Part shown: piece after piece, positions 1 to 33,610 of the stretch | How the letters are laid out: each line of letters starts with the position of its first letter | Numbering within the stretch: the first letter of the stretch is position 1 | Source: a virus | DNA length: 33,610 nt | IMG/VR virus record: IMGVR_UViG_3300025132_000150 | Coordinates: 1-33,610 of that record | Reading direction: 5' to 3' (one strand) | Translations under genes and position numbers: made by a program | Notes under the pieces: model-generated | Seen by the model: the letters and a program-made list of their open reading frames with translations, nothing else | The model's database searches: none | Told to the model about the DNA's origin: nothing

Positions 1-10
1 GGTCTAGCCA

Positions 11-163
11 TTACTTCGCTCTACCACCGTTTTTCATATAACCCATTTTGTTTCTAACTTTTCTGGGTAATTTTTTTAAACCTTTTTGACTTGGCTTAAC
101 AGGCTTTAAAGCCTTTCCACCTTTTTTCATCATAGGTCTTTTCATCATCATTGTTCCAGGCAT
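11..163 (-). CDS. Small basic phage protein (50 aa)
   Basis: A 50-residue, Lys/Arg/Met-rich protein. It has a Met-rich start, a KKGGKALKP stretch and a C-terminal segment RKVRNKMGYMKNGGRAK. Short proteins with a PxxVRNKMGYMKNGG-like tail are common in marine phage genomes but have no known function. The start ATG overlaps the stop of the gene upstream in a TAATG junction (163-165). Its own stop overlaps a further ATG at 11-9 (reading Met-Ala-Arg) that runs off the left edge, so another gene of the same operon begins there. It is basic, so nucleic-acid or virion binding is possible, but that is inference. Confidence 0.7.
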   Translation of the reverse strand: MPGTMMMKRPMMKKGGKALKPVKPSQKGLKKLPRKVRNKMGYMKNGGRAK

Positions 164-543
164 TATTTTTTTTTACTCCTATTTGCTTTTCTTACGGCTC
201 TTCCGCCTCTTTTAGTTTTAACAATTCTACCACCTTTTTTAGCACCAGCTTGAATTCCTGGTATTACAGGATCATCGCCAACACCCATTAAAAACATAGC
301 AGGATTCATGTCTTGTCTTCTAAGTGGTTTATTTCTCATGATAGCATCTGTGTATACATTACCCATAGCCTCATCTGTAGTCATTGCTCTTCTTGCTTTT
401 GCAAAAGAATCATTTTCTATCATTCCTTTAATTCTATTTGCAGCAGCACTTCTATTTCTTAAAGCTCCTAACGCTCCTACCGCAGCAGCAGCCATTCCAG
501 CTTTGGTGTATGGGAACTTCTTACCAGCTACATTAGGCATCAT
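163..543 (-). CDS. Hypothetical basic protein, GGKKFPYTxxG type N-terminus (126 aa)
   Basis: The N-terminus VAGKKFPYTKAGMAAAA resembles a short motif (GGKKFPYTxxGxAAA) found at the start of many marine phage small proteins. The middle has a helical Ala/Arg-rich stretch. The C-terminus is strongly basic and ends in KANRSKKK. The start overlaps the upstream DUF6321-type gene by ATGA; a second ATG follows immediately, so the start could be one codon later. The stop forms TAATG with the next gene. The function is unknown; its place between the terminase subunits of the inferred circular late operon suggests a packaging or virion role, which is inference. Confidence 0.7.
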   Translation of the reverse strand: MMPNVAGKKFPYTKAGMAAAAVGALGALRNRSAAANRIKGMIENDSFAKARRAMTTDEAMGNVYTDAIMRNKPLRRQDMNPAMFLMGVGDDPVIPGIQAGAKKGGRIVKTKRGGRAVRKANRSKKK

Positions 544-842
544 GCCCTCGCTTTCTTTGCTTTGTTTCTTTTGCTAATTGCTCTCGCTTTAGCCCTTGCA
601 TCAGACTTTGATGACGCACCCCACGCTCTGAGGGAGAGCAGTAAGCGTGTGGGTTTGCCCTTCGAGTCGCGTTCTGGCCCACTATTCCCTGCCATCCGCG
701 ATAGGAAGCTCGCTCTTCTTGGGTTGTCTCCTGACTTTACTGGCGGCTTGAGGGTTCCTCCTTTGTAAGAGGCGCGACCTTTGGCGTTGAGTCCACCTTT
801 GGGGTTCTTTCCCTCTTTTCTTGTCCATGCCTCAGTCGCCAT
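540..842 (-). CDS. DUF6321-like phage protein (100 aa)
   Basis: The sequence fits a widespread phage family I recognise as DUF6321. It has an N-terminal RKEGKNPKGGLNAKGRASY, a central LKPPVKSGDNPRRASFLSRM, then GKPTRLLLSLRAWGASSK and a Lys/Ala-rich tail. Family members are about 80-110 residues, so this is full length. Function is unknown; they sit near terminase genes in many phages. It is joined to both neighbours by stop/start overlaps (TAATG at 842, ATGA at 540-543). The gene looks more GC-rich than the bulk of the window, as do the TerS gene and the control region. Confidence 0.85.
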   Translation of the reverse strand: MATEAWTRKEGKNPKGGLNAKGRASYKGGTLKPPVKSGDNPRRASFLSRMAGNSGPERDSKGKPTRLLLSLRAWGASSKSDARAKARAISKRNKAKKARA

Positions 843-1168
843 TACCAGTTCTGTCTCCCTTTACCACTGCCGCCTTTGTCAGACCTGTTATCTGCTGGCG
901 GCTCATAAGATGGAAGACCAAGGCCAGTAAAGAAATCGTTTATAAAATCATTCTCTCTTAAATCACCAATGTCCTGACCATCACGGAACTCGGAATTAGG
1001 ATTGTCACCCTGCCCATTAAAATTAACTAGCGATGAACTAGAACGCTTACGCTCAAGATTCCTCTGCTTGTTCTCATCACTAAGCTCGTATTTGCTTTTG
1101 ATAATGTCTTGGCTGGTATCCTTCGGCCCAAGATCAGGATAACTGCTACCGCCACCAAATAAGCACAT
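842..1168 (-). CDS. Hypothetical protein with Met-Cys-Leu-Phe-Gly-Gly-Gly N-terminus (108 aa)
   Basis: Starts MCLFGGGSS and is otherwise polar and probably poorly ordered. It has an acidic segment (RDGQDIGDLRENDFINDFF) and a Gly/Lys-rich tail. The N-terminus resembles that of another small late protein in this window (31182-31400, MCFGGGGS). A Cys directly after Met followed by glycines could be a modification or assembly signal, but there is no signal peptide. The RBS is weak (AGAGG, 1179-1175). It lies 107 bp downstream of the small terminase gene and overlaps the DUF6321-like gene by TAATG. Function unknown. Confidence 0.65.
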   Translation of the reverse strand: MCLFGGGSSYPDLGPKDTSQDIIKSKYELSDENKQRNLERKRSSSSLVNFNGQGDNPNSEFRDGQDIGDLRENDFINDFFTGLGLPSYEPPADNRSDKGGSGKGRQNW

Positions 1169-1275
1169 AAGACAAACCTCTCACTAAAAAAATATTATCG
1201 AACCTTTTTCGACTCTAATGTTCGTTGTAGACCACAGTGACAGTGACACCGCCGACTTTCAACCCCCCCACCGTA

Positions 1276-1647
1276 TTACGCAAGATCTATGGACACGCTA
1301 ATATCGCCAGCGTGCAAGTGCATGTGCTTGTCGGGAGCTTTGAAGCCAGCCCTGTCCAAGATGTCTTTGCTAGCCTCAAGCTGTACATACTCACTCTTAG
1401 CTCCCGATGCCAACCTCACCATCTTTGCAGCAGCAGTCGTAGCATTCAACCCGATGCTCTCACCTATCCGTTGCATCATGTACGCTTGCACATGACCCAA
1501 CCGTAAAGCCTTGCTAGCACTCACTCTACCAGATTCTCCCGCAGCATATCCCGCAAGCTTTGCTGCCTCTGTAATGCTACAGCCTGTTGCTACGAGTGTA
1601 TCCACCAGCGCAGTCTGTTTATCGGTAAGCTTCACAATCTCGGTCAT
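1276..1647 (-). CDS. terS: Terminase small subunit
   Basis: Recognises phage DNA and delivers it to the large terminase for packaging. The N-terminal half (LTDKQTALVDTLVATGCSIT, then EAAKLAGYAAGESGRVSASKAL) has the HTH layout of phage small terminases of the Terminase_2 type. The rest (GLNATTAAAKMVRLASGAK and EASKDILDRAGF) is the expected helical oligomerisation part. At about 123 residues it is normal in size. I chose the ATG at 1647 over the GTG at 1674 because a seven-G run stands just upstream as a possible ribosome site and homology-like sequence starts there. It is the first gene of the leftward late operon; the large subunit is near the right end, which supports a circular map. Confidence 0.75.
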   Translation of the reverse strand: MTEIVKLTDKQTALVDTLVATGCSITEAAKLAGYAAGESGRVSASKALRLGHVQAYMMQRIGESIGLNATTAAAKMVRLASGAKSEYVQLEASKDILDRAGFKAPDKHMHLHAGDISVSIDLA

Positions 1648-1672
1648 ACTGCCCCCCCTTGTGTTCCCCCCC

Positions 1673-1702
1673 ACTATCAGTCACTTTGTCTCGGCTTGTC
1701 AA
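1673..1702 (-). promoter_or_regulatory. Candidate late promoter for terS
   Basis: On the minus strand a perfect -35 TTGACA (1702-1697) is followed after 18 bp by a weaker -10 GATAGT (1678-1673). The predicted start is about 20 nt before the chosen terS ATG. It would drive the whole leftward late operon. The -10 matches only 4 of 6 consensus positions, so a phage activator may be needed. Confidence 0.4.
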
Positions 1703-1906
1703 CCGCACAATTCATACAACACAACGAAAGGGATTTGTCAGCCCATGCTCACCCCGAATGTCAGCGGCTGTTTTCCACCGTCTTGGTCAGTCTCCTGCCA
1801 TCTGACGAGGCTCTGACCTCGGCAAGCCCCATTATCCACATCACAACTGCCATCCAAACCCTCGCTAATCGCTCGTGGCAAGTCTCGCCCATTAGTGATT
1901 GCCAAG

Positions 1907-1946
1907 CCAGCCCGCGCTTTAGTCGCGCTTCGCGCAAGCGGGCTGG
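1907..1946. repeat. Strong GC-rich inverted repeat
   Basis: The arm CCAGCCCGC (1907-1915) pairs perfectly with GCGGGCTGG (1938-1946). A second hairpin, GCG-CTTCG-CGC, is nested inside at 1925-1935. It has no T run on the + side, so it is not an ordinary intrinsic terminator. It is the strongest structure in the control region. Confidence 0.65.
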
Positions 1947-2016
1947 GGCAATGCATCTAATGCCGCCCGAGCCTGACTTGCCTTTGGATAGCAGCCGTGA
2001 TCTGGATGGGGCATAA

Positions 2017-2036
2017 GCCGAGGGCAGTTCCTCGGC
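2017..2036 (+). promoter_or_regulatory. Hairpin just upstream of the first early gene's RBS
   Basis: GCCGAGG (2017-2023) pairs with CCTCGGC (2030-2036) around a 6-nt loop, ending about 6 nt before the ribosome site AGGAGAAC. It would cap the 5' leader of the first early gene and could affect stability or translation. It is not followed by a T run. Confidence 0.5.
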
Positions 2037-2055
2037 AGACAACAGGAGAACTAAG

Positions 2056-2445
2056 ATGACCAAGACAGTGAAAAACAACCTCGTAGCTGACATTCAGCGT
2101 GACCATGTTCTGACAAATCGAACAGTATACAGTCAACTCAATTATGAGTTCAGCAGGTTCATTAACAGTCTCAACTATTCAATCAGTAAGAAACTGGAAA
2201 AGATAGAGGAGATTGACCAAATCGTACAGGATGGACACACGTTCAACCAAGAAACTGGATCACAGATCGAACCAGACTGGGTTAAACTTGCAAATGACCG
2301 TCAGTGGAACGAGAACCAAATGGAGGTATCACAAAGACTACTCGACTACTTTGAGGAAGCTAACAGCAAACTCTTTGTAGACACTGAGGAAAAAGCACGA
2401 TCACAAGCAGAAGCATTTGAAGCACTGCAAAAGAAGATCGCTTAA
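2056..2445 (+). CDS. Hypothetical early protein (129 aa)
   Basis: The first early gene, with an excellent extended ribosome site (AGGAGAACTAAG directly before ATG). The protein is soluble, charged and almost entirely helical, with likely coiled-coil stretches (residues 40-60 and 90-128), and rich in Asn/Gln/Glu. I do not recognise a family. It is isolated as its own unit: the structured control region stands before it and a strong intrinsic terminator follows within 11 nt. This layout suggests an abundantly made early protein, perhaps host-directed; that is inference. Confidence 0.75.
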   Translation: MTKTVKNNLVADIQRDHVLTNRTVYSQLNYEFSRFINSLNYSISKKLEKIEEIDQIVQDGHTFNQETGSQIEPDWVKLANDRQWNENQMEVSQRLLDYFEEANSKLFVDTEEKARSQAEAFEALQKKIA

Positions 2446-2455
2446 CCCAAACATC

Positions 2456-2487
2456 AGCCTCACTGCTTCGGCAGTGGGGCTTTTTTT
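2456..2487 (+). terminator. Intrinsic terminator after the first early gene
   Basis: An 11-bp stem, AGCCTCACTGC with GCAGTGGGGCT (one G-T pair), closed by a TTCG tetraloop at 2467-2470 and followed by a run of seven T (2481-2487). This is a textbook rho-independent terminator on the + strand. Confidence 0.93.
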
Positions 2488-2593
2488 ATGGTCGCTCACA
2501 TGGCACACACACATCCCCAGCAAGCCGCCCCGCGAGGGGGCTGAAGATATAAAGCTGAAGCTGCTTCAGCAAATCCACAAGGAGATTTTAATT

Positions 2594-2764
2594 ATGAAAT
2601 CTACAATTGATATTGTTTTAATTTCAACGCTAGGATTTTTATTAATCCTAGCAGGATTCGATAACATTCAAAGAGGATACACACCCTATTGGGCGTTCTT
2701 ATTATGCGCCGCAGGTCTATTCATTATATGGTGGCCTCACGTTTGCAATCTATCTGATGATTAG
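2594..2764 (+). CDS. Small two-helix membrane protein (56 aa)
   Basis: The open frame extends upstream through the terminator, but the real start is the ATG at 2594, which has AAGGAG 7 nt before it. The 56-residue product has two hydrophobic segments, about residues 5-22 (IVLISTLGFLLILAGF) and 34-50 (YWAFLLCAAGLFIIWW), joined by a short polar loop and ending in Asp-Asp. I recognise no family. It could be an inner-membrane protein acting on the host early in infection. The leader contains two stem-loops (2523-2542 with a GCGA-type loop and 2554-2570 with arms GCTGAAG/CTTCAGC). Confidence 0.65.
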   Translation: MKSTIDIVLISTLGFLLILAGFDNIQRGYTPYWAFLLCAAGLFIIWWPHVCNLSDD

Positions 2765-2767
2765 GTG

Positions 2768-2808
2768 TTGCAATCTGATACACCTAGTATATACTGCAAG
2801 TATGCAGT
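2768..2808 (+). promoter_or_regulatory. Promoter with perfect 16-bp operator dyad
   Basis: The -35 TTGCAA (2768-2773) and -10 TATACT (2790-2795) are 16 bp apart. The palindrome ACTGCA-AGTA-TGCAGT (2793-2808) covers the end of the -10 and the predicted start site, the classic place for a repressor operator. The same half-sites recur at 7319-7334. It should drive the genes from 2822 onward, and is probably the target of one of the phage's own HTH regulators (5198 or 5358). Confidence 0.7.
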
Positions 2809-2821
2809 AAGGAGAACTAAC

Positions 2822-2938
2822 ATGCGTATCACAACATACAGAAAATTCTATTTAGTACCACGCTATTTCGGTACTGATCGTGGGTTCACCCTCAAATGGT
2901 TGGGCCTTGTCTTCCACTATCGTAACTCAAGATTCTAA
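2822..2938 (+). CDS. Small hypothetical protein (38 aa)
   Basis: A short gene with a near-perfect ribosome site (AAGGAGAACTAAC then ATG). The product is basic and aromatic-rich (TTYRKFYLVPRYFGTD, then a hydrophobic FTLKWLGLVF, ending in HYRNSRF). It is the first gene after the operator-bearing promoter, and the next gene's own ribosome site begins right at its stop. I do not recognise it. The strong RBS and tight packing support it as real; it may act as a leader peptide for the DUF932 gene. Confidence 0.6.
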   Translation: MRITTYRKFYLVPRYFGTDRGFTLKWLGLVFHYRNSRF

Positions 2939-2951
2939 AGGAGAACTAACT

Positions 2952-3830
2952 ATGGATGGAGTAACAGTTATAGGTAACAACCTAGTAGAAGATTGCTGGT
3001 CTTTCCCAGTAGAGACACGCAGCTTACTTGTAAAAAATGGTACATTTATATCTGAATCAATACCAGTGCCAGAGTCAATGGCTCGTTGCATTGTACGCAC
3101 TGATACTAATGATGTGCTTGGTGTGCATGGTTCTAAATACAAAGCAATCAAGCATGATGATGTAGTCAATTCAGTTATGGATGCTGTTAAACAAGCAGAC
3201 ATATCTAAAGATTACGACACAAAGATTGAAGTGTTTGACAATGGCGCAAAGCTGCGCGGCATCATTGACTTCAATGATATAACAGTCGAGCCATCAGTAG
3301 GTGACTACATTAAATTCAGATTACAATTTTTCAACTCATACGATAGTAGCTGGGCATTCCAACAGCAAGCATTCGGCTGTCGTTTGTGGTGTGACAATGG
3401 TTGCTGGGATGCTGACACTGTAGCTAATACATGGGCAAAGCATACAACCAATGTCAACGTAGAAGGTAGCGCATCCAAGATACAAGCTGGCCTTGAGGCA
3501 TTTCTAAATACGCCTGAGAAATACAAGGCATGGATGGCAACACCTGTTGACGATGATCTAGCTGAAAGCTTTTTCAAGAACACAGTCTGCCGTGTACCTA
3601 ACAAGACAAGCACATTCAAATGGAATGAGAAGCAGCTTGAAAGACTAATGGGTTATTGGTTTGCAGACAAAGCCAAGCTCGGCAATAACAAATGGGCATT
3701 GTATAATGCTCTAACATATTGGGCTAGTCACACAGACGAATCCAATTCACCAGCTAATACGCAAAGACTACGAGAGAATCAGCTATCTAAAATATTCAAG
3801 TTCAGTAGCTGGCATGCACTAACATCATAA
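2952..3830 (+). CDS. DUF932 family phage/plasmid-like protein (292 aa)
   Basis: Matches the general pattern of the DUF932 (phage/plasmid-like TIGR03299-type) family. The N-terminal part reads DTNDVLGVHGSKYKAIKHDD, where family members have a similar segment ending in Y..I.; a mid-section KLRGIIDFNDITVEPSVGDY is followed by a long C-terminal helical part. Members are usually 250-400 residues and sit in early regions of phages and plasmids. Their biochemical role is not established. I start at the ATG at 2952, with AAAGGAGAACTAACT before it, not at the upstream in-frame ATG at 2880 that overlaps the 38-aa gene. Confidence 0.75.
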   Translation: MDGVTVIGNNLVEDCWSFPVETRSLLVKNGTFISESIPVPESMARCIVRTDTNDVLGVHGSKYKAIKHDDVVNSVMDAVKQADISKDYDTKIEVFDNGAKLRGIIDFNDITVEPSVGDYIKFRLQFFNSYDSSWAFQQQAFGCRLWCDNGCWDADTVANTWAKHTTNVNVEGSASKIQAGLEAFLNTPEKYKAWMATPVDDDLAESFFKNTVCRVPNKTSTFKWNEKQLERLMGYWFADKAKLGNNKWALYNALTYWASHTDESNSPANTQRLRENQLSKIFKFSSWHALTS

Positions 3831-3848
3831 CAACAAGGAGAACTGACC

Positions 3849-4058
3849 ATGAAGATGGCATTCATAACACAAGCTAAAGATATACAACGCAACCTTCACG
3901 CTTTGCATGAACGAGCAAAAGCAGATGACTCTCAGTTTTTGTATGTAATACAGCAAGCTGTTTGGAATATTGACAAGGTTGTTAACACTTATGATGAGGT
4001 GATTCTTCGTGACACAAATGAAGAAGAAAGCTATCGCCCACCATTAAAGGAGGTATGA
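3849..4058 (+). CDS. Hypothetical early protein (69 aa)
   Basis: Ribosome site AAGGAGAACTGACC precedes the ATG. The 69-residue product is helical, with alternating hydrophobic positions (FITQAKDIQRNLHALHERAK, then FLYVIQQAVWNIDKVVNTYD), and ends acidic then basic. It probably forms a small helical bundle. It lies 18 bp after the DUF932 gene, and its stop codon is embedded in the next gene's start region (TATGATAATG). No family recognised. Confidence 0.7.
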   Translation: MKMAFITQAKDIQRNLHALHERAKADDSQFLYVIQQAVWNIDKVVNTYDEVILRDTNEEESYRPPLKEV

Positions 4059-4060
4059 TA

Positions 4061-4267
4061 ATGTCACTAATGCAACAGAGACATTTTGAATATCTTGCAG
4101 ACAAGGTAGCACCATTGCTACCTTGGCCTTCATCCATACTAGAAATGGCTGAACGCCTTGCAGATACAAACCCACGATTCAATAAGGATAAGTTCATCTC
4201 AAGAGCTACTGCTGCTTGGGAAGAAGCTCATCCTATGGAGCCATTAAACGATGATATTCCGTACTGA
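4061..4267 (+). CDS. Hypothetical early protein (68 aa)
   Basis: The start at 4061 is preferred over the ATG at 4055 because the strong site AAAGGAGG ends 7 nt before it. The protein reads MSLMQQRHFEYLADKVAPLL, then WPSSILEMAERLADTNPRFN and KFISRATAAWEEAH. It resembles small phage proteins built around a FxxLA..ia.....R..FD...F..A......, of unknown role. It overlaps the following Cys-rich gene by 17 nt. Confidence 0.7.
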   Translation: MSLMQQRHFEYLADKVAPLLPWPSSILEMAERLADTNPRFNKDKFISRATAAWEEAHPMEPLNDDIPY

Positions 4268-4559
4268 TATAAGAGGCAGACGCACTATTGAAGAATATTT
4301 AGAATGCAAAGAATGCAACAATCAAATGTTTTCTGAAGTCGATTGTTGCACTCATTGCAAGAGTGACGATCTAAAATGGATGACGCAATACACAGTCTAC
4401 AAGGTTGTGTTTGCCGAAGATGAAGGTGACGCTGTTGAAACTGCGTTAGATATGATGACTGATTTTGAAACAGCAAGTGGAAAAATTATCATTACAAATG
4501 AACAAGATTGTAAAACCCCTGTCATAGATACAGGCAAATTCATAGGAGAACTACAATGA
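4251..4559 (+). CDS. Cys-rich small protein, putative zinc ribbon (102 aa)
   Basis: Contains CKECNNQMFSEVDCCTHC (residues about 19-36), two CxxC-like pairs that could bind one zinc ion. A sheet-rich second half follows (YTVYKVVFAEDEGDAVETAL, then KIIITNEQDC). Zinc ribbons of this kind usually bind nucleic acid or protein partners; the specific role is unknown. It starts inside the preceding gene and overlaps the next one by ATGA (4556-4559), so it is translated as part of a tight cluster. Confidence 0.7.
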   Translation: MIFRTDIRGRRTIEEYLECKECNNQMFSEVDCCTHCKSDDLKWMTQYTVYKVVFAEDEGDAVETALDMMTDFETASGKIIITNEQDCKTPVIDTGKFIGELQ

Positions 4560-4915
4560 ATGTTATCGAAAGAGGCAAACAAATAGCCGATGATCTATTC
4601 GACACACCAGCATTTAAGCTAGCTCGTAGCGGTGATCCAAGCACCAGCCATGATGCTGCCGATGCACTTGATGTTAATCGCATGGAGAAAAAAGTTTATT
4701 ACGCTATCTGTACATTTACTGAGGATGGCTGCATCATGGATGATGTATTGGATAGGCTAGATCATCTTAGATACAGCACAGTTACAGCTAGATTCGCAGC
4801 CTTAAAAGAAAAAGGTTTAGTAATTAGTGACCACCGCAAAAGAAAAGGTAAGTCTGGTAGAGGTCAGTTTGTAATGTGGGGTAAAGATTTTTATAAGGAA
4901 GAAGACAATGGGTAA
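4556..4915 (+). CDS. Winged-helix DNA-binding protein (119 aa)
   Basis: The N-terminal part DPSTSHDAADALD (residues 27-39) is a motif seen in many phage small DNA-binding proteins. Residues 43-92 look like a winged helix: MEKKVYYAIC helix, DDVLDRLDHLRYSTVTARFA helix-turn-helix, LKEKGLVISD second helix and wing, with a basic tip RKRKGKSGRGQF. It could regulate phage or host promoters or help replication. The RBS is AGGAGAACTACA before the ATG. It overlaps neighbours at both ends. Confidence 0.75.
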   Translation: MNVIERGKQIADDLFDTPAFKLARSGDPSTSHDAADALDVNRMEKKVYYAICTFTEDGCIMDDVLDRLDHLRYSTVTARFAALKEKGLVISDHRKRKGKSGRGQFVMWGKDFYKEEDNG

Positions 4916-5156
4916 ATCAAAGTACCGACGCGAATCAGACAGACCTTTAGCTTCTATGTGGTATCATCATAATCTTAAACTAGAAAAGGAGAAGAAAGCT
5001 TGGCAGGGGATCAACGAAAATCTACCTGCCAACGCTTTCGCTGATGATGTAACTGTTGAAGAAGTAGGTACTTACAAGCCTTTACCTACATTAGTTTTAG
5101 GTGGTTACTCTGCATTAGGAGAATATGAAAAAGAAACACAGGACTTTGGACGATAA
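4908..5156 (+). CDS. Hypothetical early protein (82 aa)
   Basis: A basic N-terminal part (MGKSKYRRESDRPLASMWYH) with a helical segment is followed by an acidic, extended C-terminus. The RBS is a purine-rich AAGGAAGAAGAC before the ATG, which lies inside the end of the winged-helix gene. No family recognised. The gene ends 5 bp before the -35 of the promoter at 5162. Confidence 0.65.
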   Translation: MGKSKYRRESDRPLASMWYHHNLKLEKEKKAWQGINENLPANAFADDVTVEEVGTYKPLPTLVLGGYSALGEYEKETQDFGR

Positions 5157-5161
5157 CACCA

Positions 5162-5191
5162 TTGACATAGGTGCAATCTTGCAAGCATATT
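5162..5191 (+). promoter_or_regulatory. Candidate promoter for HTH genes; predicted leaderless
   Basis: A perfect -35 TTGACA (5162-5167) and a -10 CATATT (5186-5191, 4 of 6 matches) are 18 bp apart. A degenerate operator with core TGCA-ATCT-TGCA (5172-5183) lies between them. The expected transcript start, 6-7 nt after the -10, falls on or next to the ATG at 5198, which has no Shine-Dalgarno sequence. This is the arrangement of a leaderless, autoregulated repressor message. Confidence 0.45.
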
Positions 5192-5197
5192 GTTTGC

Positions 5198-5392
5198 ATG
5201 ATTACATACATGGAACAATTAGTAGATAAATCAGCGCACTTACAAATCAAATTAAAGGATGCTTTTGCTTGTGCTGGGGTGCCTGATTCTACATTTTATC
5301 GTGCAAGAATGGGTAAAGATTTGCGCTACGATACAGCTAATAAAGTAAGCGAAGCCATTGAAAAACTTTCAGCACTACAAAGTAGAGACTGA
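5198..5392 (+). CDS. Small HTH regulator, putative repressor (64 aa)
   Basis: The segment LKDAFACAGVPDSTFYRARM and following GKDLRYDTANKVSEAIEKL form a short HTH with the XRE/resolvase-like pattern: a turn at AGVPDST, a recognition helix TFYRARMG, and an amphipathic last helix. An ATG at 5198 or 5210 is the start; neither has a ribosome site, consistent with a leaderless message from the promoter just upstream. The longer open frame back to 5171 lies within the promoter and is rejected. Being small and next to a second HTH gene, it resembles a Cro/CI-type control pair, but no lysogeny genes are present. Confidence 0.6.
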   Translation: MITYMEQLVDKSAHLQIKLKDAFACAGVPDSTFYRARMGKDLRYDTANKVSEAIEKLSALQSRD

Positions 5393-5612
5393 GGTTACTG
5401 ATACATATCAAGATGTTATCAGTCAGCTTGTCACTCATAGGACAAAACAAAAGCTGACTCAAAAACATTTAGCTTACAAGATTGGATGTGCCGAATCTTT
5501 AATACATAAATGGGAGCAGCATAAGCGAGTACCATCTGGATTTTTATTCGCATGTTGGTTAGATGCACTTGGCCTTACGATCAAAGTCTATAAAAAAAAG
5601 ACTCTACGATAA
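5358..5612 (+). CDS. XRE-family HTH transcriptional regulator (84 aa)
   Basis: Classic Cro/CI-type HTH in residues about 20-70: ISQLVTHRTKQKLTQKHLAY, then KIGCAESLIHKWEQHKRVPS and a final helix FLFACWLDALGL. The TQKHLAYKIGC turn and the SLIHKWEQ recognition helix are the family's key elements. It starts with TTG at 5358 inside the previous HTH gene (35-nt overlap); no better in-frame ATG exists before the HTH. It is a candidate binder of the TGCA-N4-TGCA operators at 2793, 5172 and 7319. Confidence 0.75.
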   Translation: MKNFQHYKVETEVTDTYQDVISQLVTHRTKQKLTQKHLAYKIGCAESLIHKWEQHKRVPSGFLFACWLDALGLTIKVYKKKTLR

Positions 5613-5898
5613 AGTAGGTGCATCATATCCATGTGATGCTTGCGGAAATAAAACTCCTTGGTTTGTATGCATATTAGCTACAGAAAAACCAACAACCTAT
5701 CATACAATTTGTATTGATTGTTACGAGGCAGAAACATGGCAAGCAAAAGTCGCGCAAAAGGAGACTACCACGAAAGATCATTCGTCAAATGGCTACAGAA
5801 ACTTGGCTTCAAGGCGAAGAGGCAACCTCTCAGTGGAGCGTTGGGAGGCGAATATACAGGAGACATCTTATGGAGAATCAAAGAAGCCACGTTGGTAG
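5563..5898 (+). CDS. Putative zinc-binding protein overlapping the resolvase gene (111 aa)
   Basis: Residues 24-54 hold two CxxC pairs: YPCDACGNKTPWFVC and then TYHTICIDCYEAETW. This pattern looks like a real zinc-binding unit. The frame then stays open for about 160 nt over the start of the Hjc-like gene, where its translation looks random, so the C-terminal half may be only a by-product of the overlap. The first ATG (5563) lies inside the XRE gene and has no clear RBS; the start is uncertain. Function unknown. Confidence 0.45.
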   Translation: MHLALRSKSIKKRLYDKVGASYPCDACGNKTPWFVCILATEKPTTYHTICIDCYEAETWQAKVAQKETTTKDHSSNGYRNLASRRRGNLSVERWEANIQETSYGESKKPRW

Positions 5899-6107
5899 TC
5901 GAAGTAAAGTACAGAAATAAATCAAACTTCCCTAATCCTTTTACTGTAGTTAGAGACGTATTGTTTTACAAACGCAGAGAAGGAAAACCTAAAACACTTA
6001 TCATCTTTGATGGTGATGTCTTTGAAGAAAAGATAGCACCATTATTGCAGGAGAACTACAATGGCATTCTTACTAATGGCGAGGGCAATCAAGTCAGAGA
6101 TACCTGA
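5736..6107 (+). CDS. Hjc-like Holliday junction resolvase / PD-(D/E)XK nuclease (123 aa)
   Basis: The layout fits archaeal-Hjc-type and phage resolvases: KGDYHERSFVKWLQKLGF with catalytic Glu13, GALGGEYTGDI with Asp43, and LVVEVKYR with the E-x-K pair Glu57/Lys59. It would cut branched DNA during recombination-based replication or before packaging. The ATG at 5736 fits the conserved start (MASKSRAKGD); the upstream in-frame ATG at 5718 adds six non-conserved residues. It overlaps the replication initiator gene by 47 nt, placing it with the replication genes. Confidence 0.75.
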   Translation: MASKSRAKGDYHERSFVKWLQKLGFKAKRQPLSGALGGEYTGDILWRIKEATLVVEVKYRNKSNFPNPFTVVRDVLFYKRREGKPKTLIIFDGDVFEEKIAPLLQENYNGILTNGEGNQVRDT

Positions 6108-6723
6108 CTGCTATGCTAAATGGTTAATGGTTGTGCTTGCAGATCATGCAGATGAAGACAAGCACCTATGCTGGCCTAGTCTTAGCCGACTATCACAACG
6201 TACTGCTATGTCTGTAGCTACAGTAACGCGCAAGCTGCACTGGCTGGAAGATCACGGCTATCTAACTAGAGATCGTGGACACACAGGCAAGTCAACACGA
6301 TATATAATATTCCCAAAGGATGTTGCACACTGCAACAAACCTATTGCAGACAGCAACACCCCTGTTGCAGACAGCAACACTAACCTATCAATAACCAATA
6401 AAGAACCAAAGAAACAAAAGGGTCAGGTTCCAGATGACTGGTTCCCAAGTGATGACCTTTGCAAATCTATTGATGCCAAGCACAAGGAGAACATAGATCA
6501 TGTCACTCAAGCAGATAAGTTCATTAACTACCATCAAGCAACAGGCAAAAAGTTTGCGTCCTTCGACAGAGCCTACAGATACTGGTGTTCAAATCACATT
6601 GAGTGGAGAGCAAACGCAAGCAGGTCTGGATCGAATGCTGCAAGTAAACAATCCAGCCAAGGTAGACAAGCTGCTTCTCACTTCGCTAGAATGCACAACA
6701 GGCTGCAAGGTAGTAGAGATTAG
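6061..6723 (+). CDS. Replication initiator-like protein, winged helix (lambda O-like; 220 aa)
   Basis: Residues 14-84 form a winged helix of the phage replication-protein type: IPDCYAKWLMVVLADHADED, then CWPSLSRLSQRTAMSVATVT (HTH), RKLHWLEDHGYLTRDRG and a wing. A polar linker (residues 92-120) contains the repeated peptide IADSNT/VADSNT. A C-terminal domain follows (VPDDWFPSDDL, then FINYHQATGKKFASFDRAYR and YWCSNHIEW) of the type ending many phage initiators. The RBS is CAGGAGAACTACA. The linker codons make three 21-bp iterons, so the protein probably binds its own gene as lambda O does. No helicase loader of known type is obvious besides the next gene. Confidence 0.8.
   Translation: MAFLLMARAIKSEIPDCYAKWLMVVLADHADEDKHLCWPSLSRLSQRTAMSVATVTRKLHWLEDHGYLTRDRGHTGKSTRYIIFPKDVAHCNKPIADSNTPVADSNTNLSITNKEPKKQKGQVPDDWFPSDDLCKSIDAKHKENIDHVTQADKFINYHQATGKKFASFDRAYRYWCSNHIEWRANASRSGSNAASKQSSQGRQAASHFARMHNRLQGSRD
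6322..6378 (+). repeat. Three 21-bp iterons inside the initiator gene, candidate origin
   Basis: Three dyads of form GTTGC-N5-GCAAC lie exactly 21 bp apart: GTTGC-ACACT-GCAAC at 6322-6336, ATTGC-AGACA-GCAAC at 6343-6357, and GTTGC-AGACA-GCAAC at 6364-6378. A-T-rich stretches flank both sides (about 6299-6312 and 6381-6415). The layout matches lambdoid origins, where iterons sit inside the initiator gene next to an A-T-rich region. Confidence 0.65.
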
Positions 6724-7126
6724 CCGCAGTAGCTTCAAGGATGATGGTGTAGATATTATTGTCAGTGGCTATAGAATAGAATCGACATCGCTTGATGCTA
6801 TTAACAAATGTATAGCTACAGTTATGCAAGCCATGGTTCCAATGCCAAAAGAAATGCTAGTCGATGACCTCACCCTGCTGGCTGCGCTGGTGGTAAAGCC
6901 AGCAGGGGAGTCATCGGACGATCATGCAATGCGGATACAAGCTATAGCTAACGAACTATCAGCTTACCCAGCCGACATCGTTAAGTATGCAATCAAGCAG
7001 GTGTCTGAGACTACTACTTTCTGGCCCGCATACTCAGAGTTTCACAAGCATATCAAGTGGAGACTAAGACGTAGAGAGCTAATGCTTTCATCACTACAAC
7101 AAAAGAAAATTGCACTAGGAGATTAA
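6635..7126 (+). CDS. Replication-region hypothetical protein (163 aa)
   Basis: The open frame begins at 6500, but its first 45 residues are just another frame of the initiator's C-terminal domain. I favour the ATG at 6635, though the start is uncertain and one at 6742 is also possible. The recognisable part is the C-terminal helical region (LSAYPADIVKYAIKQVSETT, then FWPAYSEFHKHIKWRLRRRE). This is similar in style to phage proteins encoded just after the initiator, where a W.P...EL......RR helix is typical. A role as helicase loader or replication accessory is inference from position. Confidence 0.6.
   Translation: MLQVNNPAKVDKLLLTSLECTTGCKVVEISRSSFKDDGVDIIVSGYRIESTSLDAINKCIATVMQAMVPMPKEMLVDDLTLLAALVVKPAGESSDDHAMRIQAIANELSAYPADIVKYAIKQVSETTTFWPAYSEFHKHIKWRLRRRELMLSSLQQKKIALGD
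6862..6916. repeat. Long imperfect inverted repeat within the replication gene
   Basis: CGATGAC (6862-6868) pairs with GTCATCG (6910-6916), and CCCTGCTGGCT (6873-6883) pairs with AGCCAGCAGGG (6897-6907). The total is 18 bp of stem with a small internal loop and a 13-nt apical loop. It is much stronger than expected inside a coding sequence. It could be part of the origin, an RNA structure affecting the operon, or a recombination hotspot. Confidence 0.55.
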
Positions 7127-7128
7127 TC

Positions 7129-7314
7129 ATGGACAGTCAATTATGTGACCAGCTAATTGGCATTCTGCAAGAAATAAAAGAAACCAATCACATAATGGAA
7201 ATGGATAACCCATACGAAAATCCAGACTTTGAAAAAAATTGGTATCGACCAGCCGAAAAACAAAAATATCATTTGATGGATAAACTTATCGAAATGATTA
7301 AGAAAGAAGCTTGA
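7129..7314 (+). CDS. Hypothetical protein (61 aa)
   Basis: RBS AGGAGATTAATC precedes the ATG. The 61-residue product is acidic and helical (QLCDQLIGILQEIKETNHIM, then EKQKYHLMDKLIEMIKKEA), with a likely coiled coil or small helical bundle. It is the last gene before the second operator-bearing promoter; its stop codon lies inside the -35 element. No family recognised. Confidence 0.65.
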   Translation: MDSQLCDQLIGILQEIKETNHIMEMDNPYENPDFEKNWYRPAEKQKYHLMDKLIEMIKKEA

Positions 7315-7339
7315 CCTAACTGCATAGTTGCAGTAGTAT
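7311..7339 (+). promoter_or_regulatory. Promoter of the recombination operon, with operator
   Basis: The -35 TTGACC (7311-7316) and -10 TAGTAT (7334-7339) are 17 bp apart, close to the sigma-70 consensus. The perfect dyad ACTGCA-TAGT-TGCAGT (7319-7334) fills the spacer, so a bound repressor would block polymerase. Both half-sites are identical to those at 2793-2808, while the central 4 bp differ, as expected for a true dimer-binding operator. The predicted transcript start is near 7345. Confidence 0.75.
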
Positions 7340-7344
7340 TAAAA

Positions 7345-7420
7345 GGTAAGTGGCGGCTCGTTCGGGACTGTTGCATTCCGCAGTGTTTGCATTAGTGGAT
7401 ACCTTCGCGTCACTTACACC
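7345..7420 (+). ncRNA. Structured 5' leader before the recombination genes
   Basis: The predicted transcript begins GGTAAGTG. GTAAGTG (7346-7352) pairs perfectly with CACTTAC (7411-7417), enclosing 58 nt. The stem can be extended by GCG (7353-7355) with CGC (7406-7408) across a 2-nt bulge. Inside, CGGGA (7363-7367) can pair with TTCCG (7376-7380, one G-T pair), or GCGG (7353-7356) with CCGC (7378-7381) as an alternative. AGTG (7394-7397) can compete for CACT (7411-7414). It ends about 10 nt before AAAAGGAGAACTACTATG. No known riboswitch class is recognised. Confidence 0.5.
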
Positions 7421-7438
7421 ATTAAAAGGAGAACTACT

Positions 7439-8260
7439 ATGAACAGACTAGGATTTCTAGGCGGCTCAGATATGAACCGCATCATGCGAGGCGAATGGAT
7501 TGCCTTGTGGGAAGAGAAGACAGGCAAGGCAGAGCCTACTGATCTCTCAAATGTTTTAGCAGTACAGCTAGGTATAAACACCGAACACTTTAACAAGCGT
7601 TGGTTTGGTCAGCAATACAGTTCTGAGGATTCAGAAACTATTGTCGCTGCTCACAAAGGTCAAGGCTGGGGTGTTACAACAGAAATGAATTGGGAAGGTG
7701 TACCTCTCAAAGGAACTGTAGATGGTCATATCTTAGTAGACAGAAGGTTTACTGACGAGATCATTGAGTGCAAGCATACATACGAAACAAACAGTATGGA
7801 AAATTGTTTGGCTTTGTACATGCCACAGATGCAATTCTATATGTGGTTGCATCAAGCTAAAGGCTGCTATCTATCTGTAATCTTTGGCAACCGCAAGTGG
7901 GCTGCTGTATATGTACAGAAAGATTGGGACTACATCAACAAGATGAAGGTACACATCACCGAGTTTTGGAGGCATGTCACTGAGGACACCCGCCCTTTCG
8001 GTGACAACGAAGTACCACCTGTATCTATAGATAAGATCAAAGTCGATGGCATGACTAAGCGTGACGCATCAGCAGACAATGAATTTATGAGCAGATGCCA
8101 TGACTACATTGCTTACAAAGATTCAGCAAAATTATTTGAGTCAGCCAAATCTGATCTTAGGGATATGGTTGGTGACGATGAGCGAGAAGTATACTGTGAT
8201 CTTCTTGCCATCAAACGCGATAAGCGCGGATCATTACGCATCACAGTAAAGGAGAACTAG
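7439..8260 (+). CDS. YqaJ-type recombinase / lambda exonuclease-like nuclease (273 aa)
   Basis: A PD-(D/E)XK nuclease of the YqaJ viral recombinase group, which digests one strand of double-stranded DNA ends for strand annealing. Visible motifs are GFLGGSD (residues 5-11), GTVDGH with Asp95, EIIECKHTY with Glu110 and Lys112, and YMPQMQFYMW, where Gln130 matches the family's downstream Q. At 273 residues it is close to the usual length (about 200-300). The RBS is AAAGGAGAACTACT. It is followed after one base by a putative annealing protein, the expected Red-like exonuclease-plus-annealing pair, and driven by the promoter at 7311. Confidence 0.85.
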   Translation: MNRLGFLGGSDMNRIMRGEWIALWEEKTGKAEPTDLSNVLAVQLGINTEHFNKRWFGQQYSSEDSETIVAAHKGQGWGVTTEMNWEGVPLKGTVDGHILVDRRFTDEIIECKHTYETNSMENCLALYMPQMQFYMWLHQAKGCYLSVIFGNRKWAAVYVQKDWDYINKMKVHITEFWRHVTEDTRPFGDNEVPPVSIDKIKVDGMTKRDASADNEFMSRCHDYIAYKDSAKLFESAKSDLRDMVGDDEREVYCDLLAIKRDKRGSLRITVKEN

Positions 8261-8261
8261 A

Positions 8262-8720
8262 ATGTCTAAAGACAAACTTGAGTTATGGAACAAGGTATCA
8301 AAGTCTGATCCCAAGTTTCTAAAGAAGGTATCGTTTGGATCACGCTCATTTACAGCTATTGATCCACAGTATCAGGTCAGAGCAGCAACAGAACAGTTTG
8401 GTACGATAGGCCACGGCTGGGGATGGAGCAACGAAACACGCTTCATCAATGTATCGAATGGAGACACTGCTGTTATAGCTGATGTAACTATATGGACAGG
8501 ATCGCCTAGCAATTCATTCGGGCCTTTCTCTGGATGCAGAAAGTTTTTTGATTCTGCTAAAGGTAGAATGGCAGAGGATGCACCCAAGATGGCGATCACT
8601 GATGGTCTTACAAAAGCCCTATCCCACTTAGGATTCAATGCAGATGTATTCCTTGGTGAGATGGATGGCAACAAATATGCAGCCGATTCAAAGGCTGGTA
8701 AAAATACAGGAGGCTGGTAA
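8262..8720 (+). CDS. Putative single-strand annealing protein, Rad52/ERF-like (152 aa)
   Basis: The pattern LELWNKVSKSDPKFLKKV, then FTAIDPQYQVRAATEQFGTI, GHGWGW and DAPKMAITDGLTKALSHLGF is that of a phage family usually found beside YqaJ-like nucleases. The last segment, with Asp-Ala..A.TD...KA.S.LGF, resembles the C-terminal core of ERF/Rad52-like annealing proteins. It would coat single strands made by the nuclease and anneal them to homologous DNA. RBS AAAGGAGAACTAGA. The function is inferred from family resemblance and context. The stop overlaps the next start in TAATG. Confidence 0.7.
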   Translation: MSKDKLELWNKVSKSDPKFLKKVSFGSRSFTAIDPQYQVRAATEQFGTIGHGWGWSNETRFINVSNGDTAVIADVTIWTGSPSNSFGPFSGCRKFFDSAKGRMAEDAPKMAITDGLTKALSHLGFNADVFLGEMDGNKYAADSKAGKNTGGW

Positions 8721-8941
8721 TGGATAACAATTATAAAATTGAGCATGATGTACCTATGCCCCGCGAAATGACAGGGCATAGTTCAAAATACAGTGTATTA
8801 AAACACATGGAGAAAGGAGACAGTTTTATTATTGGCAGTGGCTTTGTTGCTTCTTTAAGACAAGCCGCAAGAAAATGGGATATAAAAATTGTTACAAGAA
8901 AAGAAAACAATATGTCCCATAGAATATGGAGAGCAAACTAA
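8720..8941 (+). CDS. Small phage protein (73 aa), DUF7303-like
   Basis: The pattern PMPREMTGHSSKYSVLKHME, then KGDSFIIG, SLRQAARKWDIKIVTRKE and HRIWRAN is that of a small phage family (Y....MP......YP...M..GDSF......... A......FT.R....G..VWR). These are widespread in phages, of unknown role, and often near recombination or SSB genes. It is joined by TAATG overlaps on both sides (8719-8723 and 8939-8943). Confidence 0.7.
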   Translation: MDNNYKIEHDVPMPREMTGHSSKYSVLKHMEKGDSFIIGSGFVASLRQAARKWDIKIVTRKENNMSHRIWRAN

Positions 8942-9066
8942 TGTTTTCTTCAAAGTTTGTTTTGCACTTAGAGGAAATAAAAATAAGACTCACCAACTTA
9001 GAACATAAGGTAGAAAAATTATTATGGCTCTTACAAGAGAGTAAGGAAAAGGAGAACAAAAAATGA
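8941..9066 (+). CDS. Short coiled-coil protein (41 aa)
   Basis: A 41-residue frame starting in a TAATG overlap with the previous gene, with GGAGAGCAAACTA just upstream, and ending in an ATGA overlap with the SSB-like gene. The product has a regular hydrophobic heptad pattern (FVLHLEEIKIRLTNLEHKVE, then KLLWLLQESKEK), so a dimeric or trimeric coiled coil is likely. The overlaps and RBS support it as a real gene. Function unknown. Confidence 0.6.
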   Translation: MFSSKFVLHLEEIKIRLTNLEHKVEKLLWLLQESKEKENKK

Positions 9067-9479
9067 CTGAGTATGATAACACTAACAGAGGCGCAGCTTT
9101 CAAACCCTTTCCAGAGCAACAGCTTATACTACAAGGCAAGCTCAATATCATGGGAGAGGATGGGCAAGTCGCGCTTATCATGGCTGAATCCAGAGATGGA
9201 AACAAACGCATTGAGGTCTTTCAAAAGATAGGATGCTTGTTCCCTAATGATAAAAAGGGTAATGAAAAAGCACCTGATTACAGTGGGCCGCTTGATGGAT
9301 TGCACCAAGATTGGAAGATTGCTTCTTGGAAAGAGATGAAAGACGATAAAGCTTACATGTCTTTACAAGTATCAGAGTACAAGGCAAAGCCAATAGACGA
9401 TGAGATACCTGAGTTTGGTGATAATCTAAAAGATGAAGAAAAAACTAGCGCAGAACCAAATGAAGATGTACCATTCTGA
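9063..9479 (+). CDS. Putative single-stranded DNA-binding protein (138 aa)
   Basis: The N-terminal two-thirds look sheet-rich (AAFKPFPEQQLILQGKLNIM, then QVALIMAES and RIEVFQKIGCLFPN), followed by WKEMKDDKAYMSLQVSEYK. A long acidic tail then ends in Glu-Asp-Val-Pro-Phe. An acidic tail with a terminal D-[IV]-P-F-like tip is the hallmark of SSB proteins, which use it to recruit partners. No canonical OB-fold signature can be read by eye, so the SSB call rests mainly on the tail and the location after the exonuclease and annealing genes. RBS AAAGGAGAACAAAAA. Confidence 0.55.
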   Translation: MTEYDNTNRGAAFKPFPEQQLILQGKLNIMGEDGQVALIMAESRDGNKRIEVFQKIGCLFPNDKKGNEKAPDYSGPLDGLHQDWKIASWKEMKDDKAYMSLQVSEYKAKPIDDEIPEFGDNLKDEEKTSAEPNEDVPF

Positions 9480-9550
9480 GGCAAGTTGATTAGTTCTCCG
9501 CTTGCCTCAAAGGGTGGGTCAGCCGTTTATGGGTTTTTCGGCTGGCCCAC
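9478..9550. terminator. Double hairpin between convergent operons
   Basis: Hairpin 1 has arms GAGGCAAG (9478-9485) and CTTGCCTC (9501-9508). Hairpin 2 has arms GTGGGTCAGCCG (9514-9525) and CGGCTGGCCCAC (9539-9550) with a single G-T mismatch pair. They sit exactly between the last early gene and the last late gene. Neither has a clean T tail, so they may act as a two-sided block with some readthrough, or protect 3' ends. Confidence 0.7.
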
Positions 9551-9997
9551 TTACACTATCAATCCTTTACGATACCCATTTTTCTTATCGTAAGTAAGGG
9601 ATTCTTTTCTATTACCCTCTGGCTTGTAGCTACAGTGTATCCAACCACTGTTGCCGCCAGTGTAACACTCTAATATTAACTGATCGAAATCAAGGTTGTC
9701 CTGTATCCACATAGCCAACCCATAGTTATCTACACCAGCAACTTCAAAGTCAGCCGCTTCACCCTTTGCATGCTGGCTGTGGATATTTGAACCTATGGCA
9801 ACACAAAGCTCACCACTGCGGAAACCTGACGATACAAGAAATGGCCCATGCTCATTACGAATAGGTTGCAATATATTTTCACACAACAATTTCATAGACT
9901 CTATTTGACTATCATCAGGTGTATTAGGTATCCCTTTACGCTCTGCTGTCTGGCTTTTTACCATTTCATCTAAAGAAAAATTTTCTGACAACTTCAT
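9551..9997 (-). CDS. Endolysin: M15-family zinc peptidase (148 aa)
   Basis: A peptidoglycan peptidase of the M15 (D-Ala-D-Ala carboxypeptidase-like) group. It reads KLSENFSLDEMVKSQTAERK, then VSSGFRSGELCVAIGS, then SQHAKGEAADFEV with zinc ligands His76 and Asp83, and GWIHCSY with His121. It would cut cell-wall peptide cross-links to release progeny. It has no signal peptide, so it depends on the holin encoded upstream. I start at the ATG at 9997, which overlaps the holin stop by ATGA. The upstream extension to 10069 is holin sequence in another frame. It is the last gene of the late operon. Confidence 0.85.
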   Translation of the reverse strand: MKLSENFSLDEMVKSQTAERKGIPNTPDDSQIESMKLLCENILQPIRNEHGPFLVSSGFRSGELCVAIGSNIHSQHAKGEAADFEVAGVDNYGLAMWIQDNLDFDQLILECYTGGNSGWIHCSYKPEGNRKESLTYDKKNGYRKGLIV

Positions 9998-10371
9998 TTC
10001 TTCATACCTTTCAAGCCGCGCAAACCAAAGCTTGCAGCTATTGAAGCATAAACAGCATACTGAAACCACTCAGGAGTATTAGATAAAGCAGCGAATCCAT
10101 CAGCAACATACTCTTGGGTAAAAGGAATGAAGCACATTGCAATTATAGCTATAAAGAGAATAGTCCACGCTTCGTCCTTCCAGCTATTGTCACTGGCTTG
10201 AGCCATAATCTTTTCCCAGCCAGCCTCATGCGTAGCAGCAACCTTCATTACTTCTGCTTCTGCCTCTGCTTTTGCCTGAGCCACCTTACCTTTAGCTTTG
10301 GTAGCCTCTACCTTTGACTCCATCCAACTGCCAGCCAGTGAAGCTATAGGGCCGATTAAAGCCTGTATCAT
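9994..10371 (-). CDS. Holin of the three-TM (GTA-type) family (125 aa)
   Basis: Has an N-terminal hydrophobic/amphipathic start (MIQALIGPIASLAG), a charged Lys/Ala/Glu helix (residues 20-45), then WKDEAWTILFIAIIAMCFIP (membrane segment about 69-84) and EWFQYAVYASIAASFGLRGL (103-120). The WKDE-W....F..P..L.F.P motif with a final G.rg.kg.k is typical of the GTA_holin_3TM family. It would form pores that let the endolysin reach the wall. It starts in a TAATG overlap and overlaps the endolysin by ATGA. Confidence 0.8.
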   Translation of the reverse strand: MIQALIGPIASLAGSWMESKVEATKAKGKVAQAKAEAEAEVMKVAATHEAGWEKIMAQASDNSWKDEAWTILFIAIIAMCFIPFTQEYVADGFAALSNTPEWFQYAVYASIAASFGLRGLKGMKK

Positions 10372-10580
10372 TACTTCTCTCCCTTGTGTTCATGCCCCAT
10401 CCAGATACCGAACACGCCTGTCATCACTCCCATAACTACAGATACAAATGCAGACTGTGCTGCTGTAGGCACATCTAAATCCATAAACCATTCAGCGCAT
10501 CGCCATGACATAACTGTACTAGCTAACATCATACAACGAGGCAGTATCTTCCAAGCTAAAAATTGTTCAACAGTAATCAT
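10371..10580 (-). CDS. Small membrane protein, putative lysis accessory (69 aa)
   Basis: Two hydrophobic segments (about residues 12-30 and 41-61), reading TVEQFLAWKILPRCMMLAST and SAFVSVVMGVMTGVFGIWMG, end in a charged GHEHKGEK tail. Similar small proteins with a QFLAWKILPR start occur in the lysis modules of marine phages. It could be a second holin or an antiholin, which is inference from position beside the three-TM holin. It overlaps both neighbours (ATGA with the preceding gene, TAATG with the holin). Confidence 0.65.
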   Translation of the reverse strand: MITVEQFLAWKILPRCMMLASTVMSWRCAEWFMDLDVPTAAQSAFVSVVMGVMTGVFGIWMGHEHKGEK

Positions 10581-11071
10581 AGTTCTAATGCCCTAGCTAC
10601 ACTAACCATTAAAAAAATAAACAAACCTATAACAACAGCAAGAATAGCAAAGATGCCCAAAGCCATTTTAATATTCTCTTCCATCTCAGCAGCTTTTCTT
10701 ACTTGCTCTCGCCTAGCTTTTGCTGCTGCTTCTTTAGCTTCTTGAATACGCTTTGCTCTCTCTGCCAATATACCCGCCCATGTTCCGTGTCCAAACCTCA
10801 TATCAACCATGGTAGCTACTTCTTGTAACTGTTCGGCTGCCAGCTTTGCATCAATCACTTCTTTAGCTACACTCTCAACACCAAATTGATCTGCTAAACC
10901 AGTGCGAGATTTTTTATTACGAGCTTGTTGCGCTTCTTGATTGCCACGAAACAGATCATCTATTTGTGTAGCAATCTGTGATATATCTTTGCATGTTGAT
11001 ATATTACTTTTAATAAAATCAACTGAAGCCTTAACAAGGCTAATGCCAGTAAGAACTTCAGCTACAACCAT
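10577..11071 (-). CDS. Coiled-coil membrane-anchored protein (164 aa)
   Basis: A helical N-terminal half (residues 1-45 and 66-92) is followed by FGHGTWAGILAERAKRIQEA, a long Ala/Arg/Glu/Lys coiled coil (100-130), and one strong C-terminal membrane span (about 136-158, LGIFAILAVVIGLFIFLMV). I know similar proteins from marine podovirus genomes beside the holin but no assigned function. A spanin-like or tail-associated role is possible. It is stop/start coupled with the genes on both sides (TAATG at 11071). Confidence 0.65.
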   Translation of the reverse strand: MVVAEVLTGISLVKASVDFIKSNISTCKDISQIATQIDDLFRGNQEAQQARNKKSRTGLADQFGVESVAKEVIDAKLAAEQLQEVATMVDMRFGHGTWAGILAERAKRIQEAKEAAAKARREQVRKAAEMEENIKMALGIFAILAVVIGLFIFLMVSVARALEL

Positions 11072-11433
11072 TAGTCAGGCTTCGGATTATCCGCTTTGAT
11101 TTTGGCAACATGCTCTTGCCATTTGTCTAAGCCATTCTCTGTGATGTATTCAATTTGACTGTCTGTTGTACCATAGGCTGCCATTCTTGCTTTAAGCCAA
11201 GCTGGAGTTTCTGGAATTTCTACTTCTTCAATTGGCAAAGCACTTGCCGTAGACTTAAAACCAACTTTTGCAAAGCTAGGAGCAACGCCTTGTCTTGGTG
11301 CAAACTGATGAGCCAAATCATCAAGATCAGCTTCTTTCATATCTTTTGAAAGAACCAACTCAGCCCAACTTTCATCTGCATACCTCACTGTGGCAATGCC
11401 ATTCTCAATTTTTTCAATGCTATAATCAGTCAT
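11071..11433 (-). CDS. Hypothetical protein after the adhesin (120 aa), possible fibre chaperone
   Basis: I use the ATG at 11433, which forms TAATG with the Cys-rich gene before it; the upstream ATG at 11454 lies inside that gene. The N-terminal part (TDYSIEKIENGIATVRYADE, SWAELVLS) looks like a small sheet domain, and the C-terminal part (TPAWLKARMAAYGTTDSQIE, YITENGLDKWQ) is helical. Proteins of this kind lie just after tail fibres in other marine phages, so a fibre assembly role is plausible but unproven. Confidence 0.6.
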   Translation of the reverse strand: MTDYSIEKIENGIATVRYADESWAELVLSKDMKEADLDDLAHQFAPRQGVAPSFAKVGFKSTASALPIEEVEIPETPAWLKARMAAYGTTDSQIEYITENGLDKWQEHVAKIKADNPKPD

Positions 11434-11573
11434 TACCATTTCCTCATTGGGCATTGCTGCCCTTCTAGTTTAACCTTTAGTGGCATAAAACAACCACACT
11501 TTTTGCATTGCTTAATGCTTGATCTAAACCAATCACAAGCTACACAAATCTCATATCGTTCATCAGCAGTCAT
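11433..11573 (-). CDS. Cys-rich DUF6171-like small protein (46 aa)
   Basis: A 46-residue protein: MTADERYEICVACDWF, then KQCKKCGCFMPLKVKLEG and CPMRKW. Six cysteines in the order C10-x2-C13, C23-x2-C26-x-C28, C41 fit the small zinc-binding family DUF6171 often encoded near phage tail-fibre genes. It starts in a TGATG overlap with the adhesin stop and ends in a TAATG overlap with the next gene, so both ends are fixed. Function unknown; zinc binding is inferred from the cysteine spacing. Confidence 0.8.
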   Translation of the reverse strand: MTADERYEICVACDWFRSSIKQCKKCGCFMPLKVKLEGQQCPMRKW

Positions 11574-12676
11574 CAAGCTACTGTTCCACTTATTGTACCA
11601 GTATTGTTCATAGTTACTGATGTACCAGATACGGCTGCACCAGCAGCACCCGCAGCACCGCCGCCAGCACCCGCAGCACCATTACCGTAATTTCCATTTG
11701 CACCAGCAGAGCCAGCAGAACCAGCTTGTCCAGCCGTGGCCCAAGCACCGCCATTCCCACCTGCCCCGCCAGTGCCGCCAGCACCAGAATTATTACTGCC
11801 ACTAGCACCAGCCGATCCAGCACTGCCAGTACCAGCCGCTTGATTATAACCTTGCCCTACAGCAGGTGTGCCACCTGCTCCACCAGCCCCACCTGATGAG
11901 TAAGCAGTGCTGCCTATACCTAGTTGATAGCCATATTGACAGGAGCCTCCATATTGCGCACCACCGCCTTTATAATAATTACCATATTGAGTTGTAGTGT
12001 TAGGTATTGGTCTACCGAAAGACCCACCATAGATAATTCCGCAATCGCCCGGGGTGCCGCATGTATCATAGCACCACCACGACCGAGAACCATGTCCATA
12101 AGCGTAGTTAACAACTGTGTATGAACCTTGGCCACCTGTCCCACCTGTCCCGCCGATTCCGCCGCCTCCGCCACCGCCACGGATTTCACCAGTATTGTTT
12201 ATGGTTACACCTGATGATTGATTATAAACTGCAACCCTGCCATCTCCGCCGTTGGCTACGCCGCCAGCACCATAAATATTACCAGCGTTGTTGATTGTCA
12301 GACCACCAGCTAATCCTGATGGGATAGTAAAAGCCTCAGAACTAACACCGCCAATAGTTACACCTGAATTAATAGCAACAATTTTAGGATAGTTAACATC
12401 CCAGTCATCACCAAACAAAGTATTCGCAACTACATTTGTTGTGGTGCTGCTAATGGTATTCTTAAATCCTTTAGCTGTGCTATAAAAATCTTGTAAATCA
12501 ATTACGCCTGATGTTGGTACAGAGGCAGCTAAATTAACTGCGGGATTATCACCAGCCTTTGACAAAATGTTAGAACCGCCACGGTATAAATCACCCAAGC
12601 TAATTGCTGACGAGCCGCCAACAAACTCAGTCCTTAAATCACTAAACGATACTGCACCACTCGCTGCTATAGCCAT
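11573..12676 (-). CDS. Glycine-rich tail adhesin / receptor-binding protein (367 aa)
   Basis: The N-terminus AIAASGAVSFSDLRTEFVGG, SSAISLGDLYRGG is an attachment domain found at the start of many marine phage tail proteins. After a sheet-like middle (residues 70-165), the protein turns into Gly/Ala/Ser-rich blocks (about 168-180 and 260-350), such as AGGTGGAGGNGGAW. Between them lies an aromatic, Cys-containing stretch (RSWWCYDTCGTPGDC, then GGSCQYGY). Polyglycine helices with variable aromatic loops are how T4-type gp38 adhesins contact receptors, so this is the likely host-range tip. It ends with a short non-Gly tail (SGTSVTMNNTGTISGTVA). Coupled by TAATG to the gene before it. Confidence 0.75.
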   Translation of the reverse strand: MAIAASGAVSFSDLRTEFVGGSSAISLGDLYRGGSNILSKAGDNPAVNLAASVPTSGVIDLQDFYSTAKGFKNTISSTTTNVVANTLFGDDWDVNYPKIVAINSGVTIGGVSSEAFTIPSGLAGGLTINNAGNIYGAGGVANGGDGRVAVYNQSSGVTINNTGEIRGGGGGGGIGGTGGTGGQGSYTVVNYAYGHGSRSWWCYDTCGTPGDCGIIYGGSFGRPIPNTTTQYGNYYKGGGAQYGGSCQYGYQLGIGSTAYSSGGAGGAGGTPAVGQGYNQAAGTGSAGSAGASGSNNSGAGGTGGAGGNGGAWATAGQAGSAGSAGANGNYGNGAAGAGGGAAGAAGAAVSGTSVTMNNTGTISGTVA

Positions 12677-12909
12677 TACGGAGTTCCAAATGCTGTTATA
12701 TTATCTTTTGCGATTACAGCCCCAGCCGTAGTAATCTTAAATACCTCAGTGGTTGTACCGCCAGAGGTATATCTGAAAACCATGTCAGAGCCATCCAATG
12801 TTGCATCCCAACCAGAAGGAAATGCTGCTACATTATCTAAGTTTGCGGCTTGAACATCACCATTGTTATCAATGAGGTCAGCCATTTTTAGAGCTTTAGT
12901 TGTTGCCAT
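12676..12909 (-). CDS. Small fibre-associated protein sharing the fibre's C-terminal module (77 aa)
   Basis: The first 30 residues are unlike the fibre (MATTKALKMADLIDNNGDVQ). Residues 34-77 resemble the last 41 residues of the tail fibre just upstream: W....LDG[NS]D[LM].F.Y.....T.VFK....GAV...DNITA[YF]G[ST]P. It may be a cap, spacer or chaperone for fibre assembly, or a truncated paralogue. It is linked by TAATG overlaps to the fibre before it and the adhesin after it. Confidence 0.7.
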   Translation of the reverse strand: MATTKALKMADLIDNNGDVQAANLDNVAAFPSGWDATLDGSDMVFRYTSGGTTTEVFKITTAGAVIAKDNITAFGTP

Positions 12910-15518
12910 TATGGACTCCCGTAAGCTGTGATATTATCAGCAGATGTAACCGCACCATTTGATGCCAGCTTAAATACTGTTGTGCCGTTATATTGAAAGT
13001 CTAAGTCATTGCCATCCAACACAATCGTCCATTTGCTTGTGCCAAACGCTATGCTGCTTGAACCAAGCGCAACATTGCCACTGCCATCAACTGACAGATT
13101 GTCGTGGTTTGCTATACCAAGACTTGAGAGGCTAGGTGTAGATACAGTGCCAAAAGAAAGTTGGCCTGATCCATCAGTTTTTAGAAACTGTCCAGCCGAT
13201 CCATCGGCTTGTGGGTAGTTCAGTCCATCAAGAACCACATTGCCAGAACCATTAGGAGTGATGTTAATATCGCGGTTGCTGACAGAAACAATACTATTCG
13301 TTCCAACATCAAGCGACCCTCCAAGAACAGGACTTGTGTCCTCGACAACATTAGCAAGCAAACTACCAGCCGTGAATGCGCCTTGCTGCCACGCTGACCC
13401 ATCCCAAACATTCAACTTATCATTTGTGCTATTCCAATAAATCGCACCAGTAATAAGCGCATTACCGTCGTTGTCTGTTGAAGGAGCCGACCCTTTTGCC
13501 CCAAGGTACCGATCATCAAAGCTATCCAGTGCTGCTTCAGCCGCAGTCTGCGCTGCTTCAGATGCAGTCTTTGCTGTTTCACTAGCAGTTTTTGCAGTTT
13601 CACTAGCAGTTTTCGCAGTTTCAGCCGCAGTCTTTGCTGTTGTCGCTGCCGTAGCTTGAGTTGTAGCTGTGTTGGCTTGGGTTGTAGCCGTGTTAGCCTG
13701 AGTTGTTGCCGTTGCAACAAGAGCATTTAAAGATGCCTCTTGTGTTGTGCTTACTTTGGTAAATACTTCGACATAAAGTATATCACCAGCCGTAGCACCA
13801 GCGTTAAGAACTACATTGTTACCAGATATATGATAATCGTTTGTTGATCCGTCAGCACCTTCGACTAAACGAATACCATTCTTAAATACAAGCGTATTAC
13901 CATTTGCATAAATTGACATGGTTTGGCTTGCATCATCAGTAGTAAAAGTTGTCTGATTGCCTGTTGCTGTAAACACATGCGTTGTTGTTAAACCTTGTAA
14001 ATACGCACCAGCAATCTGGAATGATGACCCAACATAAACTTTTAGCTGGCTGTTTGTTGTATCGTACCACAAATCACCAGAACTAGGAGATGCTGGCGCA
14101 GATGATCCAGCCGTAAATAAATCATTAAATGAATTTACAGCAGTCAACGTACCAGCCACAGTGTTTACATTAGCTATAGAACCCGCTACCGAACTCACAT
14201 TACTGTTAGAGCCAGCAACAGTATTGATGTTGCCAATGTTACTAGCAACCACAGCAAAGTTACTTGTCACAGTGCTAATCGTGTTACCCATAGCATTGCC
14301 ATGAGCAACACAATAATAAAGCAACCCGCTAGACGGAGCCGCCGCATCAACAATAATAGTTGTTTTAGCCCCAGCCTGACCAGCCGTACCAGTTGTTGTT
14401 ACGCCAGTTGTATAGCTACTACTGCCATTCTTAAACGCAAGTGTATGACCAGCATTACTAGCATTGCTTTGGTCAAAGATATATGTGTTGCCACGATCTA
14501 ACTGAATTGCTGGGTTGTTACTACCATCCAAAACAAATACGTTCGATCCACCAACACTTGCTACTGTTACAGCATATGTTGTTGTTGCAGATAAGGCGTT
14601 AGCCAATGTGGTAACATCAGAACTTATACCAGCTACAGTAGTTACATTAGATGCAACCCCAGCTACCGATGTTACGTTTGAATCTATACCAGCTACAGTC
14701 GTTACATTTGCAGCAATGTTTTCAACAGCAGCTACATCACTGCTTATTCCTGCAACAGTAGTAATATCACTATTAATTCCTGCAAGAGTATTGATGTTGC
14801 TATTGCTACCTGCGACTGTATTAATATTAGTTGCGTTACCAGCTACTGATGTAACATTAGATGAAATACCAGCAACAGTAGTAATGTTGCTTGCAATGCC
14901 AGCAGCCGTAGTAACATTAGCTTTGATTGCAGCTAACCCAGATATAGCATCTGTAGCCGTAGTGCCATCTTCAATGTCAGCTAATGCAGCTATATCAGCA
15001 GACAAAGCAGCTACAGTTGTAACGCCAGCTACACTAGGGCCAGATTCAACCGCGCCAGTGCTTGCATTAAAAGCAAGGGTCTTACCTATTCTGTTTGCTT
15101 TGAGAGGAAGCGTCATTGACGCAGCTTCATCTTGGTCTGCTAGTCTAAGTGATCTTGTAATTTCATCATTAAGGTCAGCTTGAATTGCAGTAATTCTATC
15201 AAGCTCTGTATTTAGCGTTCCTATTTGGAATGCGCCTTGAGATGGAAAATCAGTCGTTCTTTCTAGTGCAATGCTTCTAGTTATAACAACTGTACTGCCG
15301 CCAGATACACCAGTTACAGATATTGCAACTGCGCCAGTAGAACCATTACCGCCACTTACAGTGTAATCAGCACTAAGAGTTTTCTTTGTGCCATTGACAT
15401 ACACATTTAGATCGGCTTCGGCAAAAAACTCAAACGTAACTGTAAAAGAAGTTTGCGTTGCGCCAGCCGAAACTGTGTATGATACTCTCGGTGTGTTATC
15501 AGCTATGTTTATAGTCAT
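12909..15518 (-). CDS. Tail fibre protein with decapeptide repeats and cupredoxin-like domain (869 aa)
   Basis: Domains in order: residues 1-130, a T7-fibre-like attachment domain (RVSYTVSAGATQTSFTVTFE, DFPSQGAF, ITAIQADLNDEITRSLRLA). Residues 201-310, eleven exact 10-residue repeats of type NVTTVAGISS. Residues 314-418, a cupredoxin-like domain with His358, Cys403, His406 and Met410 as a full set of type-1 copper ligands. Residues 427-460, three more decapeptides. Residues 511-590, a sheet domain. Residues 602-664, an Ala/Thr/Lys/Gln heptad coiled coil (TAKTASE units). The C-terminal part ends in the DNITAYGSP module. It forms a trimeric side fibre by analogy with T7 gp17. The start is 43 bp downstream of the internal virion gene. 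Confidence 0.8.
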   Translation of the reverse strand: MTINIADNTPRVSYTVSAGATQTSFTVTFEFFAEADLNVYVNGTKKTLSADYTVSGGNGSTGAVAISVTGVSGGSTVVITRSIALERTTDFPSQGAFQIGTLNTELDRITAIQADLNDEITRSLRLADQDEAASMTLPLKANRIGKTLAFNASTGAVESGPSVAGVTTVAALSADIAALADIEDGTTATDAISGLAAIKANVTTAAGIASNITTVAGISSNVTSVAGNATNINTVAGSNSNINTLAGINSDITTVAGISSDVAAVENIAANVTTVAGIDSNVTSVAGVASNVTTVAGISSDVTTLANALSATTTYAVTVASVGGSNVFVLDGSNNPAIQLDRGNTYIFDQSNASNAGHTLAFKNGSSSYTTGVTTTGTAGQAGAKTTIIVDAAAPSSGLLYYCVAHGNAMGNTISTVTSNFAVVASNIGNINTVAGSNSNVSSVAGSIANVNTVAGTLTAVNSFNDLFTAGSSAPASPSSGDLWYDTTNSQLKVYVGSSFQIAGAYLQGLTTTHVFTATGNQTTFTTDDASQTMSIYANGNTLVFKNGIRLVEGADGSTNDYHISGNNVVLNAGATAGDILYVEVFTKVSTTQEASLNALVATATTQANTATTQANTATTQATAATTAKTAAETAKTASETAKTASETAKTASEAAQTAAEAALDSFDDRYLGAKGSAPSTDNDGNALITGAIYWNSTNDKLNVWDGSAWQQGAFTAGSLLANVVEDTSPVLGGSLDVGTNSIVSVSNRDINITPNGSGNVVLDGLNYPQADGSAGQFLKTDGSGQLSFGTVSTPSLSSLGIANHDNLSVDGSGNVALGSSSIAFGTSKWTIVLDGNDLDFQYNGTTVFKLASNGAVTSADNITAYGSP
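13527..13715 (-). repeat. Heptad (21-bp) tandem repeat in the fibre coiled coil
   Basis: Encodes residues 602-664 of the fibre: two or three TTQANTA heptads, then TAKTASE-type heptads. The DNA repeats with a 21-bp period (for example GCAGTTT[CT][AC]CTAGCAGTTTT units on the + strand). Such arrays can lengthen or shorten by slippage, changing fibre length. Confidence 0.75.
14589..14918 (-). repeat. Eleven 30-bp tandem units encoding fibre decapeptides
   Basis: Encodes fibre residues 201-310 as 11 contiguous 10-residue units with consensus [ND][IV][TN][TS]VAG[IN].[SA] and no gaps. The copies differ at third positions, so the array is old and kept for its protein sequence. Three further units (residues 430-459) resume after the cupredoxin-like domain. 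Confidence 0.85.
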
Positions 15519-15560
15519 GCCAAAACCCTACTCCTATTTAATAAAATGCTCAACGCACAA

Positions 15561-18500
15561 TTAGTAACGCCCCCCAGCAAAGGCTCTACCCATTCCATTT
15601 ACTTCATCCTTAATAAACCAAAGCTGGGCCATAGGTAATCTTCTTACTAATTCATTAGCACCCTGACCATAATTACCATCAAGAAGCTCTTTCATGCCTC
15701 TACCTACATCAAAAGCATAAGAAGGGGCAGCACCACCAACTGCTAATGCAGCATCATATCCATTTTTTTCCTGTTTAAATTTAGGATTGACAAGACCGCC
15801 ACTAATATTAGGCCCATCTAATGCCTGACTTATATTCATAGCTGTATAAAATAAATCAGAATGCAATGCAGCAATACCAGATGCATCAAAAGAACGAGCT
15901 ATAACATCAGGCCAAGACATCTGTTCCATTTGCCAGTCTTTATATTTAAGCTCCATACCCATGTAGCCTAATCCCATAGAAGCAGTTATAGCTACTGCCC
16001 TGTTCTTTATCTGACCTTGTGCTAATGATGCTGTAATTTTGTTTGCTGCTGCAAAACTGTAAGACATAAACTGGAACGGCATGCCTAACAAACCATTTTC
16101 AATTCTAGCATATCCCTTAAATTTTTTATCTTCTTTCATGCCAAATTTTCTAGCAACATGCATCGGGACATAAAATACACCATCAACCGCAATAGGTTTA
16201 TCTGCTGGTGTACCCATCAAGACAGTATTCATAATGCCTGAGTTCATAGCAGTGCGAAAATTCTCTACAGTATCTCTGTTTATTTTTTTTCGTTTTGATA
16301 ATTCTGATAAAGCAAGTTGATTTATTCTGTTTTCATAATCTGAATCAGATTCATTTTTCTTTTTCTTAAATTTTGTGTGCATAATTTCATGCGTTAAAAC
16401 AAAATTATACCACTCTTCTGCATTCTTAAATTGATTGTCTGGCAATGCTTTTACACCAGACATTTTAGGACTCGTCCAAGGTTTGTTTTTAAAGTCATCT
16501 ATAATGAAAGCTTTATCTATACGAATAGTATTTGTTTTTTCGTTAAAAAAAGCTGGAACATATCTTGTTTGCTCTCTTGGACTTTGAGAGGCGTCTGCAT
16601 AAGCATTACGAAATCTTGCCGTTTTGCCTGTTTCGCCTATAATTATTTTAGCTGTTGTTTCTGGTAGTTCTATAGCATCTTCCCATGCTCTTGAGTTAGG
16701 CAAATACAAACCAGCTTCTGTACGTTCCCAAGGTGCTTTTGCTATAGCAGCAGCTTCTTCTTTACCAATATTATAACGAGCTAAATAAGCAATCTCCATT
16801 TCATTAAGAGGCAGAATGTCTGTTCCCTTTTTGCCATGTGTTAGTCTTACAGAGTAATCAATTAATGTATGCCCTCTAGCAATAGCATCCATCTTCTTAA
16901 ATATAGTAGTCATTGGCGCAACGCCATTAAGCATAAAAAAACCAGTCCGAACCTTAGACATCATTCCTTCATTTAATGGGTTGTTCTTCATATTTTCAGT
17001 AAAGCGTAAATGAGCATCACCTTTTAAAATGTCGATAATCTCACCAGCAATGCGTCCTTCGGCAGATGACATACGCACTCTATTGTCGCTCATAACTCCA
17101 AACAGCATTTTCCATACAGTACCCATTTCATGTTCCATCATTATCTTGGCAAAGTCTGGAAGCGTAGAGAATCCAGCAGAACCAAGATAATTTAACATGG
17201 CTAGGTCTTTTAATATGATAGCTGATTTATAGTTTAAGGCATCAGGCTCACGAATAACTGTGCCATGCACTCTATCATTTAGATGGCGTATATCTCTTAA
17301 TGTAGCATTAATAGCACCTTCACTCATTTTACCATCAGCAAGCATGCTAAGTTCTACATCATCAAGTAAATCATCAATGCCTCTATTAAACTTATTCATA
17401 AATTCATATTGAGGCGCAACCTTGGCTGTATATGTTTTCATAACATTGATAGGATTTGTCTCAATAAAATCAATTACAAGTTTATTAGGAATGTCTATAT
17501 CACGATGCCTAAAATGTTTTGATCGCCCATGTCCAAAGTATTGTGCATTAACATCTGTTGGGTCTTTGATTCCTAATATTTTATCTATAGTATCATCTGC
17601 ACGTTTACCTACAGCTTGAGGGCTAGAATCTAACTCAACTCGTTCCCAGCCAGTTTGTTTTCCTGTTACAGCATCAGTTCTAGCTTTGTATATAAATGGA
17701 TTCGCTGTGTACCAAGAGATTAAAATCTCTCTTAGTGCGTTTCTATTATCTTTAATATAAGCTTGATTCCAGTATCTAGGATTAAACACATCCTCATTAG
17801 CTGGCATAGTCAAACCCTTGCTAGAATTTTCTATATGAAAATTAGCATCATCTAATTGATCTTTTAGCTTGTTAGATTTTAATCTTAATAAATTAATTTC
17901 TCTTATTTTTAAGGGCGAAACAGAACCAGAAGATATAGTTTTTTCTAATTTAGTTATAGCGTTTTGAACAGAAAGCAAATCAGCTTCAAGCCTTGGCACA
18001 AGCAGTCTATAATGTTCTGTGCTGCCGATAACTCCACTAGATTTTAATCTTGTTTCCCATTGAGAATAATATTCATCAATACGGCTCATAGCTGTAGCTT
18101 CAGCTTTGGAAGCAGGAGCTTCACCCTTTATGCGCTTCTTGTTTACATCAGTCATCCACTCAACAAATGTTTTTTGTGCTGGCTGCGCCTTAATTCTAGC
18201 AGCAATTTTATTAGTAACACCGCTAACATTTGCAGTGTCTTCTGTAATCATTGCACCAACTTTTGATGCTGTATCACCAGTGTTGTAATCAAGTATAGTT
18301 TGTTTACCTACGCCATACTCTTCGCCATACAAGCTTCTTAAATCATCATAGACAGACACCCACTCACCATCACGCATAGCAGCTTTCTGATAAACAGATG
18401 GGCCAAGAGTAAACCCCCTTTTGTGCAAATTAAGTAATATACCTGAATCACCAGCTATACCTAATATTACTTCTTTAGCTAATGCTGGAGCATTTGGATT

Positions 18501-20435
18501 TTGTAAAACACGTTTCATAGGTGTTGTTACAAACTTAAATGCCCAACTATCTGTAAACAAATTTTTAGGCATGCTTTGGTCTTCGCTTGTAAAGTTTCTT
18601 TCACCTAGCTCTAGTCTTTGTTCTTGTTCTGCTTTTAATAAATTGTAATCACTTTCTGTTTTGTTAGCAGCTTCTCTATTTTGTTTTATAATATTTTCAA
18701 GATCAACAACTTCAGATTCAGATAAATTAGACCTGTCTGCATTTAACTTAGCTTCAGCTTCATCAGCCATTTGCCTTAATCTTAGTATCGTTCTAGGGGA
18801 ATCATTTACTACAGCTTGCACATCCTGATCTGATACTTGAGAAAAAGGACGCTGTTCTGTTGGAGCAAGCTTTCTTGAATCAATAGTAGGGGCCAAGCTA
18901 AGTTGTTGATTACCAGCAGCTTTTTGTGTTGCTTCATAAGCTCTAGCTCTGCGTGTAGCTGGCACTGCTATTGCGCCACCTAAAATATTACCAGCAACAA
19001 AAGCTGTTCCGACATTTATAGCTGATTCAACAGGAGTATTTAGAGGATCAAATGGTGCGCGGATAGCTTCTTGACCAACTTGTAATGCGGCTACACCAGA
19101 GCCAACCCTTAAACCAGAGCGAAGAATGCCAACACTAGGGCCACCAAAGGGTAGTGCAACAAGGTTGACAGGATCAGCCAGCCCAACAAACAAATGAGTA
19201 AAAAAACTTGTGTTAGAAAGTACACGCCTACGCGCAAGATTATCATCAATACCCCTTTTTAATTCTTGCATGTGTTCTGCGTTTTGCGCCAGCACTAAAT
19301 CATTAGCGTATTCTTCATATCCCTTCATATCAGTTAAAGGATTGTAATCTTTATCTACAATGTCTCCATGGTTAATTTTAGATTTTATGTGATCTATAAT
19401 TGGAGCGTAGGTGTAGCCAATAGAAGCGGCAAAAGATTCTCCTATTGATGGGTCTGTATCTTCTGCCTTGGCTTCTCCGTAATATCTAATGTTATGCGTC
19501 CATGGATCAACAGTCATTGACGCAGCTTCCATATAGATTTGATCTGGTGTTCTTTTTAATGGGCCATCTGGCCTAACTTCTGCAACTGTTGACAGTTCAG
19601 CTTTAGTCGGCTCTGGTGTTACCGCGCTAATAACTGGCTCACGCTCATCCATATCATCTTCTTCAGAAACAACTGAAGTGGGAGCATCAAAGTCTACTTC
19701 AGTTGTATCTATTGTAGCAGCATTTAATCGCGCAACCCTTTCATCTCTTGATGTTTGAGATGGCGGTTTTACGCTTAATGGTTGTGGCTGAGACTGTGGC
19801 GCATCAGGCATATTATATTTATCAATCTTATCCTGCGCTACATCTACAAGCTGTTGATTAGACAACTCATTTAAGCTTGGGTCAGCAGGAGCATCAGGCA
19901 TATCAAACTTATCAATTTTTTCTTGAGCTACATCTACAAGCTCTTGATTAGATAAATCAGTTAATGGTGATTCTTCTGGTTTTGTTATGCCAACAATATC
20001 AAGGGCTTGGGAAAGTCTTGTTGATTGCGGCATATCAACAGCAGAAAGCTTAAAAGCTGTTTCTAATAACTCTGGCTTTAGATAATAGTTTGCTGTTTCT
20101 GGAGTGTTTTCAAACCTAATTACAGACCTAACAAGTTTAGGCAAATCATCAAGAGTAATTTTATCTTTGCCAACTTCACCTTTAATAAAATCAATATATT
20201 TATTTGTAGGGTTGTTGTCTGATGGAGGTGCATACTTCATAAACATTTGAGTAATGTCGCCATCAAATTCATTTATCTTTGATCTTAAATCAATATATAA
20301 TGCTCTTAGACCCATCTCAGGAGAATCAAATATTACATACGGCTCACCATTAGCGTCATAGTAAAACTCACCTGTTTCACCAGCATAGCCCTGACCAGCA
20401 CGAATGTTACCAGCATTGTTATATATGTTTGTCAT
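15561..20435 (-). CDS. Internal virion protein D-like, T7 gp16 type, with N-terminal wall-hydrolase-like domain (1624 aa)
   Basis: The giant internal core protein, ejected into the cell envelope at infection. Residues 1-130 (NNAGNIRAGQGYAGETG, VIFDSPEMGLRALYIDLRSK, QMFMKYAPPSDN, LPKLVRSVIRFEN) form the wall-degrading-like head seen in many phage virion proteins. Residues 160-230 hold a tandem repeat. Residues about 409-495 are hydrophobic (FFTHLFVGLADPVNLVALPF, GTAFVAGNILGGAIAV), likely membrane-channel segments. A metalloprotease-like segment contains H1349-E1350-x2-H1353, followed by the conserved NTVLMGTPADKPIAVDGVFY. It is longer than T7 gp16 (1318 residues). It overlaps the gp15-like gene in TAATG. 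Confidence 0.8.
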   Translation of the reverse strand: MTNIYNNAGNIRAGQGYAGETGEFYYDANGEPYVIFDSPEMGLRALYIDLRSKINEFDGDITQMFMKYAPPSDNNPTNKYIDFIKGEVGKDKITLDDLPKLVRSVIRFENTPETANYYLKPELLETAFKLSAVDMPQSTRLSQALDIVGITKPEESPLTDLSNQELVDVAQEKIDKFDMPDAPADPSLNELSNQQLVDVAQDKIDKYNMPDAPQSQPQPLSVKPPSQTSRDERVARLNAATIDTTEVDFDAPTSVVSEEDDMDEREPVISAVTPEPTKAELSTVAEVRPDGPLKRTPDQIYMEAASMTVDPWTHNIRYYGEAKAEDTDPSIGESFAASIGYTYAPIIDHIKSKINHGDIVDKDYNPLTDMKGYEEYANDLVLAQNAEHMQELKRGIDDNLARRRVLSNTSFFTHLFVGLADPVNLVALPFGGPSVGILRSGLRVGSGVAALQVGQEAIRAPFDPLNTPVESAINVGTAFVAGNILGGAIAVPATRRARAYEATQKAAGNQQLSLAPTIDSRKLAPTEQRPFSQVSDQDVQAVVNDSPRTILRLRQMADEAEAKLNADRSNLSESEVVDLENIIKQNREAANKTESDYNLLKAEQEQRLELGERNFTSEDQSMPKNLFTDSWAFKFVTTPMKRVLQNPNAPALAKEVILGIAGDSGILLNLHKRGFTLGPSVYQKAAMRDGEWVSVYDDLRSLYGEEYGVGKQTILDYNTGDTASKVGAMITEDTANVSGVTNKIAARIKAQPAQKTFVEWMTDVNKKRIKGEAPASKAEATAMSRIDEYYSQWETRLKSSGVIGSTEHYRLLVPRLEADLLSVQNAITKLEKTISSGSVSPLKIREINLLRLKSNKLKDQLDDANFHIENSSKGLTMPANEDVFNPRYWNQAYIKDNRNALREILISWYTANPFIYKARTDAVTGKQTGWERVELDSSPQAVGKRADDTIDKILGIKDPTDVNAQYFGHGRSKHFRHRDIDIPNKLVIDFIETNPINVMKTYTAKVAPQYEFMNKFNRGIDDLLDDVELSMLADGKMSEGAINATLRDIRHLNDRVHGTVIREPDALNYKSAIILKDLAMLNYLGSAGFSTLPDFAKIMMEHEMGTVWKMLFGVMSDNRVRMSSAEGRIAGEIIDILKGDAHLRFTENMKNNPLNEGMMSKVRTGFFMLNGVAPMTTIFKKMDAIARGHTLIDYSVRLTHGKKGTDILPLNEMEIAYLARYNIGKEEAAAIAKAPWERTEAGLYLPNSRAWEDAIELPETTAKIIIGETGKTARFRNAYADASQSPREQTRYVPAFFNEKTNTIRIDKAFIIDDFKNKPWTSPKMSGVKALPDNQFKNAEEWYNFVLTHEIMHTKFKKKKNESDSDYENRINQLALSELSKRKKINRDTVENFRTAMNSGIMNTVLMGTPADKPIAVDGVFYVPMHVARKFGMKEDKKFKGYARIENGLLGMPFQFMSYSFAAANKITASLAQGQIKNRAVAITASMGLGYMGMELKYKDWQMEQMSWPDVIARSFDASGIAALHSDLFYTAMNISQALDGPNISGGLVNPKFKQEKNGYDAALAVGGAAPSYAFDVGRGMKELLDGNYGQGANELVRRLPMAQLWFIKDEVNGMGRAFAGGRY
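19801..19955 (-). repeat. Two-copy tandem repeat in the gp16-like protein
   Basis: Two copies about 65 bp long with a 90-bp offset (19891-19955 and 19801-19865 on the + strand) encode LSNQELVDVAQEKIDKFDMP and LSNQQLVDVAQDKIDKYNMP, each followed by DAP. They lie in the linker between the N-terminal hydrolase-like domain and the rest of the protein. This is probably a recent internal duplication forming a flexible or binding linker. Confidence 0.85.
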
Positions 20436-23248
20436 TATCTATTTGTCATTTGTTTAAGTTTTTCTTCTTGTTTGGCAATATTCTTTTTTGCTTTATCTGT
20501 AAATTTATTTTTCATATTGCCGCTTGCTGATGTATATCCTGATGCTCTTTGCGTTGCTAGCTGTTGAATTAGTTTAGAATCAACAGGAGGTGGAGGAGGT
20601 GTATCTACAGCAGCTTTTAATTGTTTGACATCAACTATAACTTGATGCCTTGGATTTGGTTGTCTCGGATCTGTTGATCTTTTAGCGGCTATAAATGGAG
20701 CCATAGTGCCATCAATTCTACGCTCAATAACCATGTATCTCATTTCATCTGTAGGCGTTCCAGCACCCTTTAGTGGCATTAATACCAATCTGTTTTGTGG
20801 AGGCAAATCAACAAAACCTTCACCCTCTACAATCATTGAGTCGTATTTTGTTAAATAAAATTTTTTATCAGGTGTTAGATATTCTTCAGAAACCAAACGA
20901 TTTAGAAACTTAACAACCTGATGCCTATCATCTTTGTTAGGGAATATAGCAGACAATGCTTGGCGTGATCTGTTTACATTTCCAAAATCAAAATCCTGTA
21001 CAACTCCCTCTGTCTTTGGATAAAGATTTTTGAAGAATGCTTGTGTTGTTTCTTCAATTTGTTTTTTACTAGCATTGCCAGCTACTAAGTATTCAATATA
21101 TGGAAGCAAGTCTTTGGCAATATTAGGATTAACGGTATTGCTAGCAAAAGCATAATTGTCTGTTGTTGCTTCTGCAAGAAACTGATTAAGACCATCTGGA
21201 AACATTGCTGCTATCTTTGCGCCTTGAGTTGCTTTGTCACTATGCTGTGCGCGTATATCATCCATGATAGTAGGCAAATCATCATAGCCTCTAAACTTAG
21301 CAACACTTAATACAGCTTCAAAAAAGCCGTTTTCTTCCGAGCTTAGTTTAGACTTATGCCACATATTTGTAGCAGCCTTGCTTCCGTCAGTAGACAGCAC
21401 ACGACTAAACTGATCGTAATGTACCATTAATATTTGTTGAACTTCTGCTGGAAGATTATTTGAACCAGAATACATAACCTTCATATAATTCTGCAAAGAA
21501 TCAGGAAGAACATTTGTCCTTCTTACTATTTGTCCCCATTGATCTCTAGTGCTTACAGATTCTTGAGTTAAGAAAAACCGATCATTACCTTGCCCTATAG
21601 TATTAATTATAGCTTCATCAACAACTTCTGTATGCTTGTTATCTGTGCTTAATCCTCGACCATTTGCAACTTCATTTCCTGCTTTTATTGTTGCATTTGT
21701 TTTAGCATTTGCGGTTTCTATCTGTCCTTTCTTTACAGCGTGTCTGTTTATGTGCCGATACAATTTATCCGAATCAACAGCAACATCCATTGTCTCAATA
21801 ATTTTATCTGCTACTGACTTTAATTCATTAGGAACGCTACCAAACTGACCACTGCTATCTATATACTCAGCAAATTCTGAAGTTTGTTTAGAGTTTAATC
21901 CAGAGGCAACAAATGTACTTAAACCTTTAAGAAGTTCTGATCGTGACCTTGCTACAGAATTAAGTGCCGTTACCCTGTTAATTGCAGCGTCACCTTTAGC
22001 TGGATCAGCTAAAGCTATAGTAGCTTTTGCATGATCTTCAAAAACATTAATTGCACCATCAATATTTCCATTTGTTAATTGTGTAATAATTTCTCTATCA
22101 ACAGCTTCTCTTCTTGGAACCAGCCCAGCTTCAGCTTCAGCTTTGACAACTAAATTATCTTTCTTTGCTTCTCTTTCTTCTTCTGTTCTAATAGCATCTT
22201 TTGCATTTTCTTCATTAACCAATCTTGATTGCAAAGAAGCTAATTCAGTATCTGCAAAGTCTTTGATTTCATAGAATATATTTCGTGCTTCGTAGTAATC
22301 ACCATCTGCGTCTTTTACAAATTTAAGAGTGTCAGCAGTAAGGATTTCTTGTGCAATGCTTTGTAAAGGCACAGGCAATTTATCCAAGCCAACACCATTT
22401 GCTTCAAGCACTGTTCTAAAATCATTTATGTTAGAGGCTTTTAGTTCTTCGCTGCCTTGTACTAAAGCTGCTACCCTTGATATAACCCCGCTTGTTCTAG
22501 CCTTAAATATTTCTGTTCTGTAGGAATTAGACATTGCTCTAGTCATCCCAGTTGGATCAGAAATTGCTAAATCTTTTATTCTTTGTAATAGTCTAAGTTC
22601 ACCTGCTTTAGCATCAGTAACAGCTTTAGGATCATCTGATGCCCATAGTGTAGCTATGTCGGATACGCTTTCAGTAAAGTGAATATCAAAGTCTTGTAAA
22701 ATATTTGCTCTTACAGTTTTTGCCTGTTGCTCCATAAAATTAATTTTATTAGAAGCAAGCAAAGAAGCCCCAACAGCAGAAACAACCTGCTTAAAACTAG
22801 GGTCAACATGTTCTATAGATGAATCAATAAATTGAGCAAATGAATCAGAAAATAATGTTACTCCATTCGGATCATCTTTGTGTGTTATATAAAGTTCTTT
22901 AGCCTTGAGCTTAAAATCTGTTTCTATTTGACTAACATATCTTGCTTCAATTGCTCTTTTGTAAGCCTTTTGAGCGACAGTCCCAAACGATGCTGGGGCT
23001 GCTAGGTTAGTCATCATTTCTATTTCATTTGTTTCAGGGTTAATAGAACGTAAGGAACCTATTTCTTTAGACCGCGCTAAATCTTCACCAGCCTCAATAG
23101 CGTTAGCTTTTGCATTAGCAAAAGAGTTTTGAATCATCTGGTCTGCAATCTTATTGACGCTGCGGAACACAGCACCAGAACCAGTGTTTGCTCTAACCAC
23201 ACCAATAGGAGAAGCGAAGGTTGTTCTTTGTTGTTTAATTACAGCCAA
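20435..23248 (-). CDS. Internal virion protein C-like, T7 gp15 type (937 aa)
   Basis: A large, mostly helical, soluble protein in the gp14-gp15-gp16 order typical of T7-like core proteins. The N-terminus (KQQRTTFASPIGVVRANTGS, GSGAVFRSVNKIADQM) is like that of internal core proteins in related marine podoviruses. The body is rich in Ala/Glu/Lys/Asp helices. The C-terminal part has a sheet-like LVLMPLKGAGTPTDEMRYMV, then a proline run (about residues 887-892) and a basic tail. It begins with TTG (site AGGAGATTAAG just before) and is coupled by TAATG to the gp16-like gene. The function (ejectosome tube component) is by analogy with T7. Confidence 0.7.
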   Translation of the reverse strand: MAVIKQQRTTFASPIGVVRANTGSGAVFRSVNKIADQMIQNSFANAKANAIEAGEDLARSKEIGSLRSINPETNEIEMMTNLAAPASFGTVAQKAYKRAIEARYVSQIETDFKLKAKELYITHKDDPNGVTLFSDSFAQFIDSSIEHVDPSFKQVVSAVGASLLASNKINFMEQQAKTVRANILQDFDIHFTESVSDIATLWASDDPKAVTDAKAGELRLLQRIKDLAISDPTGMTRAMSNSYRTEIFKARTSGVISRVAALVQGSEELKASNINDFRTVLEANGVGLDKLPVPLQSIAQEILTADTLKFVKDADGDYYEARNIFYEIKDFADTELASLQSRLVNEENAKDAIRTEEEREAKKDNLVVKAEAEAGLVPRREAVDREIITQLTNGNIDGAINVFEDHAKATIALADPAKGDAAINRVTALNSVARSRSELLKGLSTFVASGLNSKQTSEFAEYIDSSGQFGSVPNELKSVADKIIETMDVAVDSDKLYRHINRHAVKKGQIETANAKTNATIKAGNEVANGRGLSTDNKHTEVVDEAIINTIGQGNDRFFLTQESVSTRDQWGQIVRRTNVLPDSLQNYMKVMYSGSNNLPAEVQQILMVHYDQFSRVLSTDGSKAATNMWHKSKLSSEENGFFEAVLSVAKFRGYDDLPTIMDDIRAQHSDKATQGAKIAAMFPDGLNQFLAEATTDNYAFASNTVNPNIAKDLLPYIEYLVAGNASKKQIEETTQAFFKNLYPKTEGVVQDFDFGNVNRSRQALSAIFPNKDDRHQVVKFLNRLVSEEYLTPDKKFYLTKYDSMIVEGEGFVDLPPQNRLVLMPLKGAGTPTDEMRYMVIERRIDGTMAPFIAAKRSTDPRQPNPRHQVIVDVKQLKAAVDTPPPPPVDSKLIQQLATQRASGYTSASGNMKNKFTDKAKKNIAKQEEKLKQMTNR

Positions 23249-23257
23249 CTTAATCTC

Positions 23258-23692
23258 CTATGTTTTAGTTTGTTGGTTCTGATAAAAGCCACTAGCAATA
23301 GCACTACCAGCACCAAGATACCCAGCCAGCATTGCGTTTCTACCTCTGGCCCTAGCCATGTCAGCTTCTTGTAGCTGCTGTGATGCTTTCATAAATCCAG
23401 TAGATGATATTTGAGCAGCGTCTTTAGTAGCTATTTCTTCTTGCGCTAACATAAAATTTTTCAAAGACCTATCAGATGGATCACGATTAAGGAAAGCAAA
23501 GAAAGCTAGGTTGTGGCTTTGTGCTTGTTGGAAATCACGCAACCTTGCATTAGACTTTTGAAATGCCTCAATTTTAGTTTGCCTAGCGTTAAGCTGCATT
23601 TGGTATCTATCGAATGCAGCCTCGTTAGCTTTGGCTTGCCCTTCTGCTATAGAAGAAGCTACTGATAAAAATGTGCCTATTGCTTGAAACAT
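23258..23692 (-). CDS. Internal virion protein B-like, T7 gp14 type (144 aa)
   Basis: Starts with a hydrophobic helix (FQAIGTFLSVASSIAEGQAK), followed by long helices (AAFDRYQMQLNARQTKIEAF, ARLRDFQQAQSHNLAFFAFL), and ends with an Ala/Gly membrane-like segment (MLAGYLGAGSAIASGFYQNQ). This arrangement, and the place between tail tube B and the gp15-like protein, identifies it as the gp14 equivalent, which forms the outer-membrane part of the ejection channel in T7. It is shorter than T7 gp14 (196 residues). It overlaps the tail tube B stop by TAATG. Confidence 0.7.
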   Translation of the reverse strand: MFQAIGTFLSVASSIAEGQAKANEAAFDRYQMQLNARQTKIEAFQKSNARLRDFQQAQSHNLAFFAFLNRDPSDRSLKNFMLAQEEIATKDAAQISSTGFMKASQQLQEADMARARGRNAMLAGYLGAGSAIASGFYQNQQTKT

Positions 23693-26259
23693 TAAAACGC
23701 TACCTCTGCTACTAAACCATTAATCTGTAATGATAATGGAGATATTTGTGTAATTTTAACCGTTGGGTCAGTGCTGTACCCAAGCAATCTAAACTCTTCT
23801 TTACCAGTAACAGCTACTCTATCTTGGCTAAAATTACTATTTACCTGTCTAATAACAAGCGCAGTTCCATTGACAGATACGGAAAGGGTAGAGTTTAAGT
23901 CTAATATTACCCTGTTAATCGCTCTAGGTTGCCCTGTGAGTGGCCCTCCGACCACTTGGGCATCAACAGGTAGTGTTTCAGCCTCTACGTTGAATGAGTA
24001 GCCAATCTCGGCGGATGTTATTTCTTCGACTGCTGAGACATCTACATTGCCACCAGCCACTGTAAACGAACCAAGATAGTCTGTGCCGCTAACTACATCT
24101 ACTACAGCACCATTTGCAAAGTGACTAGATACAGCAAATACACCAGCAGTTCCTGCAAACTTATCTGAAAAATCTAAATTGTATTCGCTATCCATTTCAG
24201 AAAGAATAAACTTTTGAGAGCCACCACCCTTGTCATGCTGCACTACAAAAAACACACGATCATCAATTACACACACAGAATGAAACTTACCCTGTGTTGT
24301 AAATTCTGACCATCCAGCACGTTCCTCTGATCTGTTAGAAGTAAAAATAGCTATCTTACCATTCCTATTTATAAGGAACGCATAAGATTCTGGTCTGTTT
24401 ATTGCGCCAGTAAGAACGCCCATTTGTACTGGATCAGTAATTAAATGAGGCGAAAGTGTACTTATCCCTGTAGAAACATAAGCACCCTCAGAGTCCGAAA
24501 AGATGTATTCTCTAACAACAGACCCTGTTTTCTGAACAAACAAAGTTGCACCATCAAAAGGTTGAGGTCTTACAGAACTAGCCCCATAGGGAGTTTGTCT
24601 TTTGATTTGTGCATTAGTAGGCGTAATTGGTTTGTCTGTAAACGCAGGAATATAAAATTCGTTAGTGCTACTAAACAATTGCAGATCACGATTTGATACT
24701 ATGTGGCGTATAGTGTTTATTTCACCAATACTTGCCGTTAAATCGAGAGCGTCATTGTCGTCACCATCACCTACATCAAAATTAAAATATGATGCAGACT
24801 GACTAGCCCATATTCCATCTGGCTGAGATATTGTTCCAGCAAACCACAGTCTGTTTTCATGGAACGCTACAGCAGCAGGGAATCCCCTTAAAGCACTGTA
24901 AGACTGTTCTTCCCATTCAGTTGTCGGCGCATGAGTTGTAACTTTAATACTACCGCCACCTACAGAAGTGTTGGCTGCGTTTTGACCGCATGTAACTACA
25001 AAAACATTTTCATCAATTACTTCTTGTATTGTTCTTGTGCCATTTATATTAGCAGCACTTATACCGCCAACAGCACCAGCATTACTTAATGTTATAGAAT
25101 CATTTACCTTCAATCCGTGAAGAGCAAACGTAACCTCAACATCAGCAACACCTTCAGTAGTTTCTATAGCATCAGCAGCTAATCTTACAGTTAGATTACC
25201 TATAACATTTCCTGTGGCTGATGTGCTGGATGCTACAGCAGTAATTACTATTTCATTGCCTTGATAGCGAAGCCTTGTATTAACATGCCCTGATTCAAAA
25301 TATGCTGCGCTAGTTGTCAGTGTTATTCCATTACCGCTTGTAGCAGATGGGTCTAGTGTTACATCTTTAGCGTGAAAAGAATAATATGGTTGGTTAATAC
25401 CAAACTGATCTATCCTTGAATCAAAGTTATAAGTAGTAACTTGGAATGTTGTTAAACTTGTTCTCTCTAATTGCCTCACCATAAAAGTCTGATGAGCAAT
25501 AAACATGATGTCACCAGATTGAGCAAAGGTAAGCTCTTCTAATATATCATCTCCAAAAGGAAGAGCAGCAGAGCTAGTATCAGCAGTGATTGTTTGTATA
25601 AGCGATACTGCACCAGTTGTAGGACTAATCTGGAATATTCTAATTTTAGCATCCTCAAGTGATACTATATATCGCTCATCATCAGAAAATATAAATGGGA
25701 CTAACCTGTGTTGACGCTTAGTGTTGCCAGTAAAATCAGCTACAGTTAATCTAGTTGTATCGGAAGATGTAACAGTAAGATTATCAGTAGAGTTGTAGCT
25801 GTCTCTTTTAACAGTAACAACAGCGGCAGCAGGATTGGTTACAGTAAATCCTGATACAGCGTTTAATGCGGCAAATATATTATCTGCTGTTGTGTTATTG
25901 TCTACATTAGCTCTTACAAAATGTTTATTACCAACACTGGCACTTGGCAATGAACTACCAGCAGTTTCAAACTCAAGAGTTATTTCAGTATCGCCTGTAT
26001 TCAAAACAATAGTAGAGCCAACAGCAATATTAGCATAATCACTAACTGTAATTGTGCATGTCACAGGGTCTACAGTTGTATCAAACTCATATATACGCTC
26101 AGTACCAAATCGCCTAAGTAAGCCACCCTCATTACGCAAGAAAAAGTTTTCTACTTTTTTTGCAGCAGCAGTGTATATTTTTGTATCAGTTCTTGATGTT
26201 AAGGATGGGCTTACTTCACCAAACTGAAAGTTTGCTAACGGAACACGGATTCTAGGCAT
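23692..26259 (-). CDS. Tail tubular protein B-like / tail nozzle (855 aa)
   Basis: The nozzle of the short tail, by analogy with T7 gp12 (794 residues). The N-terminal PLANFQFGEVSPSLTSRTDT, KIYTAAAKKVENFFLRNEGG, LLRRFGTERIYEF is the conserved opening of this family (a G..SP....R.D...Y...... N......GG...R.GT pattern). A central domain includes FPAAVAFHENRLWFAGTISQ, PDGIWASQSASYFNF, and a later VREYIFSDSEGAYVST. An inserted sheet domain (about residues 65-170, with NIAVGSTIVLNTGDTEITLE) looks like an Ig-like addition. Coupled by TAATG to the gene before and after. Confidence 0.85.
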   Translation of the reverse strand: MPRIRVPLANFQFGEVSPSLTSRTDTKIYTAAAKKVENFFLRNEGGLLRRFGTERIYEFDTTVDPVTCTITVSDYANIAVGSTIVLNTGDTEITLEFETAGSSLPSASVGNKHFVRANVDNNTTADNIFAALNAVSGFTVTNPAAAVVTVKRDSYNSTDNLTVTSSDTTRLTVADFTGNTKRQHRLVPFIFSDDERYIVSLEDAKIRIFQISPTTGAVSLIQTITADTSSAALPFGDDILEELTFAQSGDIMFIAHQTFMVRQLERTSLTTFQVTTYNFDSRIDQFGINQPYYSFHAKDVTLDPSATSGNGITLTTSAAYFESGHVNTRLRYQGNEIVITAVASSTSATGNVIGNLTVRLAADAIETTEGVADVEVTFALHGLKVNDSITLSNAGAVGGISAANINGTRTIQEVIDENVFVVTCGQNAANTSVGGGSIKVTTHAPTTEWEEQSYSALRGFPAAVAFHENRLWFAGTISQPDGIWASQSASYFNFDVGDGDDNDALDLTASIGEINTIRHIVSNRDLQLFSSTNEFYIPAFTDKPITPTNAQIKRQTPYGASSVRPQPFDGATLFVQKTGSVVREYIFSDSEGAYVSTGISTLSPHLITDPVQMGVLTGAINRPESYAFLINRNGKIAIFTSNRSEERAGWSEFTTQGKFHSVCVIDDRVFFVVQHDKGGGSQKFILSEMDSEYNLDFSDKFAGTAGVFAVSSHFANGAVVDVVSGTDYLGSFTVAGGNVDVSAVEEITSAEIGYSFNVEAETLPVDAQVVGGPLTGQPRAINRVILDLNSTLSVSVNGTALVIRQVNSNFSQDRVAVTGKEEFRLLGYSTDPTVKITQISPLSLQINGLVAEVAF

Positions 26260-26849
26260 TAACTAAGCCTTTCAGTACGAAACCTCGATGTCACAAGCTT
26301 TCTTGCGGTTTGTTGCTGAGAATCTAAACTACGAGCTTTTGCCATTGCACTGGCTGCTTGTTGCTGCATTAGATTAGCAAGCGTTGCATCTCTAGCAATG
26401 GATGTTGCAAATACTACAGCTAATGAATATTCAACGGCTAAAGTAAAATAAGAGGGCCAAGTATCTTCAGTTGCTCTAAAAGAGTAGTCTGCAATGATAA
26501 CATCATTTGCTGATGTATCTGCAAATACCTTTGAGCCATATATTTGATATTCTATTTGTAATGTGCCTGATGTAATAGCGTGAACCATTAAGCAATCATC
26601 AGGAAGCTGGTAAGCATTAGTATATCTACCAGTTGGTTTTGCGGTTAAAAGATTTAATACTGATTGATTGGTAGCAAACCGCCAACGAGAATTAACTAAA
26701 GCAGCCCTTGCTACATCTTCATACATATTAACAGCCACTAATGCTTCAGTGCTTGTCTCTCCAAAAGAAGTAATCGGGTTCGCGCCAATAAGAATCAAAG
26801 CACGACTTGATATATCAATTGCTGAATCTGCGGTGGTGCTAACTGTCAT
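26259..26849 (-). CDS. Tail tubular protein A-like / gatekeeper (196 aa)
   Basis: Same length as T7 gp11 (196 residues). The N-terminus IDISSRALILIGANPITSFG, ETSTEALVAVNMYEDVARAA and SRWRFATNQ is the typical adaptor start (A...L..iG..PI.SL......A..........R...L....W.FA). YQLPDDCLMVHAI is the conserved middle motif. It connects the portal to the nozzle. The ATG has no obvious ribosome site and lies just after a strong hairpin (26857-26890), so its expression may be limited relative to the capsid gene. Confidence 0.85.
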   Translation of the reverse strand: MTVSTTADSAIDISSRALILIGANPITSFGETSTEALVAVNMYEDVARAALVNSRWRFATNQSVLNLLTAKPTGRYTNAYQLPDDCLMVHAITSGTLQIEYQIYGSKVFADTSANDVIIADYSFRATEDTWPSYFTLAVEYSLAVVFATSIARDATLANLMQQQAASAMAKARSLDSQQQTARKLVTSRFRTERLS

Positions 26850-26856
26850 GTGCGGT

Positions 26857-26890
26857 TAGGGGAGGTAAGTTAATGCCTTGACCTCCCCTA
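26857..26890 (-). terminator. Perfect 10-bp hairpin between capsid genes and tail genes
   Basis: TAGGGGAGGT (26857-26866) and ACCTCCCCTA (26881-26890) pair perfectly around a 14-nt loop. It lies between the decoration-like gene and the tail tube A gene on the late strand. There is no T run after it, so it may be a partial attenuator or an RNA processing or stability element. T7 has a terminator in the same relative place, after the capsid gene. Confidence 0.6.
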
Positions 26891-26895
26891 CTCCT

Positions 26896-27159
26896 TTAGT
26901 CTGAATCTGTTTCAGCTATAGCTGTACCATCAGATACGTCTACAACAGAACCAGTATTGGAAAGCACACTAACAAAACTTGTTGTCGGTGTGTTTGTGTC
27001 AGCTACCATAATAACATCACGAACTGCAAGCATGTTCGCTGCGTCATTAAAATAACCAGCAGTGTTTACAGTAGCAATAGCATCGGTAGTGGAGTACCAC
27101 CACAAGTTGCCATTTGATGCCCCTGCAAGACGAGTAAGACCAGATGCTGCGTATGCCAT
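26896..27159 (-). CDS. Head decoration-like / capsid accessory protein (87 aa)
   Basis: AYAASGLTRLAGASNGNLWW, YSTTDAIATVNTAGYFNDAA and VRDVIMVADTN fit a small protein very common directly after phage major capsid genes (pattern .WsY.T.DA...V...GYFNda...l..GD.I...). I do not know its proven role; head stabilisation or decoration is the usual guess. RBS AAAGGGGATTAGAA. The acidic tail (AETDSD) is followed by the hairpin at 26857-26890. Confidence 0.7.
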   Translation of the reverse strand: MAYAASGLTRLAGASNGNLWWYSTTDAIATVNTAGYFNDAANMLAVRDVIMVADTNTPTTSFVSVLSNTGSVVDVSDGTAIAETDSD

Positions 27160-27173
27160 TTCTAATCCCCTTT

Positions 27174-27986
27174 CTAGTTATTATCTAGCAGTTCGTAAAC
27201 GCCGTTGTCATCAATGACAGCAGCACCCATTGACATCATTGATGTTGCTAGGTGTGCTACCTTCTCAGGAACGTAGTTTAACTCAGTTGTTACATCGGAG
27301 GTAATGCCAAGACCTATAGCGGATGTATGGTAACACATATTCTTGCCACCAGTTACAGCCGATGTAGAGAAAATCTTGAAGCCAAGAAATTCTTTCATGG
27401 TCATTCCACCTGCGAATGGTAAGTTTTGCTCACCAACAAAGTCTGAAGAAGCAAACTCATTGATTGCAAATAGGTCAGCATATCCTGCTGGGTGCATTGC
27501 AATGTAGCGTCCACCGTCTTCTGGAATGTTAGCAGAACCAAAAGTCTCAAAGACAGTCAGAAGATTTGCCTTAGTTACGGCTGCACCAGTTGCGCTAATC
27601 TGTGTTGAATTAGCACCAGCGTCCATTGCTGTAATAAGGATTTCATCAGTCTTACGACCTAGAGCAGCAGCAGCAGACTTAGCTACAGCTTGACGCTCAT
27701 CAATGTTTGTCTTCAATTCGTCGAGCTTGTCAATATACTCGGCAGCATAGAAGTCAGCCATTGTTGCTTCTACAGTTGTATGCGCCAACTCCATTGGAGT
27801 TACCATACCGTTGCGTGATTTAGTTGAAGCAGAGCCAGCACCGATTTTTTGGAATCGTACTACTGATCCAGCCACATTGCTTACTGTGCGTACAGTGTTC
27901 CGCAATTTAGAACCCATGCGCTGATAGGCAATGTGAACCTCTGATTCAAACTGTTTAATAAAGGCGGTATCAATTGTATTCGCCAT
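27174..27986 (-). CDS. Major capsid protein (270 aa)
   Basis: Reads as a small phage capsid protein of the Phage_capsid_2 kind: TAFIKQFESEVHIAYQRMGS, LRNTVRTVSNVAGSVVRFQK (the sheet-rich arm), YAAEYIDKLDELKTNIDERQ, AAAALGRKTDEILITAMDAG, GRYIAMHPAGYADLFAINEF, and a C-terminal MSMGAAVIDDNGVYEL. The phrases 'D.LD......D.R.......A..alGR..D..I..A' and 'd.L...P..y.dl' are typical. It is shorter than T7 gp10A (345) but in the expected slot after the scaffold and gp13-like genes. It has its own 89-bp leader with an RBS (GAAGGA). Confidence 0.85.
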   Translation of the reverse strand: MANTIDTAFIKQFESEVHIAYQRMGSKLRNTVRTVSNVAGSVVRFQKIGAGSASTKSRNGMVTPMELAHTTVEATMADFYAAEYIDKLDELKTNIDERQAVAKSAAAALGRKTDEILITAMDAGANSTQISATGAAVTKANLLTVFETFGSANIPEDGGRYIAMHPAGYADLFAINEFASSDFVGEQNLPFAGGMTMKEFLGFKIFSTSAVTGGKNMCYHTSAIGLGITSDVTTELNYVPEKVAHLATSMMSMGAAVIDDNGVYELLDNN

Positions 27987-27994
27987 TTTACAGT

Positions 27995-28075
27995 CCTTCT
28001 CTTTAAGGTTGTTAAGTTACATTTTTTGCGGTTATCTGCGTGACAGCATCATAGCAATTGTCCTTATAGGGTCGC
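27995..28075 (-). promoter_or_regulatory. Capsid gene leader with possible extended -10 promoter
   Basis: The longest gap in the middle of the late operon. On the minus strand it contains TGCTATGAT, an extended -10 type element (TGnTATAAT-like), but no good -35. An extra start for the capsid gene would raise its expression. The evidence is a single motif only. Confidence 0.3.
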
Positions 28076-28582
28076 TCAGTGTATTACAGGCCGTTTATCA
28101 AGATAATAGACATTATTTTTTTCATTAACGCAACGCACAAAACGCATCATCTGATGACCACAGATTTCATAAATCTCTTCATCAAAGGTAAACCCACACC
28201 AAGAAAGCCACATTATTGTTTCGTGATGGTCTACAGGAACATAGTTTTCTAAAGAATCATATCCCTCTTGCAGTAGCTCAATTACGCCTCGACACCCTCT
28301 TAGAAAGGGTCGAAAGTTATTATTGATACCGCCAGTACCAAGCATCCATATACGTCCAAAGCGATCTTCTATTGGAACATTCCCTGTCATGGCAATAGGA
28401 TCATTGTCTAATCTTAGTGTAAAAGTTTTTGACCCACTAATAACTAAAGGCTCAGTAAGAGCCTCTAGTGGTGTTACGCCCCATATTAAACACTCTCTTC
28501 GGTCATTGAACCTCAGATAGTCACATATAGCTTCAGCATGTTCTGGTCGGCTTTTAACTAGCGAAAGCCTACCAATTCTCAT
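28076..28582 (-). CDS. GNAT-like acyltransferase-fold protein, T7 gp13 type (168 aa)
   Basis: The N-terminal segment GRLSLVKSRPEHAEAICDYL, RFNDRRECLIWG and the following TLRLDNDPIAMTGNVP, GRIWMLGTGGINNN have the layout of the T7 gp13 (DUF2833-like) family, which resembles GNAT acyltransferases: the I..R....D...i.......DR.E, then W.LGT..i. It is needed for T7 virion maturation; enzymatic activity is unproven. I start at the ATG at 28582, which has AAGGAGATT before it and lies 7 bp after the scaffold stop. The longer frame to 28621 would overlap the scaffold gene and lacks a usable RBS. Confidence 0.7.
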   Translation of the reverse strand: MRIGRLSLVKSRPEHAEAICDYLRFNDRRECLIWGVTPLEALTEPLVISGSKTFTLRLDNDPIAMTGNVPIEDRFGRIWMLGTGGINNNFRPFLRGCRGVIELLQEGYDSLENYVPVDHHETIMWLSWCGFTFDEEIYEICGHQMMRFVRCVNEKNNVYYLDKRPVIH

Positions 28583-28589
28583 AATCTCC

Positions 28590-29333
28590 TTATCCATTAG
28601 GATAAAGAGTTTTCCACCCATCCTCTACTTCTTTAACAAAAGCAGGATCACGCCTTGATGGATCATGCCATCTAGGATCAAGCATTTTAGATTCAAGAGA
28701 TTCTTTAGTTACCTTGCTAACAGGTTGGGATGTTGTTGCTGGGCCTGATTGCTTTGTCATTTCCATAATGCGTTCCATGGCTTTAAGACCTTCTGCCGTT
28801 TCACACATTCTTTCTATAGCTGGCAATTCAGTTTCAGCAAACGTATTAGCAGCAAACAACTCTACAGCATCTGTTCTTGCTTTAGCATTGTCTCCAAGTT
28901 TTGCTAGCTCTGCATCATAGTCTGGCCCATCAGCACCAGTATAATCAGCATACTTTTGGATGCCACCTTCAAACTCTTCTTGACTAAATCCATTTTCCCA
29001 TGCGTGGTTAGCCCACCATTGTAACAAAGGATTTTCTGCTGCTAGAGATTCATCTATGCTATCGGGCAAAACATAATCACCTGCTGTAGCAGGTCTATTA
29101 GCAAAAGCTTCTGTTTCAAGCTCTTCCATTAAAGAGCTTTTTATGTCTTCTTCTTTTTTCCCAACATGAGATTCAAGCTCTGAATAAGATTCAACCATAG
29201 CTTCTGGTGTTGTAAACTTTTCGGGCAGCCAATCAGGACGCTCACTAGGAGCAGCGTCTGCAAGTAATGGATCACCACCTTCAGTAACTACTTGTGTTTC
29301 TGCTGGTGCTTCAGCTTGTTGTTCTTCACTCAT
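28590..29333 (-). CDS. Capsid scaffold / assembly protein (247 aa)
   Basis: Very acidic and helical, with the typical opening of phage scaffold proteins: a disordered Glu/Ala N-terminus, then RPDWLPEKFTTPEAMVESYS, ELESHVGKKEED, which is the conserved 'WLP.KF.tpe....SY.eLe...G' motif. The middle is helical, with DYVLPDSIDESLAAENPLLQ, WWANHAWENGFSQEEFEGG. The C-terminus is basic/aromatic (DPRWHDPSRRDPAFVKEVED, GWKTLYPNG), as expected for the part that binds the capsid protein. It lies between the portal-side small gene and the gp13-like gene; overlaps the former by 8 nt. Confidence 0.85.
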   Translation of the reverse strand: MSEEQQAEAPAETQVVTEGGDPLLADAAPSERPDWLPEKFTTPEAMVESYSELESHVGKKEEDIKSSLMEELETEAFANRPATAGDYVLPDSIDESLAAENPLLQWWANHAWENGFSQEEFEGGIQKYADYTGADGPDYDAELAKLGDNAKARTDAVELFAANTFAETELPAIERMCETAEGLKAMERIMEMTKQSGPATTSQPVSKVTKESLESKMLDPRWHDPSRRDPAFVKEVEDGWKTLYPNG

Positions 29334-29595
29334 TGTTCTTTACCTTATGTGCATGTTTAATACGAGTTTCTATTAGGCCAACTAAATACCTTTGGCCTTC
29401 TACATGTCTTAGCTCACCATCACTTACTGCGGGGCCATTGACTAACTCTATTGTTATGGAACGCAGATATTTAAGAAACTCTTGACCAAGTTCAGTTCCA
29501 AATAATGCTGCTGTGTTTAAGCTAATTTTTGCGTCTTCACTCTGATTACGATGAAATCCGTCAACGCCTATATAGGCATTATTGTTTTTCGCCAA
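29326..29595 (-). CDS. Hypothetical head-region protein (89 aa)
   Basis: Begins with TTG at 29595, with AGGAG a few bases upstream; the stop of the portal gene is 4 bp away. The protein reads YIGVDGFHRNQSEDAKISLN, TAALFGTELGQEFLKYLRSI, with a basic tail (ETRIKHAHKVKNNE). Small proteins with 'LFgT..G...L.yL.si' lie between portal and scaffold in other marine podoviruses; function unknown. The position suggests a virion or assembly role. Confidence 0.65.
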   Translation of the reverse strand: MAKNNNAYIGVDGFHRNQSEDAKISLNTAALFGTELGQEFLKYLRSITIELVNGPAVSDGELRHVEGQRYLVGLIETRIKHAHKVKNNE

Positions 29596-29598
29596 TCA

Positions 29599-31182
29599 TT
29601 ACTCCTGTGGTGGGGCTTGCCCCATCATTTGCTGCTGTTGTTGCTGCTGTGCCATCTGCTGTGCCATGGCTACAAGCTGCTTTCTCTCCTCCAAATCTCG
29701 CACCAAGTTATCAGGAACGCCAAACTTGTTAGCAAGATATGCCGCAGTTTCTTCAGAGTTAATAAGTATGTTAGTTAGTTCAGGCCCAAATCGTCCTTGC
29801 ACAAGCTCTAAGAAACGTGCGACGGAGGAAATATCTTGGTTTGCTTGAGCCTGTGCAAGCGGTGACACAGATCGAACTTTTACTTCTCTGCCATTAATTG
29901 TTGGTAATGTTATACGTCCTTGTTTTTTAAGGATATAAACTACACGTTGTAATACAGGTTGTACCAGTTCAGCTTGTAATCGTCCAAAAGCAGAACCAAT
30001 ACGGCGTGACAAATCTGCCATACGCTCTGTAACTTCTGTTGCACTAGCAGGGGTTCGGTCAGGATTACCAAGCATGTCATTGTATAAAGCTCGTTTAATA
30101 TTTAATCGCATGTCAGATAAAACAAGATTAGCAACATCAAAAGAACCAGCAGCTTTAATAGGCTGTAAACCCAACGAGTTGGGGGCTTTGGGTATGACGG
30201 TTCCGGGGACAAGATTGATAGTATCTGGGTTAATAACACCATCATCGTCCATTTGATAAATGCCTGAGATTGCCATTTGTGCATTTTCAAGTATCAACTC
30301 AATTGTCAGGTTGGTGGTTTTGATTGCACTAAGCGCATTGATAAGAGGGCCACGCCCATAAACCTCACCACTGCATTTAGACCAGCGAAAACATATAAAT
30401 GGATTTGACCCCACTCCTTTGTAAGTGTCTGATTTTATTATATCTTTTGTAGACATCTCGATTGCGTGAAACAAGAAAGCGTCTTCATTTTTTACAGTAT
30501 AGTCTTTGCAGACCACTTCAAGTATTTTTGTTTTTTCATCAGGAGTGTTTTGAATTTTTTTGTTAATTTTTTCGCCTAATGTAGCGTTAGGATACATGTG
30601 CGGTATATCAGAAAACCTAACCTGACGTTCACGATATACATGATCTATCGTATCATCTGGCCCTGTATCAAGTACAACATGGGGTAAGGGGATAGCAGAA
30701 AACATTATAGGATGTACTGAATCGCCCTCAGATACAGCAAGAACTCCTGTTCCTACCGCCAAGTCCATAAACGATTCATGGACTTCCTGACCGAAGTTAG
30801 AGTTTTGGATAACTTCAAATACATACTCTGTGACTTCATCAAGCTCATTATTGATTTCATCTTTTTGTTCTTTTGGGACTTCAGAACCCGCAGTAAAATC
30901 TGCCCATCTAGCAAAGTTAGGAACCAAACCCTGCTGCAAGCGCGAGGCAAATTCTTGAACGCCAACCACTGCCGTTTCATCAAAGATTTTATCGTCCCTA
31001 CGCTGACCGATACTTTCCGCATAAAAAGATTCTCTCTGAGGTAGTGAGTATTCGTAACACTCTTCAAACAAAGGAACAAAGTTTTCACGCAGATTTTTTG
31101 CTGCTTCATACTTCTTTAAGTACAAAGCAGCAATTTTATCGTCAGCGAAAACGCCAGAATGATTTTCTTCAGCTAAGATCAT
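29599..31182 (-). CDS. Portal / head-tail connector protein, T7 gp8 type (527 aa)
   Basis: Forms the ring at one capsid vertex through which DNA passes. The N-terminus YLKKYEAAKNLRENFVPLFE, ECYEYSLPQRESFY is the family's conserved start (a W...w.e..eyi.P). Further family features are the VGVQEFASRLQQGLVPNFAR, WADFTAG segment, PFICFRWSKCSGEVYGRGPL, INALSAIKTTNLTIELILEN, and a C-terminal GNPDRTPASATEVTERMADL, SRRIGSAFGRLQAEL. The length is close to T7 gp8 (536). It ends in a Gln run (seven Q in QQQQQQQMMGQ) that is probably disordered. It is coupled to the upstream small gene by TAATG. Confidence 0.92.
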   Translation of the reverse strand: MILAEENHSGVFADDKIAALYLKKYEAAKNLRENFVPLFEECYEYSLPQRESFYAESIGQRRDDKIFDETAVVGVQEFASRLQQGLVPNFARWADFTAGSEVPKEQKDEINNELDEVTEYVFEVIQNSNFGQEVHESFMDLAVGTGVLAVSEGDSVHPIMFSAIPLPHVVLDTGPDDTIDHVYRERQVRFSDIPHMYPNATLGEKINKKIQNTPDEKTKILEVVCKDYTVKNEDAFLFHAIEMSTKDIIKSDTYKGVGSNPFICFRWSKCSGEVYGRGPLINALSAIKTTNLTIELILENAQMAISGIYQMDDDGVINPDTINLVPGTVIPKAPNSLGLQPIKAAGSFDVANLVLSDMRLNIKRALYNDMLGNPDRTPASATEVTERMADLSRRIGSAFGRLQAELVQPVLQRVVYILKKQGRITLPTINGREVKVRSVSPLAQAQANQDISSVARFLELVQGRFGPELTNILINSEETAAYLANKFGVPDNLVRDLEERKQLVAMAQQMAQQQQQQQMMGQAPPQE

Positions 31183-31400
31183 TATGAAAGATACTTATTG
31201 TAAAAACCCATTCCACCGCCAGAGCTTTTAATAAGGGAGCGTCTGCCTGTGCCACCCTTGCGTCTAGCTACTGTTTCTTCCAAAGCTTCTTGCTTAATTT
31301 CTTTTTTCTCAGCAATAGCTTCTTCCTTTTTCTGTTCCTGTTCAGCCTCGGCAGACTTATCAGGTGGCGGCGGCTTACTTCCTCCTCCTCCAAAACACAT
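31182..31400 (-). CDS. Small late protein between terminase and portal (72 aa)
   Basis: Starts MCFGGGGSKPPPPDKSAEAE, then a highly charged coiled coil (EQEQKKEEAIAEKKEIKQEA) and a Gly/Arg-rich end (GGTGRRSLIKSSGGGMGFYN). Small proteins with a MCFGGG start and an intervening coiled coil occupy this slot in other podoviruses. Function unknown; they are thought to be virion or assembly factors. Good RBS AAGGAGATTCGCT. The 65-bp gap before it on the transcribed strand is A-T-rich and could hold a promoter (TTGCGT, 18 bp, TATAGA). Confidence 0.7.
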   Translation of the reverse strand: MCFGGGGSKPPPPDKSAEAEQEQKKEEAIAEKKEIKQEALEETVARRKGGTGRRSLIKSSGGGMGFYNKYLS

Positions 31401-31465
31401 AGCGAATCTCCTTATATTAGATTAATATCTATACGCACAAAACAAACAAGAACGCAACGCACATT

Positions 31466-33004
31466 TTACATCCTTGCCCATAAACCCTGTCGTTGTCTAC
31501 CCTTTGGTTTTTTTCTAAATATATCAAAGTCAGCCCTTGCATTAAAAGCAACAGCCTGTTTCTGTCCCGATATAAGCTGTCTACCTTCGCCAGCCCCTAA
31601 CATTAGATACTGAAGAGCATCATGTATATGCGAGTACATGTTTTTATCAGGTTTGTCATCATATCTTTCGCCAGAAACCTGTATGCGCTTGTAAGAATAA
31701 CCGCCCTCAAACCCTTTAATAAGTGTAGGGCAACGCCTATCAATCATAAATGCTGGCTTTCCGTCTGCCATTTTATTTAGATAAGACGATACAGCTTCTA
31801 ATCTTAGATCAACAGAGTTGCTTGGCGCAGGGGTTGCTCTTAAACCCGCCCCTCTAAGTATGCGGAATGGTGTATCTTCATCAGTTTGTGCGCGGAAATC
31901 ACCAGCAGGATCGCCATAAATATGAACATCTAGGTGAGCAAACCGAGTTGCTATTTCTTGGCGCAACAGTTCTGCAAACCTAACAATGCCCATATCAATA
32001 GCTACAATCTCAGATTGTATAAGCCAGCGTCCACGAACCTTTTGACCAAACACAGCAGCAGGGGTAAGCCCAAAATCAACACCAATATACAAAGGTATAC
32101 CATCTGCAATTGGTACAGGCTCTTTAGCTATGTGCATATCAGGGGCAAACATTCCGTATACAGGCTTCCCTTCTTGGATTGCACCTAATCTATTCATAAC
32201 ATAGACATCAATCCAGCTTTTTGTTTTACCTCTTACTAAATTTGTATAGTAAGTATTGAGCATGTTCTTATGGTTCTCAGCATTTTTATTTGGCTCATAA
32301 TCAAGAACATTACCTTGGTCATCTTTGATTTCGTTCATTCCAGAAGGTTGCTTATAAAAATTCCAGTTGTCAGGCTTGACTAACATTCTAGCTTGTTCAA
32401 TAGGAATATGGTCAGGAACAGGAACCTCGCCTGACATAATAGGCCACCAGTGGTCTTCTTCTGGCGCATTGGTGTCTGCTATAACGCCAGACCAGCTAGG
32501 CCCACCATCACGCATTGAGGGGAATCGACCAACACGCATAGTGCAAGCATCAATAATTGACTTAGGTATTTCCCTAGCTTCGTTAATCCAGATGCCAGTA
32601 AGTTCAAGAGACAAAAGTTTCTTTACATCTTCTGGCCTGTCAAGAGCTAGGAAGATAACCTCAAGCTCTAAATCTGCTTTCTTAATATGATGTGTATAAG
32701 GAACCGACCAATGAAACCTGCCCCAATCATCTTCGGGAAACCAATCTAGCCAAGTCTTTATTGTAGTGGTTCTAAGCTGCGGGTTGGTATTACGAATGAT
32801 TGCCCATCTGCTACGCCTGATCCCATCGCTGTTTGGCTCTTGCTGTAAGGCTCTACGAAAGACCTCAACGCAACAAGCAACAGATTTTCCAGAACCAACA
32901 GGGCCACGGATACCACGAAAGAAGTTATTATCTTTCATAAATGATTTTAAGATTTCGCCATCAGGCTTGTACTTAAAGTTGGTCAACCTTATGATCCTTG
33001 CCAA
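31466..33004 (-). CDS. terL: Terminase large subunit
   Basis: The packaging motor. ATPase: Walker A GPVGSGKSVA (residues 34-43) and Walker B GIWINEARE (137-145, with the catalytic Glu). Nuclease: RNase H-like C-terminal domain with Asp310 in YIGVDFG, Asp365 in HIYGDPAG and Asp462 in HIHDALQY. At 512 residues it is slightly shorter than T7 gp19 (586). The start is a TTG at 33004 (a second TTG is at 32986); no ATG lies before the conserved segment YKPDGEILKSF, so the TTG region must be used. It overlaps the 64-aa gene before it by 32 nt. The small subunit is at the other end of the window. Confidence 0.95.
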   Translation of the reverse strand: MARIIRLTNFKYKPDGEILKSFMKDNNFFRGIRGPVGSGKSVACCVEVFRRALQQEPNSDGIRRSRWAIIRNTNPQLRTTTIKTWLDWFPEDDWGRFHWSVPYTHHIKKADLELEVIFLALDRPEDVKKLLSLELTGIWINEAREIPKSIIDACTMRVGRFPSMRDGGPSWSGVIADTNAPEEDHWWPIMSGEVPVPDHIPIEQARMLVKPDNWNFYKQPSGMNEIKDDQGNVLDYEPNKNAENHKNMLNTYYTNLVRGKTKSWIDVYVMNRLGAIQEGKPVYGMFAPDMHIAKEPVPIADGIPLYIGVDFGLTPAAVFGQKVRGRWLIQSEIVAIDMGIVRFAELLRQEIATRFAHLDVHIYGDPAGDFRAQTDEDTPFRILRGAGLRATPAPSNSVDLRLEAVSSYLNKMADGKPAFMIDRRCPTLIKGFEGGYSYKRIQVSGERYDDKPDKNMYSHIHDALQYLMLGAGEGRQLISGQKQAVAFNARADFDIFRKKPKGRQRQGLWARM

Positions 33005-33167
33005 ACTTAATCATTCGCTCAACAACCTCTGGGCCTATGGCGGCAATAACCTTGTCGGCCTCTTGGTCAGTGCAAAATTCTTCTGGGTGATGGCAAAGGT
33101 GAACCTTCTTTACAACAACGCGCAATACATCACGCTCTTCCTTTTTAAGGGTATGCATGAAACTCAT
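32973..33167 (-). CDS. Hypothetical protein before the terminase (64 aa)
   Basis: Reads SFMHTLKKEERDVLRVVVKK, VHLCHHPEEFCTDQEADKVI and AAIGPEVVERMIKF. It is a small helical protein of a type (LR.vVk.vh....p...tD.EAd.vI.a..pe..e..i) seen next to terminase genes of marine phages; function unknown. The ATG overlaps the previous stop by ATGA (33164-33167). Its location just before the large terminase hints at a packaging accessory. Confidence 0.7.
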   Translation of the reverse strand: MSFMHTLKKEERDVLRVVVKKVHLCHHPEEFCTDQEADKVIAAIGPEVVERMIKFGKDHKVDQL

Positions 33168-33412
33168 GTTCGGTAAGCCTTTACTTTATCTCGTACCTTT
33201 TTAGGCTGGCTGACAAACTGCTTACCAGCCTTACGTCCTTTTCTTTTAGCAGCACTGGTTGCTGCGTATTCTTTCGATGATAACGCTTTGATAGCCCTCG
33301 CAGGTAAATACCTTTCGCCTGTAGCTTTTGGCCCTTGAGTAGATGGCTTTCCACTCTTGGTTCTCCATTTTTGCTTACCCCAATTCAGTAAAGATTTTTG
33401 CGGAGCTTTCAA
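33164..33412 (-). CDS. Second half of a DUF5872-like module (82 aa)
   Basis: Reads QKSLLNWGKQKWRTKSGKPS, TQGPKATGERYLPARAIKAL, SSKEYAATSAAKRKGRKAGK, QFVSQPKKV, a pattern known from phage and bacterial proteins of the DUF5872 kind (SGKPS..G..aTGERYLP..A...L...EYAatt..Kr...kkGkQ...QPk). It starts at TTG 33412, whose bases overlap the stop of the preceding gene (TTGA). The preceding gene carries what is the first half in fused relatives, so the pair may be a split or frameshifted gene, or simply two coupled genes. Confidence 0.75.
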   Translation of the reverse strand: MKAPQKSLLNWGKQKWRTKSGKPSTQGPKATGERYLPARAIKALSSKEYAATSAAKRKGRKAGKQFVSQPKKVRDKVKAYRT

Positions 33413-33576
33413 GAGGTGTATCCCCCACCTTTAGCCTTGTACTGCTTTGCAAGCATTTGAGCCTTTCGTGCTGACCACTGACCAGCACCACCACCTTTTG
33501 ACCCAGCCTTTATGCGATTAAATAAAGCTCTACGCATTTTAGGCTTAGTGTAATTACCAGCTTCATTAACTGCCAC
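33409..33576 (-). CDS. First half of a DUF5872-like module (55 aa)
   Basis: Encodes VNEAGNYTKPKMRRALFNRI, KAGSKGGGAGQWSARKAQML, AKQYKAKGGGYTS. This is the widely seen 'GNYTKP..R..lF..IKaGSKGG.pGQWSARKAQ.LA..YK..GGGY' unit. It starts at GTG 33576 with a purine-rich site (GAGGAAAAAGAAGA) before it and ends in TGA whose first two bases overlap the TTG start of the next gene. Function unknown; such proteins occur in many phages near terminase genes. Confidence 0.75.
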   Translation of the reverse strand: MAVNEAGNYTKPKMRRALFNRIKAGSKGGGAGQWSARKAQMLAKQYKAKGGGYTS

Positions 33577-33610
33577 TCTTCTTTTTCCTCACTGCTTTTT
33601 TCTTTGGAGC
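33566..33610 (-). CDS. Partial gene cut by the right edge, basic C-terminus
   Basis: Only the last 14 codons are in the window, reading APKKKAVRKKKSGS then stop. The following gene's GTG lies inside it. On the left edge a gene begins Met-Ala-Arg (11-9, 8-6, 5-3). If the genome is circular these could be the two ends of one short basic protein, though the reading frames would need at least one extra base at the junction. Confidence 0.4.
   Translation of the reverse strand, partial: APKKKAVRKKKSGS

Follow-up and report, generated by a model that had tools for sequence, protein, structure and literature searches.

A palindromic dyad at three phage promoters as the probable operator of HTHa, a small helix-turn-helix protein

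Analysis of a 33,610-nucleotide stretch of viral DNA (IMG/VR record IMGVR_UViG_3300025132_000150; hereafter the window) and of related phage loci revealed a palindromic dyad, ACTGC-N6-GCAGT, at the promoters of an early operon and a recombination operon, and a weaker copy at the promoter of a small helix-turn-helix (HTH) gene designated HTHa. Judging from its distribution among these sequences, the dyad is very probably a binding site for the phage's own small regulatory protein. We consider it highly likely that this protein is HTHa, and that its dimer acts as a Cro-like timer by repressing three promoters, those of the early and recombination operons and, less strongly, that of its own gene. 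The promoters, genes and RNA element described below lie on the plus strand, and the dyads and iterons carry no strand assignment.

Candidate operator dyads and their promoters

An earlier note on this DNA had described two perfect ACTGCA dyads and a core-only relative, TGCA-N4-TGCA, and all three were recovered exactly. The first perfect dyad, OE (ACTGCAAGTATGCAGT, 2793-2808), overlaps the -10 element of the early promoter (TTGCAA-16-TATACT, 2768-2795) together with its start region, and ends just 5′ of an AAGGAG ribosome-binding site. The first genes of the early operon (2822-3830) are a small ORF (2822-2938) and one for a DUF932 protein (2952-3830; PF06067, E 8.4e-16). The second, OR (ACTGCATAGTTGCAGT, 7319-7334), occupies the spacer of the recombination promoter (TTGACC-17-TAGTAT, 7311-7339), whose operon (7439-9479) comprises genes for a YqaJ-type exonuclease (7439-8260) and an exonuclease-labelled phrog_7838 protein (8262-8720), followed by 8720-8941 and 9063-9479. 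The YqaJ leader also contains a structured RNA element (7341-7424) that is separate from the operator; the search with a model of this element covered 74 sources, a subset of the loci. The form common to OE and OR, perfect in both, is ACTGC-N6-GCAGT. The third site, OH (GGTGCAATCTTGCAAG, 5170-5185, with its core at 5172-5183), is a weak copy within the HTHa promoter (TTGACA-18-CATATT, or alternatively with a 17-nt spacing to GCATAT; 5162-5191).

All three sites are intergenic, residing in the gaps 2765-2821, 5157-5197 and 7315-7438, and all three sit on sigma-70-like promoters at positions (the spacer, or the -10 and start region) where a bound protein would occlude the promoter. Promoter-like matches in themselves are no more frequent in this region than expected (15 compared with 17.8). 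OE lies within the transcript or at its very start, immediately before AAGGAG, a location that would also suit an RNA hairpin acting beside the ribosome-binding site rather than a DNA operator. However, at the YqaJ and HTHa promoters the copies fall between the -35 and -10 elements and thus precede the transcript, and we regard the hairpin reading as extremely improbable.

The statistics obtainable from the window alone are modest. Many equally good dyads in coding DNA, which the earlier note had named as an outcome that would refute its proposal, were not encountered: none of equal quality exists elsewhere in the window, where the next-best match, at 12228, carries two mismatches and the other eight carry three. 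Matches with at most three mismatches number 11, compared with 24.4 expected from shuffled sequences. Among the 17 perfect 6-4-6 dyads in the window, ACTGCA is the sole half-site that occurs twice, and a repeated half-site arose in 10 of 300 Markov simulations, a frequency of about 3% that was judged after the fact. The bare core TGCA-N4-TGCA shows no enrichment in the window (3 observed, 2.4 expected). Because the core occurs about as often as chance predicts and the repeated half-site was noticed post hoc, our case is not built on window statistics, and the third site in particular is proven by its conservation in relatives rather than by the window.

Recurrence in related phages and co-occurrence with HTHa

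A search of related phages revealed that the dyad recurs, in many uncultured phages, at the orthologous early, YqaJ and HTHa promoters. It is present before the YqaJ gene in 59 of 65 non-redundant HTHa-encoding loci, all of which also encode HTHb (55 perfect copies and 4 with one mismatch; the other 6 loci have no copy), although this and the other locus counts do not represent independent events because the loci share ancestry; 71 non-redundant loci with less than 3.5 kb upstream of YqaJ were set aside in compiling this co-occurrence table. An early-promoter copy with at most one mismatch is found in 34 of the 49 non-redundant HTHa loci that have at least 3.6 kb upstream, and five of the other 15 carry a two-mismatch copy there. 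At the place orthologous to the window's 5172 core, relatives have ACTGC-N6-GCAGA and similar sequences. When HTHa sequences were clustered at 85% identity, a match to RCTGC-N6-GCAGY with at most one mismatch was present within 120 bp upstream in 24 of 33 clusters, compared with 136 of 6,600 control stretches.

In 27 of the 33 clusters this self-site is weaker than the best YqaJ-upstream match; the two are equal in 2 clusters, and the self-site is the stronger one in 4. As its weak half overlaps the -10 element of the HTHa promoter, the weakness may be dictated by the promoter instead of reflecting selection for low affinity. The recurrence of dyads before the YqaJ, early and HTHa genes lends support to the predicted regulon of the earlier note, in which an early operon and a recombination operon are controlled together with weaker self-regulation at the regulator's own gene.

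Six HTHa loci lack the YqaJ-side site (L199, L201, L203, L209, L227 and L228); several of them have one at the HTHa promoter, and L209 shows the reverse order. Conversely, no HTHa was detected in L230, yet a perfect site lies 306 nt before its YqaJ gene.

Two HTH proteins had been put forward as candidate regulators, the 64-amino-acid HTHa (5198-5392) and the 84-amino-acid XRE-type HTHb (5358-5612), and co-occurrence favours the former and not the latter. HTHb is a clear XRE/HTH protein whose sequence resembles P22 C2, HigA and HipB, and its gene, directly behind and overlapping that of HTHa, is present in nearly all these phages; it might thus bind the dyads alone or in a mixed complex with HTHa. 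However, among 11 loci that encode HTHb without HTHa, one has a perfect dyad before YqaJ and ten have none, whereas L056, a single case, has no HTHb but still carries a dyad before YqaJ and another before HTHa. HTHb is therefore dispensable for operator retention; we rejected it as the regulator on co-occurrence, and its participation in dyad binding appears improbable. Of the 14 loci without either gene, none has a perfect dyad, two have a one-mismatch copy and 12 have no dyad.

The association with HTHa is also evident when the search begins from DNA. Sixty-eight stretches match TTGANNNNACTGC-N6-GCAGTANNAT, with a YqaJ gene within 600 nt in 61, and HTHa is encoded in all 38 of these 61 that are testable, meaning that at least 2.6 kb of upstream sequence is present; the seven matching stretches without YqaJ encode no HTHa. 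This result bears on the proposal that a host regulator, such as a LexA-type SOS repressor, controls these promoters. The gammaproteobacterial SOS box is a 16-bp ACTG-N8-CAGT dyad whose outline the half-sites resemble, and SOS control of a recombination operon would be plausible. Nevertheless, the site tracks a phage gene in every testable contig, related phages that lack HTHa also lack the site, and at the fifth base the window's two sites have C/G where the SOS box has T/A, a difference that adds little in relatives because the counting pattern required that base. Control by a host protein thus has hardly any likelihood in our estimation.

HTHa and the proposed circuit

The HTH motif of HTHa consists of helices 19-25 and 30-37, and all 33 HTHa clusters share ST[FY]YR in the putative recognition helix. 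The window protein matches no Pfam family, and 17 members together yielded one chance match (Tudor, E 0.21); no PHROG match is better than E 0.017, no PDB chain matches by sequence up to E 1, and tblastn against 50,697 phage records detected no relative that carries HTHa. HTHa, the likely regulator, belongs to a protein family absent from the libraries searched here. Its structure model (pLDDT 93.7) looks lambda-repressor-like, with neighbours such as 434 Cro, P22 c2 and HipB-type proteins in Foldseek and VIA; the similarity is weak (best Foldseek E 0.22, best VIA Z 6.8; for 434 Cro, TM about 0.6 and E 0.24). HTHa differs from these neighbours in having no significant sequence match to them and an operator sequence of its own.

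In the circuit that we propose, the three promoters would all fire after infection. HTHa would accumulate from an mRNA that is probably leaderless, given that its start codon is at 5198 and its promoter at 5162-5191. The presumed dimer would then bind ACTGC-N6-GCAGT and block RNA polymerase, turning down the early and recombination operons, and the weaker operator at its own promoter would set the HTHa level. The whole would constitute a Cro-like negative-feedback timer in phages that have no visible integrase.

Alternatively, HTHa could be a CI-like repressor that maintains the prophage of a temperate phage. With an operator at the regulator's own promoter as well as at the early and recombination ones, the present arrangement mirrors the logic of lambda OL and OR, and the recombination operon, here as in related phages, begins directly at an operator. 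On the other hand, the tyrosine integrase profile PF00589 has no match in the window or in any of 22 long related viral records, and a 64-amino-acid protein is too short for a cleavable C-terminal domain. Because no integrase was found, a Cro-like lytic timer is likelier and "repressor" should not be taken to mean lysogeny repressor; we consider prophage maintenance unlikely.

Like lambda CI and Cro with OR and OL, HTHa is small and its model looks similar to the lambda-repressor fold, and a single type of palindromic operator is located at its own promoter as well as at the early and recombination ones. The regulator mRNA in this clade is predicted to be leaderless, as is the cI message that lambda makes from PRM. 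Unlike lambda, there is one operator per promoter rather than three, no integrase was found, a second HTH gene overlaps that of HTHa, and HTHa has no sequence match to any PDB chain. In the telomere phage PY54, Cro is a lytic repressor with a 16-bp palindrome as its binding site, and leaderless mRNAs are made from strong promoters (PMC4488713), features resembling the 16-bp palindrome and the predicted leaderless HTHa message. However, PY54 is temperate with a CI partner and its Cro binds a single site, reportedly without repressing its own synthesis (PMC4488713), in contrast to the three promoter sites seen here.

Blastn of window positions 2000-9600 against named phages and an exact 34-base search in IMG/VR gave no match. 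By protein, the nearest isolate is Pelagibacter phage Hodr (OQ414635), in which we detected no HTHa and, in the stretches examined, no such dyad; its GC content is 0.33, compared with 0.37-0.46 for HTHa phages. The sole genome_contigs match is to a contig binned in an 'Opitutae' MAG, perhaps as an artefact of binning. Literature searches in an open-access library, which is no proof of absence, turned up nothing published about the operator or its regulator. The regulator, operator sequence and three target promoters make up a complete, testable circuit for a lineage in which tblastn of those 50,697 phage records placed no HTHa-bearing phage, and operator plus HTHa provide a DNA signature for picking its members from metagenomes.

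An iteron-like dyad at the early promoter

A second dyad, GTTGC-N5-GCAAC, occupies the -35 region of the early promoter. The window copy (GTTGCAATCTGATAC, 2767-2781) is half-decayed, and in many relatives the dyad is intact, 26-27 nt upstream of OE. It matches the origin iterons of these phages. In the window, three origin-type iterons with a 21-bp period (6322-6336, 6343-6357 and 6364-6378) lie inside the gene for an O-like replication initiation protein (HTH_36; 6061-6723), as in a lambda-type origin. The -35 dyad is found in 21 of 21 early promoters from iteron-bearing phages and in 0 of 10 from phages without iterons.

Since iterons and the -35 dyad are present together or absent together without exception, the early promoter might be a composite switch, with O on the -35 dyad and HTHa on the -10 element, such that replication and regulator build-up would jointly shut off early transcription; HTHa would then found an undescribed regulator family in a large uncultured lineage without lysogeny genes. 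We offer this broader reading tentatively, as one whose chances fall somewhat short of even. How lytic phages time their early, recombination and replication genes becomes directly testable through two features, the weaker site conserved at the HTHa gene and the iteron-like dyad on the early promoter.

Lambda has four 18-bp iterons within the O gene, beside an AT-rich stretch (PMC3349717). The window shares with lambda an O-like HTH replication protein and iterons within its gene next to an AT-rich stretch, and it differs in having three repeats spaced by 21 bp; a further difference from lambda is that an iteron-like dyad is also located on the early promoter of many relatives.

Putative operator dyads in the window and in related phages

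The two dyads and the related core described in the earlier note are exact, intergenic and positioned on promoters. The early promoter (TTGCAA-16-TATACT, 2768-2795) carries ACTGCAAGTATGCAGT (2793-2808), the recombination promoter upstream of the YqaJ-type exonuclease gene (TTGACC-17-TAGTAT, 7311-7339) carries ACTGCATAGTTGCAGT (7319-7334), and the promoter (TTGACA-18-CATATT, 5162-5191) of HTHa, a likely regulator of 64 residues, carries the weak core TGCAATCTTGCA (5172-5183). On both strands of the window, which is an entire IMG/VR virus record (33,610 bases), no other match to the full dyad is of equal quality; the next best, at 12228, has two mismatches. A repeated 6-bp half-site was seen in 10 of 300 simulations of the window, the bare core occurs at chance level, and the case from the window by itself is modest.

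A YqaJ-like protein search of IMG/VR returned 90 loci, 80 of which were kept. Most of these carry the dyad at about -41 relative to YqaJ, amid variable promoter bases. The HTHa promoters of relatives contain TTGACA-NNN-ACTGC-N6-GCAGA or similar exactly where the window has its core at 5172, and their early promoters bear ACTGCAAGTATGCAGT, ACTGCAAGTACGCAGT, ACTGCATATATGCAGT and others immediately 5′ of the ribosome-binding site. Of the 49 non-redundant HTHa loci that extend at least 3.6 kb upstream, 34 have an early site with no more than one mismatch, and a two-mismatch copy occupies the same place in five more (L011, L020, L023, L053 and L060). The dyads, which recur in related phages before YqaJ, at the early promoter and at the HTHa promoter, are confirmed as an observation, and their interpretation as a predicted regulon is supported.

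HTHa as the candidate regulator

An alignment of 17 HTHa sequences (A1) matched 324 viral stretches, of which 80 were kept, and two additional YqaJ searches supplied further divergent loci. Co-occurrence was scored as RCTGC-N6-GCAGY in the 500 bp before YqaJ, and a non-redundant locus was counted if its sequence extended at least 3.5 kb 5′ of this gene. Where HTHa is accompanied by HTHb, an 84-residue XRE-type protein (5358-5612 in the window), the site is perfect in 55 of 65 loci, has one mismatch in four and is absent from six. It is perfect in one and absent from 10 of the 11 loci with HTHb only; among 14 loci with neither protein, none has a perfect site, two have a one-mismatch site and 12 have no site. 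One locus (L056) retains HTHa and the sites at both YqaJ and HTHa, and lacks HTHb. When the search began from DNA, the promoter-operator pattern matched 68 IMG/VR stretches, 61 with YqaJ within 600 nt; HTHa is encoded in 38 of 38 stretches with YqaJ and at least 2.6 kb upstream, which is an ascertainment check rather than an independent sample because many contigs overlap those found by protein. None of the seven stretches without YqaJ within 600 nt encodes HTHa, and five of these are copies of one coding sequence.

HTHa gave no match of note in Pfam and none in a PDB sequence search; 17 members found nothing better than E 0.017 in PHROG, and tblastn of 50,697 phage records with two divergent members yielded no match below E 1e-5. 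Its AlphaFold2 model comprises four helices (pLDDT 93.7), with 434 Cro, DdrO, HipB and similar proteins as weakly scoring Foldseek and VIA neighbours, and the putative recognition helix contains ST[FY]YR in all 33 clusters formed at 85% identity. HTHb matches HTH_31/HTH_3 below curated cut-offs, as well as P22 C2, HigA and HipB chains. The circuit type is already known; the regulator family and its putative operator are new to all libraries searched here.

Two further sequences were observed. ACTGATACATATCAGT, another perfect dyad, lies inside HTHb just 3′ of the HTHa stop codon in L008 (1903-1918) and 13 more loci. In L080, L081 and L082, which have no HTHa, the YqaJ promoter region differs and carries TGCTGATAGCA, possibly the operator of another regulator.

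The site at the HTHa promoter and predicted mode of action

A site with at most one mismatch lies within 120 bp 5′ of HTHa in 24 of 33 clusters; the same loci supplied 6,600 control stretches, and 136 of these have one. The weaker site anticipated at the putative regulator's own gene is borne out in most clusters: set against each phage's best YqaJ-upstream match, the HTHa site is weaker in 27 of 33, equal in two and stronger in four. The defect falls mostly in the -10-proximal half, where the operator's final base coincides with position 2 of the -10 hexamer. Because of this overlap, promoter constraint may account for the weak half no less well than selection for low affinity. The order is reversed in L209 and its relatives, where the HTHa site is perfect and the YqaJ site has lost one half.

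Within the clade to which the window belongs, about 6-7 nt separate the -10 from the HTHa start codon and a Shine-Dalgarno-like sequence is almost never present before this codon, from which we infer that the HTHa message would be leaderless. The operators occupy 17-bp promoter spacers or lie on the -10, an arrangement that points to repression, not activation, as their probable effect. Neither the window nor any of 22 related viral records (30-37 kb) yielded a tyrosine integrase, so HTHa is more likely a Cro-like lytic timer than a lysogeny repressor.

Iteron-like dyads and the YqaJ leader

A second dyad, GTTGC-N5-GCAAC, overlies the -35 of many early promoters, 26-27 nt 5′ of the putative HTHa operator. 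It recurs with a 21-bp period inside the O-like replication initiation gene (window 6322-6378), much as the iterons of lambda are located within gene O (PMC3349717). Iterons and -35 dyad occur together in 21 of 31 distinct early promoters and are both missing from the other 10, with no mixed case (31/31 concordant); the window's own -35 copy (2767-2781) is half decayed. L027 has iterons altered to GTCTC-N5-GAGAC and lacks such a dyad at its early promoter. These variant iterons occupy the same place with the same 21-bp period in L027 (8178-8219) and L105 (4123-4164), and adjoin a CCTAACCTATCA-like stretch that is also present behind the window's iterons. In Pelagibacter phage Hodr (L083, OQ414635; 15431-15958), an HTHb-like domain is fused N-terminal to the C-terminal part of an O-like protein; this record is named EXVC031P Hodr, yet its locus tags read EXVC032PBaldr.

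The YqaJ leader of the window contains a structured RNA element of about 84 nt (7341-7424; GGCTCGTTC[AG]GGACTGT ... TTAGTG ... ACCT). Its closing stem covaries, with both-side changes in 10 of 17 predicted pairs, and comparison with Rfam returned nothing at gathering score (best 12.8 bits). The element is missing from most close relatives, precedes YqaJ in others, and in other phages lies upstream of unrelated short ORFs; its model found 29 copies, by far not all independent, in 74 sources searched. Other, unlike inserts occupy this position between the operator-promoter and the YqaJ start in L016 and L079 (139 nt before YqaJ), in L076, in L098 and in L029/L032/L078, so that the YqaJ leader looks as if it might be a slot for exchangeable cassettes.

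Follow-up and report, generated by a model that had tools for sequence, protein, structure and literature searches.

A probable replication origin embedded in the initiator gene of an uncultured aquatic phage

Iterons located inside the gene of the initiator are known from the phages lambda, P22, L and SPP1 and from the Stx phages. In lambda, the minimal unwinding unit consists of two iterons and the AT-rich region (PMC7466680). SPP1 carries its oriL, with repeats and an AT-rich unwinding element, in the initiator gene 38, and the loader gp39 is encoded in the same replication module (PMC6316719). Proteins that hold short repeats at an origin have been described for plasmid RK2, where the Rep protein TrfA holds 13-mer repeats of one strand (PMC4081077), and for Bacillus subtilis oriC, where DnaD holds pairs of TnnT, the DnaD recognition element (PMC10201434).

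The locus described here has in-gene iterons in an initiator class other than lambda O. It lies in a virus record of 33,610 bp (IMGVR_UViG_3300025132_000150; GC 41%), the whole of which was analysed and is referred to as the window. Positions 6322–6420 very probably constitute the core of a phage replication origin that lies within its initiator's own gene, with the initiator bound to three dyads, an adjacent A-rich segment that melts, and a loader possibly supplied by the next gene. For a group of uncultured aquatic phages, this places the predicted replication origin to within about 100 bp (Table 1).

Table 1. Coordinates of the predicted origin, the initiator gene and the adjoining gene in the window.
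Feature	Position	Strand	Basis or remark
Initiator gene, 220 aa	6061..6723	+	HTH_36, PHROG initiation families, AlphaFold2 model
Recognition-helix codons (residues 52–64, predicted)	6214..6252	+	Helix H52–64 in model; varies with iteron arms
Iteron 1, GTTGC-ACACT-GCAAC (GTTGCACACTGCAAC)	6322..6336	none	Direct sequence; conserved in relatives
Iteron 2, ATTGC-AGACA-GCAAC (ATTGCAGACAGCAAC)	6343..6357	none	Direct sequence; conserved in relatives
Iteron 3, GTTGC-AGACA-GCAAC (GTTGCAGACAGCAAC)	6364..6378	none	Direct sequence; conserved in relatives
A-rich probable unwinding region	6379..6420	+	Lowest stability of any 42-mer in the gene
AACC box array at 6382, 6393, 6404	6382..6407	+	Boxes 11 bp apart, each in a different reading frame
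Next gene, 163 aa, possible helicase loader	6635..7126	+	Overlaps initiator gene by 89 bp

The initiator and the dyads in its linker

The initiator is composed of an N-terminal winged helix (residues 1–90; HTH_36, E 1.5e-11; AlphaFold2 confidence mostly about 90), a linker predicted to be disordered (residues 96–114), and a helical C-terminal domain (residues 121–190) with a weak resemblance to DnaT, matched in 7/26 family members (best 9.1e-5). The gene, the winged helix and the linker position of the dyads, as given in a preliminary description of this DNA, are borne out by the profile matches and the AlphaFold2 model. In the helix domain, the protein matches phrog_1032 (E 1.3e-20) and phrog_391 (E 2.2e-10), which are families of replication initiation or "O-like" proteins, and this places it among the winged-helix phage initiators. 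The Pfam matches comprise HTH_36, IclR, MarR and DnaD_N, and the lambda O family is not among them; judged by its sequence, the initiator belongs to a class distinct from lambda O. A fold search with the DNA-binding domain places it closest to regulators of the MarR and Fur types. These matches are of a generic winged-helix kind, none with E < 0.001 by fold, and naming the domain after a solved structure was therefore abandoned.

Elsewhere in the window, early genes match the families of Holliday-junction resolvases, YqaJ/RecE-type exonucleases and single-strand binding proteins. Four early genes start with a 15-bp cassette, AGGAGAACTAC(A/T)ATG or a close variant (4544–4558, 6049–6063, 7427–7441 and 8250–8264), which is a shared ribosome-binding and start module. 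On the minus strand, positions 12909–15518 encode a probable tail-fibre protein of 869 residues, the ORF translation of which contains many peptide repeats of the TTVAGISSNVTSVAG type.

The dyads are 15 bp long, lie within the linker codons, and follow each other at exactly 21 bp from start to start. The preliminary description had listed three GTTGC-N5-GCAAC dyads, two of them identical; the coordinates and the 21-bp step are correct, but copy 2 begins with ATTGC, and because of this A the three 15-mers all differ from one another. Copies 2 and 3 agree at 14/15 positions, and copies 1 and 3 are alike in their arms only. Sites with at most one mismatch to the dyad occur five times in the window; three are the linker dyads, and the others stand singly at 13275 and 14295, with no second cluster seen in the window. 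In 200 first-order Markov simulations the mean number of such sites was 1.4, and no simulation had two at a distance of 21 bp. A chance origin of the dyads is very unlikely. Because the pattern was picked after the sequence had been seen, conservation in relatives constitutes the stronger evidence.

Conservation of the dyads and coupling to the recognition helix

Scanning of viral contigs yielded 65 relatives, and later scans widened the family to about 36–40% identity. The comparison covers 51 distinct full-length relatives, many of them near copies, which represent roughly a dozen clades. In all 51, the linker contains two to three 15-bp dyads whose place and 21-bp pitch do not vary, and the last dyad directly precedes ACTAACCTATCA or a close variant. 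The weaker cases are L036–L048, where the right arms are weak (GAAAC), and L197, where the dyads are poor. Relatives with the same initiator and no dyads, which the preliminary description had regarded as evidence against its reading, were not found among the 51. The relatives that do lack dyads (L061–L065) also lack the entire winged-helix domain and the AACC array. They have the same neighbour genes and code for a protein of about 105 aa that corresponds to the C-terminal part of the initiator alone (e.g., L065:3944–4285). L065 retains the upstream resolvase-like gene and the next gene, and a search of this contig found no iteron family. The winged helix and its sites are thus missing together.

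Within the family, the arms change symmetrically, with the pairs GTTGC/GCAAC, GGTGC/GCACC, GATGC/GCATC, GTCGC/GCGAC, CTCCG/CGGAG and GTTCG/CGAAC. Arm pairing amounts to 87%, compared with 63 ± 2.5% when the 3' arms are dealt among the iterons (0/5000 as high), in a set that contains two stray 15-mers that are not iterons. At 35–60% protein identity, the same residue is encoded by the same codon in 88–91% of cases in the iterons, compared with 44% for residues of the helix domain and 60% for those of the C-terminal part, i.e., synonymous conservation of the iteron codons is about twice that of helix-domain codons. In the four codons after the iterons the value is 100%, a figure helped by the anchor used, through which no gene was lost. 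Since the iteron codons are synonymously conserved and the arms symmetric, the constraint acts on the DNA. From the sequences, the dyads are probably cognate to the protein encoded by the gene in which they lie. At the corresponding place, more distant initiator genes carry different iterons, some with pitches (17, 22 and 23 bp) that are not multiples of 3.

Covariation of the dyads with the HTH residues, which had been suggested as a check of the origin reading, is observed: the arm class varies with the predicted recognition helix, which lends indirect support to binding of the dyads by the initiator. Helix distance correlates with arm distance at r = 0.76, and at r = 0.63 once C-terminal and N-terminal divergence is removed (partial Mantel, permutation p = 0.0004; close relatives are not wholly independent data points). 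Proteins with T[VI]TRKL at residues 54–59 are paired with GNTGC arms, TVARKL with GTCGC, TLYVKL with CTCCG, SVHSKL with GTTCG, and TVFNKL with GTAGY. Within the T[VI]TRKL class, G or A at arm position 2 occurs only in Ser53 proteins. Because the tree shows few independent changes (three for Ser53, one for TVA), the assignments to single residues are to be read as hypotheses, and the evidence that Ser53 alone brings about G at arm position 2 is suggestive only, with about three changes in the tree. With its matched recognition helices and half-sites, the family is a natural series that could reveal the specificity code of these initiators, and its six arm classes provide protein/site pairs for the question of how initiators switch specificity while the site remains coding.

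As for iteron number, the P22-like Salmonella phages and prophages L067, L068, L148 and L150 have close initiator genes that differ mostly in this respect (1, 2, 4 and 4 iterons), and offer a natural series on copy-number needs. Repeated sites may not be essential, since the P22-like phage SI8 has a single clear repeat copy.

The A-rich region, the AACC array and the next gene

The segment that abuts the last dyad (6379–6420) has 29% GC and reaches the 95th percentile of the window for instability, and its first 12 bases, ACTAACCTATCA, are nearly constant across the family. Easily melted, AT-rich DNA is thus found directly beside the repeats, as is expected of an in-gene origin. A-T-rich DNA had been described on both sides of the dyads; this holds fully for the downstream side, and upstream the GC content is indeed low (31% at 6293–6321) but the DNA is not unusually unstable, with 6280–6321 only at the 69th percentile.

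The AACC triple within the A-rich region is the sole such triple in the 33.6 kb. Boxes similar to AACC follow the different iterons of initiator genes in Salmonella, Vibrio, Sphingopyxis, Pseudomonas, Proteus, Microbulbifer, Acinetobacter and Arthrobacter phages or prophages. Diverse phage initiators were fished for with a hand-written generic winged-helix query, and only the retrieved records were used. In 39 diverse genes, not all of them independent, the linker window contains 145 AACC, compared with 92.7 ± 6.0 in codon-preserving shuffles, and 39 AACC pairs at 9–14 bp, compared with 12.3 ± 3.1. Two new scans gave a hold-out set of 91 clusters of phage initiator genes, in which close pairs number 62 (10.8 ± 2.7 in shuffles) and 41 (15.9 ± 3.5), in total 103 against about 27 expected. 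The controls GGTT, AACG, AAGG, CAAC and GACC had no comparable effect in the hold-out set; ACCA overlaps AACC. AACC density peaks at 300–420 nt of the gene (21–23 per kb, compared with 0–8 elsewhere), the spacing peaks are at 10, 11, 12, 17 and 23, and the box consensus is about (A)(A/T)GAACC(A). The codon-preserving shuffles, together with the mixed reading frames, rule out that AACC merely reflects the coding of "EP" or "TNLS" peptides. The array is not a universal feature, being missing from lambda, P22, SfIV, KpF5 and C72C1. Two inverted boxes (GGTTCC, 14 bp apart) lie right after the array at 6429–6446, and do not look conserved in relatives.

The linkers of the hold-out genes are also rich in dyads and repeated 8-mers, and iterons followed by an AACC array therefore look like a common plan of the initiator class. 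The array may serve as a strand-specific element for unwinding or helicase loading. The wider proposal, to which we give even chances, is that the array is a second origin element common to a broad class of winged-helix initiator genes in phages, on one strand just after the last iteron, with boxes mostly 10, 11, 12 or 17 bp apart irrespective of frame, in phages of marine, enterobacterial, alphaproteobacterial-type, acinetobacter and arthrobacter origin. It would be a counterpart of the strand-specific boxes of oriC and RK2, recognised in single-stranded form by the initiator or loader during melting. No description of the AACC element or of the compensatory iteron series was found in the open-licence papers searched, absence from which is not proof of novelty. 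The array could help to find and orient in-gene origins in many phages and prophages, and its function is approachable in common laboratory phages.

The next gene is kept in 19/19 relatives' loci searched. Its model (confidence 87) has a weak fold match to SPP1 G39P (1no1_A; TM 0.64 by target length, probability 0.80, E 0.77), and the product also matches models of phage replisome organizers, which makes a helicase loader a possible assignment.

Proposed mechanism, alternative readings and known systems

We infer binding and dimerisation of the initiator, melting, helicase loading and replication start at the site. The N-terminal winged helix would mediate binding of the initiator, probably as a dimer, to each 15-bp dyad. 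With a dyad spacing of two helical turns, the bound dimers would all face the same side of the DNA and could assemble into a structure resembling the O-some of lambda; its strain would melt the adjacent A-rich 42 bp. Once exposed, the AACC strand might be retained by the initiator or by the DnaT-like domain at its C-terminus, and the next gene would supply the protein that brings the host replicative helicase to the melted site.

Palindromic sites and a winged-helix dimer are typical of operators, and with a fold closest to MarR and Fur regulators it is conceivable that the initiator or another phage regulator controls its own operon through the dyads, while replication starts elsewhere. The sites are, however, about 260–320 bp inside the gene and not at a promoter, the DNA they adjoin is the least stable in the gene, and the origins of lambda, P22 and SPP1 are laid out alike. 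Control by the dyads in place of an origin is accordingly very improbable, and autoregulation could accompany the origin function. It is very improbable that the site binds the initiator as one of two origins, with the main origin elsewhere in the genome. The precedent is SPP1, in which oriL and oriR share one initiator (PMC6316719), but the window has no second dyad cluster, only the two single sites, and with related contigs of 33.1–33.8 kb, similar to the window in length, little sequence is likely to be missing.

The repeats might also be a feature of the peptide, a duplicated 7-residue linker unit (VADSNTP) that is palindromic by accident, and the steps in the family, all of 21 bp, do keep the copies in frame. 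This is ruled out by the near-fixed synonymous codons of the iterons, by residues that change while the arms change symmetrically, and by the frame-breaking pitches of distant relatives, and we consider it extremely improbable. The embedded origin thus remains our preferred reading: repeated sequences that resemble initiator sites lie within the initiator gene itself. A lambda-style origin, as first suggested for this DNA, is well supported as a mode of action by analogy with lambda, P22 and SPP1, whose origins of matching arrangement are proven or annotated, with the reservation that the protein itself is not of the lambda O family.

The closest similarities are to ori-lambda in gene O and to the Stx-phage origins, where inverted-repeat iterons about 20 bp apart occupy the middle of the initiator gene, with AT-rich DNA directly downstream and a loader gene next (PMC7466680). 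Unlike the initiator described here, the lambda O protein is without the MxxxLMA...CWPS type of winged helix and the DnaT-like end. The lambda origin contains four iterons, lacks an AACC array and carries CAAAAGA repeats in its AT-rich part. After the iterons, lambda (L182) and P22 (L283) repeat ACAAAAGA, and TP901-1 (L284) repeats AA(C/T)ACT; the unwinding region may thus hold a repeated box particular to each class of initiator. The gene 18 origins of P22 and L are similar in that related initiators each have different iterons inside their own gene (PMC8022706), but gp18 is lambda-O-like and the P22 origin is without an AACC array. SPP1 oriL also lies within the initiator gene, and the weak G39P-like fold match of the next-gene product adds to the resemblance, whereas the DnaB-type helicase gp40 and the second origin of SPP1 have no counterpart seen in the window. 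The RK2 13-mers and the DnaD element, as short one-strand repeats in the unwinding region, are the likely analogues of the AACC array, with single-strand binding of AACC by phage proteins being putative, and differ from it in that the repeated unit here is AACC rather than a 13-mer or TnnT.
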